The translations under genes and the position numbers were made by a program. A stretch of DNA of 64,000 bases from NCBI GenBank assembly GCA_030019335.1, contig JASEET010000001.1, positions 186,001-250,000 on the forward strand. Direction: 5' to 3'. The notes under the pieces are model-generated. The model saw nothing but the letters and a program-made list of their open reading frames with translations, searched no databases and was not told where the DNA came from. Below, piece after piece: positions 1 to 64,000 of this stretch; position 1 is the first letter of the stretch; each line of letters opens with the position of its first letter. This DNA is from Candidatus Bathyarchaeia archaeon. Lineage in GTDB: Archaea; Thermoproteota; Bathyarchaeia; Bathyarchaeales; Bathycorpusculaceae.

Positions 1-1149
1 CGTTACCTCCAATCGAATTTTCTTCGTTCGTCCATACCTTCCCATGCTTACAACTTGCGCGTTCAACAATCCTGTCGCATCAAGCTCGTTCACTAGTGTG
101 CTCACGCGTCTCTGCGTCAAGGGTGTAACACCCAATTCCCCGCAAAGTTCATTGTATACTTCGTGGATTTCCCCCGTAATAGCACGGTGAATATTTGCTC
201 TGCTTAAATGAAAAACGCTTAGAAACACAAGCTTCGAATGCAAAGTGAGATTTTTTAAGGCTTCAACAACCCGGTTGTGCTCAATGTGTTTTTCAGCCTC
301 CCGAACATGTTCTTCAACAACAACACTCGCGTCTCTTCGTTCAGCAACTTCACCAGCAACACGCAGTAAATCTAGAGCTCGTCTAGCATCACCATGCTCC
401 GCAGCAGCCAAAGCAGAGCAAAGACTCAAGGCACCATCAGACAACGCACTCTCAGGAAAAGCTAATCGCGCACGTTCAAGGAGGATGTTCTTCAATTCGC
501 TGGCGTCATAGGGTCTAAAAACGATTTCTTCCTCGCTAAGTGAACTTAAAACGCGTGGGTCAAGAAACTCCTTTAGTTGTAGGTCGTTCGATATGCCGAT
601 GAGCGAAACTTTGCTGTTGCACAATACCTCATTTATCCGTGTGAGTTCGTAGAGGAGAATGTCACCGCGAGTCTTTATTAACGCGTCAATTTCATCCAAA
701 ATGATGATGAAGATTATTTTCGAAGAGTCTAAGCCTGTTCTGAACCTGTCAAAAACCTCCCCAACAGATAAACCAGTAAAGGGAATAGACACGCCTATGC
801 TCCGGCATAAACTTGCAAAAACACGATATTCAGTGCCTGCTAAACGGCAGTTAACATAACAGAATTTAACTGGTGCATTAAACTCTTTTGCCTTGGTTTC
901 TAAATGAGTTAGCACATATTTTGTTACAGCTGTTTTACCTGTTCCTGTCTTTCCATAAATAAAAATGTTTGAGCCTCTTGCTCCTTTCAAAACAGGGGCT
1001 ATTGTCTCTCCAAGGAGTTTAATCTGTTCTCCACGATGGGGTAATCTATCAGGTAAATAATCATGCCGTAGAGCCTCTCGGTTTTTAAAAGTTTTTGTGT
1101 TGCCAACGAACTTTTCGAACACTTCGTCAAGTATGTTAGTGTCGTTCAT
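1..1149 (-). CDS. cdc6: Orc1/Cdc6 replication initiator (C-terminal end cut by window)
   Basis: AAA+ origin-binding protein that recognises ORB sites and loads the MCM helicase. The reading frame is open to the window edge, giving 383 visible residues of a family usually near 400, so only the last residues are missing. Walker A GKTGTGKT lies at about residues 66-73, Walker B ILDEID at 150-155, sensor 1 ISND at 186-189, an arginine-bearing DPRVLSS stretch near 197-203 and sensor 2 GDARRALD at 253-260. The C-terminal quarter has the look of the family's winged helix (VYNELCGELGV, RRVSTLVNELDATGLL). The start is ATG at 1149, after which the protein matches the usual N-terminal layout. It is transcribed away from an 0.8 kb AT-rich intergenic region with ORB-like repeats, the classical archaeal arrangement of initiator gene and origin. 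Confidence 0.96.
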   Translation of the reverse strand, partial: MNDTNILDEVFEKFVGNTKTFKNREALRHDYLPDRLPHRGEQIKLLGETIAPVLKGARGSNIFIYGKTGTGKTAVTKYVLTHLETKAKEFNAPVKFCYVNCRLAGTEYRVFASLCRSIGVSIPFTGLSVGEVFDRFRTGLDSSKIIFIIILDEIDALIKTRGDILLYELTRINEVLCNSKVSLIGISNDLQLKEFLDPRVLSSLSEEEIVFRPYDASELKNILLERARLAFPESALSDGALSLCSALAAAEHGDARRALDLLRVAGEVAERRDASVVVEEHVREAEKHIEHNRVVEALKNLTLHSKLVFLSVFHLSRANIHRAITGEIHEVYNELCGELGVTPLTQRRVSTLVNELDATGLLNAQVVSMGRYGRTKKIRLEVT

Positions 1150-1295
1150 TGTTTATCTCCTTAGATGCCCAGAGGTAATGCCTCAATCTCTTCTGGAAAA
1201 GATAAGCTCTCTCATACAGAAAAATTAACCAATTACAGAAATTCCTAAAAGAAGAGAAAGCCGCAATATTAAAAAGAAGAGGCAAGGGACAGAGG

Positions 1296-1319
1296 CACCC
1301 CAAGGTTTCTAGTGGAAAT
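1296..1319 (-). promoter_or_regulatory. ORB-like origin recognition box 1
   Basis: On the minus strand it reads TTTCCACTAGAAACCTTGGG followed by GTG. This matches the layout of the archaeal ORB: a TTCCA-TGGAAAC dyad core, a short spacer and a G-run. It sits about 150 bp upstream of the cdc6 start codon. Confidence 0.72.
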
Positions 1320-1480
1320 CTCTACTTAACCTTAAAGGATTATGTTGATTTCTTTTCTAGAAAGAAATATACTCTAGAAGGTAAGGATTCACAACACAGA
1401 TTATAATAATTACTGTTAAAGATTTTAGATATTTAAAAGAAATTTTTATGAAAAATACAGATTGGATTTTTAGTTTTTCT

Positions 1481-1503
1481 TTTCCAATGGAAACAGAGGG
1501 GTG
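1481..1503 (+). promoter_or_regulatory. ORB-like origin recognition box 2
   Basis: The plus strand reads TTTCCAATGGAAACAGAGGG followed by GTG. This is the closest of the three sites to the ORB layout: near-perfect dyad TTTCCAATGGAAA, a two-base spacer region and GGGGTG. It is inverted relative to box 1, with an AT-rich segment between them. Confidence 0.78.
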
Positions 1504-1740
1504 TCACTCCACCCTTTTTAACACTTTTACACTTTTTAGCGACTTTTCCCTTTTTACATTTCTCAACTCCTTTTTTGTTTTAGGTTTGTTTGAGAGATTA
1601 TACAAAGATGACTTAAACGACTGCATTAATGTTTTCTTTCACATTTTGTGAATACCATGTGAAATTGATTTGCTATTGGTTCTTTTTTGCCTTTCTTTCT
1701 ACTAGTATTAACTTTTTCTTGTTTCCTTTTTGTGAAAAGA

Positions 1741-1764
1741 CCACCCCCTCACTTCTACTGGAGA
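1741..1764 (-). promoter_or_regulatory. ORB-like origin recognition box 3
   Basis: On the minus strand it reads CTCCAGTAGAAGTGAGGGGG followed by TGG. The dyad half is less perfect than in the other two, but the CCAGT core, spacing and five-G run agree. Its G-run faces that of box 2 across a T-rich tract of about 235 bp. Confidence 0.65.
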
Positions 1765-1963
1765 TAATTAACTGCTGGTTGCTTTGTCTTTATTTGCTAT
1801 CTAGAGAAACTGTGAAATTTGTGATAATAAAAGCGGTGAAATTTTTCGTTCTTTTCTTTTTTCCGTTCTGAAATGGAATTCTTTTTAAGTTCTTCTTCAC
1901 CACAACATCTATAACTTGTGAAATGTAAAATTGTGAAGTGCCCGCTGAAGGTGTACACCATTA

Positions 1964-2386
1964 ATGCCAGCGAGAAAGATGCGCATCGAACTATTCGATA
2001 GTGAAGGTAATAAATATACAATAGCCTTTGAAGGCCAAATAACCCGAGAGAAAGCTCTTCGTCTTTTAGATTTGGTAGAGCTGTTAGGTGGAATGCCTAG
2101 TGGGGGCAACCCGGTAATCAACGCTGCAAGCAACGAGTTTTCCAAATATGACAAAGTCCGCATGATTATTCAAAAGCATTTTCCACTAGTCTGGTTCTCC
2201 TCCAAAGAGATTCAACATACCTATGAACAAGAATTTAAAGAGTCAATAGCCCTCAGCGCAGTAGCGACTTATCTTGCTAGGATAGCAAATAAAGGAATGC
2301 TTGTCAGGACGGGGGCCTCTAATCGCCTGAAATATAGGAGTACCCCGAATTTTCCACAGGCCACGCTTAAACAGCAAATACCTTGA
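1964..2386 (+). CDS. Small winged-helix-like protein upstream of nurA-herA
   Basis: A 140-residue protein of unknown function. Residues 6-45 form an N-terminal module with a predicted beta hairpin (MRIELFDSEGNKYTIAFEGQ) and a helix (TREKALRLLDLVELLGG). After a glycine-rich linker, residues 60-125 look like a winged helix: KVRMIIQKHFPLVWFSSKEI, then a helix resembling a recognition helix (SAVATYLARIANKGMLVR). This suggests a DNA- or partner-binding adaptor. The ATG at 1964 has a GAAGGTG Shine-Dalgarno-like stretch about 12 nt upstream; an in-frame ATG five codons in is an alternative. It is the first gene of a co-directional set with NurA and HerA and borders the candidate origin. No name is assigned because I do not recognise a specific family. 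Confidence 0.75.
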   Translation: MPARKMRIELFDSEGNKYTIAFEGQITREKALRLLDLVELLGGMPSGGNPVINAASNEFSKYDKVRMIIQKHFPLVWFSSKEIQHTYEQEFKESIALSAVATYLARIANKGMLVRTGASNRLKYRSTPNFPQATLKQQIP

Positions 2387-2441
2387 TAAAGTTATTACGA
2401 AGTTTTGTTAGAGTCAATAGGGAAAGAGGATGTTGTTGCCG

Positions 2442-3428
2442 ATGGCAGAGGGTATAATAAACGATTTAAGCGAAGTTGTGAAGACGCTTGCAAGATATGT
2501 CGAAAATGGCTTCACAATCCAGTCTTTGGAGCAGAAACGCGAGTCCCTTGTTCTAAGCAAGCCTGATGCTTCAAAATTCACGCCGCTGAAAAGGCTGGAC
2601 AGTTACAGTGAGAAATTGGTTGCTGTTGATTGTTCTACAAGAACATTAAAACGGGCTCATAATTGGGGTATATTCATGCTTCGGACCGCCCACGCTTTGG
2701 TTGAAAACCGTGAAGTAGATTGGGGATACAAGGAGAAATTAACCGTTTTAATCGGACCATCCTATGTGCGGTGTAATACCTTGCGTAATTTAAGACTTGA
2801 AGTTGAAAGTGAGGCTGCCTTAGACCTAAGCGAAAGATTAGATTCAAACGATTATATCCTTCTAGACGGTGCAAGTTATTTCGGTGAGAAAAAAGGGTTC
2901 CAGGTTTCTTTGTATGAAAAATGCAAAAAGAAAGATGTTTATCTTCTAGCGTTCAGCAAACAATCTCCAACTTTGCACGATGAGTATGGAAGAGATTTTC
3001 AAGCCGCAGTACAACTGATTGCGCCGCGCAGCCTCTGGGTTTATCATCCGGTTCGAAAGGCGAATTTAAACGAACATTTGTATGGCGACATTTCTATCGT
3101 AAAGCTCTGTGAAGAAAGTCCACGAGTTTTCCGCTGTGATATCATGAAATATTTAACCGACCGCAAGATAGCCAAGATGCTTTCTCCGCTTACTGCGGTA
3201 TCAAAGGATCCGAGGTGTTTAGGTTATCCTGTTCCTCTTTGGCTTGCCCACGAATTTTCTACTACTTCTGATTCAAAACTCCTCTATTACCATGAGCTGG
3301 TTGAGGCCTCGTTGAAAGAAGCTGGAATTTATGATAAGTTGAGCAGAGAGGAGCTTGCCTGCAATTTTGCAGATGAACTTCATAGTATACGGTATCCTTT
3401 CGAAAGGGAAGTGATTGAATATGTCTGA
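2442..3428 (+). CDS. nurA: NurA-domain 5'-3' nuclease
   Basis: Nuclease partner of the HerA helicase in archaeal DNA end resection. The conserved NurA blocks are visible: VAVDCSTRT with the first catalytic Asp at about residue 63, DYILLDGASYF with a second Asp near 142, LAFSKQSPT, and the C-terminal PLWLAHEFSTTSD block. Length, about 328 residues, is normal. I place the start at ATG 2442 because the Shine-Dalgarno GGGAAAGAGG abuts the in-frame ATG at 2430 directly; 2430 stays possible. The last codons overlap the herA start by 8 bp, so the two products are translationally coupled, fitting their known complex. Confidence 0.9.
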   Translation: MAEGIINDLSEVVKTLARYVENGFTIQSLEQKRESLVLSKPDASKFTPLKRLDSYSEKLVAVDCSTRTLKRAHNWGIFMLRTAHALVENREVDWGYKEKLTVLIGPSYVRCNTLRNLRLEVESEAALDLSERLDSNDYILLDGASYFGEKKGFQVSLYEKCKKKDVYLLAFSKQSPTLHDEYGRDFQAAVQLIAPRSLWVYHPVRKANLNEHLYGDISIVKLCEESPRVFRCDIMKYLTDRKIAKMLSPLTAVSKDPRCLGYPVPLWLAHEFSTTSDSKLLYYHELVEASLKEAGIYDKLSREELACNFADELHSIRYPFEREVIEYV

Positions 3429-4965
3429 AGCGAGCTTTGTTGGTTCTGTAAGGCGAGTCGACGGTGACAAAGCTTCTTTCTTTCTTGATAAGGGTGCGAA
3501 ACTCTCGTTTGGGCAGATAGTTAAAATTGAATCCGGCGACAGAACTTTTTATGCCCGTGTGGTTAACGCTGGGAGTTCTTCAACACTGGATACTCACGAA
3601 CAGTTGAGAGAGGCACAAGGCAAAGAATCCTTCGGTCCATACTCAAGCTACAGGTACGTAGATGCTGTTCTTTTCCTCGAGAAAACCGCCAATAGAGTGC
3701 GCTCACCAACTTTTAACCCAAACTATATGGATAAAGTGTACAGCACCAGCCTTGAAGATTGTTCGATTTTAAGGTTGGCTGGGGAGTTGGAGATTGGGCG
3801 GTTGCGGTCTGGGGAGCAAGTGTTTGGAAAAATAGGCGTGGGCATTGAGGCTATCCCCTTAATGATGGGCATGTTTGGCATGACGGGCTGTGGAAAAACC
3901 AACTGCGAACTAGTTTTAAACGCCCAAATAATTGACCACAGCCCAAAAACAGTAGCATTAATATTCGACTTTGCTGGGCAGCTTTTAGAAGGAAAAGGAA
4001 TACATCCGCAAAAGGGCTTGAAAGAACATCCGCTTTTCCACACGCGGGTCAAGTATTATTCGGCTAGAGAAAAGAAAATGTGCATAGGCCTTTACACAAT
4101 GTGTCCTAATAAAATACGCATAATATTTCCTGACATTGGTGCTCCTCAAGTTAGACTTGCGCAGAAGCTCTATGAAATTCTGGGTGAAAAATGGATTGAA
4201 CATGCTAGAGAAGCCTACACAAACGAGGGCTACATGGGTGTTGGAAAAATCATTGGTTACAAACATAAGGGCGTGATTGAGGCGTTAATGCTTAAACTCT
4301 TAAGCCTTTCTCCAGAAATTTTTCCGCCATCTAACTATAGCTTCATAGATGATGTGATTCAAAACATAACAAACGGTATAACATGCTTAATTGACATCTC
4401 TGGCATAAGTTCGGAGGAACAGCAGAACGTCACATGCCTAACAGCTTCACGTGTGGCACTTCATTATAAGAGGATGTGGGAGCAGCATTTTGATGAATGG
4501 AAAAAGCTTCCCACGTTGCTGATAACGCTTGAGGAAGCCCACGAATTCCTCGACCCAGCTAAGCCCAAGACAATTTTTTCGGACGTCGCCTTAACCTATC
4601 GGAAATATCGAGTTGGCTTAAATGCAGTGACGCCAAAGCCGTCAAGGATAAACTTTGATGTTTTTGCGGAACTTTGGACAAAGATGATAATGAAGACTGA
4701 GTTGCGGCGTGACCGTGCCTACCTTACTGAAAATACGCCGTACCTTGAATACAGCGATACCGAGATAAAAATGCTTGATGTAGGTGAAGCCTTGCTGATT
4801 TCGGAGCCTCGGATACGTTTTGCCGTTCCAGTTAAAATCACGCATTATCCAGAATATTTGGACGAGCATGGGAAGGAAGACTATGGGCTTCCGGAATCGC
4901 AGAAACTTTCAGACATGGAGAAACGCCTCAAACAGTTGAGTGGGCAAGAAGTCCTTTACCTATAG
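3421..4965 (+). CDS. herA: HerA-type hexameric DNA helicase/translocase
   Basis: FtsK/HerA-family ATPase that works with NurA in double-strand break resection. Residues 1-60 resemble the HAS beta barrel (FVGSVRRVDGDKASFFLDKG). Walker A GMTGCGKT is at about residues 153-160 and Walker B LLITLEEAHEFL near 365-376, with a downstream arginine-rich segment (RKYRVGLNAVTPKPSR) where the arginine finger is expected. The 514-residue length is typical. ATG 3421 overlaps the nurA stop and has GGGAAGTG just upstream, which decides the start over an in-frame TTG two codons earlier. The gene forms an operon with nurA and the 140-residue protein, next to the candidate origin. Confidence 0.93.
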   Translation: MSEASFVGSVRRVDGDKASFFLDKGAKLSFGQIVKIESGDRTFYARVVNAGSSSTLDTHEQLREAQGKESFGPYSSYRYVDAVLFLEKTANRVRSPTFNPNYMDKVYSTSLEDCSILRLAGELEIGRLRSGEQVFGKIGVGIEAIPLMMGMFGMTGCGKTNCELVLNAQIIDHSPKTVALIFDFAGQLLEGKGIHPQKGLKEHPLFHTRVKYYSAREKKMCIGLYTMCPNKIRIIFPDIGAPQVRLAQKLYEILGEKWIEHAREAYTNEGYMGVGKIIGYKHKGVIEALMLKLLSLSPEIFPPSNYSFIDDVIQNITNGITCLIDISGISSEEQQNVTCLTASRVALHYKRMWEQHFDEWKKLPTLLITLEEAHEFLDPAKPKTIFSDVALTYRKYRVGLNAVTPKPSRINFDVFAELWTKMIMKTELRRDRAYLTENTPYLEYSDTEIKMLDVGEALLISEPRIRFAVPVKITHYPEYLDEHGKEDYGLPESQKLSDMEKRLKQLSGQEVLYL

Positions 4966-4969
4966 TAGG

Positions 4970-5707
4970 TTACGTTGTTTCGCTTTCCGTCTTTTTTAAA
5001 AGTTTTTCCATCTCCTTCTTAATACGATACTTAAACGGAATCTTGCTCGTATCTCTTTCCAAGTAACCTTCTTCGTAAAGCTTCTTCATCAACCTTGCCG
5101 TATGCTCCCTGCTAAGCTTGATTCTATCCTTAATCTCCGGTGCAGTCTTAGGACCCTCCATAGCCAACATTTCCAGCACAGATAACTCAGTTTCAGTCAA
5201 CGGAGCCAATGCTTTCTCCCTTTTTATGGGCATTACTGCTTCAACTTTTGCCTCAGGAATCATCGAGAATTGCTGAGTTTGTTCTTCTATGTCGGAAATT
5301 TTTGCAGCTAGTGCCTCTTGTGATGCAACAGCATCACGTACCTTTTTGTTGATTTCATCCAATCTTGCCAGCATTTTCTCTTTGTCTTCTGACGCAACAC
5401 TAATTTTGGGCTTTAAAGCATGCAACTTTTTCTCAACTTCTTCCGCTCTTTTAATAGCCCTATCGCTTTTCGAGGAAACTGCCTCAACTTTGTATGCAAC
5501 AAGCTCCAGCTTTTCAGCTTCACGCTTAAGTTGCCTATTAAAACTCAAAACAATATCTCCAACAACTTCCTTTGCCTTTCCGTATTCCATCTGAACTTTG
5601 CGGAGTTGCTTATAATATTCAACCGCAGCACCCACAGTTGCGGCAAGCAAAACACCCACAAGAATCAATAAGACATCAGTCAAATAACGCACCTCTGTGA
5701 TTCGCAT
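4970..5707 (-). CDS. Membrane-anchored coiled-coil winged-helix regulator
   Basis: A 245-residue protein with three visible parts: one N-terminal membrane segment (VLLILVGVLLAATVGAAV, about residues 12-29), a long charged coiled coil (about 35-145, rich in K/E heptads), and a C-terminal winged helix (LTETELSVLEMLAMEGPKTA, then SREHTARLMKKLYEEGYLER, about 168-215). The C-terminal module resembles MarR-like domains found in many archaeal regulators. It is convergent with herA, only 4 bp apart. Its upstream region holds exact copies of ATCACACATCACAG, the likely operators, so autoregulation is plausible. How a membrane-tethered DNA-binding protein acts here is unknown; the family has no established function that I can name. 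Confidence 0.85.
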   Translation of the reverse strand: MRITEVRYLTDVLLILVGVLLAATVGAAVEYYKQLRKVQMEYGKAKEVVGDIVLSFNRQLKREAEKLELVAYKVEAVSSKSDRAIKRAEEVEKKLHALKPKISVASEDKEKMLARLDEINKKVRDAVASQEALAAKISDIEEQTQQFSMIPEAKVEAVMPIKREKALAPLTETELSVLEMLAMEGPKTAPEIKDRIKLSREHTARLMKKLYEEGYLERDTSKIPFKYRIKKEMEKLLKKTESETT

Positions 5708-5751
5708 GTGATTATATGTGATTCAATCATGTTACATCACACATCACAGTT
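5706..5751. repeat. Operator-like ATCACA/TGTGAT repeat cluster A
   Basis: Immediately upstream of the minus-strand start codon at 5707 are two ATGTGAT units (5706-5712, 5716-5722) followed by the 18-bp unit ACATCACACATCACAGTT at 5734-5751. The TGTGAT and ATCACA units are inverted relative to each other, as in a dimeric repressor site. Confidence 0.6.
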
Positions 5752-5804
5752 CTACCATGAAAGATTTAAGGATTATGGTATCTAACATTATTTGAAATTC
5801 CATG

Positions 5805-5822
5805 ACATCACACATCACAGTT
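5805..5822. repeat. Operator-like repeat, exact copy B
   Basis: ACATCACACATCACAGTT, identical over 18 bp to the unit at 5734-5751 and 71 bp away in the same orientation. It lies in the 271-bp gap between the winged-helix gene and the 171-residue gene. Confidence 0.6.
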
Positions 5823-5962
5823 TGAATAACGTAAACTGTCTCAAACTAAGGTGATATCTACGCTGATAAAAACACCCGAGTTTTAGGTTATTTCCGTCTT
5901 TTCAGTATTTTCTGTGTTCCAATTAATATGCGATGCCTGGGCATTTTTCTTGTTCAATTTCT

Positions 5963-5980
5963 GATGTGATTTGTGATGTC
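5963..5980. repeat. Operator-like repeat, inverted variant C
   Basis: GATGTGATTTGTGATGTC. Its reverse complement, GACATCACAAATCACATC, matches copies A and B in most positions. It overlaps the stop codon of the 171-residue gene transcribed toward the regulator. Confidence 0.5.
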
Positions 5981-6494
5981 ACATTCTGCCTTCTGACGGA
6001 TTTGAGAGCTGTTTTAGGCTTGTTTCAAGCTCTTCTCTTATAATTTTTATGACTTTAAGCTGTTCATTTAGTTCTCCGCTTTTGTTCGGTATGTCTTTGT
6101 ATGCTTCTACATATTCATGTAGTTTGTTTGCTATTTCTAGATAGGGGTCTAGCTGTGTGCTTTCGAAGATTCCTAAGTATCCTAAAAGCAGCACCGTGTA
6201 AATAGCTTTTACTACGTTTTCTTTTGCCTGTTTTAATGTTCTGTTAAAGGCTCCGCGGCTTATTTTTGCCTTTGTTAGCCTTAATATTGCTTTTTCATCG
6301 TATTTTAACGGTTTTCCGGCAATATTTTCAGATAAAACGTCAATGAGTAATGTTTCAAGCTGCGTTTTTGTTAAGTGACTGTTTTTAGCAAGTATTTTTA
6401 CAATTGGGTCGTTTAGGGAGTGTATCAGCCACGATTGGACGCTCTTTTTTAACTTCAAATCTTTCTCTCCGCAGATTCTTTCTAATGGATACAA
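5979..6494 (-). CDS. Helical protein of unknown function
   Basis: A 171-residue, mostly helical, charged protein without membrane segments. The middle part (LTKTQLETLLIDVLSENIAG, then KAKISRGAFNRTLKQAKENV) looks like an HTH-containing or helical-bundle fold, and the C-terminus (KVIKIIREELETSLKQL) could be a coiled coil. I do not recognise the family. The apparent start is TTG at 6494; no closer Shine-Dalgarno decides it. It is oriented toward the membrane-anchored winged-helix gene with the repeated ATCACA elements between them, so the two may be co-transcribed. It is divergent from the aminotransferase. Confidence 0.65.
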   Translation of the reverse strand: MYPLERICGEKDLKLKKSVQSWLIHSLNDPIVKILAKNSHLTKTQLETLLIDVLSENIAGKPLKYDEKAILRLTKAKISRGAFNRTLKQAKENVVKAIYTVLLLGYLGIFESTQLDPYLEIANKLHEYVEAYKDIPNKSGELNEQLKVIKIIREELETSLKQLSNPSEGRM

Positions 6495-6574
6495 TTTTGT
6501 ATACGAGTAACCTTTTAAGAATATCTATCGAAAAGTGTATGTTCCTTTTACTGATTTACGAACGTAAACATTTT

Positions 6575-7783
6575 ATGGTGAAGAAAACAATTCGTAGTGA
6601 GGAATCTCTCTTGGTCTCAAACTTTAAGCCTGCAAAACGCCTAAAACACATAAAGCCCTCTGGGATACGCCGATTTTTCACTTTAGCCCGAGAAATACCC
6701 GACGCTATTAACCTGAGTGTGGGCGAACCTGATTTTACACCCCCAAAACATGCTTTGGATGCTGGTTGGCAAGCGGCAAAGGAAGGTAAGACGCATTATG
6801 CACCTACTAATGGTATTTCTGAACTTCGGGAGGCTCTGGCGCAGAAGGCCTACCGTGATTATGGTCTTAGTTATGACTCGGACTCTGAGATATTAATTAC
6901 TGTTGGTGGGACTGAGGCAATTTTCTTGGCGCTAATGGGCTTGGTAAATCCTGGTGATGAGGTGTTAATTCCAAATCCAGGGTTTGTGTGTTATGAACCT
7001 AATGTTCTGTTAGCTGGTGGTGTTCCTGTTTCTGTTCCGTTGTTAGAGGAGAACGGTTTTAAACCGTCTATCGATGATGTGATGTCACTTATCACGGATA
7101 GGTCACGTGTGATTATTCTGAATTACCCGAATAACCCGACGGGCACGGTTCTTTCTTATGATGAGGTTGCTGCTTTGGCGAAGATTGCTGTTGAGCGTGA
7201 CCTGATTGTGATTTCTGATGAGGTTTACGAGAAGATAATTTATGATGACACTAAACACTATTGTCTTGCAACTTTCCCAGGGATGCGTGAGCGCACGCTG
7301 GTTGTTAATTCCTTCTCTAAAACTTATGCGATGACCGGTCTGCGGATCGGATATATTTATGGACCAAAGGAGCTTATTTCTTCTGTTTGGCTTGTGCACC
7401 AGTATACGGTTACTTGTGTAAATAGCTTGGCGCAGTACATTGCACTAGCCGCATTAAGGGGACCACAAGATTTTGTTAAGGATATGGTTAGAGAGTTTGA
7501 TAGACGTCGATGTCTGATTTACAAACGGCTCAATGAGATTGAAGGTTTTGATTGTGCGCTTCCGAAAGGTGCTTTCTACGTTTTCCCAAACATAGAGGGC
7601 TTCGGCAAGTCTTCAGAAGAATTTGTAGAGTTTCTTGTAAGAGAGGCGCATGTCACAACTGTTCCCGGATCCGCTTTTGGCAATTACGGTGAAGGCTACA
7701 CCAGACTTTCATATGCTGCTGCATATGGACAGTTAGAAGAAGCATTAGACCGTATAGAAAAAGCTGTTAGGCGCCTCAGATAG
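6575..7783 (+). CDS. Class I/II PLP aminotransferase (aspartate/aromatic type)
   Basis: Fold-type I aminotransferase transferring amino groups between an amino acid and a 2-oxo acid. Visible blocks are NLSVGEPDF near the N-terminus, the cofactor-contact motif NYPNNPTGTV, the ISDEVYEKI segment, the PLP Schiff-base lysine in NSFSKTYAMTGLRIGY (Lys249) and a C-terminal arginine region (GEGYTRLSYAA). The length is about 402 residues from ATG 6575, typical for the family; longer upstream readings add a sequence that looks non-coding and overlaps the divergent gene. Aspartate or alanine is the likely amino donor, but substrate cannot be fixed from sequence alone. Confidence 0.92.
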   Translation: MVKKTIRSEESLLVSNFKPAKRLKHIKPSGIRRFFTLAREIPDAINLSVGEPDFTPPKHALDAGWQAAKEGKTHYAPTNGISELREALAQKAYRDYGLSYDSDSEILITVGGTEAIFLALMGLVNPGDEVLIPNPGFVCYEPNVLLAGGVPVSVPLLEENGFKPSIDDVMSLITDRSRVIILNYPNNPTGTVLSYDEVAALAKIAVERDLIVISDEVYEKIIYDDTKHYCLATFPGMRERTLVVNSFSKTYAMTGLRIGYIYGPKELISSVWLVHQYTVTCVNSLAQYIALAALRGPQDFVKDMVREFDRRRCLIYKRLNEIEGFDCALPKGAFYVFPNIEGFGKSSEEFVEFLVREAHVTTVPGSAFGNYGEGYTRLSYAAAYGQLEEALDRIEKAVRRLR

Positions 7784-7967
7784 ACTTTTCAAGGAACATT
7801 CTTAATTCTTCTTCTATCTCTCCTTGGCTTCTAGAAGTTTCCAATAACTGGTGAAGAGCATATCCTTGTTTATGCAAAGTTTCATCCAGCACATGTATCT
7901 CAAGCTCCTTCGCCCTTATTGTTGGATGTGTTTTTATGATTAAGTATTCACGTAGAATGGGTGCCAT
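7776..7967 (-). CDS. Small hypothetical protein
   Basis: A 63-residue frame on the strand opposite the aminotransferase, overlapping its last 8 bp. The composition is protein-like (mixed charge, C-terminal helix GEIEEELRMFLEKSI), but there is no recognisable domain and only a weak ribosome binding site. It may be a real short gene preceding the nitrilase gene's 3' end, or chance. Confidence 0.4.
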   Translation of the reverse strand: MAPILREYLIIKTHPTIRAKELEIHVLDETLHKQGYALHQLLETSRSQGEIEEELRMFLEKSI

Positions 7968-8111
7968 AGTTGCTTTTTGAATTATCAGAGCTAAATTATC
8001 CTTTTACTTCATGTAAACGCGAAGGTGTTTGTTACCATTCGGGACGCCTATAAACACTCTTTCCAAATCCTCGTTGCGGATTATTCATATAGAACGCACG
8101 TCTAAAACTCC

Positions 8112-8945
8112 TTACAGTTTTTCTGCGTTTTCTTTCAGTTTGTCAAATAGTTCTGGCCTTAAGTCTTTCAATGTTGGGACAAATGTTTCGACTGGTCTTA
8201 TGTCCGCATAATTAACTTCACCTATCACGAGGTCTTCTTCGTTATATTTTGCCTGCACGAGAACTTTTCCGTTGGGTCCAATGAGTCTACTTCCTCCCCA
8301 AAACTGTAATCCATCTTCTATGCCCACGAGGTTTACATAGGCTAGAAAGGTTGTGTTTTCCATTGCTCTTGCAGTGGTTAATGTTTCAAAAAATGTTCGT
8401 CGAACCGCTGGTGAAGCAGAGATGCAAACTATTAATTGGGCCCCTTTTATGCGTGTTAGCCGACTTACTTCTGGGAAGAAAATGTCGTAGCATATGATTA
8501 AGCCGGTCTTCCCAAGCTCGGTTTCGAAGACTGCTGTCTGGTATCCTGGACGGAAATATCTTTTCTCCTCGAAAACGCTGTGGGTTGGAAGATACATTTT
8601 ACGATATTTTCCGATAAAGCCGTCTGGGCCTATGAGAACCGCTGCGTTATAGATTGTTGCTTGTGTCTTTTCACTAAGTTCCGGCATGCCAAATACTATG
8701 TATGTCCCTGTTTTTCTCGCCAATTTTTCTAAAACGTTCGTTGAGGCTCCGGGTATTGTTTCTGCTAGTTCATAGATTTGGTCTCTCACTGTGTAGCCTG
8801 TTAATGAAAGTTCTGGGAAAATCACAAGCTCTGCACTCTGTTGTTTAGCTTTTATTACAAGGTCTTCGATTTTTCTTATGTTTTCTGCTTTGTCTCCTTG
8901 CTTGCAGCTTATCTGTGCAAGGGCTACTTTGAATTTTTCTCTCAT
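8112..8945 (-). CDS. Nitrilase-superfamily amidohydrolase, probable glutaminase partner of NadE
   Basis: Carbon-nitrogen hydrolase with the family's catalytic triad visible: Glu45 in FPELSLTG, Lys116 in GKYRKMYLP and Cys152 in GLIICYDIFFPE. The length of 277 residues is that of a single nitrilase domain with no fused synthetase. It starts 20 bp downstream of nadE on the same strand, with AAAGGAAG upstream of its ATG, so the two are almost certainly one operon. In glutamine-dependent NAD synthetases an N-terminal nitrilase domain releases ammonia from glutamine and channels it to the synthetase; here the two activities seem to sit on separate proteins. Alternative: an omega-amidase or another amidase unrelated to NAD. 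Confidence 0.88.
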   Translation of the reverse strand: MREKFKVALAQISCKQGDKAENIRKIEDLVIKAKQQSAELVIFPELSLTGYTVRDQIYELAETIPGASTNVLEKLARKTGTYIVFGMPELSEKTQATIYNAAVLIGPDGFIGKYRKMYLPTHSVFEEKRYFRPGYQTAVFETELGKTGLIICYDIFFPEVSRLTRIKGAQLIVCISASPAVRRTFFETLTTARAMENTTFLAYVNLVGIEDGLQFWGGSRLIGPNGKVLVQAKYNEEDLVIGEVNYADIRPVETFVPTLKDLRPELFDKLKENAEKL

Positions 8946-8965
8946 ACCTATTCTTCCTTTAACAT

Positions 8966-9808
8966 TTAATAAAGTACATGTGGAAGCCTAAAATCAGCTC
9001 CTACCGTTCGATATTGAATTTTTGTTGTTAATGGCATTCTTCTTTTGTGTTCCATAAAAAGCCACCTACGTTTTATTTTATCCACCAACTCCTCCTCTAT
9101 GCCTAATTGTTGCGCTATTTCCCCTGTCTTCATGAAATGTTCCAGTCCGTAAAGGATGAGGTCCAGAGTTTCATATTTTATGCCTAATTCTTCTTCTGCG
9201 AGCTGTCCAGGCCATAATGCTGGCGAGGCTGGCTTTGTTACTATTTCTTTGGGTACACTTATGCATTGTGCGAGTTTTCGAACTTGCGTCTTATATAAGT
9301 CCATTACCGGTGAGATGTCCGCTGCAACGTCTCCCCATTTTGTGAAGTAACCCATCATCGTTTCCGACTTATCCGAGCTTCCACACACAAGCAAGTTAAG
9401 TCTATTAGCGTAATAGTACATGTATACAATTCTTGTTCGTGCTTTTATGTTGCCTTTGCAGATCTTATCCGTCGGTTCAAAGATGGGTATTGAATTGTAA
9501 AAAGCCTTTAAAGTGGGTGTTATGTCAACAATTTCTGTTTTGAACCTGAACTTTTCAGCAACAAGTTTCGCATGTTCAATATCTTCCACATTGTATGTTT
9601 CTTGTTCTGGCAGCAAAAGCCCCAAAACCTTGTCTCCGCCTATGGCTAAAGCAGAAAGCGCTGCCGTTGTGCTGCTGTCAAGTCCACCTGATAACCCTAA
9701 AACTATGCCTTCTGCTCCAGACGCTTTCACATAGTCTTTTATGAAACGTCTTATTTTCGTCTTTACATCCGACCAGTCCAAATCAAGAACGGATGGTGTT
9801 AATTCCAA
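8966..9808 (-). CDS. nadE: NAD+ synthetase (synthetase domain only)
   Basis: Converts nicotinic acid adenine dinucleotide to NAD+ using ATP and ammonia. The PP-loop SGGLDSS is at residues 40-46, and the conserved SDKSETMMGYFTKWGD and KTQVRKLA blocks follow. With 280 residues it has only the synthetase domain, like the ammonia-dependent class. The start is TTG at 9808, supported by a GGGGGG Shine-Dalgarno six bases upstream. It is the first gene of an operon with the nitrilase. Confidence 0.93.
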   Translation of the reverse strand: MELTPSVLDLDWSDVKTKIRRFIKDYVKASGAEGIVLGLSGGLDSSTTAALSALAIGGDKVLGLLLPEQETYNVEDIEHAKLVAEKFRFKTEIVDITPTLKAFYNSIPIFEPTDKICKGNIKARTRIVYMYYYANRLNLLVCGSSDKSETMMGYFTKWGDVAADISPVMDLYKTQVRKLAQCISVPKEIVTKPASPALWPGQLAEEELGIKYETLDLILYGLEHFMKTGEIAQQLGIEEELVDKIKRRWLFMEHKRRMPLTTKIQYRTVGADFRLPHVLY

Positions 9809-9857
9809 ATGAGTGCCCCCCTTGTTGTTTTATGGTATTAGGCAAGTATTTAAGGGC

Positions 9858-9868
9858 AAATATAAATA
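9858..9868 (+). promoter_or_regulatory. TATA box of the elf1 gene
   Basis: AAATATAAATA, a good archaeal TATA element, ends 40 bp upstream of the elf1 ATG; GAAGGGG at 9896-9902 is the Shine-Dalgarno. Confidence 0.55.
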
Positions 9869-9908
9869 CTGAGAAGGTATACCTTTAAGAATATAGAAGG
9901 GGTCAAAT

Positions 9909-10178
9909 ATGGGACGAAGAAGGAGAAAAGTTGTTCACATCCCTAAGAAACGTTTACCAAAGTTCTTCTCCTGTCCTAGGTGCGGAAAGAACACAGTTAG
10001 GGTAGTGCTCTTTCGTGATGAGGGCCGGGCTGTTGTGAGCTGCGGCAGTTGTGGTGTAAAGGAAGAATTCCAGATTAAGCCTGCACTGCGCGAGATTGAC
10101 GCTTACTGCATGTTCACCGACAAGGTTTACGGAGGCTCTAAGAGGGCGCCTACACCGGAAATTAAAAAGGTTAGTTAA
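9909..10178 (+). CDS. Transcription elongation factor Elf1 homologue (zinc ribbon)
   Basis: An 89-residue protein with a basic N-terminus (MGRRRRKVVHIPKKR) and a zinc ribbon formed by CPRC and CGSC pairs at about residues 24-27 and 46-49. This is the archaeal Elf1 layout; the eukaryotic factor binds RNA polymerase II in elongation through nucleosomes. It is first in a co-directional run with GGGP synthase. The role in archaea is inferred from the family. Confidence 0.88.
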   Translation: MGRRRRKVVHIPKKRLPKFFSCPRCGKNTVRVVLFRDEGRAVVSCGSCGVKEEFQIKPALREIDAYCMFTDKVYGGSKRAPTPEIKKVS

Positions 10179-10192
10179 TTAGGTTGATTTTT

Positions 10193-10945
10193 ATGGTAGG
10201 TCCTGTTGAAAAGTATTTGCTTGAAAAAATCGAGTCTGAAGGCACAATTCACATAACGCTTATAGATCCTGAGAAGGTAACTCCTCCTCAAGCTTCAAGA
10301 ATTGCTAATAAAGCGAAATCGAGCGGGACCTCAGCCATAATGATAGGCGGTTCAACTTTTGTTTCAACAAAGCATCTTGATGATGTGGTTAGGGCTGTTA
10401 AGCACACTGTCAAGATTCCGGTTATTCTTTTTCCAAACAACGTAACAGGTATAAGCCGCTATGCTGATGCCATATGGTTCATGTCTCTTCTCAACTCCGT
10501 GGACCCCTACTTCCTGATAGGTGCCCAAGTTTTAGGTGCTCCCCTTGTCAAAAGGTACGATTTAGAACCTATTCCCCTCGGATACATTATTATTGGTGAT
10601 GGCGGCACCGCAGGCGTTATAGGTAAGGCGGTTCCAGTTCCATACAACAAACCTGAACTTGCTGCAGCACATGCCCTAGCAGGTCAATATTTAGGTATGC
10701 ATTTCATATATTTGGAAGCAGGATCTGGCGCCAAAAGACCTGTTCCTCCAGAGATGATTCATGCCGTTAAACGCTACATAGACATTCCCTTAATTGTGGG
10801 CGGAGGCATAAAGTCTAGAAGGAAAGCACTGGCTGTGGCATCCGCTGGAGCAGACATGATCGTTACTGGTAATGTTTTGGAAAACAACGAGGTTAAAAGC
10901 AAAGTTTCTGAGATTGTTAAGGGTATAAGAGGCTGTAGGACGTAA
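10193..10945 (+). CDS. Geranylgeranylglyceryl phosphate synthase
   Basis: Couples glycerol-1-phosphate to geranylgeranyl diphosphate, the first step toward archaeal ether lipids. The TIM-barrel family signatures are visible: HITLIDPEK near the N-terminus, MIGGSTFVS, VILFPNN, YIIIGDGGTAGVIGKA, YLEAGSGAKRPV and the phosphate-binding IVGGGIKSRRKA plus GADMIVTGN near the C-terminus. It is 250 residues from ATG 10193; an upstream in-frame TTG is less likely. Presence of this gene confirms an archaeal host. Confidence 0.95.
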   Translation: MVGPVEKYLLEKIESEGTIHITLIDPEKVTPPQASRIANKAKSSGTSAIMIGGSTFVSTKHLDDVVRAVKHTVKIPVILFPNNVTGISRYADAIWFMSLLNSVDPYFLIGAQVLGAPLVKRYDLEPIPLGYIIIGDGGTAGVIGKAVPVPYNKPELAAAHALAGQYLGMHFIYLEAGSGAKRPVPPEMIHAVKRYIDIPLIVGGGIKSRRKALAVASAGADMIVTGNVLENNEVKSKVSEIVKGIRGCRT

Positions 10946-10950
10946 AGTCT

Positions 10951-11262
10951 TTGACAGCTTTTGAAAATTATTTCAGCGCATTAAAGAAGGTTTTGGGAAA
11001 CGAAACCATATACAATGTTTGGCCAGATTTTGGGCCTCGATACGATGAACATGAATATGCGTGGACAACATTAAGGGGCTTGGGCGAGGTTCTGATACTA
11101 AATTGCGGTGTATGCGATGGCCCCTCTGATTTAAGGCATATACGTTGCAAAGAATGCGTTGAAAAAAGAAGTAAAATAGCGAAAGAAGCCTATCAAAAGG
11201 CAACCGGTCGTCCAAAAGAAAAGTGGTCCACACTATTTTTATGTAGAATCCACACGGAATAA
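10951..11262 (+). CDS. Small hypothetical Cys-containing protein
   Basis: A 103-residue frame between GGGP synthase and the polymerase gene on the same strand, starting 5 bp after the preceding stop. It has two cysteine pairs (NCGVCDG and RCKEC, about residues 52-68), which could form a small metal site, then a basic helical segment (EKRSKIAKEAYQKATG). The start is TTG at 10951. I do not recognise the family; the position in the run supports it as a real gene. Confidence 0.55.
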   Translation: MTAFENYFSALKKVLGNETIYNVWPDFGPRYDEHEYAWTTLRGLGEVLILNCGVCDGPSDLRHIRCKECVEKRSKIAKEAYQKATGRPKEKWSTLFLCRIHTE

Positions 11263-11362
11263 AAGACTCTGGCAACCATAGTTTTTGACTTGTTTCTGTC
11301 AGAAAACCAAAATAAACTATGACAAACACAAGAGGTTGCGGAGACACAGCTTGAACAGTCAA

Positions 11363-14300
11363 ATGAGCGAAGCCTATCAACGGTATGTTGCAAGCCTAGA
11401 AAACCAGCTCGAGCAAGTATATGCCATAAGCAGAAAAGCTAGAGAAAAGGGGCTTGATCCGACATTTAAACCTGAATGCGGCATTGCCAAGGATTTAGCC
11501 GACCTCGTAGAGGGGCTTGTGGGACCAAAAGGGGTTGCCGAAAGCATCAGAGAATTAAGCACTAAACTTCCAAGGGAAGAATTAGCTTTCAAAATCGCAG
11601 AAGAAATCGTTTACGGTAAGTTTGAGCATATGGAATCTGAGGCTGCAGCTGAACAAGCCATACGTACTGCACTGGCAATTCTTACAGAGGGGCTCACCGC
11701 TGCGCCTTTACAGGGAGTAGCGAAGGTGAAAATCAAAACTAACAAGGACAGAACAAGATATCTTGCAATTTATTTCGCGGGTCCAATTCGTTCTGCTGGT
11801 GGAACCGACCAAACTTTGACGTTGGTGATTGGAGATTTTGTGCGGCGATTGCTTGGGCTTGACCGCTACAAGCCTACAGAAGAGGAGATTGCACGCTTCA
11901 TTGAAGAGGTAAGGCTTTACGAACGTTCTGTAAGCCGCTTCCAATACCACGTTTCAGATGAGGAATTGCGAAGGGCAGTTCAATGGCTACCAGTGGAAGT
12001 AACAGGCACAGAATCCGACCCCATCGAAGTTTCTTCTTTTCGAAACCTTCCACGTATAGAAACAAACCGTGTGAGGGGTGGAGCCCTACGCGTTGTAAAT
12101 GATGGAGTTGTTGGACGCTCCTCAAAAGTTTGGACAATCATAGAAAAACTGGGGATTCAAGGCTGGGATTGGCTTAAAGAAATTAATCAAATATCTGAGA
12201 AAAAATCCGCTGGATTTATGGACGATGTCATCGCTGGCCGCCCCATATTTTGCTTTCCGTCCAGACGTGGCGGTTTTCGTCTGAGATATGGTAGGGCACG
12301 AAACACAGGTCTAGCAGCTGTGGGTGTCCATCCAGCAACTATGCTTGTGCTTCAGGGCTTTCTAGCTGCGGGCACCCAACTTCGTTTGGAACTTCCGGGA
12401 AAAGGTGGTATTGCAGTTCCGGTTGATGCGATAGAGTCTCCTATCGTTCGGTTGAGAGACGGCTCTGTTGTTCGAGTTTCAGTTGAAAACTTCGCCGAGA
12501 TAAAAAATAAGATCGAGAAAATCCTGTTTCTGGGCGACATATTAATCAGTTTTGGGGACTTTTTGTATAATAGCAAGCCTCTTGCGCCTTCTGGGTATGT
12601 TGAAGAATGGTGGGTTGAAGACCTACGGAAGATTATAATGGAGAAGTTCAATAGAGATTTTAGAGGAGCCGCTGAAGCCGTTAAGATTCCGTTGGAAAGG
12701 CTGAAAAGTTTTTTGGAAAACCCGTTTGCCAACAAGCCTAACCTTGGGGAAGCAATAGCCTTATCGTTGACATTACGTGTACCCCTTCATCCGTGTTTCA
12801 CGTTTTTTTGGTCAAACCTTGCTTCAATTGAAGAGCTCAAAATGTTGAGGGAATGGCTCCTTAATTCCGAATTACAGCGTGAAGATGGCTTAGTTCGCAG
12901 AATTGTCGGCGAAATAGAGGCAAATGTCAAACTAGCCTTGGAAACAATCTGCCTACCCCATAGAGTTTTAGACGGCAAGATTACTGTTGAAGGTGATTGT
13001 GCACACGCATTTGCATTCTGTCTTGGCTATGGGGCTTCAGATGTAGACTTTTCTTCTGCTGGATCTGTTTTAGAAGCAATCCGCTTGCTTTCTAGCGTGT
13101 TGGTTAGGGAAAAGGCTCCGACACTTATTGGTGCGCGGATGGGGCGTCCGGAAAAAGCAAAAAGACGTGAGATGAAACCCCTTGTGCATGTGCTTTTCCC
13201 TGTTGGTTTGGCCGGTGGCTCTCAGAGGAATGTTGTTGAGGCGGCGAAGCGGGAATCCGTCTTTGTGGAGATTGTTAAACGTAAGTGTCCCGTTTGTAAA
13301 ACCTATACTTTTAGAATAAAGTGTCCGGCGTGCGGGGTTGAAACTGTTCTTGAGAAAATCTGTCCTAGATGTGAGAGAAGCTTAAAAGGAGATGTGTGCC
13401 CCGTTTGTAAAGTGCTCGCTAAATCCTATGGAAAACAAGTTGTCAACTTTAAAGAGCTTCTTGAAAGTACATGTAGTCGTCTAGCCGTTTCGGTTCCCAA
13501 GGTTTTGAAAGGTGTAAAAGGCTTAATGAATGAGACGAAGACTCCAGAAATCATCGAAAAAGGCGTTTTACGTGCAAAATATGACTTATCCGTCTATAAA
13601 GATGGAACAATCCGTTTTGATGCGACAAACGCACCATTGAGTTTAGATTACAATGAACAGATATACATCATTAATGAAAATGGGGATTTGGAATTTGTTA
13701 GAATTGGGGAATTCGTGGATCAGTTAATGGAACAAGAGGGGTATATTACTGATGCATCAGGATTTGAAATACTTGATGGTTCCCGCCTCAAATTTAGAGT
13801 CTTGTCGTTTAATCCCCTAACTTTGAGGGTAAAACCAAAAAAAGTGACAGCATTTATTAGGCATAAGGCTGATGGTGCATTGTATCGGGTACGCACGGCA
13901 ACTGGGCGGGAAATTGTAGTTACTAGATATCATTCCCTATTTACTCTCAATCCGGATACGGGAGAAATTGTTCCAATTGAGACAGAGAAATTATGTCCAG
14001 GAAGTTTCATTGTCATCCCACGAAAAATACCCTATGAAAAAGATATGAAACACATCAATCTATTAACCCTGTTCGCTGGAAACCCGGACCAAATTCGAGT
14101 GAAGGCTCCTAAGCAAGTTCTTAGGCGTATGATTAATGAACTTGGCGGTACGTCGCACGTAGCGAGAGCAATCTCTGTCAACAGATCAACGGTGAACGGT
14201 TGGATTATGAGAGGCAATATACCCCTGAGGGTGTTCTTATGGTTGGCTAATGAGTCAAAAACTTCCATCAACACAAAGTACTTAAAGAAAAATAAATTCC

Positions 14301-16432
14301 GGCTTGCTTGGATAAACAGTAGAGGTTTAAATGTTCCCGCCGTTCTTCCAATTAACGATGCCTTTCTGAGGCTAATTGGATATTACCTATCGGAAGGGTG
14401 GTGTTGGAAGGGGTCCAAAATATACCAGAGTCGCACATTGGGGTTCAGAAACTTTGATAAAGAGGTATTAGACGATTTTGTTGAATGCTTTTACCAGCTA
14501 TTTCACAGTCTTCCTCAAATAAGAAAGAAAGAAACTGGTGTGATTTACGTAAACTCAAATCTCTTGGCTGAAATTATAACTAAAGTTTTCAAATGTGGAA
14601 GTCGCTCTAGCGATAAACGTATCCCAGAGTTCATTCTTTCTCTGCCATTACCGAAATTAGCCCAATTCCTACGAGCGTACTTTAGTGGAGATGGATACGT
14701 GAGTAAGACAACCTCACATCATGTCGGATGCTCTACTATTAGTAGAAAGCTAGCGGACGGCCTTCTTTTCTCTTTACTTCGGTTTGGCATTATAGCGCGT
14801 GTTAAGAAGAGAAATAAGCTACCAAAAGGTATCTGTAAGTATGCAATAGTTCAACCAATTTATGAAATAACATTTGGAGGTCGTGAAAATTTAGAGAAAT
14901 TCTACAATCACATCACTTTTATTCAAAAGGAAAATATGGAGGTGGTCAAGTACTACCTTAAAAAGGCACCAACACATCCATGGCGAACAGATATTTTGCC
15001 GTTAAAGCGTTTTCTACGTGATTCGCTGGGAAAAAGCACTTTTATGAATGTGAGATTGAACCGTGGCGAAACCATAACGAGGGCAAATTTGGGTAAAATT
15101 GCTGGCACCGTATCAAATGGACCAAGCATGGAAGCGCTAGGTTTTACGTTGACCACATTGGTCAACAGTGATCTTTTCTTTGATAAGGTTGAAGAGATTG
15201 ATCAAACATCACCGACCAATGAATACGTATACGATTTAGAAGTACAGCCAAATGGTGAGAAAATAGAGAATTTTCTATCAGGCTTTGGCGGAATCTTTGC
15301 GCACAACACGCATTTTAAGCCAGCAGAGGTCGGCGTGTCTGTGGAGAGGCTTCAACAGCTGGGCTATGCCCATGATTGTGACGGAAGTCCCCTAGCTGAT
15401 TCGGATCAGGTTTGTGAGCTCAAGGTGCAGGATGTTGTTGTCCCGCTGGAGTGTGTGGAGTATTTTATTCGTGTAGCAAATTGTATAGATGAACTTCTTG
15501 AGAAGGTGTACGAGCTTCCCCCATTCTATAACGTTAAGAGGGTTGATGATCTGGTTGGCCACCTTATTGTTGGTTTGGCTCCTCACACTTCTGTGGGCAT
15601 TTTGGGACGCATCGTAGGATTCACAAATCTGAAAGTTTGCTATGCACATCCTGTTTGGCATTCAGCTAAACGAAGGGACTGTGACGGCGACGAAGATACG
15701 TTAATGCTTGCCTTGGATACTTTGCTTAACTTTTCCCGTGAATACTTGCCTGCGCAAATAGGGGGAATAATGGATGCTCCCTTGCTTTTGATTCCGGTTG
15801 TTAATACGCAGGAAGTGCAGAGGCAAGCTCATGATGTTGACGTTGCTTGTGCCTATCCAATTGAGTTTTATGAAAAGACATGGGAAAACGTGGAAGCTAG
15901 GCAAGTTAGCAAACTTATAGACATAGTTGAGTACAGGCTTGGAACCGAGGGGCAATTTGAAGGCTTTAATTACACAACACCCGTTTCAAACATAAATTTG
16001 GGTAATCCTGAAAGTGCGTATAAACGGTTCAAAACGATGATTGAGAAGCTGAATAGTCAGCTTGAGTTGGCTGAGAAGATTGAGGCTGTTAATGTTAAAG
16101 AGGTAGCCTTAAAGGTTTTAACTACACATTTTATTCGGGACATTGCTGGGAACCTTCGGGCTTTTTCAGCGCAAGGTTTTAGGTGTAAGTCTTGCAACAG
16201 GCGTTTCCGGCGTTTGCCGCTTCGTGGTAAATGTCCGGCATGCGGTGGAGCACTGACCTTAACCGTTTATCGGGGCGGTATAGAAAAATATGTGGATGCG
16301 GCGCAACATCTGATTGAAAAATATGGGCTGCCGCAGTATTACGCTCAAAGGATTCTGCTTGTAAGGGAGGAGATTAATGCTTTGTTTGAGGGTAAAAAGC
16401 CGAAGCAAATTAGCCTAGTAGACTTTGTCTAA
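11363..16432 (+). CDS. polC: DNA polymerase D large subunit DP2, with intein
   Basis: Catalytic subunit of the archaeal D-family replicative polymerase. The extein is about 1,133 residues and the precursor 1,689. N-terminal DP2 blocks include YFAGPIRSAGGTDQTL and NRVRGGALRVVNDG. A cysteine-rich zinc-binding segment lies at about 13,280-13,410 (four CxxC pairs), the catalytic aspartates are in DCDGDEDT at 15,677-15,700, and a second zinc ribbon (CKSCNRRF, CPACGG) is near the C-terminus. The start is taken as ATG 11363 because the upstream reading is rich in unlikely residues. The frame is uninterrupted through the intein, whose removal rejoins NAPL with THFKPAE. DP1 is not in the window. Confidence 0.96.
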   Translation: MSEAYQRYVASLENQLEQVYAISRKAREKGLDPTFKPECGIAKDLADLVEGLVGPKGVAESIRELSTKLPREELAFKIAEEIVYGKFEHMESEAAAEQAIRTALAILTEGLTAAPLQGVAKVKIKTNKDRTRYLAIYFAGPIRSAGGTDQTLTLVIGDFVRRLLGLDRYKPTEEEIARFIEEVRLYERSVSRFQYHVSDEELRRAVQWLPVEVTGTESDPIEVSSFRNLPRIETNRVRGGALRVVNDGVVGRSSKVWTIIEKLGIQGWDWLKEINQISEKKSAGFMDDVIAGRPIFCFPSRRGGFRLRYGRARNTGLAAVGVHPATMLVLQGFLAAGTQLRLELPGKGGIAVPVDAIESPIVRLRDGSVVRVSVENFAEIKNKIEKILFLGDILISFGDFLYNSKPLAPSGYVEEWWVEDLRKIIMEKFNRDFRGAAEAVKIPLERLKSFLENPFANKPNLGEAIALSLTLRVPLHPCFTFFWSNLASIEELKMLREWLLNSELQREDGLVRRIVGEIEANVKLALETICLPHRVLDGKITVEGDCAHAFAFCLGYGASDVDFSSAGSVLEAIRLLSSVLVREKAPTLIGARMGRPEKAKRREMKPLVHVLFPVGLAGGSQRNVVEAAKRESVFVEIVKRKCPVCKTYTFRIKCPACGVETVLEKICPRCERSLKGDVCPVCKVLAKSYGKQVVNFKELLESTCSRLAVSVPKVLKGVKGLMNETKTPEIIEKGVLRAKYDLSVYKDGTIRFDATNAPLSLDYNEQIYIINENGDLEFVRIGEFVDQLMEQEGYITDASGFEILDGSRLKFRVLSFNPLTLRVKPKKVTAFIRHKADGALYRVRTATGREIVVTRYHSLFTLNPDTGEIVPIETEKLCPGSFIVIPRKIPYEKDMKHINLLTLFAGNPDQIRVKAPKQVLRRMINELGGTSHVARAISVNRSTVNGWIMRGNIPLRVFLWLANESKTSINTKYLKKNKFRLAWINSRGLNVPAVLPINDAFLRLIGYYLSEGWCWKGSKIYQSRTLGFRNFDKEVLDDFVECFYQLFHSLPQIRKKETGVIYVNSNLLAEIITKVFKCGSRSSDKRIPEFILSLPLPKLAQFLRAYFSGDGYVSKTTSHHVGCSTISRKLADGLLFSLLRFGIIARVKKRNKLPKGICKYAIVQPIYEITFGGRENLEKFYNHITFIQKENMEVVKYYLKKAPTHPWRTDILPLKRFLRDSLGKSTFMNVRLNRGETITRANLGKIAGTVSNGPSMEALGFTLTTLVNSDLFFDKVEEIDQTSPTNEYVYDLEVQPNGEKIENFLSGFGGIFAHNTHFKPAEVGVSVERLQQLGYAHDCDGSPLADSDQVCELKVQDVVVPLECVEYFIRVANCIDELLEKVYELPPFYNVKRVDDLVGHLIVGLAPHTSVGILGRIVGFTNLKVCYAHPVWHSAKRRDCDGDEDTLMLALDTLLNFSREYLPAQIGGIMDAPLLLIPVVNTQEVQRQAHDVDVACAYPIEFYEKTWENVEARQVSKLIDIVEYRLGTEGQFEGFNYTTPVSNINLGNPESAYKRFKTMIEKLNSQLELAEKIEAVNVKEVALKVLTTHFIRDIAGNLRAFSAQGFRCKSCNRRFRRLPLRGKCPACGGALTLTVYRGGIEKYVDAAQHLIEKYGLPQYYAQRILLVREEINALFEGKKPKQISLVDFV
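13640..15307 (+). other. Intein with LAGLIDADG (DOD) endonuclease in DP2
   Basis: A 556-residue in-frame insertion between DATNAPL and THFKPAE of DP2. It begins with Ser (SLDYNEQIYII), has the splicing block B TxxH (VVTRYHSLF), and ends with block F YVYDLEV and block G GGIFAHN followed by Thr as the +1 residue. Two DOD motifs are visible, LIGYYLSEGW and FLRAYFSGDGYV, so the homing endonuclease looks intact. Between the splicing and endonuclease parts is an HTH-like segment (ELGGTSHVARAISVNRSTVN). The same APL/T site is the known intein location in Pyrococcus DP2, from family knowledge. Confidence 0.93.
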
Positions 16433-16479
16433 TGGTGAAACCTTTTCTATGCATAAGTACATAATGCTTTTTGGTACAT

Positions 16480-16746
16480 ATGGTTAAGGAAGCTTATCAC
16501 CCTAATGCTTACTTGATTGACTTTAGAAACGTAAAACTTGGTTTGCGAGCCAGAACGCGCATATTAAATGCTTTGGAGGAAATTTCCGCCGATGCCAAAA
16601 CCCTCGCAAAACATACGGAGCTAAATTATGGGGTTGTTATGCATCACCTGAAACTTTTAGAGGCAAGGGGGTTAGTCCAACGGAAAGGGAGCAGACCATC
16701 AGTCTGGAAGCTTACCGGTCTAGGACAAAAAAGGTTACAGTGGTGA
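16480..16746 (+). CDS. ArsR-like winged-helix regulator
   Basis: An 88-residue single winged helix: RTRILNALEEISADAKTLAK, then helix LNYGVVMHHLKLLEARGLVQ and wing RKGSRPSVWKLTG. This is the compact archaeal ArsR-like fold. ATG 16480 is preferred over an in-frame TTG three codons earlier. No metal-binding cysteines are present, so metal sensing is unlikely. It lies 47 bp after the polymerase gene, co-directional, and precedes the 57-residue basic protein. Target genes are unknown. Confidence 0.85.
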   Translation: MVKEAYHPNAYLIDFRNVKLGLRARTRILNALEEISADAKTLAKHTELNYGVVMHHLKLLEARGLVQRKGSRPSVWKLTGLGQKRLQW

Positions 16747-16765
16747 GTTTTATGTTCATTAGGGG

Positions 16766-16775
16766 TTTTTATATT
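16766..16775 (+). promoter_or_regulatory. TATA box of the small basic protein gene
   Basis: TTTTTATATT, 30-39 bp upstream of the ATG at 16805. The spacing implies a very short leader or leaderless transcript; no Shine-Dalgarno is visible before the ATG. Confidence 0.6.
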
Positions 16776-16804
16776 AGACTTCTCAATCTAACAAATGAAA
16801 CGAC

Positions 16805-16978
16805 ATGCCTCGCAAAAAGTCACGGAAGAAAAGGAAGCGTAAACCCGTTGGCATAGGAGCAATCGTTGAGCCGGGCGTTGGAGCCCTGTATGTTAGAGGC
16901 GCGTGGATGAAAAAGCTGAATGAACTAGGCAAAAGCAAACGAAAACAAATCAAGAAAAGCCGTGGCAAACGGAAATAG
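16805..16978 (+). CDS. 57-residue highly basic protein
   Basis: A short frame starting MPRKKSRKKRKRKPVGIGAI and ending in KSRGKRK. About half the residues are Lys or Arg, concentrated in two tails flanking a small hydrophobic/glycine core (VGIGAIVEPGVGALYVRGAW). It has a TATA box at the right distance for a leaderless mRNA and sits between two other plus-strand genes. The amino-acid pattern is that of an RNA- or DNA-binding protein, for example a ribosome-associated or chromatin component, but I do not recognise it. Its length lets it escape default gene calling. Confidence 0.65.
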   Translation: MPRKKSRKKRKRKPVGIGAIVEPGVGALYVRGAWMKKLNELGKSKRKQIKKSRGKRK

Positions 16979-17091
16979 GTTTTCAATGTTGAAACCTAGA
17001 ATCCGATATTTAGTTGTTAAGGTTTAGCAAATGAAACTGACCAAATGGTTTAAAGCTTAAGTTAGGGTATTTTTGGTGGACTTGTGTTAGT

Positions 17092-17696
17092 ATGGCGGGA
17101 GTAAAAGAGTATGGGGCTGATCCGGAGTTAAAGAGGTTTTATTTGGTTTATCTTGGGATTGTGTTGTTAGGCGGTTTTCTTTGGTGGATGGTTCCAGCTG
17201 TTGTCTTTGTCGTGTTTTCATTGGAGACATGGATTGGAGTTGTGGTTGCTCTGTCATCTTTGTTCCGCTTCTTATTGCTGCTGGAATCACGTTATATTGG
17301 ATCCCTAAGTTTCATTCTTCGATAACCTACGTCTTGGAGGATGATAAGATTACGGTTACTAAGGGAGTGGGTGGAAGACTAAAAGTTTTGTGCCCCACAA
17401 CCGCATAACCAACATCAAACATTTACCAAGGTCCGATTTCTAGGCGTTTTGGTTTGGGCAAGCTTTCGATCCAAACTGCAGGTTTCTCTGGGACAAGCAG
17501 CAGCGGTGGCAGAGTCGCAGAAGCTGTGATCTTTGGAGTGAAGAACTCTGAAGAAATAAAAGACATCATAATCAGGTTTGTTAGGGGAATGAGGCCAGAA
17601 GCGATAGAAGCAGAAGCCGAAGTCAAGCCTTCCAAGGACATTAACCAGCAGATTCTCGCAGAACTACGCAAAATAAGAAAAGCCATAAAGAAATAA
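17092..17696 (+). pseudogene. PH-domain (bPH2-type) membrane protein, frameshifted
   Basis: Read through three frames, the region encodes one recognisable protein: an N-terminal acidic start (MAGVKEYGADPELKRFYLVY), two membrane segments, then a bacterial-type PH domain (ITYVLEDDKITVTKG, SFVPHNRITNI, IYQGPISRRFGLGKLSIQTA) and a helical tail (QQILAELRKIRKAIKK). Frame changes are needed near 17,250, near 17,368 (GGGAGTGGGTGG, one base short of GVWW-type codons) and near 17,418. Either the gene is decaying or the assembly has base-indel errors; the sequence cannot decide. Intact members are small membrane proteins of unknown role. Confidence 0.75.
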
Positions 17697-17734
17697 CGCG
17701 CTAAGAAATTGGAGACATAGTTTCGATTTCTCAA

Positions 17735-18022
17735 CTAAAGGGTGCATTGGCAGGGTGAATGTCCACATTTTGGGCATTTGTTGTCATACTTGTTTATAGC
17801 TGCCTTTTCAAGATCTACGTTGACGACATTTGCGAGTGAAGCCAACCATGCAATGACATCTGCAAACTCATCTTCTAAAGCCTTCTTGTCATCTGTCTTT
17901 AATGCTTCTCCTAACTCTTTCACTTCATCCATAAGCCAATCATATGTTCCTGTTATGCCACGTTTAGAATCTCTATGAAAATATATGCGCCACATTATCT
18001 TCTGAAATTCGCATATATGCAC
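17735..18022 (-). CDS. MazG-like nucleotide pyrophosphohydrolase with Cys tail
   Basis: A 95-residue all-alpha NTP pyrophosphohydrolase. The metal-binding helices are visible as WLMDEVKELGEAL and EDEFADVIAWLASLANV, giving the ExxE...ExxD pattern. The protein ends in a short cysteine tail, CPKCGHSPCQC, which could bind zinc; such tails occur in archaeal members. Likely role is removal of non-canonical or excess NTPs. The start is ATG 18022; earlier in-frame residues are not supported. Confidence 0.87.
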   Translation of the reverse strand: MHICEFQKIMWRIYFHRDSKRGITGTYDWLMDEVKELGEALKTDDKKALEDEFADVIAWLASLANVVNVDLEKAAINKYDNKCPKCGHSPCQCTL

Positions 18023-18104
18023 GCTTCTTTACCCATGTTGTCTGAAAATGCATAAGCAATATTTAAAATAAACAACAATCCAAACTTCTAATGCAGGTGA
18101 AAGG

Positions 18105-18545
18105 ATGGCACTACCGTTTGTTATTCGGAAGTATCAAAACAATGATAGGGAGCAATGTCGTGCCTTGTGGAGAGAGTTGACTGAGTGGCATCGTGAGATC
18201 TATCAAGACCCAACTATTGGCGGAGAACATCCAGAAGACTACTTTGACAAACACTTGGCTGCGGTTGAACCTGACCAACTTTGGGTCGCTGTCTATGCTT
18301 CGAAAGTTGTTGGGCTTGTCGGACTAATCGTTAAGGACAACGAAGCTGAAATAGAGCCTCTCATAGTTAGCAAAGCCCACCGCCGCAAAGGAATAGGAAA
18401 GCAATTGATAGAAACGGTTGTTTCTGAAGCCCGCGAAAAGGGAGTAAGATTCCTCGATATAAAGCCAGTGGCACGAAACGTGAATGCCGTAAAATTCCTA
18501 TACAAACAAGGTTTCAAAAACCTTGGGCATATCAGCTGTTCATAG
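18105..18545 (+). CDS. GNAT-family N-acetyltransferase, frameshifted near its C-terminus
   Basis: A 146-residue reading with the acetyl-CoA-binding motif A: EPLIVSKAHRRKGIGKQLIE, typical R/Q-x-x-G-x-G/A pattern, and the preceding beta strands. The substrate is unknown. The frame ends abruptly after GFKNLGHI; shifting by one base at about 18,530 continues as QLFIDFPAYPWKSGLEIFG to a stop at 18,607, which is the expected acetyltransferase end. So one base is probably missing near 18,530, by mutation or sequencing error. The start ATG 18105 has GGTGAAAGG upstream. Confidence 0.85.
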   Translation: MALPFVIRKYQNNDREQCRALWRELTEWHREIYQDPTIGGEHPEDYFDKHLAAVEPDQLWVAVYASKVVGLVGLIVKDNEAEIEPLIVSKAHRRKGIGKQLIETVVSEAREKGVRFLDIKPVARNVNAVKFLYKQGFKNLGHISCS

Positions 18546-18643
18546 ACTTCCCTGCTTATCCTTGGAAGTCAGGACTTGAAATTTTCGGATGCGAATTCAA
18601 CTTCTAACAGATAACGGATACCCAACTTACAAAAATTCAAAAT

Positions 18644-19069
18644 TTAACTTAGGAGGCTCTTTTGTCCCTTTTCGATTATGTGAACTACTTTAACGCCTTT
18701 TCTTTCCAAGTGTGCTGAGATAAATCTTCGGTGGCAGTATTTCGGTTTCACTTCCATACACATGATACAGACACGCTTAGCTTTTGCAATCTCTAAAAGC
18801 TGTTTTGTTCCTTCTCTGAAAAGTTTGGTTCGCATATGCCTTTTGTATCCGCCTCGACGGTAGCCTCCAAACTCCTTACCTAACCAGACGTACTCTATTC
18901 CACATTGTGGAAGCCACTTCTCCATCTTTTCTTTTTTAAAGTGTTCAACTTTTGACGTTGGAAAACTGCGAACGTCCACAAGAGCCTGAATTCCATGCTC
19001 ACCCAATAATTCTAGGAAAGTGTCTATTGAACGGTTGCTATGTCCAATAGTCCATATTATAATCTTCAA
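18644..19069 (-). CDS. DUF488 family protein
   Basis: A 141-residue member of DUF488: IWTIGHSNRSIDTFLELL at the N-terminus, VDVRSFPTSK, YVWLGKEFGGYR and the cysteine/histidine segment MCMEVKPKYCHRRFISAHL near the C-terminus. The family is common in archaea and bacteria, without an established biochemical function. It is followed 2 bp away, upstream on the same strand, by the flavoprotein and SHMT genes, so the three probably form one transcript. Confidence 0.88.
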   Translation of the reverse strand: MKIIIWTIGHSNRSIDTFLELLGEHGIQALVDVRSFPTSKVEHFKKEKMEKWLPQCGIEYVWLGKEFGGYRRGGYKRHMRTKLFREGTKQLLEIAKAKRVCIMCMEVKPKYCHRRFISAHLERKGVKVVHIIEKGQKSLLS

Positions 19070-19071
19070 TC

Positions 19072-19674
19072 TTACCGCTTACTTTCCCATTCCTTAAGTA
19101 TTAACTTCACTAAGTTGTCTAGTCTGTCTCTAACTTTTTCATTCTCAAGTAAGGTTCCGTAGATTGAGCCTTGACCATATTCTGCAGATTGCAACAATAA
19201 TGATGGCGGTGGATACTTGCAGTCATGGTGGTCTAAAATAGCTGTGTGATATGCAAGGTCACCGCCAGCTGGGATGTTTCCTATAACAATTAATGCTATA
19301 ATTTTGTTTAATATTATGTTTTTGAATTCTTCATAGCTTTTGATAATTCCTTGTGCTCTTTCCGTAAAAGCACAGTATAGACTTGCTGCCTTACCACCAT
19401 ATGTTGGAACCACAAGCACAATGATATCTGCTTCTTTCACTTTGTTGTAAATTCTTGGAACATCATCGTGGATTGGGCATTCTTCGTCCTTACCTCTTAG
19501 TTCATGGGCGAAACATTCGTAATTGCAGTGACTGCATGGTCTTATCTCGCAGTCATAGACATTGATAACCTCGGTTTTAAATTTCTGCTCTTTTGGTTTT
19601 GACAGCACATATTCTACGCAGTTTAAACAGTTGCCTCTTTTTCTTGCGCTGAACGCTATGCCTAATGCCTTCAT
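19072..19674 (-). CDS. Flavodoxin-fold NADPH-dependent FMN reductase-like protein
   Basis: About 200 residues with a flavodoxin-like fold: N-terminal strand and phosphate loop (ALGIAFSARKRGNCLN), a cysteine cluster (CEIRPCSHCNYECF) of the kind seen in iron-sulfur flavoproteins and multimeric FMN reductases, and the FMN-contact strand VLVVPTYGGKAASLYCAFTE. It probably carries FMN and reduces an unknown acceptor. I start it at ATG 19674, 12 bp inside the SHMT stop; a TTG at 19689 overlapping the SHMT stop is the alternative. It lies between SHMT and DUF488 in a tight minus-strand run. Confidence 0.85.
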   Translation of the reverse strand: MKALGIAFSARKRGNCLNCVEYVLSKPKEQKFKTEVINVYDCEIRPCSHCNYECFAHELRGKDEECPIHDDVPRIYNKVKEADIIVLVVPTYGGKAASLYCAFTERAQGIIKSYEEFKNIILNKIIALIVIGNIPAGGDLAYHTAILDHHDCKYPPPSLLLQSAEYGQGSIYGTLLENEKVRDRLDNLVKLILKEWESKR

Positions 19675-19685
19675 CTTTTTTCGCT

Positions 19686-21002
19686 TCAACGGATTTTTAT
19701 GTATTTGTAGGCTTCTGTCGCGTTTTCGAAGCAGTAGTGCACTTTCTGATAATCCCTTCTGAATTCCGCCACGTCCACTCTCACTTTTTCTGGTGGTTCC
19801 TTGTCTATTATTACGCGTTTGATGAATTCTGCTATTTCCGTCATTTCAGACTCTTTCATTCCAAGCCTTGTGACCTCAGAGACGCCAAGTCTTATGCCGC
19901 CTGGATGCATGAAGTGTCTTCCCTCTTTTATGTCCCATGGCAGCAGGTTTCTGTTTATTATTATGTTCGCCTTTTCCAGAGTCTCTTCGATTGTGCCTCC
20001 ATCGCCATATTTCGTTACGTCTATTAGGATTACGTGGGATTGTGTGAAGCCCTTATGTTCTGCCAAAACATTGAATCCCCTGTCATATAGCGCCTGACCC
20101 AAGGCTTTCGCGTTTTTCACTATTTGGCTTGTATACTCCTTTCCAAATTCAAGCATTTCCGCACAAGCAATTGTGACGCCTGCAACAGCATGCAAATGAT
20201 GGTTGCTCAACATGCCGGGGAAAGCTGCCCGTTTTATCTTTTCCGCATACTTTTCCCATGACAAGACTCCGCCGTGTTGGGGTCCAAAAAATGTTTTGTG
20301 TGTGCTCAAGCTGACGACATCGGCTCCTTCTCTAAGTGGATCTTGGAATTGTCCTCCACTAATTAATCCAGCCACATGTGCCGCATCATATCCTACGGTT
20401 CCACCCACTGAACGAATGGTGTCAGCTAACTCCTTGACTGGATGCGGGAATGGGAAAACACTTGCACCAAACATAACAAGTTTCGGTGGTCTACCCTCTG
20501 CGACGAGTTTTTCAATCCTATTTTTCGCCCGGTCAACATCGATGGTTAATTCCTTATAGTCTAAGGGTAAGTATTCAACAATTAAGCCGTGGACAGCGCC
20601 TGCTGTTCCTCCAAGTTTCTTCTTGCCCATTGTGATGTGTCCGCCAGCCGGAATTGATAAAGCCATCATTGTGTCGCCGGGCTCTGTGAAAGCTGTGTAA
20701 ACAACAAGGTTTGCCACAACACCCGAAATTGGTCTGACATCCACAAATTCTGCGTTGAAAAGTTTCTTCATTAGCTCGATGCATTTGAACTCTACTTGGT
20801 CTATGAAGCGGCAGCCAGCATAGACGCGTTCTCCGGGCCATCCTTCAGCATAGCGGTTTCCAAAATCTGTTGTGAGGGCTTCGCGTACGGCTGGGCTTGG
20901 AATGTTTTCACTTGCTATAAGTGGGATACATTCCCGAAACCATTTATGATGTTGTTGAAGAAGGTCTAACACATGATTATATTCATCTCGAACAGTTGAC
21001 AT
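19686..21002 (-). CDS. glyA: Serine hydroxymethyltransferase
   Basis: PLP enzyme interconverting serine and glycine with a one-carbon carrier (a tetrahydropterin in archaea). Visible are PLIASENIPSPAVREALTTD near the N-terminus, GYDAAHVAGLISGG with the PLP-binding Asp/His, and the Schiff-base lysine in STHKTFFGPQHGG (Lys236). Length 438 residues is normal. Start at ATG 21002 is decided by AGGAGGAG six bases upstream; the in-frame ATG at 21026 would place the Shine-Dalgarno inside the gene. It heads a minus-strand run with the flavoprotein and DUF488. Confidence 0.96.
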   Translation of the reverse strand: MSTVRDEYNHVLDLLQQHHKWFRECIPLIASENIPSPAVREALTTDFGNRYAEGWPGERVYAGCRFIDQVEFKCIELMKKLFNAEFVDVRPISGVVANLVVYTAFTEPGDTMMALSIPAGGHITMGKKKLGGTAGAVHGLIVEYLPLDYKELTIDVDRAKNRIEKLVAEGRPPKLVMFGASVFPFPHPVKELADTIRSVGGTVGYDAAHVAGLISGGQFQDPLREGADVVSLSTHKTFFGPQHGGVLSWEKYAEKIKRAAFPGMLSNHHLHAVAGVTIACAEMLEFGKEYTSQIVKNAKALGQALYDRGFNVLAEHKGFTQSHVILIDVTKYGDGGTIEETLEKANIIINRNLLPWDIKEGRHFMHPGGIRLGVSEVTRLGMKESEMTEIAEFIKRVIIDKEPPEKVRVDVAEFRRDYQKVHYCFENATEAYKYIKIR

Positions 21003-21008
21003 TACAAA

Positions 21009-21015
21009 CTCCTCC
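21009..21015 (-). promoter_or_regulatory. Ribosome binding site of glyA
   Basis: On the minus strand AGGAGGAG precedes ATG 21002 by six bases. It fixes the start against the upstream in-frame ATG. Confidence 0.7.
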
Positions 21016-21128
21016 TCTTGCATCACACTATCAGCGTTTCAAAAATAAAAACTATTTTGAAACAACGTAACATTAATAATGGAGAAGACGATACGAGTTA
21101 ACTGCCAGACCAAAAAGGGAGCTTTAGG

Positions 21129-21299
21129 ATGAGCAAGAAAAAGAAGAAAGAAAAAGCAGCACCCATGCCCGCTGCAAGCGCTGGTTTACTCAGATTCTTT
21201 GAGGAAGAAACTGAAGGCGTTAAAGTTCGACCTGAAATGCTTGTAGGCTTAGCGGTTGCGCTGATAATCATGTGTGTTTTGGCGCATGTGTTCTTCTAG
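21129..21299 (+). CDS. Preprotein translocase Sec61 beta subunit
   Basis: A 56-residue tail-anchored protein. The N-terminus is lysine-rich (MSKKKKKEKAAPMPA), followed by the family block AGLLRFFEEETEGVKVRPE and one C-terminal membrane helix (MLVGLAVALIIMCVLAHVFF). This is the standard archaeal Sec61 beta/SecG layout; it associates with SecYE in the membrane. GGGAGCTTTAGG precedes the ATG. It is divergent from glyA and convergent with the LSm-like gene. Confidence 0.93.
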   Translation: MSKKKKKEKAAPMPAASAGLLRFFEEETEGVKVRPEMLVGLAVALIIMCVLAHVFF

Positions 21300-21307
21300 C
21301 TAAAATG

Positions 21308-21595
21308 CTAACGGCGAGAAGCCACATGTAAAACTTCTATTCTCTGCACAGAGTTAAGGTGAACAAATATTTCGCTTCTCTCCTCTCTGCTTGTAACCTG
21401 CGGTATTGGCTGGGCAATTGTTGCACGCAGTATAATGGCATCCGCATTTGAAAGCCATATCCCCGCAGGTTCACGGGTCACCGCCTTCAACGTTCCTTCA
21501 AAACCATAAGAAGGATCCAAAATCACTCGTATGTTCTTACCTAAGTTTTTCTCAAGCATATGAAATATTGTTGGTGGTAGATTTTGTTCCGCCAT
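21308..21595 (-). CDS. LSm/Sm-like small protein
   Basis: A 95-residue protein whose centre (LGKNIRVILDPSYGFEGTLK, then REPAGIWLSNADAIILR) follows the Sm1 beta-strand pattern, with a C-terminal strand (IFVHLNSVQRIEVLHV) matching Sm2. The family forms RNA-binding rings in archaea; this member is divergent from the canonical Lsm proteins, so ring formation and RNA targets are uncertain. It is convergent with the Sec61 beta gene, 8 bp apart. Confidence 0.75.
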   Translation of the reverse strand: MAEQNLPPTIFHMLEKNLGKNIRVILDPSYGFEGTLKAVTREPAGIWLSNADAIILRATIAQPIPQVTSREERSEIFVHLNSVQRIEVLHVASRR

Positions 21596-21845
21596 GGGGT
21601 TCGCAGAATTTTAAATAGTGTTTTGAGGATAAAACAGTTGCCCTTCCTAGGTGATATTAGAACATTCATGCAGAAGATTTCTTGTTGTGTTTTATGCTTT
21701 CCCATTTTTCAGTGTTTATGTTAAAATCGTTAAGCTGCTCAACATAGTGATTATTTTAAGGCTGTCTTAAACTATCAATATTGATTTAACTGGTCTCGCA
21801 ACACTTTAATATGCTGGATGTTCCCTCATAGAAAATCCATCCGAG
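21596..21845. other. Intergenic region between divergent LSm-like and DUF2070 genes
   Basis: About 250 bp without a gene or clear repeat. CACTTTAATATGC at about 21,802-21,814 is a plausible TATA region for the DUF2070 gene. Confidence 0.35.
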
Positions 21846-23675
21846 ATGACACATATGACCGCTGAAATTTCATTAAGCCAGTCTATGGCTAAAGTAGTCA
21901 AACATTATTCATCATTATTTGTGCTTCCATCGTATAGAAAAGTGCTTTTGTTTCTAGCATTGTCTTGTATAGGTGGGGGTTTGCTTTCCACAATTATTCT
22001 TTTTCCCTCATTTGAGGGACTGAAAAACGGGTTTTTTCTCGGTTTTTCCATTCTGCTTATAAATTTAATTTTTGACTATATGGTAAGCATATGGGTTTTG
22101 AGACGTGACCCGATTTATGATTTGAGGAGGACTGCAGCGCTTTCCCTTTTCTGCTGGGCTTTATGGTTTTTATTCATTTTTGTGGGCGTTGCTGCTGCCA
22201 GAGTCGTTGTTCCATCATGGGCGGTCAAGCTATGCCTTTTAGGTTTTTCAGCCGTACTAATCTTGCGTTTAATCGTGTTCAACTCAACATCATCTATGAG
22301 CTATAAACGTCTTCTTACAGCTTCCCTTCTTCAACCATTTTCTTGCATAATTCCCTTCTTGGTGTTTTGGGCAGGAATCAGCTATCCCCCAATATCTCAC
22401 ATACTTTTATTCCTGATTTTTTCACTGGCGGTGAGTTTTCTTTCAAGTTTCTCCTTCATTTCCCTCTTGAACCGCGTAGGTGAGCAAACACTTGGGTTTC
22501 CTTCCCTACCTCTTTTTAAGGCTTTTTTGCTCAATTGGGTAGTGAACTTAAACGCCCCCCTTGAAGAGTTTCTTGAAAAGTTAGGCACGGAGCAAGACAT
22601 CGAGTTTTCTATAATAAAGTTTGACGCTTCCAGACCTAAAGCAGTTATAGCCGTTCCCTCCGTTCATCCAGGCCCGTTCAAAAATGTTGGAAGCAGTCTT
22701 TTACCTTCTACACTTAAAGCTGCTTTAGGGAAGGAGCTTAACTGCACAGCTTGCGTGCCTCATGGTTTACTTGGGCACGAGCTTGACCTAACCTCTCAAC
22801 TTCAAAATCAAAAAATCATTAACCACGTTGTTGAAACCGTTAACTTTGAAACCTCACACGCTAAAGCAACCCCTTTTATTAAAGTTAGCAATGGTTTAGC
22901 TACTGCTTGCTGCCAAATTTTCGGTAAGGCTGCCTTTCTTTCATTCACTCTTGCTCCAAAAACAACCGAAGATTTGCCGCAGGAATTAGGCTTATTCATT
23001 AGCCAAGAAGCATTGAAACGTAGCTTAGACTGCTATGCGGTTGTTAACGCACATAACAGCATTAACGGAACAGTTGACACACAAAAAACTTTGGAGACCT
23101 TGAAAAAGGTTGCAATAACATGCTTGGAGAAAGCTGTTTCTTTAAAAAGCTCTTCCTTCAAAGTTGGCGCCGCCACTGTTATACCGAAGGAATTCAGCCT
23201 AAAAGATGGTATGGGACCTGGCGGCATTACCGTAGTTGTAATTAAAGTAGGTAAACAAAAAACTGCCTATGTTGTTATTGACGGCAACAATATGGTTTCT
23301 GGGCTACGTGAAAAAATTCTTTCAGCTCTTCAATCCATCGGAATAGCCGAAGGTGAAGTTTTCACAACAGATACTCATGCGGTAAATGCTTTAGTACTAA
23401 CCAAACGTGGGTATCATCCAGTCGGCGAAGTTATGAATCACGAAAAATTGATTAGTTATGTTAGAGAAGCTGCTCTTGCCGCTATATCCGATTTAGAACG
23501 TGCAAAGGTAGCATGCCGAACCGAGATAGTTCCATGCGTCAAAGTTATTGGAGCAAAACAACTGGAAACTCTGTGCCTCCTTGCAGATAGAACTTTTCAA
23601 AAAGCTAAAAAAATAGTTGTTCCCATTTTCACGACTGCTGCTGTTCTCTTAACATTGTTTTTAACATTTACCTAA
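21846..23675 (+). CDS. DUF2070 family membrane protein
   Basis: A 609-residue archaeal protein. The first ~235 residues contain about seven hydrophobic helices; a long soluble region follows with the conserved AVIAVPSVHPGPFKNVGSS block and VPHGLLGHELDLTSQ, rich in His, Gly and Pro as in a metal or nucleotide site; one hydrophobic segment ends the protein (VPIFTTAAVLLTLFLTF). DUF2070 is widespread in archaea without an assigned function. In-frame ATG codons at 21846 and 21855 are both possible starts. The next gene, porG, follows 25-57 bp later. Confidence 0.9.
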   Translation: MTHMTAEISLSQSMAKVVKHYSSLFVLPSYRKVLLFLALSCIGGGLLSTIILFPSFEGLKNGFFLGFSILLINLIFDYMVSIWVLRRDPIYDLRRTAALSLFCWALWFLFIFVGVAAARVVVPSWAVKLCLLGFSAVLILRLIVFNSTSSMSYKRLLTASLLQPFSCIIPFLVFWAGISYPPISHILLFLIFSLAVSFLSSFSFISLLNRVGEQTLGFPSLPLFKAFLLNWVVNLNAPLEEFLEKLGTEQDIEFSIIKFDASRPKAVIAVPSVHPGPFKNVGSSLLPSTLKAALGKELNCTACVPHGLLGHELDLTSQLQNQKIINHVVETVNFETSHAKATPFIKVSNGLATACCQIFGKAAFLSFTLAPKTTEDLPQELGLFISQEALKRSLDCYAVVNAHNSINGTVDTQKTLETLKKVAITCLEKAVSLKSSSFKVGAATVIPKEFSLKDGMGPGGITVVVIKVGKQKTAYVVIDGNNMVSGLREKILSALQSIGIAEGEVFTTDTHAVNALVLTKRGYHPVGEVMNHEKLISYVREAALAAISDLERAKVACRTEIVPCVKVIGAKQLETLCLLADRTFQKAKKIVVPIFTTAAVLLTLFLTFT

Positions 23676-23732
23676 GCTAACACTAATAAGGTTGAAGATT
23701 TGACTCTTTTATTCTCAACAGAAGGGAGAAAC

Positions 23733-24290
23733 GTGCTTAAGGAAATCCGAATCCACGGTCGCGGTGGACAAGGAAGCGTCACAGCTGCACAGTTACTGGC
23801 TCATGCCGCTTTTATCGAAAGCAAGTGGGTTCAAGCTTTTCCATATTTCGGAGCTGAACGACGAGGCGCTCCGGTGAAAGCCTTCGCAAGAATAAGCGAT
23901 GCACCCATACTTCTTCACAGTCAAATCTACAACCCCGACTACATAATAGCGCTAGACCCCAACATTTACGAAATTGTGGACGTAACCGAGGGCTTGAAAA
24001 AAGACGGCACAATAATCATGAACACAACTAAGAAGCCTGAGGCAATAGATTTAAAAGGTCGGCGAATTGCCACTGTTGATGCAACAGGAGTTGCGCTTGA
24101 ATTAGGGCTGCTTGTCGCTGGATTGCCTGTTGTTAACACTTCAATCTTAGGAGCTTTTGCCAAAGCAACAGGTGAAGTTAAACTGGAAAGCATTTTAAAG
24201 GCCATAAAAGAAACGTGGTCCGGCAGTACCGGAGAAAAAAATGCTAATGCAGCAGAACTTGCCTATAAACGGTTGATAAAAGGATGGTGA
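23733..24290 (+). CDS. porG: Pyruvate:ferredoxin oxidoreductase gamma subunit
   Basis: Gamma subunit of the four-subunit archaeal POR, which oxidises pyruvate to acetyl-CoA with reduction of ferredoxin. The N-terminal motif [19 protein letters not shown] and the [17 protein letters not shown] block are diagnostic. The start is GTG 23733 with GAAGGGAG just upstream; readings from an upstream TTG add residues that are not family-like. First of a tight G-D-A-B operon. Confidence 0.94.
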
Positions 24291-24294
24291 AATT

Positions 24295-24579
24295 ATGAGT
24301 ATTGCTCCGAAAACTTGCAAAGAAATGCCTGTCACAACCTTATCTATCCCAACGGTTGGTAGTATGGGAAAAACTGGTTCTTGGAGAACTTTTCGTCCTG
24401 TGGTCGACTATTCGAAATGTACGCGGTGCACGCTTTGCTGGATTTACTGTCCAGACGGAGCCATAACACGTCAAGAAGATGATTCCCCAAAAATAGATTA
24501 TGACTACTGTAAAGGTTGCGGAATATGTTCTAACGAATGTCCAGTTAAAGCGATAACTATGGAGCGGGAGGGGGAATGA
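24295..24579 (+). CDS. porD: Pyruvate:ferredoxin oxidoreductase delta subunit (2x[4Fe-4S])
   Basis: Ferredoxin-like subunit of 94 residues passing electrons from the TPP site. Two cluster motifs are complete: CTRCTLCWIYCP and CKGCGICSNECP. It begins 4 bp after porG, and its stop is immediately followed by the porA ATG. Confidence 0.95.
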   Translation: MSIAPKTCKEMPVTTLSIPTVGSMGKTGSWRTFRPVVDYSKCTRCTLCWIYCPDGAITRQEDDSPKIDYDYCKGCGICSNECPVKAITMEREGE

Positions 24580-25758
24580 ATGGCGCAAACAGTTATTGAC
24601 ACTGCGAATCACATCGCTGCATATGCCGCAAAAGCAGCAAGAGCTCAGGTCGTTGCTGCCTATCCAATAACACCTCAAACATCAATAGTTGAAAGGATAG
24701 CTGAACTGGTTGAAAGCGGAGAAATGGACGCTGAATATATTCGTGTGGAATCTGAACACAGCGCTATGTCAGCATGTATAGGTGCCGCGGCTGGAGGAGT
24801 CAGAACCTTCACGGCAACCTCGTCTCACGGTTTGGTGCTTATGCATGAGGCTTTACATTGGGCTTCTGGTTCGCGGTTACCAATTACAATGTCTGTAGTT
24901 AACCGTGCCTTAGGACCCGGTTGGAACATATGGGCTGATTTCACCGATTCCATGTCTCAACGGGACACTGGATGGATTCAGTTTTACTGCGCTGACAACC
25001 AAGAAGTTTTCGACACCATAATTCAGGCCTACAAACTCTGCGAGAATGAACGAGTCCTTTTGCCAGCTATGGTATGCCTTGAAGCCTTCACTCTATCACA
25101 CACTTACATGCCTGTGAAAATTCCAGACCAAGAAAAAATCGATGAGTTTCTGCCTCCTTATAAGCCTAAATGGTTTTTAGATGTTAACAACCCGTTTTCG
25201 CACGCAAACCTAGTTTCGCCAGAGTGGTATATGGAGTTCCGTTACATGATGCAAGAAGCCATGGAAAATGCTAAGCAGCTTATACCAGAAATCGGCAAAG
25301 AATGTGGCAAATACTTTGGTTTTGAACACGGTGGACTTATTGACAAGTACAAATGTGAAGATGCAGATTTGATATTGCTAACGATGGGAACTATTGGAAG
25401 GGAAGCCAAAATAGCCGTGGACAACCTACGCAAGGAAGGCTTTAAAGTAGGTACCGCAAGAGTTCGAGTTTTCCGTCCATTTCCAAAAGAAGAAATTAGA
25501 AAACTTGCAGAAAACACACAAATGTTTGCAATAATAGACCGTGGCATATCCTTTGGAATGGAGGGTTTCCTCGCCGAAGAAATCAAAGCATCACTTTACA
25601 ATCACGAAGACCGTCCGTTAATTGCCGGATTTGTTGCAGGCTTAGGAGGGAGAGATGTAACGTTCAAGACCATCGAGAAAATTGCTAGAAAATCATCAGA
25701 ATGGATGCAAGCAGGCAAGGTTGAAAAGGAAACCCTATGGGTTGATTTAAGGGAGTGA
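24580..25758 (+). CDS. porA: Pyruvate:ferredoxin oxidoreductase alpha subunit
   Basis: 392-residue alpha subunit with AYPITPQTSIVERIAELVE, the VESEHSAMSACIGAAAGGVR block and RVRVFRPFPKEEIRKLAE. It binds part of the TPP site and forms the active-site half with beta. The frame overlaps the next gene's upstream GTG by a few bases, which supports coupled translation. Confidence 0.95.
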   Translation: MAQTVIDTANHIAAYAAKAARAQVVAAYPITPQTSIVERIAELVESGEMDAEYIRVESEHSAMSACIGAAAGGVRTFTATSSHGLVLMHEALHWASGSRLPITMSVVNRALGPGWNIWADFTDSMSQRDTGWIQFYCADNQEVFDTIIQAYKLCENERVLLPAMVCLEAFTLSHTYMPVKIPDQEKIDEFLPPYKPKWFLDVNNPFSHANLVSPEWYMEFRYMMQEAMENAKQLIPEIGKECGKYFGFEHGGLIDKYKCEDADLILLTMGTIGREAKIAVDNLRKEGFKVGTARVRVFRPFPKEEIRKLAENTQMFAIIDRGISFGMEGFLAEEIKASLYNHEDRPLIAGFVAGLGGRDVTFKTIEKIARKSSEWMQAGKVEKETLWVDLRE

Positions 25759-25763
25759 AGGAG

Positions 25764-26669
25764 ATGGCGGGATCAATAAAGGAACTCTCGAAAGAGGAAT
25801 ACTTGCTTAAAGGTCATGGTGCATGTGCTGGTTGCAGCCTAGCTATCTCGCTTCGCCTACTCTTTAAGGCTTTAGGAAACAAAATAGTTATGGTTGTTCC
25901 AGCATGTTGCACCTCAGTTATTCCAGGACCTTATCCCTACACCTCTCTTGCTGTGCCTGTCCAGAACATGCTGTTTGAGGCGACGGGTGCCACTGCATCT
26001 GGTGTTGTTGCAGCTTTTCATCGACGGGGTATTAAGGATGTAACTGTTGTAGGCTGGGCTGGGGATGGTGGAACCGTTGACATAGGTATACAGGCTTTAT
26101 CTGGAGCAGCCGAAAGGGGAACGGACTTCATTTACATTTGCTATGATAACGAGGCCTATGGCAACACGGGTATGCAGCGAAGCGGGGCAACACCATATGG
26201 TGCATGGACAACTACAACTCCCACTGGGAAAAAGGAACGGAAAAAGGACACGCCATTCATCATGGCTGCCCACAGAATTCCCTATATTGCGACAGCATGT
26301 TCATCCTACCCAATAGACTTTATAAATAAGCTCAGAAAGGCTAAGGAAATTGAAGGTACAAAATACATTCATATACTGGCGCCATGTCCAACTGGTTGGC
26401 GTTATGATACAAGCAAAACCGTGGAAATTGGAAGGCTTGCGGTTCAAACTGGCATGTGGGTGCTTTTTGAAATTGAGAATGGCAAGTTTAAATTTAATCC
26501 TCCAAGCAACCGGCTGATTGATAAGGCAAAACGCAGACCAGTTAAGGAATATTTGACTTTGCAGGGTAGGTTCCGCAACTTAACAGAAGACGACATTGAA
26601 AGAATTCAGAAGTGGGTAGATGAAGACTGGGAGCGCTACTGTAAACTAGCATCAAATCAGTACGTTTGA
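25764..26669 (+). CDS. porB: Pyruvate:ferredoxin oxidoreductase beta subunit
   Basis: TPP-binding beta subunit of about 301 residues. Visible are the cysteine motif GHGACAGCSLAI, the TPP/Mg site GWAGDGGTVDIG with CYDNEAYGNTGMQ, and GATPYGAWTTTTP, which is typical of pyruvate-specific members rather than 2-oxoglutarate or indolepyruvate enzymes. The start is ATG 25764, preceded by GGGAGTGAAGGAG; a GTG three codons earlier overlaps the porA stop. Confidence 0.94.
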   Translation: MAGSIKELSKEEYLLKGHGACAGCSLAISLRLLFKALGNKIVMVVPACCTSVIPGPYPYTSLAVPVQNMLFEATGATASGVVAAFHRRGIKDVTVVGWAGDGGTVDIGIQALSGAAERGTDFIYICYDNEAYGNTGMQRSGATPYGAWTTTTPTGKKERKKDTPFIMAAHRIPYIATACSSYPIDFINKLRKAKEIEGTKYIHILAPCPTGWRYDTSKTVEIGRLAVQTGMWVLFEIENGKFKFNPPSNRLIDKAKRRPVKEYLTLQGRFRNLTEDDIERIQKWVDEDWERYCKLASNQYV

Positions 26670-26767
26670 TTTCGCACTATACGGAAAAATATAAGAGCCT
26701 CAAAGTTAATGGTATAGACTGCTTTGCACCGCGGTTCACCATCAATCAACGAAAAAGGAAGTATAAT

Positions 26768-27106
26768 ATGACGGAAGAAAAAAAGACAGAAGGGAAACAG
26801 AAGAAAGCTGCGAAAAAGGAAACAGCTACTCAAGTCAGCGAAAACATGGTGCTTATCGGTAGAAAACCAGTGATGAACTACGTGGTTGCTTGCCTAACCT
26901 CCTTTAATTCTGGCGCCAAAAAAGTTGTTGTAAAGGCTAGAGGACGGGCAATCAGCAGAGCAGTTGACACGATCGAATTGTTAAGACGAGCTTTTGTGAA
27001 AGACCTACAGCTACAAGGTATCTCCATAGGCACAGAAGAAGTTACCAGAGGCGAGGGCCAAAAAACAAACGTTTCAACGATTGAAATAATAGTGACCAAA
27101 CCATAA
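26768..27106 (+). CDS. alba: Alba chromatin protein
   Basis: DNA/RNA-binding chromatin protein, 112 residues. After a lysine-rich N-terminal tail comes the Alba core: VLIGRKPVMNYVVACLTSFN, KKVVVKARGRAISRAVDTIE and a C-terminal strand STIEIIVTKP. The start is ATG 26768; the longer in-frame reading begins inside the 98-bp spacer after porB. A TATA-like AAAAATATAAG at about 26,686-26,696 suggests an own promoter. Confidence 0.95.
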   Translation: MTEEKKTEGKQKKAAKKETATQVSENMVLIGRKPVMNYVVACLTSFNSGAKKVVVKARGRAISRAVDTIELLRRAFVKDLQLQGISIGTEEVTRGEGQKTNVSTIEIIVTKP

Positions 27107-27256
27107 GTGCGCCGGTCTTTCCTCAAATTGCTACATGAAACGAACTGGACTATTTCGAATCCTGAATCTTAACTTCTATGTTCCTTTTTCTAGTAGGCTG
27201 ATAGATAATTATATAAAAATTGTCTTTCTAATCGTTAGTCTCCGACGGTGAAGCAA

Positions 27257-28594
27257 ATGAGTGTTTATCCCAAAATAGTTGTTAATCCACCAGGACCCAA
27301 AGCAAGGGAACTGGTTAAAAAGGATGAAAGCCTGATTTCACCTTCCTATGGGCGGTTTTATCCACTCGTCGTTGAATCTGGGAAGGGCTGTATAGTGAGA
27401 GATGTTGACGGAAACGAATACATAGACTTCAACTCTGGCTTGGTGTGCCTAAACGTTGGTCATAACCATCCTAAAGTGATTACAGCCATAAAGAATCAAT
27501 GCGACCGTTTCTTACATTACTCGAACACAGACTTTTACTACAATGAAGTCGTTAACCTCGCGGAAAATCTTGTAGAAATCACACCCGGAAGCTTTGATAA
27601 AAAGGTTTATTTCGGCAACAGTGGGACCGAGGCAATTGAAGCAGCTGTCAAGCTTGCAAAATGGCACACCCGCAAACAATTATTTATCGGGTTTATAAGC
27701 GCCTTTCATGGTCGCACGATTGGAGCCTTATCCTTCACTGCCAGCAAGCCTACTCAAAAGCGCTACTTCTTCCCGTTAATGCCGGGGGTTACTCATGTAC
27801 CATATCCATACTGTTACCGTTGCCCCTACAAACAAACTTATCCCGACTGCCACTACTGGTGCATAGACTTCATCGACGAATTTGTCTTCCAGAAATATGT
27901 GCCTCCCGAAGATGTTGCCGCAATACTTTTTGAACCCATCCAAGGCGAAGGAGGATATGTTGTTCCACCACCAGAATATTTCCAACGATTAAAGAAACTT
28001 ACTGACAAGTATGGTATACTACTTATAGACGATGAAGTGCAAGCTGGCATGGGCAGAACAGGAAAATGGTTTGCAGTTGAACACTGGAACGTTGAACCAG
28101 ACATCTTGTGCAGCGCAAAAGCATTAGCTTCTGGACTGCCATTAGGAGCAACCATCGCCAAAGCAAAGGTTATGGACTGGGTTGGAGGTTCGCATGCAAG
28201 CACTTTCGGCGGTAACCCCCTCTCTTGCGTTGCGGCAAGCGCAGTCATAGACGTTATAAAAGAAGAAAGGCTTTTGGAAAACGCAACCAAGCAAGGCACC
28301 TACATTATCAAGCGACTTGAAGAATTAAAAGGACAAAGCGAAATCATCGGCGACGTAAGAGGCAAAGGCTTAATGATAGGCATGGAAATCGTGGAAAACA
28401 AGGAAGATAAAAAACCAGCACCTAGAAAAGCCAGCGAAATTATGACGCGTTCATGGAAACGCGGAGTCGCTGTCATCACATGTGGAGTCTCAACAGTCCG
28501 AATTGCACCGCCAATCAACATTACCAGAGAACTTGTGGACGCAGCATTAGAAATAATCGAAGATGTTGCAAAAGAAGTTGGAAAGGAAAGCTAA
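27257..28594 (+). CDS. Class III PLP aminotransferase (acetylornithine/GABA type)
   Basis: 445-residue fold-type I enzyme. Visible are the N-terminal GCIVRDVDGNEYIDFNSG, the phosphate-contact motif YFGNSGTEAIEAAVKLA, the LLIDDEVQAGMGRTGKWF region with the PLP-ring Asp, and the Schiff-base lysine within LCSAKALASGLPLGA. A cysteine-bearing insertion (YCYRCPYKQTYPDCHYWC) matches what occurs in the archaeal/bacterial GabT-like branch, so it is not an oddity. Substrate class (4-aminobutyrate, ornithine derivative or an amino-acid racemase activity) cannot be settled from sequence. Start at ATG 27257 with GGTGAAG upstream. Confidence 0.92.
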   Translation: MSVYPKIVVNPPGPKARELVKKDESLISPSYGRFYPLVVESGKGCIVRDVDGNEYIDFNSGLVCLNVGHNHPKVITAIKNQCDRFLHYSNTDFYYNEVVNLAENLVEITPGSFDKKVYFGNSGTEAIEAAVKLAKWHTRKQLFIGFISAFHGRTIGALSFTASKPTQKRYFFPLMPGVTHVPYPYCYRCPYKQTYPDCHYWCIDFIDEFVFQKYVPPEDVAAILFEPIQGEGGYVVPPPEYFQRLKKLTDKYGILLIDDEVQAGMGRTGKWFAVEHWNVEPDILCSAKALASGLPLGATIAKAKVMDWVGGSHASTFGGNPLSCVAASAVIDVIKEERLLENATKQGTYIIKRLEELKGQSEIIGDVRGKGLMIGMEIVENKEDKKPAPRKASEIMTRSWKRGVAVITCGVSTVRIAPPINITRELVDAALEIIEDVAKEVGKES

Positions 28595-28613
28595 AGCCTA
28601 ACAGCGTGTCTAC

Positions 28614-29042
28614 ATGAAAATCCGCAAACTAACAATAAGCGATTACGAAGAAATGGTGCGGCTTTGGTCCAAGGCGAAATTACCTTTTAAACCAAAAGGA
28701 AGAGACAGCAAAAAGGCAATAGCGGCACAGACGAAGACAAACCCCGAATTTTTTCTAGGAGCCTTTAAAGACAATCGCCTCGTTGGCACAGTTATTATAA
28801 GCTGTGACTTGCGGAAAGGATGGATAAACCGCTTGGCTGTTGATCCAGATTACAGACATCGCGGAGTTGCTAAGGCTTTAATTGCTGAATCCGAAAAAAT
28901 ACTTAGGAAATATGGCATCAGAATTTTCTGCGTCTTAATCGAAGATTACAACACTGTATCAAAAAAGTTGTTTAAGGAATGCAACTACATTGAACACAGC
29001 GATATAACATACTTCAGTAAGCGCGACAGCGACGAAGTCTAA
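28614..29042 (+). CDS. GNAT-family N-acetyltransferase
   Basis: 142-residue acetyltransferase with strand-loop-helix motif A NRLAVDPDYRHRGVAKALIA, typical of the acetyl-CoA site. It starts 20 bp after the aminotransferase stop on the same strand and may share its transcript. Acceptor unknown. Confidence 0.87.
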   Translation: MKIRKLTISDYEEMVRLWSKAKLPFKPKGRDSKKAIAAQTKTNPEFFLGAFKDNRLVGTVIISCDLRKGWINRLAVDPDYRHRGVAKALIAESEKILRKYGIRIFCVLIEDYNTVSKKLFKECNYIEHSDITYFSKRDSDEV

Positions 29043-29109
29043 CTATGCTTTCTGCACACAAGTAAAAAGTGTTCAGAGCTTCTAACAACTGATGGATGTG
29101 TGCAGGTCT

Positions 29110-29889
29110 TTAGCAGGTCTTTAGCAGAATTTCAATCCACATTTTCCACTTTTCTTGGTCCTTGTAAAGCTTATTTGTTTCTTTTCTATGATGGGAAGAG
29201 AGTCCTTCCAAACCAGCCAATTCCAGTATCTCCACGCCTTGTTTTTCAAAAAGTTCACGTAATTCCTCTGGCATGAACCAGTGTGCTGCGGTGAAACCTT
29301 CTCCTTGTAAACCTGGAATATAGTCGCCAACCTCCCAGCGATGCTTTGCGTACTGCATTTCATGTGGGAATTCGACGAGTATGCTTCTTAGTAATCCGAT
29401 GCGGCTAATGACAGAGATAAAAATTGGGACATCTCTTTTAGCAACGCGCACAAGTTCCTTTGCAGCTTTCTCCCTTTGTTTAGCATTTAATAAATGACAT
29501 GGAGGGGCTCCTAAACATAATACGGTGTCAAATCTTTCGTTCGGAAACATGGATAAGTCTTCAACAGAGCCTTGCACAAACTGCTTGACTTTTCTCAAAA
29601 CACCAGTGCGCCTTATTTTCTTTTTTGCGAGTTTTAGCATTTCTGGGACAAGGTCTAATAAGACAACATCGTAGTCTCTTTTTGCCAATTCAATTGTATA
29701 TCTGCCGGGTCCTCCACCAGCATCCAGAACCAAACCGTGTTTCGGTAAATACTTTTCCAAGAAACGCATGGTAACAGTAAACTCGATTTGATGGTATGAG
29801 TCTTGTCGTAAACGTCTCCATTCGTAGCGAGCTGTTTTTGTAAACCATTCCTTAACCATTTCTTCGATTTGGCTGTCATCAATTTCCAT
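29110..29889 (-). CDS. Class I SAM-dependent methyltransferase
   Basis: About 259 residues. Motif I is VLDAGGGPGRYTIELA, followed by VVLLDLVPEMLKLAKKK and the acidic FDTVLCLGAPPCHLL. The N-terminus (WFTKTARYEWRRLRQDSYHQ) resembles small-molecule methyltransferases of the Methyltransf_11/25 type. GGAGGT precedes both a GTG at 29898 (too close) and ATG 29889, which I prefer. Substrate unknown. It is downstream of and convergent with the GNAT gene. Confidence 0.88.
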   Translation of the reverse strand: MEIDDSQIEEMVKEWFTKTARYEWRRLRQDSYHQIEFTVTMRFLEKYLPKHGLVLDAGGGPGRYTIELAKRDYDVVLLDLVPEMLKLAKKKIRRTGVLRKVKQFVQGSVEDLSMFPNERFDTVLCLGAPPCHLLNAKQREKAAKELVRVAKRDVPIFISVISRIGLLRSILVEFPHEMQYAKHRWEVGDYIPGLQGEGFTAAHWFMPEELRELFEKQGVEILELAGLEGLSSHHRKETNKLYKDQEKWKMWIEILLKTC

Positions 29890-29946
29890 TGCTTGCACAG
29901 TACCTCCTTTACTAAGCTAAAATATATCAGTTACCAAATTGGAGAA

Positions 29947-31248
29947 TTAGGCTTCTCTTTCTTCTGGTCTAGGTTCACGTACGTAAAAAACTATTAGCAG
30001 AATAGATGGAACAATGAGTATGGGCATGAGAAGGAACGGAAGTTGTGGAGACGCGTTATCATATAATAGTCCACCTGCTATTCCACCAATAGCCATGAAT
30101 ATGTAAGTGAAAAAGTTCATCGAACCAGTAACTTTTCCACGCTGCGCCTGTGGAACAAGGTCAGCGAACAATGTTTGATAAGCTGAAAAGCCAAGAAGCT
30201 GTGTAAACCCAAAAAGAGGCATTACTATAAAGAGAGTTGAATAATTTCCATAAACAAAAAGTAAGGTAGCTGGGATCATCAATAGACTGGACACAATTAA
30301 CGGAATTTTTCTACCAACCTTATCAATTAGCTTCCCGGTTGGAAAAGACAAGATTATCATGCATATGAACAAGGCAATCATAACATAACCCCATTCAATG
30401 CGGGCGAGCTGAAGAGCAGGATCATCTGCCGGATTAGGATAAAGGGCTGGATTGGGTGTTCCTCCGATTTGAAGTATATAGAAGGCGTAAACTAGGAAAA
30501 GTGTTCCCGTCATGGCAAATGAGAACCGCACAATAAGTGTGGAGAAGAATAGGAATAATGTTGAGTGTGGTACTACTTTCCAAACGTTTATTCCTTCCTC
30601 CAGAGCTTTAGGATAAGAATGTAACGCTTCCTTAAAGTTCAGTTTCTCCACGGTTTTCATGCTTTCCTTCAACTTTAGTCGCACAATTGCAGCTGCAAGA
30701 AAGAAAATTGTAACAATAGTGTATGCTATTCTCATACCCATTTCAGATCCATGACTAGCCACCAATAGAAGAGCTACAGCTGGGGCAGGGGTTGTGGCAA
30801 CACTCATTATCAAGTTTAGTATGGAGAAGCCCATTCCCCGCTTTTCGGGCGGCAGTGAATCAGCCATCATAGCGTTTAATGCTGGTTGATAAAGCAAGCA
30901 CAGGCTCTGTATTGCGGCTCCGATTAAGATGAAGTGCCAGCTTAAGGCAGCTGCATAAAGAATGTATGAGAGGGCTACGCCGAATGTTAGGGTTGAAATA
31001 AGCCAGCGCCTTCCATACTTGTCCGCTAAATATCCTCCTGGAAACTGGACAGAAGCCAAAGCCAGCATTGAAACTAAGGTGATTAATCCTAGGATTGTGG
31101 CGCTTCCGCCAAGTTGGATAACATAGTCCGAATAGTATGTTCCGGGTAATTCTCCAGCAAAATCCATTAGAATCCAACTTATAATAAGTATAAGATAGTT
31201 TCCTTTAAAGAAGGAAAATTCTTCCTTCAGCTTCTTCGCTAGCTTCAA
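29947..31248 (-). CDS. Major facilitator superfamily transporter
   Basis: 433 residues with about 12 hydrophobic segments. The MFS loop 2-3 signature is visible as GGYLADKYGRRWLISTL, with its counterpart GKLIDKVGRKIPLIV after helix 8. The substrate cannot be told; drug/proton or sugar exporters of this size are common. Apparent start is TTG 31248. Confidence 0.9.
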   Translation of the reverse strand: MKLAKKLKEEFSFFKGNYLILIISWILMDFAGELPGTYYSDYVIQLGGSATILGLITLVSMLALASVQFPGGYLADKYGRRWLISTLTFGVALSYILYAAALSWHFILIGAAIQSLCLLYQPALNAMMADSLPPEKRGMGFSILNLIMSVATTPAPAVALLLVASHGSEMGMRIAYTIVTIFFLAAAIVRLKLKESMKTVEKLNFKEALHSYPKALEEGINVWKVVPHSTLFLFFSTLIVRFSFAMTGTLFLVYAFYILQIGGTPNPALYPNPADDPALQLARIEWGYVMIALFICMIILSFPTGKLIDKVGRKIPLIVSSLLMIPATLLFVYGNYSTLFIVMPLFGFTQLLGFSAYQTLFADLVPQAQRGKVTGSMNFFTYIFMAIGGIAGGLLYDNASPQLPFLLMPILIVPSILLIVFYVREPRPEEREA

Positions 31249-31334
31249 TGGTTTAGTTCCATCCTTGAGGTTTTCCTCTTAACGGGCGGTTCTCAATAAA
31301 TATTTTGTAAAATATTTCTATGTTCCACAATTCC

Positions 31335-31910
31335 TTAGGGGTCATATGGCTTTGCTATAACTTCCCTTATTTTTAAATCGAAAAACCTTGCGGTGTTTGC
31401 GGGTCTTAATCGAAGCGCGGTGTCTGCACCCATACCTGTCCCAGCGATGGCGATAATGTCTCTGTCAACTGGAATTAAACCAGCGTCTGCCGCCATCAAG
31501 GTGATTTCTACACATACTTTTGTTCCTTCACCCATAAGCCTAAGCGTGTTAGCGATTATTTCTAATGGCTGGATTGTGCCAAAATCTTTGCGGACTGCTC
31601 TTTCCACGCTGCTTAACGCGTGGGTACCCGTGAAAATCTTCGCTCCATTTGCTAGAATTTCTTTTTTATACCCTTCTTGTAACTCAATTTTCCCAAGTTC
31701 TCGGAAACCAAAACAATGTGTAACTATAACGACGTTATATTTTTTGAAGATTTTAGATGCCTCTGCTCCCGTTTCACCAGTTGTTGAAGCAACCACGATG
31801 TCTTTTATGCCTTCTTTTTCTACGTATTCTTTGACAACCCTCAGTAAGACATCGGTGTTCTGTTTGCCTGCTTCCTTAAAATAAACCGTTTTTCTTTCAA
31901 CCGTCCTCAT
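31335..31910 (-). CDS. Pyruvate kinase C-terminal (alpha/beta) domain-like protein
   Basis: 191 residues: TDVLLRVVKEYVEKEGIKDI, VVASTTGETGAEASKIFKKY and VIVTHCFGFRE match the stand-alone family related to the C-terminal regulatory domain of pyruvate kinase. The C-terminal GTGMGADTALRLRPANTARF is well conserved there. It has no catalytic kinase barrel. The function of the stand-alone form is not established. It lies next to the decayed TnpB element, which did not interrupt it. Confidence 0.82.
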   Translation of the reverse strand: MRTVERKTVYFKEAGKQNTDVLLRVVKEYVEKEGIKDIVVASTTGETGAEASKIFKKYNVVIVTHCFGFRELGKIELQEGYKKEILANGAKIFTGTHALSSVERAVRKDFGTIQPLEIIANTLRLMGEGTKVCVEITLMAADAGLIPVDRDIIAIAGTGMGADTALRLRPANTARFFDLKIREVIAKPYDP

Positions 31911-31960
31911 AGATTATCACTCATATTTGATTCATAAGACCTTAACCTTTGCTTTGTGAA

Positions 31961-32999
31961 CTACCCCCAGCTAACGCAAGGGGCTTCTAACCTCATCATG
32001 GGGTTCAGGCTATCCGTAGGGTTAGTTCTGAGCGTGTTCACAGACGCCCCTACCTTAGAGGCAAGCCCTAAGGCTTGTTTCATTATGTTCTTTGCTCCGT
32101 TGTAGTCCGCGTTAAGTTCTGCTCCACAAGAGCACTTGAACAAACCGTTACGTCTAACGCCTTTTCCACCACAGATGGAGCAGGTTTGGCTTGTGTAGGC
32201 TTCGCTCACGGTCATCACGGGGATTCCAAGCCATTCAGCCTTGTATTTGATGTAGTTTGAAAGTTTATGGTAAGCGAAACTGTTCAGTTTTCGTTTTTCC
32301 TCACGCCTTTCAGTTTCCCTAAAACTATTACAGAGTTGGTTTCTTTTGCTTCTTGAACAATAGCCTTAGAAATCTTGTGGAGTTCATGATTAACTATTCT
32401 TTTCTCGTGGCACCCAACCTTTTTAACGGCTCTACCATTGGGAAGTTTTCTCCGTAAGTGGAAATAGTGTCCTCGAACAGCTCTAAGCTTCTTACCGTAG
32501 AAACAAGTTTCTCTAGTTTTGGAATTCACGGTTACAGCAATGTTGTGGATGCCTAAATCCACTCCTAAAACGTTGTTGCAATCAGTTTTCTGTTCAACAT
32601 TCTTCTCAACTGTAATGTATAGATAGAAGTCTTGGTTACGCTTGAAAAGTTTGGATTCGCAGATTTCCATGTCTGGCTCTATTGGGCAATGAGGCTTGAT
32701 GGCTACCCATACACCGCCTCTTCTACTTTAACTGGAATCCTAGCCCAATACTCGGCAATCTTCGTGTTCCGCCGTTCTATCTTTAAAAGGTCCTTCCTAA
32801 TTGAAAGCGGATACTTCTTGTTAGGCTTAATCTTCTTGTAAAAGCGTTTAGCTTGCTGCTTGTTAGCTGAGTAAAGCTCTACTTTCTCGCCACGCAGGAA
32901 ACGCTGAAGATTCCCATATTCCTCTTCAAGAAGCCGTTGCTTAACATTAGTCAAATACACGATTTTGGCTTTGATGGTTTTCTTAGCTTTCAAGGTCAC
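31961..32999 (-). pseudogene. tnpB: TnpB (OrfB) RNA-guided nuclease, two frameshifts
   Basis: Three consecutive frames give one TnpB: N-terminal RNA-binding part (LTNVKQRLLEEEYGNLQRFL, WARIPVKVEEA), the RuvC-like core NVLGVDLGIHNIAVTVN with the first catalytic Asp, VIVLGKLKGVRKN with the Glu region, and the zinc ribbon TCSICGGKGV...CSCGAELNAD with the last Asp (ADYNGAKNI). One shift lies near 32,712, the second in an A-run near 32,290 after GKLKGVRKN. The downstream frame rejoins as RKLNSFAYHKLSNYIKYKAE. All catalytic residues are still readable, so inactivation is recent or the shifts are sequencing errors. Confidence 0.85.
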
Positions 33000-33007
33000 A
33001 GACCTAA

Positions 33008-33045
33008 ACTTTAATACTTTAAATTCTAATTTAAAATATTAAAGT
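33008..33045. repeat. AT-rich inverted repeat upstream of tnpB
   Basis: Two 18-bp arms, ACTTTAATACTTTAAATT and AATTTAAAATATTAAAGT, pair with one mismatch around a 2-base centre. It ends just before the tnpB start and may serve as its promoter/operator, or as part of the element's left end. Confidence 0.65.
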
Positions 33046-33114
33046 TTGTCGCAAATCATCCCCACGCTTACGCATGGAGTCTTCTTGTGAGGATTGATAA
33101 AATTTGGGAAGTTG

Positions 33115-33651
33115 TTATGGTTTGAGTAGCTTTTTTCTTAATGGTTTTCTTTTTAATTCCGTACCGCAGACTTCGCATCTTCTAGATTTGTAGTCTGCGG
33201 GATATCTTTTATGGCATGCTGGGCAGTATCTTATCCATTGTAAACGGAAGCGGATGCCGAAAGTGGCTAATGAAGCGAATTCTATGTCCATCTGGTTTGC
33301 AATGTTTTGTATTGAGTAGTCGTCTGTTGCAATTAACGGAGAATAACCGTGTGTCTTAAGTTCTAAGGCTAATGCTAAAACTTGCCGGTCTGCTTCGGAA
33401 AGGAAGAATGTGTCTCCGACAAGTGTTGCCGATGTTTTAACTTTATCTAGAAAAATCTTTTTCGGGGCTCTAACTTTTAGCTTTCCGCTTTCTACAGCCG
33501 TTTTAAACCTAATCCAAACCATAGAGCTTCCCTTTATCTCCTCCTTTACTATTGGAACGGTGTATTGTTTTTCACTTATTGAAAATGGGTCAAAACCAGC
33601 CACAAAGGCGGATGTGTCTAGAACTATAACTCTTTCGCTTGCTTTATCCGT
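33115..33651 (-). CDS. nob1: Nob1-like PIN endonuclease with zinc ribbon, probable ACG start
   Basis: Endonuclease that trims the 3' end of 16S rRNA in archaea. The zinc ribbon CPACHKRYPADYKSRRCEVC is near the C-terminus, and the PIN acidic residues include FLSEADRQVLALA and IATDDYSIQNIA. The usual start at GTG 33603 would delete the first catalytic Asp. Reading upstream in frame gives ERVIVLDTSAFVAGFDP, the expected PIN N-terminus, but no ATG, GTG or TTG. The codon ACG at 33,651-33,649 follows GGAGG (33,665-33,661) by nine bases and overlaps the nadK stop by one base. So the annotation starts there (178 residues); a mutated ATG is the alternative. Confidence 0.82.
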   Translation of the reverse strand, partial: TDKASERVIVLDTSAFVAGFDPFSISEKQYTVPIVKEEIKGSSMVWIRFKTAVESGKLKVRAPKKIFLDKVKTSATLVGDTFFLSEADRQVLALALELKTHGYSPLIATDDYSIQNIANQMDIEFASLATFGIRFRLQWIRYCPACHKRYPADYKSRRCEVCGTELKRKPLRKKLLKP

Positions 33652-34511
33652 TAGATTTTTCCTCCAAGTCCCTTGAAAAGAAGTCTGCTTCTTAGGCGAT
33701 GGTAAAAGTTTTCCCTAAACCTTATGAAAGAAGTCACATGTTTAGAACGCGTAACGGTCAGGCTTGGAAGTTTAGAATTTATGATTTGGCGATGATGTCC
33801 ATCAATTACCACAAGTATTTTTCTCGGTCTGGCGACCTCAACTGTGAGGCTTGAGTCCGCTGGAAAAACAGTGGAACGAAACACGCTTAAAGCGCATATA
33901 GGTGTTAGAACAAAAGCATCTACACTTGGGTCTAAAACTGGTCCTCCAGCCGAGAGTGAATAACCAGTGGAGCCTGTTTGTGTAGCTATCATTAGCCCGT
34001 CTGCTTGACAGTTTAGAATTGGTTCCTTATCCTTTAGAATTTGTGCATAAAGTAATTTTGCTGGCTCATCGGGTGATATTAGTACTTCATTTAAAGCGTC
34101 TGGAAACTTTATGTCTCCGTCTGCGGTTATCGAGAGCTTCATGCATTTTTCAATTGTGAATTTTTCCTTTAGGCATTTATCCACAGCAGCTAAAGCCTCT
34201 TTCGGCTCCACCTCTGTTAGAAAACCTCGAACACCCATGTTTATCGCAAGTATCGGGGTTTCCGGTTTTGGAATCGCGACACACGTTCTTAAAATCGTTC
34301 CATCTCCACCAATCGTAATTATAAAATCCGTTTTCATCCGCTCTAGTGGAATAGTTTTTTCTCTTTTGCTCATTTTCTCTGCTAACGTGTCTTCCACGCA
34401 TACCTCTAATCCCTTGGCCCCTAGATATTTAGCTAAATCTTCCACAAGTTTTATGGCTTTTCTCTTGTCGAAACGGGCGACTAAACCGACGCTTTTGAAC
34501 AACGTTTTCAC
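33651..34511 (-). CDS. nadK: NAD kinase
   Basis: Phosphorylates NAD+ to NADP+. The motif GGDGTILRTC and the NMGVRGFLTE block are diagnostic, followed by NEVLISPDEPAKLL and STGYSLSAGGPVL. The 286-residue length is normal. The start is GTG 34511. Its last codons contain the Shine-Dalgarno of the nob1 gene, indicating a nadK-nob1 operon. Confidence 0.94.
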   Translation of the reverse strand: MKTLFKSVGLVARFDKRKAIKLVEDLAKYLGAKGLEVCVEDTLAEKMSKREKTIPLERMKTDFIITIGGDGTILRTCVAIPKPETPILAINMGVRGFLTEVEPKEALAAVDKCLKEKFTIEKCMKLSITADGDIKFPDALNEVLISPDEPAKLLYAQILKDKEPILNCQADGLMIATQTGSTGYSLSAGGPVLDPSVDAFVLTPICALSVFRSTVFPADSSLTVEVARPRKILVVIDGHHRQIINSKLPSLTVTRSKHVTSFIRFRENFYHRLRSRLLFKGLGGKI

Positions 34512-34597
34512 CTTTCATCCTATTGCGGCACCTTAATCTATATATGGGTGGTGTTTAAAATTGCTGTGGATGAAAACTGTAACAAGTTGGTGAGTGT

Positions 34598-34990
34598 ATG
34601 AGTAAATCTGTTGATGTTGGGAGCTTGCGTAATGGTGGCTACGTAACAGTTGACGGCGAGCCATGCCGCATAGTTGACATTACCAAATCAAAGCCTGGAA
34701 AGCACGGCTCAGCCAAAGCAAGAATAGTAGCCATAGGCATTTTCGACGGCGTTAAAAGAAGTTTTGTTAAGCCTGTAGATGCAAACGTAGAAGTGCCGAT
34801 GATTAATAAGAGAAGCGGCCAAGTTTTTGCCGTAACATCTTCTGGCGTTCAAGTAATGGATTTGGAAACTTACGAGTATTTGGATGCTCCTTTTCCGGAA
34901 GAGGAGGAGTTGAAAGCGAAACTTGTTCCCGGCGTTGAAATTGAGTATTGGCGAATACTGGGCAGAGTAAAAATTGTTAGAACGAAATAA
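34598..34990 (+). CDS. Translation initiation factor aIF5A
   Basis: 130-residue, two-barrel factor promoting peptide bond formation at difficult sequences. The hypusine loop KSKPGKHGSAK is complete, with the modified lysine at residue 35. The C-terminal OB-fold ends in the typical strand. A TATA box (CTATATATG, about 34,536-34,544) lies upstream. It is divergent from nadK. Confidence 0.96.
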   Translation: MSKSVDVGSLRNGGYVTVDGEPCRIVDITKSKPGKHGSAKARIVAIGIFDGVKRSFVKPVDANVEVPMINKRSGQVFAVTSSGVQVMDLETYEYLDAPFPEEEELKAKLVPGVEIEYWRILGRVKIVRTK

Positions 34991-35074
34991 AATGAAAGGC
35001 TAAATTTTGGACGGAAACCGCTTCAATTGCCTTATCTTCGTTAGGAGTATAGTGGCAGCTGTTTTTAGAGCGGG

Positions 35075-35275
35075 TTAGCTCCACCAGTTCCAATCCATTT
35101 TTTTGAATGCTAAGTAAAGAATTGATAGGATTACTCCCCAACTTAGTGCGATGCCCGCGGCCTCTAACATTGTGTTTTCATTTGGGTAACTGTGGCTTGC
35201 CCAAGCGCTTATCGCACATAAACCCACTAATATAAGGATGAACATAGCAAAGTGAATGGCTCGTTCCACAGTCAA
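35075..35275 (-). CDS. Small two-helix membrane protein
   Basis: A 66-residue frame with two membrane segments, AIHFAMFILILVGLCAISAW and AAGIALSWGVILSILYLAF, ending KKMDWNWWS. No family recognised. Located alone between aIF5A and SRP54 on the opposite strand; hydrophobicity and clean ends support a real gene. Confidence 0.5.
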   Translation of the reverse strand: MTVERAIHFAMFILILVGLCAISAWASHSYPNENTMLEAAGIALSWGVILSILYLAFKKMDWNWWS

Positions 35276-35640
35276 TTATGTTTCACCTACCAATGTGTTC
35301 TAGAAGTTAGCGTATCTTATTGTTAAAATTTTCCATAAAGTTTATTTTCCTTTTTTGCATATAAAATGTTTTGAAGCCGATGATGCCAAAAATAAGAGTA
35401 CTCTGATTTATGACGATTAAACCCAGCGCTGAGGTTTCCAAACTTATTCTATTGGAATTTCATATCCGTGTTTCCGCGGCAGACGAATCTCCAAAATTCT
35501 CTCTTAAGCGAATTTCGCTTCACTCAAACTTAATTCTCAAACACTTCTAAAAGCTCAGAGATGTAAAAAGCTTATGGAGTCTAAGCCTAAAGATTGAATA
35601 TCTATTTAAATGCGTAAATGGTTTTAAATCTGGAGAAACC
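35276..35640. other. Intergenic region upstream of SRP54 with promoter
   Basis: 365 bp without a supported gene. Near its right end, CTATTTAAA (35,602-35,610) fits a TATA box and TGGAGAAACC before ATG 35641 holds the Shine-Dalgarno. I see no clear structured RNA or repeats in the remainder. Confidence 0.5.
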
Positions 35641-36975
35641 ATGGCTTTAGAACGTTTAGGTTCCTCGCTCTACGAAGCGTTAAAAAAGGTTTTCAGAGCC
35701 TCCATTATTGATGAGGCTACTGTTAAAGAGCTTGTGCGAGACGTACAGAGGGCCTTGCTTCAAGCAGATGTAAACGTTAAACTTTTACTTGATATTTCCA
35801 AGCGGATAGAAAACAGAGCATTAAAAGAAAAGTTTCCTCCAGGCATTTCAAGACGCGAGCATGTAATAAAAGTTGTTTATGAAGAGCTAACACGCTTTCT
35901 CGGAGAAAAACAGGTTCCAATAAAAATAGAGCCTGGAAAAAAGAAGGTGACAATGCTTGTCGGCATTCAAGGCTCTGGAAAAACAACAGCCGCAGCCAAA
36001 CTTGCAAGATACTTCCAAAAAAGAGGATTAAAACCTGCCGTAATCTGTGCAGACACGTATCGTCCAGGTGCTTATGCACAACTTCAACAACTCGCAGAAA
36101 GAATAAATGTACCGTTGTATGGAGACTTGAAAGCCAAGGACCCTGTCAACATAACCTTTGAAGGTTTGAAGCACTTCAACGACAGAGACGTAGTAATTAT
36201 TGACACTGCTGGTCGCCATAAAGAGGAGCAAGAACTGATTAAAGAGATGAAAATGCTTGAGAAAAAAATCAAACCAGACGAAATCATGCTGGTGATTGAC
36301 GGAACAATTGGGCAGCAAGCAATGATTCAAGCAAAAGCCTTCAATGAAGCAACACCTATAGGCTCCATCCTTGTGACGAAACTGGACGGCTCAGCAAGAG
36401 GCGGCGGCGCCCTCTCAGCGGTTGCCGCTACGGGTGCACCAATAAAATTCGTTAGCACTGGCGAAAAAATAGGGGATATGGAACCTTTTGTTCCCTCTCG
36501 TTTTGTTGGCAGGCTTCTGGGCATGGGCGATTTGGAAACCCTGCTTGAGAAGGTACGTGAAGCAGAGGTAAAAGTTCCGGAGAAAAAGGCGAAGGCCATT
36601 CTAAGCGGCAAGTTTACATTAACAGATATGTATGAATGGTTTGAAACTATGAAGGGGATGGGGCCTTTCCGTAAGCTTTTGAAAATGATTCCAGGTATGT
36701 CTTATAATGTGCCAGAAGAAAAGCTGGACATAGCTGAGGACCGTTTAGAGAAGTGGCGTGTAATAATTCAGTCCATGACGCCTAAGGAAAAGGAAAACCC
36801 GAAGGTTTTCAACGCTTCAAGAATAAAACGCGTGGCGAGAGGCTCTGGAACAAGCGAAAAGGACGTAAAGGAGCTTCTGAAACAGTACTCAATGATGCGT
36901 CGAATGATGAAAACTTTGCGGAGAAAAAAGAAGCTACCTTTTTTTGGAAAGGGATTACCACTCGAATTTAAGTGA
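35641..36975 (+). CDS. srp54: Signal recognition particle GTPase SRP54
   Basis: 444-residue core SRP protein. The NG domain includes GIQGSGKTTAAAKLARYF (P-loop near residues 108-116), the DTYRPGAYAQL block, VVIIDTAGRH and TKLDGSARGGGALS. The methionine-rich M domain (MKGMGPFRKLLKMIPGM, SMMRRMMKTLRRK) binds 7S RNA and signal peptides. Followed by Pus10 and L21e, a context found widely in archaea. Confidence 0.97.
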   Translation: MALERLGSSLYEALKKVFRASIIDEATVKELVRDVQRALLQADVNVKLLLDISKRIENRALKEKFPPGISRREHVIKVVYEELTRFLGEKQVPIKIEPGKKKVTMLVGIQGSGKTTAAAKLARYFQKRGLKPAVICADTYRPGAYAQLQQLAERINVPLYGDLKAKDPVNITFEGLKHFNDRDVVIIDTAGRHKEEQELIKEMKMLEKKIKPDEIMLVIDGTIGQQAMIQAKAFNEATPIGSILVTKLDGSARGGGALSAVAATGAPIKFVSTGEKIGDMEPFVPSRFVGRLLGMGDLETLLEKVREAEVKVPEKKAKAILSGKFTLTDMYEWFETMKGMGPFRKLLKMIPGMSYNVPEEKLDIAEDRLEKWRVIIQSMTPKEKENPKVFNASRIKRVARGSGTSEKDVKELLKQYSMMRRMMKTLRRKKKLPFFGKGLPLEFK

Positions 36976-37006
36976 AATCTAAACAAAAGCCAAAGGGAGC
37001 GCAGTC

Positions 37007-38341
37007 ATGAATATTCTGGAAAAAGCGTTGGAGATGCTTGAAAAACACCCTTTATGTGGCCACTGCTTAGGAAGACAATTCGCGCTGCTTGGGCACGGCT
37101 TGGAAAATGATGAAAGAGGAAACGCAATAAAAATGATTTTAACGCTGGAAGCCCATGCACTCGCTCTTTCAAGAAGCAAGGAAGGCATAAAAATCCTCAA
37201 AATCCTCGCAACAAACGGTTTCTCCAAAACAGCGAAAGAAATGCTACGTAAAATGAAAAAAAAGATTCCAAGCAAAAATCTCCCAAAAGCCTGTTTCTTA
37301 TGTGAAGACAAATTTAAAATTGTTGGCGAATTAGCGAAAAAAGCCCTTGAAAAGCTTAAGAATTATGAATATAGCAACTTTTTGGTGGGCATAGAGTTGC
37401 CTGTTGCAGTTGAAGAACGTGAAGACGAGTTTAAAGCTGAGTTTGAAGTGAGCCACGGCGAAAACATGCGAAACGAGTTTGGGCGAGTAATAGGGAAAAA
37501 AATCGCCGAGCACAGCGGAAAAACCGTGGAGTATAAAAAACCTGAGATAGTGGTGCTTGTTAATCCGCTGGAAGAGAAGATAAGGCTTCAGATAAATCCG
37601 CTTTACATAGCTGGGCGTTATAGAAAACTGGTTAAGGGCATACCGCAGTCAAAATGGTTCTGTATAAACTGTAGGGGGAAAGGCTGTGAGAAATGTAACT
37701 GGACTGGAAAAATGTATCCAGAATCGGTAGAGGAGATAATTGAAAAGCCTTTCATGGATGTTACTGGTGGTGTTAAAGCTTCATTTCATGCTTCAGGGAG
37801 AGAAGACATAGACGCCCGCATGTTGGGTGGAGGAAGACCGTTCGTAATAGAAATTACACAACCTAAGAAGAGATTTTTAGACCTTGAAAAACTGGAGGGA
37901 GCTGTAAATGCTTATGCTGATGGCAAAGTTGAAATTTCAGCGCTGCGGTTTGCGGATAAAGATGTTGTTAGAAAGTTGAAAAAGGCGGAGTCCGCACAAA
38001 AAGAATACCGCCTCATCTTAGAATTTGAAAACAAAATCACGGTTAAAAACATGCATCTCTTAGAAGAAAAATTGGCGAACACTTTGATTACGCAGAGGAC
38101 TCCCATCCGTGTCTCACATAGACGTGCGGATTTAACACGGGAAAAGTACATATACGAGGTTAAACTAAAGAAGTTGTCGTCTAAAAGAGCTGAGATGAGA
38201 GTGCGCTGTCAAGGAGGACTCTATGTAAAAGAGTTGGTGACTGGTGATGAAGGAAGAACCGTGCCCAACGTTTCCGAAATTCTCAAAAACAAAGCGAAGC
38301 CTATAAAGCTTGATGTTTTAAACGTAATTATGAAGTATTAA
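37007..38341 (+). CDS. pus10: tRNA pseudouridine synthase Pus10
   Basis: Makes pseudouridine 54/55 in archaeal tRNA. The N-terminal part has CxxC-like cysteines (LCGHCLGRQF, CFLCEDKF) forming a zinc site with the pair at CINCRGKGCEKC, and a THUMP-like region. The catalytic aspartate is in GREDIDARMLGGGRPFVIEI. Length 444 residues. 31 bp after SRP54 and 12 bp before L21e, as part of one run. Confidence 0.95.
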   Translation: MNILEKALEMLEKHPLCGHCLGRQFALLGHGLENDERGNAIKMILTLEAHALALSRSKEGIKILKILATNGFSKTAKEMLRKMKKKIPSKNLPKACFLCEDKFKIVGELAKKALEKLKNYEYSNFLVGIELPVAVEEREDEFKAEFEVSHGENMRNEFGRVIGKKIAEHSGKTVEYKKPEIVVLVNPLEEKIRLQINPLYIAGRYRKLVKGIPQSKWFCINCRGKGCEKCNWTGKMYPESVEEIIEKPFMDVTGGVKASFHASGREDIDARMLGGGRPFVIEITQPKKRFLDLEKLEGAVNAYADGKVEISALRFADKDVVRKLKKAESAQKEYRLILEFENKITVKNMHLLEEKLANTLITQRTPIRVSHRRADLTREKYIYEVKLKKLSSKRAEMRVRCQGGLYVKELVTGDEGRTVPNVSEILKNKAKPIKLDVLNVIMKY

Positions 38342-38353
38342 AGAGGCTGAAAA

Positions 38354-38650
38354 ATGAATAAATCAAGGGGATATCGCGCAGGAACGCGTCGCCTTCTGAA
38401 GAAGAGACCAAGAGAAAGGGGCAAAATAAGGTTGAGTAAACTGCTTTATCAGTACCAGCCTGGAAATCGGGTGGTCATTAAAATAGATTCAAGTGTCCAT
38501 AAAGGTATGCTCCATAAGCGTTACCATGGCAAAGTCGGCACAGTGATTGATAAACGTGGAAGAAGCTACCTCGTAAGTGTTACACAAGGAGACGCTGTCA
38601 AAGAGATAATTGTTAAACCTGAACATTTAGAACCTTATAAGAGTGATTAA
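38354..38650 (+). CDS. rpl21e: Ribosomal protein L21e
   Basis: 98-residue large-subunit protein: MNKSRGYRAGTRRLLKKRPR at the N-terminus, GNRVVIKIDSSVHKGMLHKR and the KOW-like HGKVGTVIDKRGRSYLV. Its last codons overlap the rpo4 start. Confidence 0.97.
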   Translation: MNKSRGYRAGTRRLLKKRPRERGKIRLSKLLYQYQPGNRVVIKIDSSVHKGMLHKRYHGKVGTVIDKRGRSYLVSVTQGDAVKEIIVKPEHLEPYKSD

Positions 38651-38990
38651 AACGTCGAAAGAAAAGGCAACAGAAAAGAATCTTACTCTCCCGCAAGTTA
38701 AAAAATTACTGGAATCTTTAGGTGAAGAAAACTTAGACCAGTTCCAGCGGCGTACATTTGATTATGTATCTAAGTTTTCCAAGGTGGAAGCTGAAGCTGC
38801 TGAAAAACTTGTAGAAAAACTTGTGGACGAATTCGGTTTAGAAGAGGAGGAAGCCGTTCAAGTAGTTAACTGTATGCCCAGAAGCATTGAAGAGTTAAGG
38901 ATTTTCCTTGCCGGTGGACGTAAAATTATTGAAACGTCAAAATTGGAAGCAATTGTTAATCTTCTGGACGAACATCAAAAATTGAGATAG
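38643..38990 (+). CDS. rpo4: RNA polymerase subunit Rpo4 (RpoF)
   Basis: 115-residue subunit forming the Rpo4/7 stalk. The HRDC-like helical core is visible in TLPQVKKLLESLGEENLDQF, RRTFDYVSKFSKVEAEAAEK and VNCMPRSIEELRIFLAGG. Start GTG 38643 overlaps the L21e stop. Rpo4 after L21e is a conserved archaeal order. Confidence 0.94.
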   Translation: MIKTSKEKATEKNLTLPQVKKLLESLGEENLDQFQRRTFDYVSKFSKVEAEAAEKLVEKLVDEFGLEEEEAVQVVNCMPRSIEELRIFLAGGRKIIETSKLEAIVNLLDEHQKLR

Positions 38991-39039
38991 CGTTTCAGCC
39001 ACTATTTTTAGGCAGTGAACGATTAAAATAAAGGCGAAT

Positions 39040-39609
39040 ATGATGGAGAAGCGATACGAAGAGCACGCTTACGTCTTAGATTTTCTGCCGCATGGGCGCC
39101 CGGGGATACGGCCTTCCGGGAGAGCTGGTTACAGAGCGGGAGCTCTCGTTCAACTTGTAGGCGAAGAATTTTTCACGCTTTTAGAAGCCTTAGTCAAGGA
39201 GGGCGTTGTGGTTAAGCCCCACGACCGCGTTTATGTCGGAAAGGAGGCTCGCGAGGAAATCACGTATATTATTGGGCGAATAGGCTATGATGAGTTGACT
39301 GCTGCTGCGAGAATGGAGCTTCCAGCGGTAATCGGCAAGATAGTGCTTAACCGTGAAAGGGGGTTCGTCAACTTCTTCAACACAGCACATGCCATAACGC
39401 CGCGGATGCACTCTCTGGAGTTGATTCCGGGAATAGGGAAAAAGTACATGTGGCAAATCCTCAACGAGCGTGAGAGGAAACCTTTTGAAAGTTTTGAAGA
39501 TTTGCAGAAGCGTACGGAAATACCGAACCCTGTTAAGTTGATTACTAAGAGGATTTTGGAGGAGTTGGCTGGCGATAGTAAGTATCGATTGTTCACGAGG
39601 GCTCACTAG
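39040..39609 (+). CDS. DUF655 RNA-binding-like protein with HhH
   Basis: 189-residue archaeal DUF655 member: YEEHAYVLDFLPHGRPGIRP, an OB-like part with RVYVGK, and a helix-hairpin-helix (LELIPGIGKKYMWQILNERE). Its conserved place between Rpo4 and KsgA suggests a role linked to rRNA maturation, not proven. Two in-frame ATGs (39040, 39043) are adjacent. Confidence 0.93.
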   Translation: MMEKRYEEHAYVLDFLPHGRPGIRPSGRAGYRAGALVQLVGEEFFTLLEALVKEGVVVKPHDRVYVGKEAREEITYIIGRIGYDELTAAARMELPAVIGKIVLNRERGFVNFFNTAHAITPRMHSLELIPGIGKKYMWQILNERERKPFESFEDLQKRTEIPNPVKLITKRILEELAGDSKYRLFTRAH

Positions 39610-39627
39610 ACATAACTCAACTGGTTA

Positions 39628-40458
39628 ATGGGTGTCATGAGTCTCCTGAAAAGAACGAAGTTTCTACTTCGACGGTATCGAATTTTTCCGAAGAAACGTT
39701 TGGGACAGAACTTCATGGTTGAGTCTTCAATTTTTCAGTGTATGGCTGATTACGCGTCACTAAGGCGGAGCGATGTGGTGCTGGACATTGGTGCGGGCTT
39801 AGGCTTCTTAACATGTTTTCTTGCGAACAAATGTGAGGCGGTTCTGGCTGTTGAGTCTGATTCAAGGCTTGTAAGGGTTTTACGTGAACAACTTGAGAAT
39901 TCACCTAACGTTAAGATAATCGAAGGTGATGTGCTCAAAGTGCAAATTCCACAGTTCAATAAAGTCGTTTCAATTCCGCCTTACCATATTTCTTCGGCGT
40001 TGCTTCTGTGGCTTTTTAACAGAAATTTTGACTGTGCAGTCCTAATCTTTCAGAAGGAATTTGCGAACCGTCTTGTGTTTTCTGTGGGAAACGAAGATTA
40101 TGGGTGGTTAACAGTTGTTGCCTACTATCGTGTTGAAGTTGAACTCTTAGATGAGATTCCTAAATGGATGTTTTATCCACAGCCAGAAGTGGATTCGGTT
40201 ATTGTACGTTTAAAACCGAAAAGACCGCCGCCTTTCACCTTGAAAAATGAAGCGGTATTCAAACAACTTGTGCAGACGCTTTTCACACAGCGCAATAGAA
40301 AAGTTAGAAACGCTGTTTTACCATTTATAAAGGGCATGCATGCTACGATTGCAGAAGATGCTGTTAAGCTTGCTGATTCTCTCCCATTTCACGACAAAAG
40401 GGTGAGGGAATTGGCACCTGAAGATTTCGGAGTTTTAGCAAATGTTCTCACGAAATAA
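39628..40458 (+). CDS. ksgA: rRNA adenine dimethyltransferase KsgA/Dim1
   Basis: Dimethylates two adenines near the 3' end of 16S rRNA. Motif I is VVLDIGAGLGFLTCFLANKC, with GQNFMVESSI before it, and the catalytic NPPY-like motif appears as SIPPYHISSAL, with Ser instead of Asn in the first place. The C-terminal helical part (RNRKVRNAVLPFIKGM) is present. 276 residues. It follows DUF655 and overlaps the truncated prmC start by 17 bp. Confidence 0.93.
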   Translation: MGVMSLLKRTKFLLRRYRIFPKKRLGQNFMVESSIFQCMADYASLRRSDVVLDIGAGLGFLTCFLANKCEAVLAVESDSRLVRVLREQLENSPNVKIIEGDVLKVQIPQFNKVVSIPPYHISSALLLWLFNRNFDCAVLIFQKEFANRLVFSVGNEDYGWLTVVAYYRVEVELLDEIPKWMFYPQPEVDSVIVRLKPKRPPPFTLKNEAVFKQLVQTLFTQRNRKVRNAVLPFIKGMHATIAEDAVKLADSLPFHDKRVRELAPEDFGVLANVLTK

Positions 40459-40618
40459 AAAAGTGTTTTTTGCGAACTATGTCTTTCATGTTTCTGAGAA
40501 TGTTTACGAACCAACTGAAGACTCGTTTCTTTTCGCTGAGAATTTGGTTGTGAAAAAAGATGAAACCGTTCTTGACATGGGCACTGGATGCGGCATATTA
40601 GGCATAGCGCTTGTCTGA
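40442..40618 (+). pseudogene. Truncated PrmC/HemK-like methyltransferase
   Basis: Fifty-eight residues beginning MFSRNKKVFFANYVFHVSEN, then VYEPTEDSFLFAENL and motif I ETVLDMGTGCGILGIAL, followed by a stop. Intact archaeal homologues (HemK2/PrmC type, which methylate release factor) continue with the NPPY motif; nothing of that is visible after 40,618. The gene normally follows ksgA, so it was truncated by a deletion or by arrival of the island that begins here. It overlaps the ksgA end. Confidence 0.85.
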
Positions 40619-40628
40619 TGTGGAATAC

Positions 40629-40979
40629 CTAATAGAAGAAGGAGAAGATTACCAGAATTATATCGAGAAAGTTATGGTCCCTCTTGCCATGACTCTGCAG
40701 AGACTTGCAGTACTTGCATTTATTCACATTGGGAATAATCTCTCGAATAATCCCTCGTATTATTTGTGACGAACCAAATTTCCTGAGCCCAAGATACTTA
40801 CCAGATTCGATTTTTCTTAGATCGAAATGAGCCGCGTCTTTCCATCTTTTTAGGTTGAATTGTGCATATCTTTCATAATGTTCTTCGCCTTTTGAGCAAT
40901 ATTTGAGTGAATAACTTGGACTTGGGAGGGTTTTGGTTTCACCGCAAATTCCACTTTTCTCGAAGTAAGGACAACCCAT
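40629..40979 (-). CDS. Small Cys-rich hypothetical protein
   Basis: 116 residues. The N-terminal part has five or six cysteines (MGCPYFEKSGICGETKTL, LKYCSKGEEHYERYAQF and CKYCKSLQ), suggesting a metal site. The last 20 residues are hydrophobic and may be non-genuine read-through, as the frame continues over the truncated methyltransferase edge. No family named. Its position marks the left edge of the accessory island. Confidence 0.6.
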   Translation of the reverse strand: MGCPYFEKSGICGETKTLPSPSYSLKYCSKGEEHYERYAQFNLKRWKDAAHFDLRKIESGKYLGLRKFGSSQIIRGIIREIIPNVNKCKYCKSLQSHGKRDHNFLDIILVIFSFFY

Positions 40980-41143
40980 TGCATCAACTCACAAGAGTTA
41001 CAATAGAAAAAATGCGAAATTGACTCTTAAGTGTAGCGTTAACAAGTAGAGAAGAACTCAAGCTAAAGACAGAAACAAAGCTATCTTATACTAAAATCGA
41101 CATAAGGATAACTTGCAACCCAACTGTATACAAATCGAACGCC

Positions 41144-41176
41144 AGAGTTTGATAGCCCGAGAGAGCTTCAAACTCT
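41144..41176. repeat. Inverted repeat, 9-bp stem
   Basis: AGAGTTTGA and TCAAACTCT pair perfectly around a 15-base centre. May be a small RNA hairpin or a protein-binding site. Confidence 0.45.
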
Positions 41177-41346
41177 TGTCAAACCTATATTAGCACATTT
41201 TTACTAGTAAATTGGTGCTAAAATCCCACCCCAGCGCCAAAAAAGTGGAATATAGACGTATATGTGAACCTGACGCCTGCACTAACGGATTTAGAAAAGG
41301 GTGAGAAACGTGTTTTTTCAGCTTATGTTAGTGATATTAATAAAAT

Positions 41347-41374
41347 GCGCGGGGTGAGGGCTTTGAACCCGCGC
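41347..41374. repeat. GC-rich inverted repeat, 7-bp stem
   Basis: GCGCGGG and CCCGCGC pair perfectly with a 14-base centre. Unusually GC-rich for this AT-rich segment. Confidence 0.45.
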
Positions 41375-41867
41375 GTGATAAAATCGCCACGTAATGATGA
41401 TCTATAGTAGAAGTTTGAACGAGCGTCTGTTAAACAAGTAGGTCAGCATCTAATATTCGAGGACTTTGGATGTTGACAATCCGTGTGGCTTATTTCCTTT
41501 TAAGCTTTTTTTTGAATCTGTGGATAAGGGTGGCTTAAAATCGTTAAACACTCCATTATATGGTTGTGTGGGGATTGAATATCAACTTGGCGTTGCTCTG
41601 CAGCTTCGCTAATACATCTATAATAAAAATACTAGACAAACATAACAATAGTTTCTAGAGAACAAATATATCAAAAAGATATCGTTTTAACTTTTTTCAC
41701 CTAGAGAGGGCAAAACGATTCGAACAAGCACTCTTAGATTTCACTCGAAAAACGGGCGTTTGGTATCAGAAGCGTTGTATTAGAGAAGGAACATGTTGAC
41801 GCTTCATGTTTTAATTTTCAACAAAACATCCTAAAACATCTACTCAACCCCCTTAAACCATCAAAAC

Positions 41868-41893
41868 CCAAACCATATTTGACTCCAAATAGA
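41868..41893 (+). repeat. 26-bp island repeat, copy 1 (upstream of DUF433 gene)
   Basis: CCAAACCATATTTGACTCCA then AATAGA. It matches copy 2 in 25 of 26 positions and contains a near-palindrome around the centre CT. It lies 113 bp before the DUF433 start. Confidence 0.7.
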
Positions 41894-42006
41894 TCCCAAC
41901 AACCACGCATACTAAACAGCAACCTCGCCGACGCCAAGCAAGGGGAAAGGTTAAGAACAGCAAAACGAATAGACGTTAATAAGAATGATGAAAGAAGGCT
42001 TAAACA

Positions 42007-42294
42007 ATGCAGAAAGCTAAAGTAAACCATCCCTACATCGAAGCAAACGAGAAAATCTGCGGCAGTTCCCCAGTGATAAAGGGAACCAGAACGAGGGTTG
42101 TCGACATAGCGGTTGAATACGAATACCTCAACCACACACCCGACGAGATAATCACCGCCCACCCCTACCTCAAACTAGAACAGGTTCACGACGCCCTATC
42201 CTACTACGAGAACAGAAAGGAACTAGACCAAAAGATAAAAAGCGACAAACAGTTCGTCCAGAAGCTCTCCGAGACCTTAGGAGCGACTTCATAA
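42007..42294 (+). CDS. DUF433 antitoxin-like protein
   Basis: 95 residues with the DUF433 core, an HTH-like fold: ICGSSPVIKGTRTRVVDIAV, EYEYLNHTPDEIITAHPYLK and LEQVHDALSYYENRKELDQK. In other genomes it pairs with a PIN-like toxin (VapC45 class); no such partner is visible here, so this is an orphan or antitoxin-only remnant. ATG 42007 lies behind GAAAGAAGGC. Confidence 0.88.
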   Translation: MQKAKVNHPYIEANEKICGSSPVIKGTRTRVVDIAVEYEYLNHTPDEIITAHPYLKLEQVHDALSYYENRKELDQKIKSDKQFVQKLSETLGATS

Positions 42295-42401
42295 TACCAA
42301 ACCAAATCATAATTTAGCACTCAACTCAATTAAACGCTCAAGTTAAGATCGGCCTTCACTTTTAAACCTAAACCATTTAAGAAGCTTTAATCTTATAGAA
42401 T

Positions 42402-42794
42402 GTGAACTTGGTGTTTATCTTGATCACCACCTACGCCGAAGCCGTTGAGCAACTGAAAAACAGACTCGTAAAGGAGCTTGGAGATAGGATAGAATCTATT
42501 GTCCTTTACGGTTCAGTTGCCAAAAAAACTATTCACAAAGAAAGCGACATAGACCTCCTCATAGTCACACAAGAAGAAGACAAAAGCCTCTACGACAAGA
42601 TTTCAAAAATCAGAACACAAGTAGACCTAGAAAGCAACACACTCACAGCCATAGTTCACCTAACAAACAAAGAACTTGAACGCTACACCAAGCTCGGCTC
42701 CCCCTTCATAAAAACCGTAGCAGAAGAAGGAATAATACTCTATGACAAAGGAAACTTCCAAAAACTTCGCCAAAGCCTCATTGGAAAGAGCTGA
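42402..42794 (+). CDS. MNT nucleotidyltransferase-domain antitoxin
   Basis: 130-residue minimal nucleotidyltransferase. The motif GSVAKKTIHKESDIDLL has the GS-x10-DxD signature. In MNT-HEPN modules the MNT protein neutralises the HEPN RNase, in some systems by AMPylation. The frame overlaps the HEPN gene by 53 bp. Start taken as GTG 42402; an internal start downstream is possible. Confidence 0.9.
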   Translation: MNLVFILITTYAEAVEQLKNRLVKELGDRIESIVLYGSVAKKTIHKESDIDLLIVTQEEDKSLYDKISKIRTQVDLESNTLTAIVHLTNKELERYTKLGSPFIKTVAEEGIILYDKGNFQKLRQSLIGKS

Positions 42795-43131
42795 AAAAGC
42801 CCTAAAATCAGCCAAACTGCTTGAACAAAACGGAGAACTCGAGGACGCCGCCTCAAGAGCCTACTATGCCATGTTCCACGCCGCAAGAGCTATTCTATTC
42901 AGCAAAGGCGTAACCGCAAAAACCCACCGAGGAACCATATTCCTCTTCAGCGAAAAAATAGTGAAGCGAGGCATCCTCAGCGAAGAATTTGCAGACACAC
43001 TCAGAAAAGCCTTCGACCTAAGACAAAAAAGCGACTATGAACTCTACACCCAACTCACCCCAAACACAGTAAAAGAAACAATAAAAAACGCAGAAAAATT
43101 CATCAAAAAAGCAAAAGAACTAACCACCTAA
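42742..43131 (+). CDS. HEPN-domain toxin
   Basis: 129-residue helical HEPN protein: ASLERAEKALKSAKLLEQNG, EDAASRAYYAMFHAARAILF and the RQKSDYELYTQL region, which sits where the RX4-6H active-site motif is found but has DY instead of His. The overlap with MNT marks a classical MNT-HEPN pair. RNase activity is plausible but not certain given the variant motif. Confidence 0.9.
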   Translation: MTKETSKNFAKASLERAEKALKSAKLLEQNGELEDAASRAYYAMFHAARAILFSKGVTAKTHRGTIFLFSEKIVKRGILSEEFADTLRKAFDLRQKSDYELYTQLTPNTVKETIKNAEKFIKKAKELTT

Positions 43132-43455
43132 AGTAGCACTGCACCCAAGACTTGTTATCCCTTTTAAGGACACCATAAAAACAAAAAGGATAACTACCTA
43201 TCTCCCAGACAACAACCAAATAAACTTCCTAATACTGCCAAGTAAACAGAAAAACCGAAAAACCAAGAATTTAATAACACCATATCACTCAACTATATAT
43301 ACTATCACTAAAAGAGATACCCCAACTCAACACCAAACCATATTTGGCTCCAAATAGACGGGCCCTAACCCATTGCACGCACACACACTTATGTCAAAAA
43401 ACTATATAACGTGAAACGCTCAGTAATGCTAGAAAACGTTTAGAGGTCTCAACAA
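43132..43455. other. Intergenic region between HEPN and dCTP deaminase-like genes
   Basis: 324 bp without a gene. It holds repeat copy 2 and two TATA-like elements: CTATATATA (43,292-43,300) and CTATATAAC (43,402-43,410), the second being at a suitable distance for the next gene, whose Shine-Dalgarno is AGAGGT at 43,442-43,447. Confidence 0.5.
43333..43358 (+). repeat. 26-bp island repeat, copy 2 (upstream of dCTP deaminase gene)
   Basis: CCAAACCATATTTGGCTCCA then AATAGA, 97 bp before the start codon of the next gene. The inner ATTTGG-CT-CCAAAT is a perfect palindrome. It differs from copy 1 at one base. Confidence 0.7.
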
Positions 43456-43977
43456 ATGTGCATCCTAGGTAAAGACAAACTGAAAGAACTCATCGAAAAA
43501 TACAAATGCATATACCCACACGACTACAACCTCCTCGACGGAGACAGCTACGTCCTAACAGTCAAACAAGAAACAACCCTACACTACCTAGAACACAAAA
43601 ACCTAACAACCTACGAAATAATCTTCACACCACCAAACTACGTCGCCCACCTAACAGCCAAAAGCAAATACGGACGCATGGGACTATCCTTCCTAAACGC
43701 AGCAAAAGTCCACAGCGGATTCATCGGAAGACTAGCCCTAGAACTCGTAAACCTAAGCAACAACCGCACCCCAATCACAATCAAACGAGGAGACCCCTTC
43801 ATGCACATAGAATTCGTAACAAGACAAGGCGAACCATCACCCTACACCGGACAGTACCAATTCCAATACCTAACCGACGAAGAACTACAAATGTACATTC
43901 CCATCCTGAAAAAAGTTTTCCCAAACTATGATGAACTCGCTAAAACATGGTTTAAAAACAGGCGATTGCCACCATAA
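43456..43977 (+). CDS. dCTP deaminase/dUTPase-family protein
   Basis: 173-residue trimeric-fold nucleotide hydrolase: HLTAKSKYGRMGLSFLNAAK, VHSGFIGRLALELVNLSN and YTGQYQFQYL are the family blocks; the normal dCTP deaminase signature is a little divergent, so dCTP deaminase versus dUTPase is open. Codons prefer A and C in third position, with the plus strand poor in G and T, so that another frame stays open for 141 codons. This composition differs from neighbouring core genes and suggests the gene was acquired with the island. Confidence 0.85.
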   Translation: MCILGKDKLKELIEKYKCIYPHDYNLLDGDSYVLTVKQETTLHYLEHKNLTTYEIIFTPPNYVAHLTAKSKYGRMGLSFLNAAKVHSGFIGRLALELVNLSNNRTPITIKRGDPFMHIEFVTRQGEPSPYTGQYQFQYLTDEELQMYIPILKKVFPNYDELAKTWFKNRRLPP

Positions 43978-44060
43978 AAACAAATTGAATAACGATTCTA
44001 ATTTTCAAAATTGATTCAAAATTCATAACCTTAATCAATAGTAACCCCTCAACAAAATCG

Positions 44061-44069
44061 TTTAAATAT
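44061..44069 (+). promoter_or_regulatory. TATA box of the L10e operon
   Basis: TTTAAATAT, 33 bp upstream of the L10e ATG, with the ribosome binding site AAGGAGG at 44,088-44,094. Confidence 0.6.
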
Positions 44070-44101
44070 CACGATCATGGTATGCTGAAGGAGGAATAAC
44101 T

Positions 44102-44620
44102 ATGCGTGCACGCAATTACAGAGCCGTTAAGGGGCAACCCTACACAAGAAAGAAATTTGTAGGGGGCTTTCCGCCTCCGAAAATAACCAAATTCACCATG
44201 GGAGACACTAAATCAAAATTTGAATACGAAGCCAAGCTCATAGCCTTAGAAAAAGCTCAAATCCGCCACAACGCCCTAGAAGCGGCACGGATAGCAACAA
44301 ACCGTTATCTAGGGGATAAACTCTCCAAAAATTACTGTCTTCATATTCTTCCTTATCCACATGCAATCCTTAGAGAGAACAAGATGATTTTTGGCGCACA
44401 TGCAGACCGTATTTCAGATGGCATGCGAAGGTCTTTCGGAAAACCCATCGGAACCGCGGCACGAGTAAAACCCAACCAAACGCTCATGACCGTTAACGTG
44501 AACGAAGACGGCATCCAAGTCGCCAAAGAGGCTTTAAAACGTGGAAGCGCCAAACTTCCGATTCCATGCAGAATAATCATTGAAAAAGTGCAAGCAGTAG
44601 AAGAGGTGAACTTATCATGA
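44102..44620 (+). CDS. rpl10e: Ribosomal protein L10e (uL16)
   Basis: 172-residue large-subunit protein: MRARNYRAVKGQPYTRKKFV, ADRISDGMRRSFGKPIGTAA and RGSAKLPIPCRIIIEKV. The stop overlaps the ppsA start (ATGA). Confidence 0.97.
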   Translation: MRARNYRAVKGQPYTRKKFVGGFPPPKITKFTMGDTKSKFEYEAKLIALEKAQIRHNALEAARIATNRYLGDKLSKNYCLHILPYPHAILRENKMIFGAHADRISDGMRRSFGKPIGTAARVKPNQTLMTVNVNEDGIQVAKEALKRGSAKLPIPCRIIIEKVQAVEEVNLS

Positions 44621-47097
44621 CAGAAATGAAAAAAGATTTGGTAATATGGTTTGAAAACTTGAGAAAAACGGATATTCCTTCTGTTGGCGGCAAAAACGCC
44701 AACCTAGGTGAGATGATAAATGCGGGCATACCAATTCCACCAGGCTTCGCAGTAACAGCCTACTCCTACAAGAAATTCATCGAAGAAACAGGCATATCCA
44801 CGAAGATTTACGAGATTATAAAGGAAACAGTAACCGACCCAAACGACCCCAAACAATATGAGATAGCCTCCAAAAAAATTCGTGAACTTATCGAATCAAC
44901 ACCCATGCCTAAAGAAATTAAAGACGCCATCAGATCAGCCTACGAAGAACTGTGCAAACGGCTCAGCACAAATGAAGTTTTCGTTGCCGTGCGGTCAAGT
45001 GCCACAGCCGAAGACTTGCCTGACGCATCCTTTGCAGGGCAACAAGAAACATTTCTAAACGTTAAGGGCATCGACGAAGTTCTTGAAAAAACCGTCAAAT
45101 GCTGGTCAAGCCTCTTCACGCCACGAGCAATCTTCTATCGCGATCAGAAGGGTTTTGCTCATGAGCAAGTCTTCGTAAGTGTCGGAATCCAAAAGATGGT
45201 AAATTCAAAAGCTGCAGGCGTTACATTCACAATAAATCCCGTAACTGGCGACCCCAATCAGATAGTTATCGAAGCCAATTATGGTTTGGGCGAATCTGTT
45301 GTTTCTGGGGCAGTTACCCCAGATGATTTTATTGTTGATAAAGCCACCCTAAACATAATTGAGAGGCGTGTAGCCAAAAAAACAGTACAATACGTCCGCG
45401 ACTCAAACACTGGCAAAACAGTTCACATAGAAGTGCCCGTTGAAAAGCAAGAGCAGCCATGCCTAAATGATGAGGAAATTCTCAAACTTGCAGAACTAGC
45501 CACACATATCGAACAACTTTATGTAACAGCCCAAGACATTGAATGGGCAATCGACAGTGGCATACCTTTTCCAGAGAACATTTTCATAGTGCAATCGAGA
45601 CCCGAAACAGTTTGGAGCGTAAAACTTGCGGAAGCCCCAGCAAAAGTTGAAGCTGAGCCAACTGAACCTGCCGAAATGTTAAAAGTTGTTGTTAAGGGGA
45701 TTCCAGCTGGCAAGAGAAGTTATGGTATAGGCGTAGCAAAGGTTGTTTTAAATCCTGACGAAGCCGCTAAAGTCATGGGGAAGGGCGATGTCCTCGTTAC
45801 AGACATGACTAACCCAGATTATGTGCCTTTCATGAAACTTGCAGGAGCCATAGTCACAGACAAAGGCGGAATAACGTGCCACGCAGCCATTGTGAGCCGA
45901 GAGCTAGGTATACCCTGTGTTGTAGGAACAAGGAACGCTACAAAGCTTATGGCCACTGGTAAAGAATACACTGTGGACTCAAGAAGCGGCGTTGTTTATG
46001 AGGGTATATTACCAACTTTAACAGAGCAACTTTCATCTGCAACCCAAGCAGCATCACCAGCATCAAGCACTGCTGGAAACTTCGCAGCGCAAACGGTACC
46101 CGTAACAGCAACAAAAATTTACATGAACTTAGGCGTTCCCGAAAAAATCGAAGATTATAAAGACTTACCTTTCGAAGGCATAGGGCTGATGCGCATAGAA
46201 TTCATCCTAGCCAGCTACATAGGTGAACACCCGCTTTACCTTATAGAAACCGGGCAAGCCCAAAAATTTGTGGACAAACTAGCAGAAGGAATCGCAACTG
46301 TTGCAAGAGCCATACAGCCACGCCCAGTTGTTGTACGCTTCAGCGACTTCAAAACAAACGAGTACAGAGAACTAAAAGGCGGCAAAAAATACGAAATTGT
46401 TGAAGCCAACCCAATGCTTGGATGGAGAGGATGCAGCCGCTACATAAGCTCGTGGTACGAAAAAGCGTTTAGGCTCGAGTGCCAAACCATTAGGAAATGC
46501 CGTGAAGAATGGGCCCTCAAAAACGTCTGGGTCATGCTTCCAGTTGTCCGCACTGTTTGGGAAGCCAAAAAATGCTTAGAGATTATGCGTGAAGAAGGCT
46601 TAGAAAGGTCAAGAGATTTTAAGGTGTGGTTCATGGCTGAAACACCATCAATCGCCATACTTGCAGACGAGTTCTCAAAACTATGCGACGGCTTCTCCAT
46701 AGGCTCAAACGACATGACCCAAGGCATACTCATGATTGACAGAGACTCTGAACGCCTAGGACAAATGGGATACTTCGACGAAAGAGACCCAGCCATAAAA
46801 AGGATAATCGCCCACCTGATTAAAGTGGCCCACGAACATGGATGCACGGTCTCTATATGCGGAGAAGCCCCCTCAAACCTACCAGACTTCACAGAATTTC
46901 TTGTAAGGGCTGGAATCGACAGCATATCGGTAAACGCAGATGCGGTAATTGCCACCAAAAAACTCGTTGCAAGCATAGAACAAAAAATAATCCTTGAACA
47001 ACTCGCCGAACAGCGTGAAAGAGCCTTGGGGCATTCAATCCGAAAGCCAAAACAGGATTGGGAATGGACACACCGATGGGGCGAAACAGTAGAGTAG
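44617..47097 (+). CDS. ppsA: Phosphoenolpyruvate synthase
   Basis: 826-residue enzyme converting pyruvate to PEP with ATP. Domains in order: ATP-grasp-like N-terminal PPDK domain (SVGGKNANLGEMINAGIPIP, VRSSATAEDLPDASFAGQQE), the phosphohistidine domain with GGITCHAAIVSRELG (His422), and the TIM-barrel C-terminal PEP domain with the catalytic Cys near VSICGEAP. A Ser/Ala-rich linker (TQAASPASSTAGN) separates the last two. Coupled to L10e by ATGA overlap. With POR in the window it can support gluconeogenesis from acetyl-CoA. Confidence 0.96.
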   Translation: MTEMKKDLVIWFENLRKTDIPSVGGKNANLGEMINAGIPIPPGFAVTAYSYKKFIEETGISTKIYEIIKETVTDPNDPKQYEIASKKIRELIESTPMPKEIKDAIRSAYEELCKRLSTNEVFVAVRSSATAEDLPDASFAGQQETFLNVKGIDEVLEKTVKCWSSLFTPRAIFYRDQKGFAHEQVFVSVGIQKMVNSKAAGVTFTINPVTGDPNQIVIEANYGLGESVVSGAVTPDDFIVDKATLNIIERRVAKKTVQYVRDSNTGKTVHIEVPVEKQEQPCLNDEEILKLAELATHIEQLYVTAQDIEWAIDSGIPFPENIFIVQSRPETVWSVKLAEAPAKVEAEPTEPAEMLKVVVKGIPAGKRSYGIGVAKVVLNPDEAAKVMGKGDVLVTDMTNPDYVPFMKLAGAIVTDKGGITCHAAIVSRELGIPCVVGTRNATKLMATGKEYTVDSRSGVVYEGILPTLTEQLSSATQAASPASSTAGNFAAQTVPVTATKIYMNLGVPEKIEDYKDLPFEGIGLMRIEFILASYIGEHPLYLIETGQAQKFVDKLAEGIATVARAIQPRPVVVRFSDFKTNEYRELKGGKKYEIVEANPMLGWRGCSRYISSWYEKAFRLECQTIRKCREEWALKNVWVMLPVVRTVWEAKKCLEIMREEGLERSRDFKVWFMAETPSIAILADEFSKLCDGFSIGSNDMTQGILMIDRDSERLGQMGYFDERDPAIKRIIAHLIKVAHEHGCTVSICGEAPSNLPDFTEFLVRAGIDSISVNADAVIATKKLVASIEQKIILEQLAEQRERALGHSIRKPKQDWEWTHRWGETVE

Positions 47098-47162
47098 CAA
47101 TCCCGCGTTATCTCCTCTTATAAAACATGCTTATACCAACGCAATGTTTTGAGCGTGTTTGC

Positions 47163-48164
47163 ATGAAACAATTCGATCTTGAAGAAGAAAGAGTAAAACA
47201 AGAAATACTTAGGCTTGGGGCAAAGCGCGTTTTAATCCAACTTCCCGAAGGTCTAAAACCCGAAGGACTCCTCCTAGCAAAAGTTGTCGAAAAAACGGGT
47301 GCTTTACCCATTGTTTCTGCAGACCCATGCTATGGTGCATGCGACTTGGCAACAGCAGAGGCTGAAAGTCTAGGCGTAGACTTGATAATCCATTATGGAC
47401 ATTCGAAACTGCTGAAGTATGAACGGGTGCCCACACTCTATGTGGAAGCCAGAGCAACCGTAAAGGTGGATGTCGCCGTTGAGAAAGCCTTGCCTCTGCT
47501 GGAGGAATGGCATAAAATAGGTTTGGCTACGACTGTTCAGCATGTACAAACCCTTGATGGTGCTAGAGAAATTTTGCTTCACGCCGGAAAAACCGTTATC
47601 ATCGGCGATGCTGGACACGTGAACTACCCAGGACAAGTAATTGGGTGCAATTACAGCAATGCCAAATCAGTAGCAGACGGTGTTGAAGCCTTTCTCTTCA
47701 TCGGTGGTGGACGATTTCACGCCCTAGGCGTAGCCCTCTCAACATCCAAAACAACAATAGTTGCCGACCCATATGAAAAGAGAGCGTACTCAGTTAATGA
47801 AGAGGCTAGAAAAATCCTCAAACAAAGGTGGGCAAGCATAGAAGAAGCTAAAAAAGCGAAAACCTTTGCAGTTTTAGTTGGGTTAAAACCCGGACAGAGA
47901 AGACTGGAAGAAGCGTTGAGCATAAGGGAAAAACTTGAAAAAAATGGAAAGGCAACCCATCTTTTTGCTGTTAGAAATATCCATCCAGAAGTGCCTATGG
48001 AATTCCCAACTGTGGACGCTTATGTGAACACGGCTTGTCCAAGAGTATCCCTAGACGACGCTTCAAAATTCCAGAAACCAGTGCTTACAATGAATGAGAC
48101 ACTTGTGGCTGTTGGCGAATTATCTTGGGAAGAATTATGCAGAAAAAGCTTATTCGAAAGCTAG
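47163..48164 (+). CDS. dph2: Diphthamide biosynthesis enzyme Dph2
   Basis: Radical SAM-type enzyme that adds the ACP group to His of elongation factor 2. The three cluster cysteines are visible at C60 or C56 (ADPCYGACDL), C162 (VIGCNYSNA) and C292 (VNTACPRVSLDD). 334 residues from ATG 47163; the upstream in-frame reading (from 47127) is not needed. It overlaps the next gene by 28 bp. Confidence 0.95.
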   Translation: MKQFDLEEERVKQEILRLGAKRVLIQLPEGLKPEGLLLAKVVEKTGALPIVSADPCYGACDLATAEAESLGVDLIIHYGHSKLLKYERVPTLYVEARATVKVDVAVEKALPLLEEWHKIGLATTVQHVQTLDGAREILLHAGKTVIIGDAGHVNYPGQVIGCNYSNAKSVADGVEAFLFIGGGRFHALGVALSTSKTTIVADPYEKRAYSVNEEARKILKQRWASIEEAKKAKTFAVLVGLKPGQRRLEEALSIREKLEKNGKATHLFAVRNIHPEVPMEFPTVDAYVNTACPRVSLDDASKFQKPVLTMNETLVAVGELSWEELCRKSLFES

Positions 48165-48823
48165 ATTTGGAGATGCTGCTCTCACAAATTGAGCCGCACC
48201 CCTCACCAAAACCAAGCCTCGAACAATACACAATTCCAGCAGATGTTGCAGCGACCATACTCTATATTGCAGCTTACACACATAACGACATAGTCAACAA
48301 AACAATTTTAGATTTAGGTTGCGGCACCGGAAGACTAGCTTTAGGAGCAGCTTTTCTAGGTGCAGAAAAAGTCGTAGGCGTGGACATAGACAAAATTGCA
48401 ATAAAAGTAGCTTATGAAAATTCGGTGAAGACCGAATTAAAAAATAGGGTGCAGTGGATTGCTGCAGATATAGATGTTGTGCATGGAAAATTTGACACCG
48501 TTTTGCAGAATCCACCATTTGGCGTACAGAGGCGAAAGGCTGACCGCAAATTCTTGGAAAAAGCCTTAGAAGTAGGCAAAGTAATCTACTCTCTTCACAA
48601 GAGCTCACACAAAGACAAAACATTCATTAAAAAATTGAAGACCTGCGGAACGGCTATTGTGCCGGTCTCTCCATCTTCCTTCTTTAAAAAGTTTGTTGAG
48701 GAACATGGTGGAACAATTGAGGCGGTTTACGCCATGTTAACGACCATTCCACATATGTTCAACTTTCACACGAAGCGAAAATATGAGTTTGTGGTTGATT
48801 TATATATTATAGAGGGAGAGTGA
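48137..48823 (+). CDS. METTL5-like N6-adenine rRNA methyltransferase
   Basis: About 228 residues. Motif I TILDLGCGTGRLALGAA and motif IV QNPPFGVQRRKADRKFLEKA (NPPF) fit METTL5, which in eukaryotes methylates N6 of an adenine in 18S rRNA. The N-terminal HPSPKPSLEQYTIPADVAAT is also family-like. Start ATG 48137 has GGGAAG upstream and lies inside dph2. The partner TRMT112 is not in the window. Confidence 0.9.
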   Translation: MQKKLIRKLDLEMLLSQIEPHPSPKPSLEQYTIPADVAATILYIAAYTHNDIVNKTILDLGCGTGRLALGAAFLGAEKVVGVDIDKIAIKVAYENSVKTELKNRVQWIAADIDVVHGKFDTVLQNPPFGVQRRKADRKFLEKALEVGKVIYSLHKSSHKDKTFIKKLKTCGTAIVPVSPSSFFKKFVEEHGGTIEAVYAMLTTIPHMFNFHTKRKYEFVVDLYIIEGE

Positions 48824-49608
48824 ACAATGTGGTTACTAAAATATCGGTTTGCCTTGAGGTAGGTCCGGAAGGAACTGGTGCCTTTGTTCCAAGCTGTCCG
48901 GGCTGCTGGGTTTTCGGACGAACACCGGAAAGAGCCTTAATGAAAGTAAAGATTGCAATCGCTGAATGGTTTGAATGGATGAAGAAACATGGAGAGCAAG
49001 TTCCAACAGAGACGAAAGATTTTGATGTAGAAGTCGCCGAGATGCTAAGAGTTGATTATAATCCCGTTGAAGCTGGCAAGCCAGAACCACTCTTTTGGTC
49101 CGAACTACATCCAATCACCAAGAAAGACATTGTAAGAACCATGCGTCTAATGACGTATTCCCGTGAAGATCTGCTGAAGCTTGTTTCCAACATAAGCAAT
49201 GAATGTCTTGATTGGTTGCCTCCCAAAAACCCCCGCACAATAAGAAACTGTTTACGACACATAGCATATGTTGAACCATGGTATATAACTCGCTTAAACG
49301 TTGACCTACCAAGCAAGCGTCCAAGAAATGTTTTTAAAATGCTTGATTACACACGCAAAATAGTGGTTGACTATCTAAGAGGCTTCCCGCGAGATAAAAT
49401 GAGTGGTATTTTTCAACCCAAAAAAGACCTGAGTCCTACATGTAATCTATGGACAGCCAGAAAAGTATTGCGCAGATTGGTAGACCATGAAAGACTTCAC
49501 ACAAAATACATAGAAAAAGTGTTACAGATGTACGAGGAGAAGAAGCATGCTTTGCTTTGTCAAAACAAATCAAAAGGTTTATTGAGAGGTGTGAAGGAGT
49601 ACAAATAG
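48820..49608 (+). CDS. HicB-like/DinB-like two-domain protein
   Basis: 262 residues. Residues 1-75 resemble HicB partial-RNase-H antitoxins (VCLEVGPEGTGAFVPSCPGC, GRTPERALMKVKIAIAEWFE). The remainder is a DinB/YfiT-like four-helix bundle: SREDLLKLVSNISNECLDWL, RHIAYVEPWYITRL, and RRLVDHERLHTKYIEKV with possible metal-binding histidines. Such fusions occur in archaea and bacteria, function unknown. Start GTG 48820 overlaps the methyltransferase stop by 4 bp, so it is in the rRNA/EF2 modification run. Confidence 0.85.
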   Translation: MNNVVTKISVCLEVGPEGTGAFVPSCPGCWVFGRTPERALMKVKIAIAEWFEWMKKHGEQVPTETKDFDVEVAEMLRVDYNPVEAGKPEPLFWSELHPITKKDIVRTMRLMTYSREDLLKLVSNISNECLDWLPPKNPRTIRNCLRHIAYVEPWYITRLNVDLPSKRPRNVFKMLDYTRKIVVDYLRGFPRDKMSGIFQPKKDLSPTCNLWTARKVLRRLVDHERLHTKYIEKVLQMYEEKKHALLCQNKSKGLLRGVKEYK

Positions 49609-49684
49609 ATTCATAGTGAATGTTTACGATTCAGTAATGCGTAAGCATTTGATTGTATAAACTTCGTGATAAAAAGGGATTTAA

Positions 49685-50266
49685 ATGAATTCACAGTCAT
49701 CGGGACGGAAGAGCGGTCAATTCGTGTTGCCAGGCGAACGCTTAGGCGTAATTGAAGAGTTTATCCCAGATGCCGGAACATATGTAAAAGATGGAGTTAT
49801 ATGTTCAAAAGTTGTTGGTCGTGCCTTACTTGACCTTTTAAATAAACGTGTTTCGGTTTGTTCACTAGTTCATGAAGCAAGAGTTCCGAAAGTTGGAAGC
49901 ATAGTCCTAGGACAAGTTTCAAACGTTCAAACCCAAAATGCTGGCGTACGAATCTTTAACATAGGCAAGAAACAGCTTTCAGGCTTTTTCACGGGCATCC
50001 TACACATTTCTGATGTACAGCTAAGATATGTTGAGTCAATGTTTAATGTCTGCAAACCCGGCGATATTATACGCGCCAAGGTAATCAGCGAGAAGAACAA
50101 AGTTTACCATTTATCCACTAAAGATAAAAATTTAGGTGTGGTTTACGCTTTTTGTTCGCGATGTGGCTACATGTTGGAACTAAAGCGGCAAGGCATGTAC
50201 TGTCCAAGATGTGGGAAAATTGAAAAGCGTAAAACTGCATTAGATTATGGAAAGGGAATAATATAG
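49685..50266 (+). CDS. csl4: Exosome RNA-binding subunit Csl4
   Basis: 193-residue cap protein of the archaeal exosome. N-terminal domain FVLPGERLGVIEEFIPDAG, central S1 domain (VGSIVLGQVSNVQTQNAGVR, SDVQLRYV), and a C-terminal zinc ribbon CSRCGYMLELKRQGMYCPRC. Upstream of Rpo11, a common arrangement. Confidence 0.96.
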   Translation: MNSQSSGRKSGQFVLPGERLGVIEEFIPDAGTYVKDGVICSKVVGRALLDLLNKRVSVCSLVHEARVPKVGSIVLGQVSNVQTQNAGVRIFNIGKKQLSGFFTGILHISDVQLRYVESMFNVCKPGDIIRAKVISEKNKVYHLSTKDKNLGVVYAFCSRCGYMLELKRQGMYCPRCGKIEKRKTALDYGKGII

Positions 50267-50288
50267 CGTAAGAGGAGATCGTGGGTAA

Positions 50289-50573
50289 ATGAAAGTTAAA
50301 ACATTGAAGAAGACCTCAAGCGAACTTAAAATAGAAGTTGAAGGCATTGGGCACACCATTTGTAATCTACTGCAAAAAAGGCTTTTGGAAGATGAAAACG
50401 TGGATTTAGCTGGTTATGACATACCCCATCCATTGTCCTCAAACTCCGTGATCTATATCCGCACAAAAGGCAATATGAAACCTGAAGAAGCGTTACGAAA
50501 TGCTGTGAAAAAGGCACATGAGATGAACAAAGAATTCAGCAAAGAACTTAAAAAAGCCCTCAAAAAAATTTAA
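50289..50573 (+). CDS. rpo11: RNA polymerase subunit Rpo11 (RpoL)
   Basis: 94-residue partner of Rpo3: ELKIEVEGIGHTICNLLQKR, DIPHPLSSNSVIYIRTKGNM and KPEEALRNAVKKAHEM. GGAGATCGTGGGTAA precedes its ATG. Follows csl4; convergent with the RNase III-like gene, overlapping it by 14 bp. Confidence 0.95.
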   Translation: MKVKTLKKTSSELKIEVEGIGHTICNLLQKRLLEDENVDLAGYDIPHPLSSNSVIYIRTKGNMKPEEALRNAVKKAHEMNKEFSKELKKALKKI

Positions 50574-50973
50574 TTCTGCCCTTTATTGTTGCAAGCAGCT
50601 GGCTGAAGCCCTCAACGGAGTCATCGGTTTTTTCCAGCATTGCAACACTCTCCTCTAACGTGATGTAGTTATAGAGCCAAGCATAAACGATTAACGCTTC
50701 TGCAGCATCAGCCAGCATATGACGCGTCATTCTTGATGGCATGTATCCTCTTAATCCAGCTTTTTTAACCGCTTCAGCAAGCACACCCCCCTTAACTTTC
50801 GCGCCTGAAGGTTTCCCTCTTCTGTTCGATAAAGCTAGCGAGTAGACAAAGTTTATGTACGTGTCTCCAAGAGACGCTAGTTTATGGTCTGTCAACACTT
50901 CAGCTAGGTTCCTATGAGTTTTTATGAAAGAAAATGTTTTACCACGTTTTTTCAAAACTGAACACCTCTGCAT
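50560..50973 (-). CDS. RNase III-domain-like archaeal protein
   Basis: 137 residues: LASLGDTYINFVYSLALSNR and DAAEALIVYAWL match the two helices carrying RNase III acidic residues, with LGDTYI in place of the classical LEFLGDA. There is no double-strand RNA-binding domain. Archaeal members of this kind are poorly characterised. It overlaps rpo11 at their 3' ends. Confidence 0.83.
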   Translation of the reverse strand: MQRCSVLKKRGKTFSFIKTHRNLAEVLTDHKLASLGDTYINFVYSLALSNRRGKPSGAKVKGGVLAEAVKKAGLRGYMPSRMTRHMLADAAEALIVYAWLYNYITLEESVAMLEKTDDSVEGFSQLLATIKGRIKFF

Positions 50974-51042
50974 TACTGTTATTCTTCGCTAAACTTATAA
51001 TGCCTCTTTCCCCATATTTTGTGACATCGTTGAGGAATAGTT

Positions 51043-51630
51043 TTGACCTGCAAAAAATTTCGCGTGATTAAGCCTGAAATCCGCGTTCTGGGAGTTGATG
51101 ATGGAGTATTTACGCCTCACATGAAAGGTCTTGTATCGGTTGTTGGAGTTGTTTTTCGCGGTGGATACTGGCTTGACGGCGTGATGCACACGAAAGTGGA
51201 AGTGGACGGATTTGACGCTACAAGTAAAATAGCTTCCATGATACTTAACTCGCCCCATTACAAGCAGTTAAGGGTCCTAATGCTTAACGGGGTAACATTT
51301 GCAGGCTTCAACGTTGTTGACATCAAAAAGCTTAACATGAAAACAAAACTTCCAGTCATAGCGGTTACACGTGAAAAACCAAACTTTGCAGAAATCCGCG
51401 AGGCTCTTAAAAATTTACCAAAAAGCGAAGAACGTTGGAAAGCTATCCTAAACGCTGGAAAAATATTTGAGGTGTCCACCAGAAGCGAAAGCGAGAAAAT
51501 CTATATGCAAATCTCCGGAATTCTTGAAGAGGATGCAAGAAAAATCTTACAGTTAACTTCCACTCGAAGCAATGTTCCTGAAGCATTACGCGTAGCACAT
51601 CTCATCGCTTCCGGAATCAGCACCGTTTAG
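51043..51630 (+). CDS. DUF99 family protein
   Basis: 195-residue archaeal DUF99 member: KPEIRVLGVDDGVFTPHMKG, GVVFRGGYWLDGVMHTKVEV, LMLNGVTFAGFNVVDIKKL and PVIAVTREKPNF. The family includes putative endonuclease-V-like proteins; catalysis is not established for this one. Start TTG 51043 with TGAGGAATA upstream; GTG 51064 is an alternative. Confidence 0.87.
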   Translation: MTCKKFRVIKPEIRVLGVDDGVFTPHMKGLVSVVGVVFRGGYWLDGVMHTKVEVDGFDATSKIASMILNSPHYKQLRVLMLNGVTFAGFNVVDIKKLNMKTKLPVIAVTREKPNFAEIREALKNLPKSEERWKAILNAGKIFEVSTRSESEKIYMQISGILEEDARKILQLTSTRSNVPEALRVAHLIASGISTV

Positions 51631-51710
51631 TCCCAATCTTTATTGCAATAAGAAAAGGTTTAAAAGGAACCATGTTAAGGGAAAACAAACGAACAGCGGA
51701 GTAAAAAGCC

Positions 51711-52064
51711 ATGGAATTTTGTCCCAAATGCGGATCCCGTCTCGTACCCAAAAAGGGAAAGACCGGCAAAAAAGCGTCAATAATGTTTGTTTGTCCGAAA
51801 TGCGACTATAAAAAGCAGACATTAACCGAGAAAGTCACGCCAAAAGTTGCAAAAGTTATACAGCATAACCCGCAACAACTTGTGGCAGTAATAAGTAAGG
51901 AAGAGCAGAAACTGCGAACATTACCCACGGTTAGAGTTGAATGTCCCAGATGCGGAAACAATTTGGCTTATGTTTGGCAAGTACAGACGAGAGGCGCTGA
52001 CGAGTCGTCAACACAGTTCTTACGATGTACAAAATGCGGATACACATTCAGAGAATACAGCTAA
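51711..52064 (+). CDS. tfs: Transcription factor S (TFS)
   Basis: 117-residue TFIIS-like transcript-cleavage factor: N-terminal ribbon MEFCPKCGSRLVPKK / CPKC and C-terminal ribbon CPRCGNNLAYVWQ / CTKCGYTF, with the acidic hairpin RGADESSTQF that enters the polymerase secondary channel. Next to pcn, as in many archaea. Confidence 0.96.
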   Translation: MEFCPKCGSRLVPKKGKTGKKASIMFVCPKCDYKKQTLTEKVTPKVAKVIQHNPQQLVAVISKEEQKLRTLPTVRVECPRCGNNLAYVWQVQTRGADESSTQFLRCTKCGYTFREYS

Positions 52065-52209
52065 AACTTCTGTTTCCCTTCAGTAGGCGTTGCATTACCC
52101 GAAGCAGTCCATAGATTTCTCAAGGGAAATGTACAATTACCCAGCATCACGCTTAAGTGTGTAAAGTCTTTTATAACAACTACGCATATCCATTAAAAGA
52201 GGGAATGCT

Positions 52210-52965
52210 ATGTTCAAACTCAAAGTGGCCGACGCTAAACTCTTAAGGGACATGGCTACAGCCATATCTATACTCGTAGATGAAGCCACATTCAAAATCG
52301 ACCCTGAAAACTTAAAACTGCGAGCAATGGACCCGTCACGCGTTGCCATGGTTGATTTTGAGTGGCCTAAAACGGTTTTTGAAGAATACACATGCACAAA
52401 GCCGACAAAAATGTGCATAAACATAAGTGAGTTACTAAAACTGCTTAAAAGAGCTGGCAAAAACGAAGTTGTAGAACTTTCTCTTGATGAGAAAACCGGA
52501 CGCTTGCAAGTGAAAATAACTGGAAGATACACACGGAACTTCACTATGCCCACGCTTGAAGCCTCAGAAGAGGATGTGCCAACACCAAAAATAACCTTCA
52601 ATGTTAAAGCTAAAGCCACAACCGAGGGCTTACACCAAGCAATCGAAGACGCTCAACTTGTAAGCGACCACGTCCGAATCCAAGTAGACACGGAAAAACT
52701 AGTCTTTCATGCAGCAGGCGACCTTATGGGTGCAACGATAGAGCTTCAAAAGGGAAGCGACGCCCTTCTAGACCTAGAAGCCAGAGAGCCTTCAAAAGCA
52801 ACTTTCAGTCTAGGCTATCTCTCAGAGATCATAAAGGCCGCGTCTGCAACATCTGACATAGCAACACTGGAATTTTCAACAGATATGCCCATAAAACTAG
52901 ACTTCCAACAAACAAAAGAGGGAAAACTAACGTTCTACTTGGCACCAAGGATCGAAACAGAATAA
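52210..52965 (+). CDS. pcn: Sliding clamp PCNA
   Basis: 251-residue clamp: MFKLKVADAKLLRDMATAIS, LRAMDPSRVAMVDFEWPK, the SLGYLSEIIKAASATSD helix of the second domain and a C-terminal strand (LTFYLAPRIETE). It links to PolD and primase in this region. GAGGG before ATG 52210; TATA-like TTTTATAAC upstream. Confidence 0.96.
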   Translation: MFKLKVADAKLLRDMATAISILVDEATFKIDPENLKLRAMDPSRVAMVDFEWPKTVFEEYTCTKPTKMCINISELLKLLKRAGKNEVVELSLDEKTGRLQVKITGRYTRNFTMPTLEASEEDVPTPKITFNVKAKATTEGLHQAIEDAQLVSDHVRIQVDTEKLVFHAAGDLMGATIELQKGSDALLDLEAREPSKATFSLGYLSEIIKAASATSDIATLEFSTDMPIKLDFQQTKEGKLTFYLAPRIETE

Positions 52966-52978
52966 CTGTGAAAACAAA

Positions 52979-54031
52979 ATGCAACTCGCAACAACAAAAT
53001 TCACCAAAAACGATCTAGCAAAATACCCTTTTCTTAAAGAAACCACAGAATACGTGAAGAAACTGGATTTAAAAATTGAAGATTTAGCAAATCCGGAATT
53101 CGCAAAAATTCTTGAACGCGCTGAAGAAAGAGTTGAAGAAGCAATATTATACGCCTTGGTCAGCAGAAAACTGCGCAATGAAGACATTGAAACCCTATCC
53201 TTTCCAACCGCAACAATGCTAGCGGTCGCAACAGAAAACTCCTTCATCAAAAAAAGATACGCTCTAGCAGAAGCAAAACAAGCCTACAACGACATGAAAC
53301 TTGAACCTAAAGAAAAAATTTTGGCAATCGCACAAAATTTCAAGTGGAAACTTACGGTAAACAACGATGCTGAAATACCCTATGAATTCACACTTCACTT
53401 CACAGATTACCTCAGAAACACAACGCACTTGCGAGAGAAAAAATGGAAACTTGTTAACCGTCTTCTATCAAAAGGAAACGTTTACTTAACAAGAAACGAA
53501 GCTGCAAGACTGCTAAGCGAAGAAGTCCGCAAACACATTGAAAAACGACTAGAAGTAAAAGAACTACCGAAACTTCCACAAAAAATAATGGAGACGGCTG
53601 AAAAAATAAAGAAATTGTCAGTGGAAAAAATAGGCAAGGCTGAAATGGAAGGATTCCCCAAAACCATAGTGCAAACAGCCTTCCCTCCATGCATCCAAGC
53701 CCTATACCAAGCATTCTCATCTGGACGCCACCTCTCGCATGTAGGCAGATTCGCATTAACCTCCTTTCTCATAAACATCGGAATGCCATCAGAAAAGGTG
53801 ATTGAACTTTTCAAAAACTTTTCAGATTATAACGAAAGAATGACCCGCTACCAAGTTGAACATATCGCAGGAGAACGAGGCTCAAGAACACGCTACATCC
53901 CACCAAAATGCGAAACATTAAAAACCCATGGAGTGTGCACAAGCCCAGACGAGTTATGCAAAATACTACACCATCCATTAGCCTACTATCGAAGAAAAGT
54001 GAAAACAGCAAAAACAGATTTCCAAAATTAA
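52979..54031 (+). CDS. priL: DNA primase large subunit PriL
   Basis: 350-residue [4Fe-4S] primase regulatory subunit. N-terminal KFTKNDLAKYPFLKETTEYV; the C-terminal cluster cysteines are visible as PPCIQAL, CETLKTHGVCTSPDELCKIL (three). Follows pcn by 13 bp. Its partner priS, adjacent to priL in several lineages, lies 9.7 kb away beyond a glycan and transposon block. Confidence 0.94.
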   Translation: MQLATTKFTKNDLAKYPFLKETTEYVKKLDLKIEDLANPEFAKILERAEERVEEAILYALVSRKLRNEDIETLSFPTATMLAVATENSFIKKRYALAEAKQAYNDMKLEPKEKILAIAQNFKWKLTVNNDAEIPYEFTLHFTDYLRNTTHLREKKWKLVNRLLSKGNVYLTRNEAARLLSEEVRKHIEKRLEVKELPKLPQKIMETAEKIKKLSVEKIGKAEMEGFPKTIVQTAFPPCIQALYQAFSSGRHLSHVGRFALTSFLINIGMPSEKVIELFKNFSDYNERMTRYQVEHIAGERGSRTRYIPPKCETLKTHGVCTSPDELCKILHHPLAYYRRKVKTAKTDFQN

Positions 54032-54104
54032 CTGTGAAAGAATAGGTTTTATATAGCAGATATAATCAACCTAACATCATTTACTAAAGGGTGAAAGAGC
54101 ATCA

Positions 54105-54839
54105 ATGGATCTTAAATCAGTAAAAGGGGATCTCGAACTGGATTCCGAAATTGGGGTGATTCTTCCCACATATTGTGAAGCAGCAAATATCGAAAAATTA
54201 ATTTATGAAATTGAATGCTTAAACTTAAATACTTCTCTATTGGTTATAGATGACTCTAGCCCTGATGGAACTGCAGACATTGTAAGGAGCCTTCAAAGGA
54301 AACATGACAATATTTTGCTTTTCGTAAGGCCAAAAAAATCTGGGCTTGGAACAGCAATAACTGATGGGTTCACAATATTTCTGTCATTAAAACATCCTCC
54401 AAAATGCATAATTACTATGGACACGGACTATTCACATAACCCTGAAGATATCATGCGTTTAGTTTTGGCTTTAGAAAATAAATACGACTTAGTTGTTGGA
54501 AGCAGATATTGTTTTCAAGGCAAAACAGTAGACTGGAGCATCGTGCGCCGTGCAATAAGCAAATTGGCTAACTTTTTAGCATCGTTGTTGATAAGAGCGA
54601 AAATACATGACTATACCAGTGGGATGCGATGCTACTCAACAAATTTGATAAAGAGTATTTTAAGAGATTTGCACAGCCAAACATATGAAATACAGATAGA
54701 AACTATAAGACAGGCGTATTTACGAAAGTTTAAGATAAGAGAGATTCCCATAACGTTCACAAATAGAAAAAAGGGAAAATCGAAACTTACTGTTAACGAG
54801 ATTAAACAGTTTATTTCTTATATTCTCCTGAAAATCTGA
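54105..54839 (+). CDS. Family 2 glycosyltransferase, dolichyl-phosphate mannose synthase-like
   Basis: 244-residue GT-A enzyme: GVILPTYCEAANIEKLIYEI, LVIDDSSPDGTADIV and the metal-binding ITMDTDYSHNPED. This subfamily moves mannose or glucose from a nucleotide to polyprenyl phosphate. No membrane helix is seen, as in the archaeal short class. First gene of a surface-glycan block. Confidence 0.9.
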   Translation: MDLKSVKGDLELDSEIGVILPTYCEAANIEKLIYEIECLNLNTSLLVIDDSSPDGTADIVRSLQRKHDNILLFVRPKKSGLGTAITDGFTIFLSLKHPPKCIITMDTDYSHNPEDIMRLVLALENKYDLVVGSRYCFQGKTVDWSIVRRAISKLANFLASLLIRAKIHDYTSGMRCYSTNLIKSILRDLHSQTYEIQIETIRQAYLRKFKIREIPITFTNRKKGKSKLTVNEIKQFISYILLKI

Positions 54840-54874
54840 AAAGACAGTCTTCAATGAGTTTCAAGGCGAATTTA

Positions 54875-55855
54875 ATGTTTCATTGGAAAGAAAACCGGGT
54901 GCTTGTCACTGGTGGTGCTGGCTTCATTGGTTCTTGCCTATGCGAAAAACTCGCAAGTTTAGGCAGTTACATAGTTATCTTTGACAATTTTTCCTCAGGT
55001 AGATACGATAATGTTGAGGGGGTCTTGAAAAAGTATGCGGATAAAGTTTGCCTGTTAAAGGGGGATTGTACAAGACTTAGCGACGTAAAAAAGGCAGTTT
55101 CCGATGTAGACGTCGTTTTTCACTTCGCTGCTAACCCGGAGGTTCGCCTAGAACTGAATGATCCGGAGAATTGCTTTGAACAAAATATTTATGCTACGCA
55201 TGTTTTGCTGGAGGCTTTGCGGCAAAATTGCCATGTTGAGAAGGTTGTTTTTGCTTCAACTTCCACCGTTTATGGCGATGTAAACATGTTTCCTACAAAT
55301 GAAAGTTATGGTCCTCTTAAACCAACTTCCATTTATGGTGCATCCAAACTTGCATCCGAAGCCTTGATTAACTCCTATGCTTATCTATACGATTTTGCTG
55401 CAGTTGTCCTAAGACTTGCCAATATTATTGGACCTAAGAGCCGACATGGAGTAATACCCGATTTTATAAAAAAACTGAGGAAAAATAAGAAAGAATTAGA
55501 GATTTTAGGCGATGGCACGCAACGTAAATCTTACCTCTACATTGACGATTGTGCAAATGCAATATTAACCCTTTGCGAAAAAAGCAACTCGCAAGTAGAG
55601 ATTTTTAACATCGGCTCCGAAGATTGGATAACTGTTTTAAGAATAGCAGAAATTGTAGTTGAAGAAATGGGGTTAAAAAATGTGAAGTTTAGGTTTACTG
55701 GCGGGGTTAACGGTGGAAGAGGATGGAAAGGTGATATTAAAAAAATGCTTCTGGACATTTCTAAACTTAAAGCGTTAGGATGGAAACCAAAATATAAAAG
55801 CGAAGAGGCTGTTAGACGAGTTACTAAACATATCCTTCTAATTGAAGGGCAATGA
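54875..55855 (+). CDS. NAD-dependent sugar epimerase/dehydratase
   Basis: About 326 residues, SDR-extended: VLVTGGAGFIGSCLCEKLAS, the active-site YGASKLASEALI (YxxxK), FHFAANPEVRLE and LGDGTQRKSYLYIDDCANAI. Likely UDP-sugar 4-epimerase. ATG 54875 has AAGGCG upstream, which I prefer over ATG 54854. Follows the GT2 gene. Confidence 0.93.
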   Translation: MFHWKENRVLVTGGAGFIGSCLCEKLASLGSYIVIFDNFSSGRYDNVEGVLKKYADKVCLLKGDCTRLSDVKKAVSDVDVVFHFAANPEVRLELNDPENCFEQNIYATHVLLEALRQNCHVEKVVFASTSTVYGDVNMFPTNESYGPLKPTSIYGASKLASEALINSYAYLYDFAAVVLRLANIIGPKSRHGVIPDFIKKLRKNKKELEILGDGTQRKSYLYIDDCANAILTLCEKSNSQVEIFNIGSEDWITVLRIAEIVVEEMGLKNVKFRFTGGVNGGRGWKGDIKKMLLDISKLKALGWKPKYKSEEAVRRVTKHILLIEGQ

Positions 55856-55879
55856 AATGCACGTGAAGAGGGGCGATTA

Positions 55880-57022
55880 TTGAAGATAGTTTTGTTCAAC
55901 TGGAGGAGCGTTCTCAATCTCAATGCTGGAGGTGCAGAGATTCACCTCTATGAAATTTTCAATAGAATAGCGGATGAGAATAACACCTGCTTAGTTGCTT
56001 CATGCGACAACAGGCAGATCACTAGTCAAGAATTGAGAGTTGGCAAATTGCATGTCACGCATGTTACTAGTCATGAGTTTTTATATCCTCTCTTTTCAAT
56101 GAGATTTTTGCCCAAAGTTCTAACAAGAAAGTTTGATGTAATAGTTGAGGATATTAGCAAAGTTCCTATCCTTTGGCCACTACTCACATCAAAATTACTT
56201 TCAATACCTTTCATAATCATTATACATCATGTACATGGAAAGACTTTATTTGAAGAATTGCCGCCCGTACTAGCGCATGTTGTGTACGTATACGAGCTCC
56301 TAATGTTGAGATTGTACACATTTTTTAAACCTTATGTTGTAACAGTATCTAAATCAACAAAATGTGAACTTAAGACAATAGGGTTCGAAGAGGGGAAAAT
56401 CTGGATAGTTTACAATGCTGTGGCCCAATCCCCCATAGCGACATCTAATTCAAAGTCCTTAGATCCTCTCATAGTCTATGTTGGGAGGGTTAAGAGGTAT
56501 AAGAGACTTGGTCACTTGCTTAAAGCAGTAAAAGAGGTGCCAAATGCCAAACTCATAATAGCGGGCAAAGGTGATAGCGATGTGTACAATGTCCTTCGGA
56601 CATTGGCTAAAGAATTGCGGCTAAACTCAAGAGTTAAGTTAGTGGGCGAAGTAAGCGAAGAAGAGAAGCAGTTGATTCTACAGAAAGCATGGATATATGT
56701 AGCAACGTCCATGAAGGAAGGCTTTGGCATAAGTGTTCTTGAAGCGCAGGCGTTCGGTGTTCCAGTTGTAGCTTATGACGTGCTAGGACTTAACGAGTCT
56801 GTGAAGAATCTGCGCTCGGGTATTCTTGTTCGTGATGGTGACATCGCAGGTCTAGCTAAGGCAATAACGCTCCTAATAAATGATTGCGTACTGAGAGAGA
56901 AACTGTCGAAGGGGGCAAGGTGCCACGCAAGCAGTTTTAGTTGGGATAGGAGCGCCTACCAGTTTCAGCTTCTGCTTAATCAAATTGCGAAGGTAAATAA
57001 TAGTAAGGTGCATTGTAGATGA
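55880..57022 (+). CDS. GT4-family glycosyltransferase
   Basis: 380-residue GT-B enzyme. N-terminal NLNAGGAEIHLYEIFNRIA, donor-site IVYVGRVKRYKRLGHLLKAV, and EGFGISVLEAQAFGVPVVAY with the EX7E motif intact. Start TTG 55880. Nucleotide-sugar donor unknown; probably adds a sugar to a lipid-linked glycan of this block. Confidence 0.9.
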   Translation: MKIVLFNWRSVLNLNAGGAEIHLYEIFNRIADENNTCLVASCDNRQITSQELRVGKLHVTHVTSHEFLYPLFSMRFLPKVLTRKFDVIVEDISKVPILWPLLTSKLLSIPFIIIIHHVHGKTLFEELPPVLAHVVYVYELLMLRLYTFFKPYVVTVSKSTKCELKTIGFEEGKIWIVYNAVAQSPIATSNSKSLDPLIVYVGRVKRYKRLGHLLKAVKEVPNAKLIIAGKGDSDVYNVLRTLAKELRLNSRVKLVGEVSEEEKQLILQKAWIYVATSMKEGFGISVLEAQAFGVPVVAYDVLGLNESVKNLRSGILVRDGDIAGLAKAITLLINDCVLREKLSKGARCHASSFSWDRSAYQFQLLLNQIAKVNNSKVHCR

Positions 57023-57141
57023 CTTGGGCTCTACGTATTATGGCAACATTACAGAGATCCTTATATGGTGCGGACCGCTGGTGATAAGCATGTTACACAT
57101 TTGCTTGGTTAAATTAGATTACCTTTGAGGTGTCTCAAAAA

Positions 57142-59385
57142 ATGAATCGAGACACGCATATTATTATCGCATACATCTTAATTGTAGCTTTTTTGTACAT
57201 ATTTTTTCCGTTAGGTTTTGAAGTTAACTGGTATCATTTTTTTGATCCTATGAGAATTGGCTTTATACCCTATGTGGACTTTCAAGTAGGATATCCGGTA
57301 TTAGGCTTTATGCCATATGGATTGTTAGCATTATTATGTCCCTCTGAACGAATTTATGGTTATGTTATGCGCTACATCAACTTGGCTCTTCTGTCAATCT
57401 CCTTATTTGCCATCTACAAAGTCGTAGATAGACATAGAGGACAAAGGGATGCCCTATTCACGCTATTAGCTCCGATACTAAGTGCGTCTATCCTTATAGG
57501 GAATCCTTACTCTAATGATGTCATAGCGCTGTGCTTTTTTTCTCTTGCCCTCTTCTTCTTGATGAGAAAGAGTCCGATGTTATGTGGGTTATTAATGGGA
57601 CTTGCCATCTTCGCAAAGCTCTATCCACTACTTCTGTTACCAATGTTTCTAGCCTTCTTTGAAAATTGGAGAGAAAGACTTTCTCTGCTTACCTCATTGG
57701 TCTTAAGTGTTTTATTGCTAAATTTTGTCTTCTTAGTTTTAAACCCTTATATGTTGTGTGAAACTTTCTTTGGAAATGCAGGAAGAGGGCCTTGGGAAAC
57801 TATTTGGGCATTTCTCAGTGGATATTATTCTCATGGGGGGGTTGAGCACACACACCCATACTTTGAGGGATTTTTTACTTATGCACAACTCGAGCAAATC
57901 TATCCTTTAACTCATGCGGATCACGCATTTTATCTTTATAGTAATAGCGCCATACCTTTAGTTATGAGTTCTTTATTACTGCTTTCATTTATTGTACCCC
58001 TTATACTTTTCACCAGAAAGAGAATCCTTAAACTTATAGGTTTATCTAGCTCTCTCTTCTTCCTAGCCTCTAAGGGCTACAGCCCTCAGTTCTCTATTTT
58101 CACGATTCCGTTACTAGCTCTAAGTGTGCCAGGTAAGAAGAAATTTGTTTTAACATCATTACTTGATGCGGCAACGATCCTACAAATGATGAATTGGTCT
58201 GGCTGGTTCGCGCCCTTTGGCGAAGGGGTGTTTCTGCTGTATGCTGTTCTTCTTCGTACGGTAGTACTTGTTTCTGCGTTTATTATTTGTTTCAACTATA
58301 CTACAAGTGGACTAAGAATGCGTAAAGTAATAGTTACACGTGTTAGGTCGTTTCTTAGCGACTTAGCACATTCTTTGCATGTGTTTTTTGCTAGTAGGCA
58401 AATAGTAAAGAGGACGGTACCACTCGTTGCACTAATTCTAGTTTTTAGTCTCCTCTTCTACACGACCTATGGAAGTTACGCAGGTAAGCTCGTGGGGTAT
58501 GACAGGGAGTTGGAAGTTAACACGTATGAGATGAACGGGATAGCCGTCACTCACGACCTAAAGGAGAGGATATACATCATAATCCCTGAGTCACTTGATG
58601 TAGGGGTAGATGCTAGCGACTGTTACATTCCTGAAGAAGAAAAAATAGGTAATACCACCCGGGTCTTCGTCATTCCATACCATAAAGGGGAGACAAACAT
58701 CTACATTAATCTGTCATATCCAGTAACCAACTTCTATATTGATGAAGTATTAATTAACGGCGACGTTAAGAAAGTAAAGGGTTCCGTCACGCTCCATCAA
58801 GAAGATTCCTCACTAACCATTACCGCTGAAAACCCAGATGAACAGAAATATTACGTCTTATACCTCTCGTGGTCTGTTAGCTTTAGAATTAATGAATCCA
58901 CAACAGTATGTGCTACACTAACCCACCTAGATGGAAATTTGAATGGGACGGTTCTCGCTTTAGTGGATGAAAGGGGGGTCTTCTTTGACTATGAATTAAT
59001 ACCCGGAGACTCTAAACCTGGGATGGTGTGGGAGAAAGTCATAAACGCATCATCCACGGATGCATTTGGCAGATACTTTACGGATTTTTTGGGTAAGAAT
59101 GTAAGTGATATGAACTTAGTAATGACATTAAAGCCTAGCACAAACGCTACGGTAAAGCTTGATGTACTCTCGTACTCCACTAATGGTAGAAAAACACAAT
59201 TACCTTTAACAGTGCAAGATAGTATTATTTGCAATGCAACAGTGTATTTGGGAGAGTTCTTTAACTTAAAGAATCCGCCTGTTGGAATAATTACATGGAG
59301 CATTCCAGTTATCGCCGCACTTTATGCCCACTATTTAGTGAGGAGAGTGAAAGTTGAGGGTATTAATAATAAGCGACACAATTGA
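57142..59385 (+). CDS. GT-C (GT87-like) membrane glycosyltransferase with exterior domain
   Basis: 747-residue membrane protein: about ten helices in the first ~430 residues, with the first-loop acidic motif PYVDFQVGYPVLGFMPYGLL typical of GT87-like polyprenyl-linked transferases. A long hydrophilic beta-rich domain follows (about 445-715, many Asn/Thr), then a terminal helix (GIITWSIPVIAALYAHYLVR) and basic end. The exterior domain is unusual for the family and I do not recognise it. Its frame overlaps the next gene by 32 bp. Confidence 0.85.
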   Translation: MNRDTHIIIAYILIVAFLYIFFPLGFEVNWYHFFDPMRIGFIPYVDFQVGYPVLGFMPYGLLALLCPSERIYGYVMRYINLALLSISLFAIYKVVDRHRGQRDALFTLLAPILSASILIGNPYSNDVIALCFFSLALFFLMRKSPMLCGLLMGLAIFAKLYPLLLLPMFLAFFENWRERLSLLTSLVLSVLLLNFVFLVLNPYMLCETFFGNAGRGPWETIWAFLSGYYSHGGVEHTHPYFEGFFTYAQLEQIYPLTHADHAFYLYSNSAIPLVMSSLLLLSFIVPLILFTRKRILKLIGLSSSLFFLASKGYSPQFSIFTIPLLALSVPGKKKFVLTSLLDAATILQMMNWSGWFAPFGEGVFLLYAVLLRTVVLVSAFIICFNYTTSGLRMRKVIVTRVRSFLSDLAHSLHVFFASRQIVKRTVPLVALILVFSLLFYTTYGSYAGKLVGYDRELEVNTYEMNGIAVTHDLKERIYIIIPESLDVGVDASDCYIPEEEKIGNTTRVFVIPYHKGETNIYINLSYPVTNFYIDEVLINGDVKKVKGSVTLHQEDSSLTITAENPDEQKYYVLYLSWSVSFRINESTTVCATLTHLDGNLNGTVLALVDERGVFFDYELIPGDSKPGMVWEKVINASSTDAFGRYFTDFLGKNVSDMNLVMTLKPSTNATVKLDVLSYSTNGRKTQLPLTVQDSIICNATVYLGEFFNLKNPPVGIITWSIPVIAALYAHYLVRRVKVEGINNKRHN

Positions 59386-60535
59386 GTTTTCTGGGGCTGA
59401 AGAATCCATTGTAACTCTGGCAAAGCTTCTTTCTCAGGCCAGAGATGTAGAATTGCGCTTCTGCTCAACACGATTTATTGATAATCGTATAGAACGCTTA
59501 TCCTTTGAAGATTCATACGTCATTAACAAAAAGAAGCCGCTTAGCATAGAGGAGCTTTACTCAACCTTGCTTAGACCTATAATTTTCACTAAAGTGCTGC
59601 GACATTGCATAGAAGTGGCAGATGTTTTTCGTCCCGACATAGTACACAGTGGGATCTTCCTCAGCTTGCTTCCAAGCATAAGTATTGCTAGGAGGTTGAA
59701 GGTTCCTGTTATAGAGCATATCCACGATTATAGGGCTTTAAGCCTAACAGATCTTCCATTTCTACACGGGAATATATCACGACTCTCTTACACGCAGGAG
59801 CTTAAATATTACATCCAAAAAATAGAATTTTACAAAGCCGTATTTGCGGTGGGTTTTAGGCGCTTTCTGAAATCTTTATACGATCAATGTAACCTCTTAA
59901 TAGCTGTCTCGAACTTTGTAAAGAAATCCTTGTCACCATATCTAAAACCACCTATAGAGGTGGTCCATAATGTGGTAGACACTGAGGGCAAAGGTCGGTA
60001 TGATAAGAGAAAGCGTGATAAAATCAGCGTAGTGTATAGTGGTAGACTTTCCCTTGCTAAGGGCTTTCCTATATTCTTAAAAGCTACGGAGATGTTACTA
60101 AGAAGCGGCACAGACATAGAGATTCATATTACGGGAAAAGGAGAGCTCGAAGCCCTTGCTCATCGGTTTGCAAATACTTACCCGAAAAAAGTGCGATTTC
60201 ATGGATACCTGCCAAGTGATGAGCTATATGATCTAATAGCGAGTTGCCATGTAACACTGCACCCATCGCTGTGGCCTGACCCATGTCCACTATCTGTTAT
60301 CAAATCAGTTAAGCTTGGAACGACAGCAGTAGCATCAAACAGAGGAGGTTTGTCAGAGCTTTTGCCACCCAAGTGCCTTTTCAAACCTAACGCAAAGGAG
60401 TTGTACAACAAGCTACTCGAGTTCATTAGAAATCCAGATGAATTTCCCCCGTCATTAGCCATCGACACAAATCCAGCAAACATCACAAATAAACTGCTCG
60501 ATATTTATAGACTCGTGACGTGTGGTAGTGTGTAA
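59354..60535 (+). CDS. GT4-like glycosyltransferase with altered EX7E motif
   Basis: 393-residue GT-B protein: VLIISDTIEFSGAEESIVTL, ISVVYSGRLSLAKGFPIFLK and HPSLWPDPCPLSVIKSVKLG. In relatives this last block is EX7E (E...E); here the first Glu is Asp and the second is Lys, so donor binding or catalysis may be lost or changed. Start TTG 59354 overlaps the preceding gene; a downstream gene follows at once. Confidence 0.88.
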   Translation: MRVLIISDTIEFSGAEESIVTLAKLLSQARDVELRFCSTRFIDNRIERLSFEDSYVINKKKPLSIEELYSTLLRPIIFTKVLRHCIEVADVFRPDIVHSGIFLSLLPSISIARRLKVPVIEHIHDYRALSLTDLPFLHGNISRLSYTQELKYYIQKIEFYKAVFAVGFRRFLKSLYDQCNLLIAVSNFVKKSLSPYLKPPIEVVHNVVDTEGKGRYDKRKRDKISVVYSGRLSLAKGFPIFLKATEMLLRSGTDIEIHITGKGELEALAHRFANTYPKKVRFHGYLPSDELYDLIASCHVTLHPSLWPDPCPLSVIKSVKLGTTAVASNRGGLSELLPPKCLFKPNAKELYNKLLEFIRNPDEFPPSLAIDTNPANITNKLLDIYRLVTCGSV

Positions 60536-61149
60536 TGTCTCATCTTTACGAGCTTGAGAGCTTCGTCATGCACTTAATCCCGAAAGATAGGAGAATTTCT
60601 GTGATTGATGTCGGTTGCGGTAAGGGCATATGGGGATACTTTCTCTGTTCATTGCGTGGGAACGTGACCTATTTATGTGGCGTAGACATCACGCCTACAT
60701 ACATGGAGTTCGTTAAGGAGAGAAATGTTTACGATGATTTAGTTTTGTGCGATTGTACTTACCTTCCATTTAGAGATAGAAGTTTTGACTTAGTACTCCT
60801 ATCAGAGGTACTAGAGCATCTCGAGAAGAAGCAAGGATATGCTGTGCTTAAGCAACTAGAGAGGATTGCAAGGCAACTAATCATAATCACTGTACCACAA
60901 GGGCTTTTGAAACAAGAAGGTGTAGGGGGAATAGACGCGGAGAGGCATCGCTCAGCTTGGTACACTAGTGAATTTAAGAAATTAGGGTATAAAGTTACTG
61001 GCATAGGATGTAGACTGGTCAAATATCACTTAGCTGAAAAACACCCTCACTTGTGGGGTGCAGCACACTACATCTTCACGCCAATCGCTTATTTAATACC
61101 GCATGTGGCAGGCTATTTGATATGTTTTAAGGAACCGTATTCTTATTGA
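60535..61149 (+). CDS. Class I SAM-dependent methyltransferase
   Basis: 204 residues: SVIDVGCGKGIWGYFLCSLR (motif I), LPFRDRSFDLVLLSEVLEHL, typical of sugar or small-molecule methyltransferases in glycan clusters. Its ATG overlaps the GT4 stop by one base. Likely methylates a glycan. Confidence 0.88.
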   Translation: MSHLYELESFVMHLIPKDRRISVIDVGCGKGIWGYFLCSLRGNVTYLCGVDITPTYMEFVKERNVYDDLVLCDCTYLPFRDRSFDLVLLSEVLEHLEKKQGYAVLKQLERIARQLIIITVPQGLLKQEGVGGIDAERHRSAWYTSEFKKLGYKVTGIGCRLVKYHLAEKHPHLWGAAHYIFTPIAYLIPHVAGYLICFKEPYSY

Positions 61150-61324
61150 GAGCATAAATGTGCGAAGATGTTAAGATTCTTGTTGAACTCATTTGGCTGG
61201 AGTTTTAGCTAACTAACATGACAAAATAGGCATTTGATTATATGTCCGATGATTTCTTTAGCTACTGTTGATTGATTAGCAGTATATCCACAGCCATCTC
61301 TAAGCGTAAGTCCTTGGCATCAGA

Positions 61325-62335
61325 TCATGTGTTGCCGTCTACCTTCCTTTCTTTGATTTTGCTCCACAGAGCTCTGCTTCCAATTATTAGTAGCGGATAT
61401 GATATGATCCATGTGATGGAGCATAGTTGGCCATAGTAATCATGGAAGGTCCAAACGTCACCACCGTTTGCTGAAATGACAAAAATGGTAACTATCCTTA
61501 GGATGTTAATGAAATAGGTGACTATGGCGCCAATTACAAAATAGATCATCCTATGCTTCCATGGAATAGCGGTTTTTTTCAAAAACAACAAGATTGTAAC
61601 AGTATAGATTAGAAGGCTTTCAACGCCTGCACATGGCCAGGCTATGCCAAATCCCCGCCAAAATCCCTGAGAATCCTTAATCGCTAAATATGGCATAGAG
61701 CCGTATACAGGATGATTACTTATGAAAGACATTCTCGTTTGATATCCCATTAGATTTAGGATGTCTGCTGCAAGATTCGTAGTGGTTGGAACGAGAATCT
61801 GAAATGGTGTGAACCTTCCGTATGGACATAGATTATCTATCGTGTATATTGCTCCAATAATCCCTAGAAAGAACACGGAAATCGAAAAATCCTTTAAGCC
61901 AATGATTCCGAATTCCGCCAGAATTATTAGACTAAAAAGTGCCGTAAAAACCAGATATTCCGTTGAGATCAGTATCCATTCTACCCATGGAATGTTGTTC
62001 TGCTTGGCTAAATCCGCAATCACGGCATTCAACCCGCAATAGTTAGCAGCAAATACGTATATCGTAGGAAGCAGAAGAGTTATGATAAAGGCAAATGTTC
62101 TTACAGATCTTAGCTTGTCCACTTTGTTTGTTTGGATTTCCTCCCAGCCCAGTATAATTTCCAGAGAAACTAGCCATAAAAAGAAGAGGTAATAGGTTCT
62201 GCCTTTCCATGTTGCCTCGAAAGAATTCGGGTATAGAAAATATAATATGAGAAATGGAACAATAAAAGAGAAGACGGGCGAGAGCTTCACTAGTATTTGG
62301 GTGTTTTTCCTGAATTTTTGTACAATGTCGAGCAT
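61325..62335 (-). CDS. Archaeosortase/exosortase-family protein
   Basis: 336 residues, about nine membrane segments. The three conserved catalytic positions are visible: Cys235 in WPCAGVESLL, Arg280 in YFINILRIVTIF and His298 in VWTFHDYYGQ. The family cleaves C-terminal sorting signals of surface proteins (PGF-CTERM in euryarchaea; others in Thaumarchaeota) and attaches a lipid. It faces the glycan operon from the opposite strand; no clear sorting-signal substrate is visible within the window. Confidence 0.9.
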   Translation of the reverse strand: MLDIVQKFRKNTQILVKLSPVFSFIVPFLILYFLYPNSFEATWKGRTYYLFFLWLVSLEIILGWEEIQTNKVDKLRSVRTFAFIITLLLPTIYVFAANYCGLNAVIADLAKQNNIPWVEWILISTEYLVFTALFSLIILAEFGIIGLKDFSISVFFLGIIGAIYTIDNLCPYGRFTPFQILVPTTTNLAADILNLMGYQTRMSFISNHPVYGSMPYLAIKDSQGFWRGFGIAWPCAGVESLLIYTVTILLFLKKTAIPWKHRMIYFVIGAIVTYFINILRIVTIFVISANGGDVWTFHDYYGQLCSITWIISYPLLIIGSRALWSKIKERKVDGNT

Positions 62336-62492
62336 CAGCAGTCCTCTGTTTCTCTTTGAAGTTCCGTATCACTATCTGACAATCGCTCAATAGCGTTATT
62401 TATGTTTAATCAATTTGGGACGAAAACAACTGAGTTCAACCATCAGAAGTTATGATGGCTTCTTTGATAAACATGAAGATTCATCTTCCGCA

Positions 62493-62510
62493 CATGTGTG
62501 TTCATTAATT
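62493..62510 (+). repeat. Left terminal inverted repeat of the IS
   Basis: CATGTGTGTTCATTAATT; exactly the reverse complement of the right end. Confidence 0.88.
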
Positions 62511-62550
62511 TGTTTTGGGCTTGTTTTTGCGATTGGGGCTTTTTCTGCCT

Positions 62551-63561
62551 TTAATATGTGAATGTTGCTATGCTGTTAGCCAGGTCCGGTCTGCCTATTT
62601 TGTGGGCTGTTATGGCTACGGCGTAGATGCATGCGTAGCATATGGCAACATGCATGCGGACCTTGGCCACGCCTCTCCACCTTAGGTTTTCCATCATGAG
62701 CTCATGCTTTCCAGCCTTGAAGGCGCGTTCCACGGCCATCTTAAGCTTGTAAAGCTCCACCAGCTTAGGATCGCCTTTAACCCTGAAGCGTTTGGTCACG
62801 TATAGGTTGATTAGGGGCTCTTTCACGTTGATTGGGTGGGGTATGACTGGCTCAGCCACGTATCCTCTGATTGTCTTGAAGACTTCAGCTGAATAGTACT
62901 GGCTGTCGGCTATGACGTGGCTGATGCGCTTCTTATAGCGTTTAAGCAGGCGTGAAGCCTGCTTCAATAGGGGCTTAACCACTTCTTTGTCGTTGACGTT
63001 TGCAGCCCTTACAATGTAGGTTATGGGCAACGCTGACATTGAAGCCACTGTGTGGGATCTCCATCCCAGCTTATAGCTGCGACGCTCGGTTTTCCCCACT
63101 CTCGCGCCTCTGTCACTGATTCCGCCCTTCCTACCACGCCTTGAATACGCTTTCATGAAAGTGCTGTCAACGCTTACCTTTATGGTCTCCTCTGGGTCAA
63201 TTACACCCATTGCAAAGGCTTGATCCCTAAGCTCCTTAAACAGTTCTTCAATGGTTTTGGGCTTCGCACGCTTGATGAAGAGGCTGAAGGTGTTATGCCT
63301 AGGAGTTCTATCCCCGTTGAACTCGCAGATCTCTCTGGCATAACTCCTCCTCTCAAGCCTCCTACACAACTTCCTAATGGATGGTATAGCCTCAAAACGC
63401 ATGAACAACAAAGCCAAAAGCATGGAACGCACAGGATAACGTGGCCTTCCTCTGCCAGAGTTAGCGTACACAGACTCAATGCCACTCACAGTTATGCTTA
63501 TATCAATCTTAGAGAACAAATATTTGAGGGTGTCGAGGGGTAGTCGCTGAAAACCGTCCAA
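62551..63561 (-). CDS. IS5-family DDE transposase
   Basis: 336-residue transposase. The acidic triad is seen in KVSVDSTFMKAYS (first Asp), HVIADSQYYSAE (second Asp) and KMAVERAFKAGKHE (Glu). N-terminal helical DNA-binding part (GRGRPRYPVRSMLLALLFMR) is typical. The frame is uninterrupted, so the element may be active. Confidence 0.93.
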   Translation of the reverse strand: MDGFQRLPLDTLKYLFSKIDISITVSGIESVYANSGRGRPRYPVRSMLLALLFMRFEAIPSIRKLCRRLERRSYAREICEFNGDRTPRHNTFSLFIKRAKPKTIEELFKELRDQAFAMGVIDPEETIKVSVDSTFMKAYSRRGRKGGISDRGARVGKTERRSYKLGWRSHTVASMSALPITYIVRAANVNDKEVVKPLLKQASRLLKRYKKRISHVIADSQYYSAEVFKTIRGYVAEPVIPHPINVKEPLINLYVTKRFRVKGDPKLVELYKLKMAVERAFKAGKHELMMENLRWRGVAKVRMHVAICYACIYAVAITAHKIGRPDLANSIATFTY

Positions 63562-63673
63562 ACCGGTTTATCACCTCCTTTCGAGGTTGATTCAACTATC
63601 CCTTGACATCCTCACCCCTATAAACCTAGCTAAGCCAAGAAAAGGCTTCTTTAAAGGAAAAGAGCCTAAAAAG

Positions 63674-63691
63674 AATTAATGAACACACATG
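63674..63691 (-). repeat. Right terminal inverted repeat of the IS
   Basis: AATTAATGAACACACATG, pairing with the left end without mismatch. Confidence 0.88.
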
Positions 63692-63757
63692 CGCGCTGTT
63701 AAGTTTAAGGGGCAACGGAGCAAAACACTTTTTTTGTGGGTCACTAAGATTAGGTAG

Positions 63758-64000
63758 ATGAATTTGAAACCAATTAGTTTTGTACAGAGGATGTTTCGTG
63801 AATACTATATGAGAGATTATTCATTAAGCAGTTCTCTTTTAATGATTGATAGACGTGAATTCGGTTTTGCTTTGTTTGAAGGTTGGATGCTTCGTCATAA
63901 AAGTTTTAAACACAGTGATGAATTGAAGGAGTTTTTGCAGAGTTCCGCTCCTTCAGATGCTTATTGTTCATGTGCTTATTATGAGAATCCTGAGGCTGAT
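63758..64000 (+). CDS. priS: DNA primase small subunit PriS, N-terminal part
   Basis: 81 codons to the window edge. RMFREYYMRDYSL, RREFGFALFEGWMLRHKSF and SDAYCSCAYYENPEA match the N-terminus of the catalytic archaeal primase, just ahead of the metal-binding aspartates, which lie beyond the window. GGTAG precedes ATG 63758. The IS ends 66 bp upstream, so its promoter may lie in or near the IS end. Confidence 0.88.
   Translation, partial: MNLKPISFVQRMFREYYMRDYSLSSSLLMIDRREFGFALFEGWMLRHKSFKHSDELKEFLQSSAPSDAYCSCAYYENPEAD

Follow-up and report, generated by a model that had tools for sequence, protein, structure and literature searches.

Transmembrane transcription regulators, among them the ToxR/CadC class and the Sulfolobus proteins ArnR and ArnR1, carry a DNA-binding domain and a membrane segment in one polypeptide, and archaeal examples exist (PMC10269533, PMC6396743). 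Here, we describe a locus in a 64,000-nucleotide stretch of a Candidatus Bathyarchaeia archaeon genome (contig JASEET010000001.1, positions 186,001 to 250,000; hereafter the window), where a protein that we call REG is encoded beside the replication origin and behind an array of short repeats. With a predicted membrane segment and a winged helix, REG belongs among the transmembrane regulators by architecture. It departs from them in its layout, with the segment at the very N-terminus, almost nothing of the protein beyond the membrane, a helix of 138 residues, the winged helix at the C-terminus and no evident sensor part. It also departs from them in that its sites stand at a single locus beside the origin, with no sign of a regulon.

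The locus also recalls several systems in which DNA sites are linked to origins. In the archaeal SegAB system, too, a DNA-binding protein has sites ahead of the operon that encodes it, namely palindromes upstream of segA, and membrane tethers have been proposed for SegB (PMC5120986, PMC12284271). However, REG is a different protein that itself has a membrane segment, its sites are not chromosome-wide, and no ParA-type (segA) gene lies directly beside it, the neighbours being p171, an aminotransferase, HerA/NurA, p140 and Orc1. Bacterial ParB-parS shares with the locus a cluster of origin-proximal sites close to the gene for the protein that binds them (PMC7333895), REG being the predicted binder here. 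In contrast to ParB, REG has no CTPase domain, no ParA partner nearby and a different motif, and Pfam and NCBIfam searches returned no match to a ParB/Noc-type domain. RacA is a transcription-factor-type binder with sites in the origin region and a role in chromosome capture. The Bacillus RefZ-RBM system, which also acts in chromosome capture, likewise pairs a transcription-factor-type binder with sites at a conserved position relative to oriC (PMC6657595). In RefZ and RacA the fold is of the TetR or another type, the sites are scattered across tens to hundreds of kb and contact with the membrane is indirect, whereas REG is MarR-like. Lastly, the centromere-binding protein AspA of pNOB8 (PDB 5k5q) shares the winged-helix fold and was matched by the REG model in Foldseek, but it is a plasmid protein without a membrane segment, and the match reflects the generic fold only. 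The REG system resembles the origin-linked site systems (ParB-parS, RefZ-RBM and the SegB sites) and is a member of none. A search of the open-access literature, which covered open-access papers alone, found no description of the locus.

The locus and its origin setting

The features of the window that bear on the argument are as follows.

1-1149, minus strand: Orc1-1/Cdc6 initiator gene, with its 3′ end beyond the window
1150-1963: probable oriC, AT-rich, with a canonical ORB TTTTCCAATGGAAACAGAGGGGT near 1481-1503 and a second ORB-like half near 1304
1964-2386, plus strand: p140, a conserved gene between REG and oriC whose small product has a weak winged-helix-like match
2430-3428, plus strand: NurA, between REG and oriC in some genomes only
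3415-4965, plus strand: HerA-like ATPase, between REG and oriC in some genomes only
4970-5683, minus strand: REG, a membrane-anchored coiled-coil winged-helix protein of 237 aa, with a probable TTG start at 5683
5696-5722, minus strand: leader units, three ATCACA half-sites (TGTGAT at 5696, 5707 and 5717) spaced by 10 and 11 bp, the last at the SD
5730-5751, minus strand: site C ACTGTGATGTGTGATGTAACA, where transcription is expected to start
5763-5780, minus strand: conserved BRE/TATA-like element ACCATAATCCTTAAAT
5803-5822, minus strand: site B CTGTGATGTGTGATGTCAT
5965-5983, plus strand: site A TGTGATTTGTGATGTCACA, inverted relative to B and C and including the p171 stop codon
5979-6494, minus strand: p171, a conserved all-helical protein between D and the A-B-C array
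6556-7783, plus strand: class I/II aminotransferase carrying D, missing from many genomes that retain D
7078-7113, no strand assigned: cluster D TGTGATGTCACTTATCACGGATAGGTCACGTGTGAT, within the aminotransferase coding sequence

The order along the locus is DP2, GGGPS, p89, NadE, nitrilase, (aminotransferase), p171, array, REG, (HerA, NurA), p140, oriC and Orc1, genes in brackets being variably present. In all 43 genomes with Orc1-1 and REG on one contig, Orc1-1 lies 1.2-4.2 kb from REG, on its 3′ side and on the same strand; these distances form two groups, with or without NurA-HerA in between. The first-pass annotation had missed this origin setting. The anatomy of oriC in the window is that expected of archaeal origins (PMC4010727), and ORB-like sites occur at 1.48 per kb in the 1 kb upstream of Orc1-1, compared with 0.006 per kb elsewhere in the loci (about 250-fold). 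The GC skew of genome G048, taken from 20 samples, gave no clear origin signal, so the origin was placed by Orc1-1 and the ORB boxes instead. Genomes that appeared to lack REG were considered as independent losses. In G043 and four others, however, Orc1 sits at or near a contig end, which suggests gaps in the assemblies, and these cases were left out of the evidence.

Orc1, p140 and p171 are present with the same constancy as REG. The p171 protein always adjoins the array and is better conserved than REG; it had no Pfam or NCBIfam match and no credible fold match in the PDB. A different repeat, TTGTGAA (for example TTGTGAAATGTAAAATTGTGAAG), occupies oriC upstream of p140, at about 1640-1945 of the window. 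Its density is 2.84 per kb in the 1 kb upstream of Orc1-1 versus 0.25 per kb elsewhere in the loci (about 11-fold), and p140 or another origin protein may bind it. Separately, the ORF for the large subunit of DNA polymerase D (11285-16432, 1715 aa) has an apparent intein-like insertion.

REG is a predicted membrane-anchored winged-helix protein

The mechanical ORF list starts REG at an ATG at 5707. The true start is probably the TTG at 5683, which follows an SD-like AGAGGTG and agrees with the orthologues; with this start, the three leader units are non-coding. The first-pass annotation had proposed a tethered DNA-binder, and as a prediction this is supported. A hydrophobic segment covers residues 4-22 approximately, and all 46 orthologues checked have an N-terminal hydrophobic segment, the maximum hydropathy over 19 residues being 1.6 or more at positions 1-5. 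In the AlphaFold2 model (pLDDT 84), residues 2-139 form one helix and residues 164-221 the winged helix, with a disordered linker between them (140-163).

Residues 170-229 score above the Pfam cut-offs for the MarR and TrmB types of winged helix (PF01047, 31.6 bits against a cut-off of 24.6; PF01978, 29.3 against 25.6), and the best Foldseek matches of the model are MarR proteins. The recognition helix LSREHTARLMKKLY (residues 190-203) is the most telling part: across nine families its identity to the window residues is 97%, compared with 44% for the long helix. This constant recognition helix beside a constant DNA site is our main ground for regarding the array, with considerable confidence, as the predicted binding target of REG itself.

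A conserved array confined to the REG locus

The repeats that first drew attention to the locus are real. Two identical 18-mers, ACATCACACATCACAGTT, stand 71 bp apart at 5734-5751 and 5805-5822; the inverted variant is present as TGTGATTTGTGATGTCACA at 5965-5983, and TGTGAT units occur singly at the three leader positions. The original bounds of 5706-5980 do contain repeats, but the array reaches a further cluster at 7078-7113 and probably a TGTGAT at 7207. With REG starting at 5683, the gap between REG and p171 is 5684-5978 and takes in the leader units. The half-site of the array is TGTGAY, and C together with the three leader units, one helical turn apart, spans 5696-5751.

Two checks had been set beforehand, namely conservation of the motif upstream of orthologues and its scarcity elsewhere, and both came out in favour of the array. 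REG orthologues were found in 50 of 61 relatives, and 123 candidate loci were identified among named Bathyarchaeota records. Every one of the 97 Bathyarchaeota loci tested has an upstream array, and each of these regions beat at least 199 of 200 dinucleotide shuffles (the 1/200 level), with a mean of 8.2 half-sites per region compared with approximately 0.8 in the shuffles. Chance repeats were rejected on this result and on the reversed control of the A/B/C motif TGTGAYNTGTGAYGTNA, which had no match in 61 genomes. Of the 67 matches to the motif itself in those genomes, 66 lie no more than about 2.5 kb from REG; the sole match away from a REG locus is in G015 (contig C97, 28112-28128).

Genome-wide statements are based on pattern searches and on a 400-kb sample of G048. 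In the whole genome of the window's organism (1,637,887 bases, 1.64 Mb), ATCACACATCACAG occurs twice, both times at the REG locus, and the same pattern read backwards has no match. The looser pattern TGTGATN{0,6}TGTGA has 14 matches, five at the REG locus and the other nine isolated; a search with the window pattern TGTGATNNNTGTGAT and mismatches allowed was uninformative. The 400 kb of G048, sampled round the chromosome, held no 150-bp window with four or more half-sites, compared with two clusters, of eight and seven half-sites per 150-bp window, at the REG locus of that genome.

The arrays follow a common plan. Read along REG, it begins where the upstream gene p171 has its stop codon, with A TGTGACRTCACAAATCACA, and continues, after a variable gap, with B TGTGATGTGTGAYGTCAT, a BRE/TATA-like element ACCATAATCYTTAAAT, C ACTGTGATGTGTGATGYAACATG and ATCACA units about one helical turn apart that reach the SD. 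Half-sites are preferentially arranged as direct repeats 7 bp apart, as overlapping inverted pairs (6) or as direct repeats 10-11 bp apart. In the genomes of family f1, the distance from the TATA element to C is held at 21-25 bp, while B-C varies from 58 to 75 bp and A-B more widely still. C therefore keeps its place relative to the promoter and coincides with the expected transcription start, which makes autoregulation likely: judged from sequence, REG probably controls its own synthesis through C.

A distal cluster selected as DNA

Half-sites binned over 74 named loci show a second peak at about -1500 to -1000 from REG, corresponding to cluster D. D lies 1.2-1.6 kb from the REG start and at least about 220-640 bp from the p171 start. 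In the 1 kb before p171, three or more half-sites per 150 bp were found in 30 of 40 loci with the aminotransferase gene and in 49 of 51 without it; the same criterion was reached in 0/91 and 2/91 cases in two control stretches. The D core palindrome RTCACRYGTGAY, at 7102-7113 in the window, was found in 29 of 31 loci that carry the aminotransferase gene and in 22 of the 45 that do not; the 758 kb of these loci hold no copy elsewhere. Of the 61 relatives, 33 have a longer form, RTCACRYGTGAYNNNNNNGTGAY, each in a single copy, and its reversed control gave no match.

In the window alone, synonymous shuffling gave only marginal values for D (P of about 0.04-0.05 for GTGAY cores and 0.39 for full half-sites), and a few of the loci scored as lacking the aminotransferase may retain remnants of the gene. 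The argument for D therefore rests on the loci without an aminotransferase gene: because D is kept there, its pattern of conservation indicates selection as DNA rather than as part of the aminotransferase coding sequence. The proposal that the sites are autoregulatory fits C, at its fixed distance from the TATA element, and is incomplete for the array, since D lies 1.2-1.6 kb off in another gene and is kept where that gene is missing.

Homologues beyond Bathyarchaeia

A phylum-wide profile search found REG homologues in 149 of 398 genomes. In families f19, f51, f33, f28 and f10 the homologue lies 0.5-1.3 kb from Orc1-1 in the same orientation, and in f48 at about 3.5 kb; the homologues examined from these six families retain the membrane segment. 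The recognition helix also recurs in other Thermoproteota families that share the Orc1-1 synteny, and most such families have significant TGTGAT clusters just upstream of the homologue, with f33 as an exception (P 0.02-0.07). Family f19, with small and mostly closed genomes, is probably Nitrosopumilaceae. Because f19 genomes have TGTGAT pairs elsewhere too, we claim exclusivity for the Bathyarchaeota motifs only. In f19 and f48 (loci L190-L199), TGTGAT units lie partly within the 3′ end of the p171-homologue coding sequence, through GTG valine codons; synonymous shuffling of these sites gave mixed results (P 0.000-0.47), on which we place little weight. The distance between homologue and Orc1 grows to 15-33 kb in f25 and f29, and some outgroups have the homologue on another contig.

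The family f16 genomes (G361, G388 and G418; loci L162, L163 and L164) keep the winged helix, have no membrane segment and place Orc1 on the opposite side of the REG homologue. They have dense GTGAY (CGTGAY/RTCACG) arrays, with 13-16 units compared with about three by shuffling. Anchoring is thus not universal. As a natural variant, f16 could separate anchoring from DNA binding.

Discussion

Our data are consistent with a model in which REG binds TGTGAY half-sites through its winged helix and, by occupying C on the transcription start, would repress or set its own synthesis in a negative feedback. Sites A, B and C, together with the distal D, would form a multi-site origin-proximal element. 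REG may multimerise through its long helix, and multimers on A, B and D could gather or loop approximately 1.5 kb of DNA. With the N-terminal segment fixing REG in the membrane, the nucleoprotein complex would hold the oriC/Orc1 region there and so act like a centromere or a tether when new origins are placed or segregated. We give this overall reading, a REG-bound array with C as operator and the whole forming a membrane-held origin-proximal complex, a probability of roughly 45%. Tethering of the origin to the membrane, taken as a separate claim, we put forward tentatively, at slightly under even odds, and it is weakened by the f16 family with its array and no anchor, and by the outgroups whose homologue stands 15-33 kb from Orc1 or on another contig.

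The main competitor is that REG is a membrane-bound regulator and nothing else, whose conserved targets would be limited to the REG promoter region and possibly the p171 promoter region, with B, A and D as auxiliary operators acting by looping, and closeness to the origin inherited with the gene order. Every array includes the REG promoter region and the sites always precede REG, which plain autoregulation would explain; C covers the expected start site at a fixed spacing, transmembrane transcription regulators are common in archaea (PMC10269533), and the f16 arrays exist without a membrane segment. As the whole story, however, autoregulation fits poorly with a locus that is a replication origin and stays linked to it whether NurA-HerA is lost or gained in between, and with D, which is far from the REG and p171 starts, often inside a coding sequence and kept after gene loss. 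A regulator with no detectable target except itself also needs another role. We consider this reading a serious one that is nonetheless rather doubtful. Alternatively, array-bound REG could modulate Orc1-1/oriC firing, or expression of origin-side genes, in response to a membrane signal, instead of tethering DNA for segregation. The proximity of oriC and Orc1-1 (1.2-4.2 kb) and of DNA replication and repair genes suits such initiation control, but REG has almost no extra-membrane sequence with which to sense a signal, and it is TTGTGAA, not TGTGAY, that is enriched in oriC; on balance this is unlikely.

The sites might instead belong to another protein (Orc1, p140, p171 or a nucleoid protein), with REG a mere neighbour, as the equally constant presence of the first three would allow. 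Yet the array is centred on the REG promoter, the REG recognition helix is nearly invariant, and neither p171 nor p140 has a strong match to a DNA-binding domain. Orc1-bound ORBs were rejected as the identity of the array: the ORB core TTCCANTGGAAA is absent from it, the ORB consensus differs, and the ORB-like sites are in oriC (in the window near 1481). A different binder is accordingly very unlikely. Chance, or a leader element acting at the RNA level, we regard as exceedingly improbable. Some inverted units could pair in RNA, but the sites stand in both orientations and also within neighbouring coding sequences on either strand, they are conserved far beyond chance, and an Rfam search gave no match.

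Outside the work on SegAB in Sulfolobales, archaeal origin placement and separation have been called enigmatic, and membrane tethers there are so far only suspected (PMC12284271, PMC7617429). Here a specific DNA element is paired with a protein that brings a predicted membrane anchor of its own, in a position beside the origin, and this makes the question of origin placement directly testable. That position is conserved across the phylum, which probably includes cultivable ammonia oxidisers. More tentatively still, the locus may represent an ancient archaeal origin-anchoring system, in which a single-pass winged-helix membrane protein on a centromere-like array fixes oriC with no ParA-type partner nearby, and which would predate the split between Bathyarchaeia and the probable Nitrososphaeria. 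Even if REG were only an autoregulator, the locus would be a good marker of oriC in these archaea. If the model is true, a self-controlled membrane protein ties the origin region to the cell membrane across a large archaeal group.
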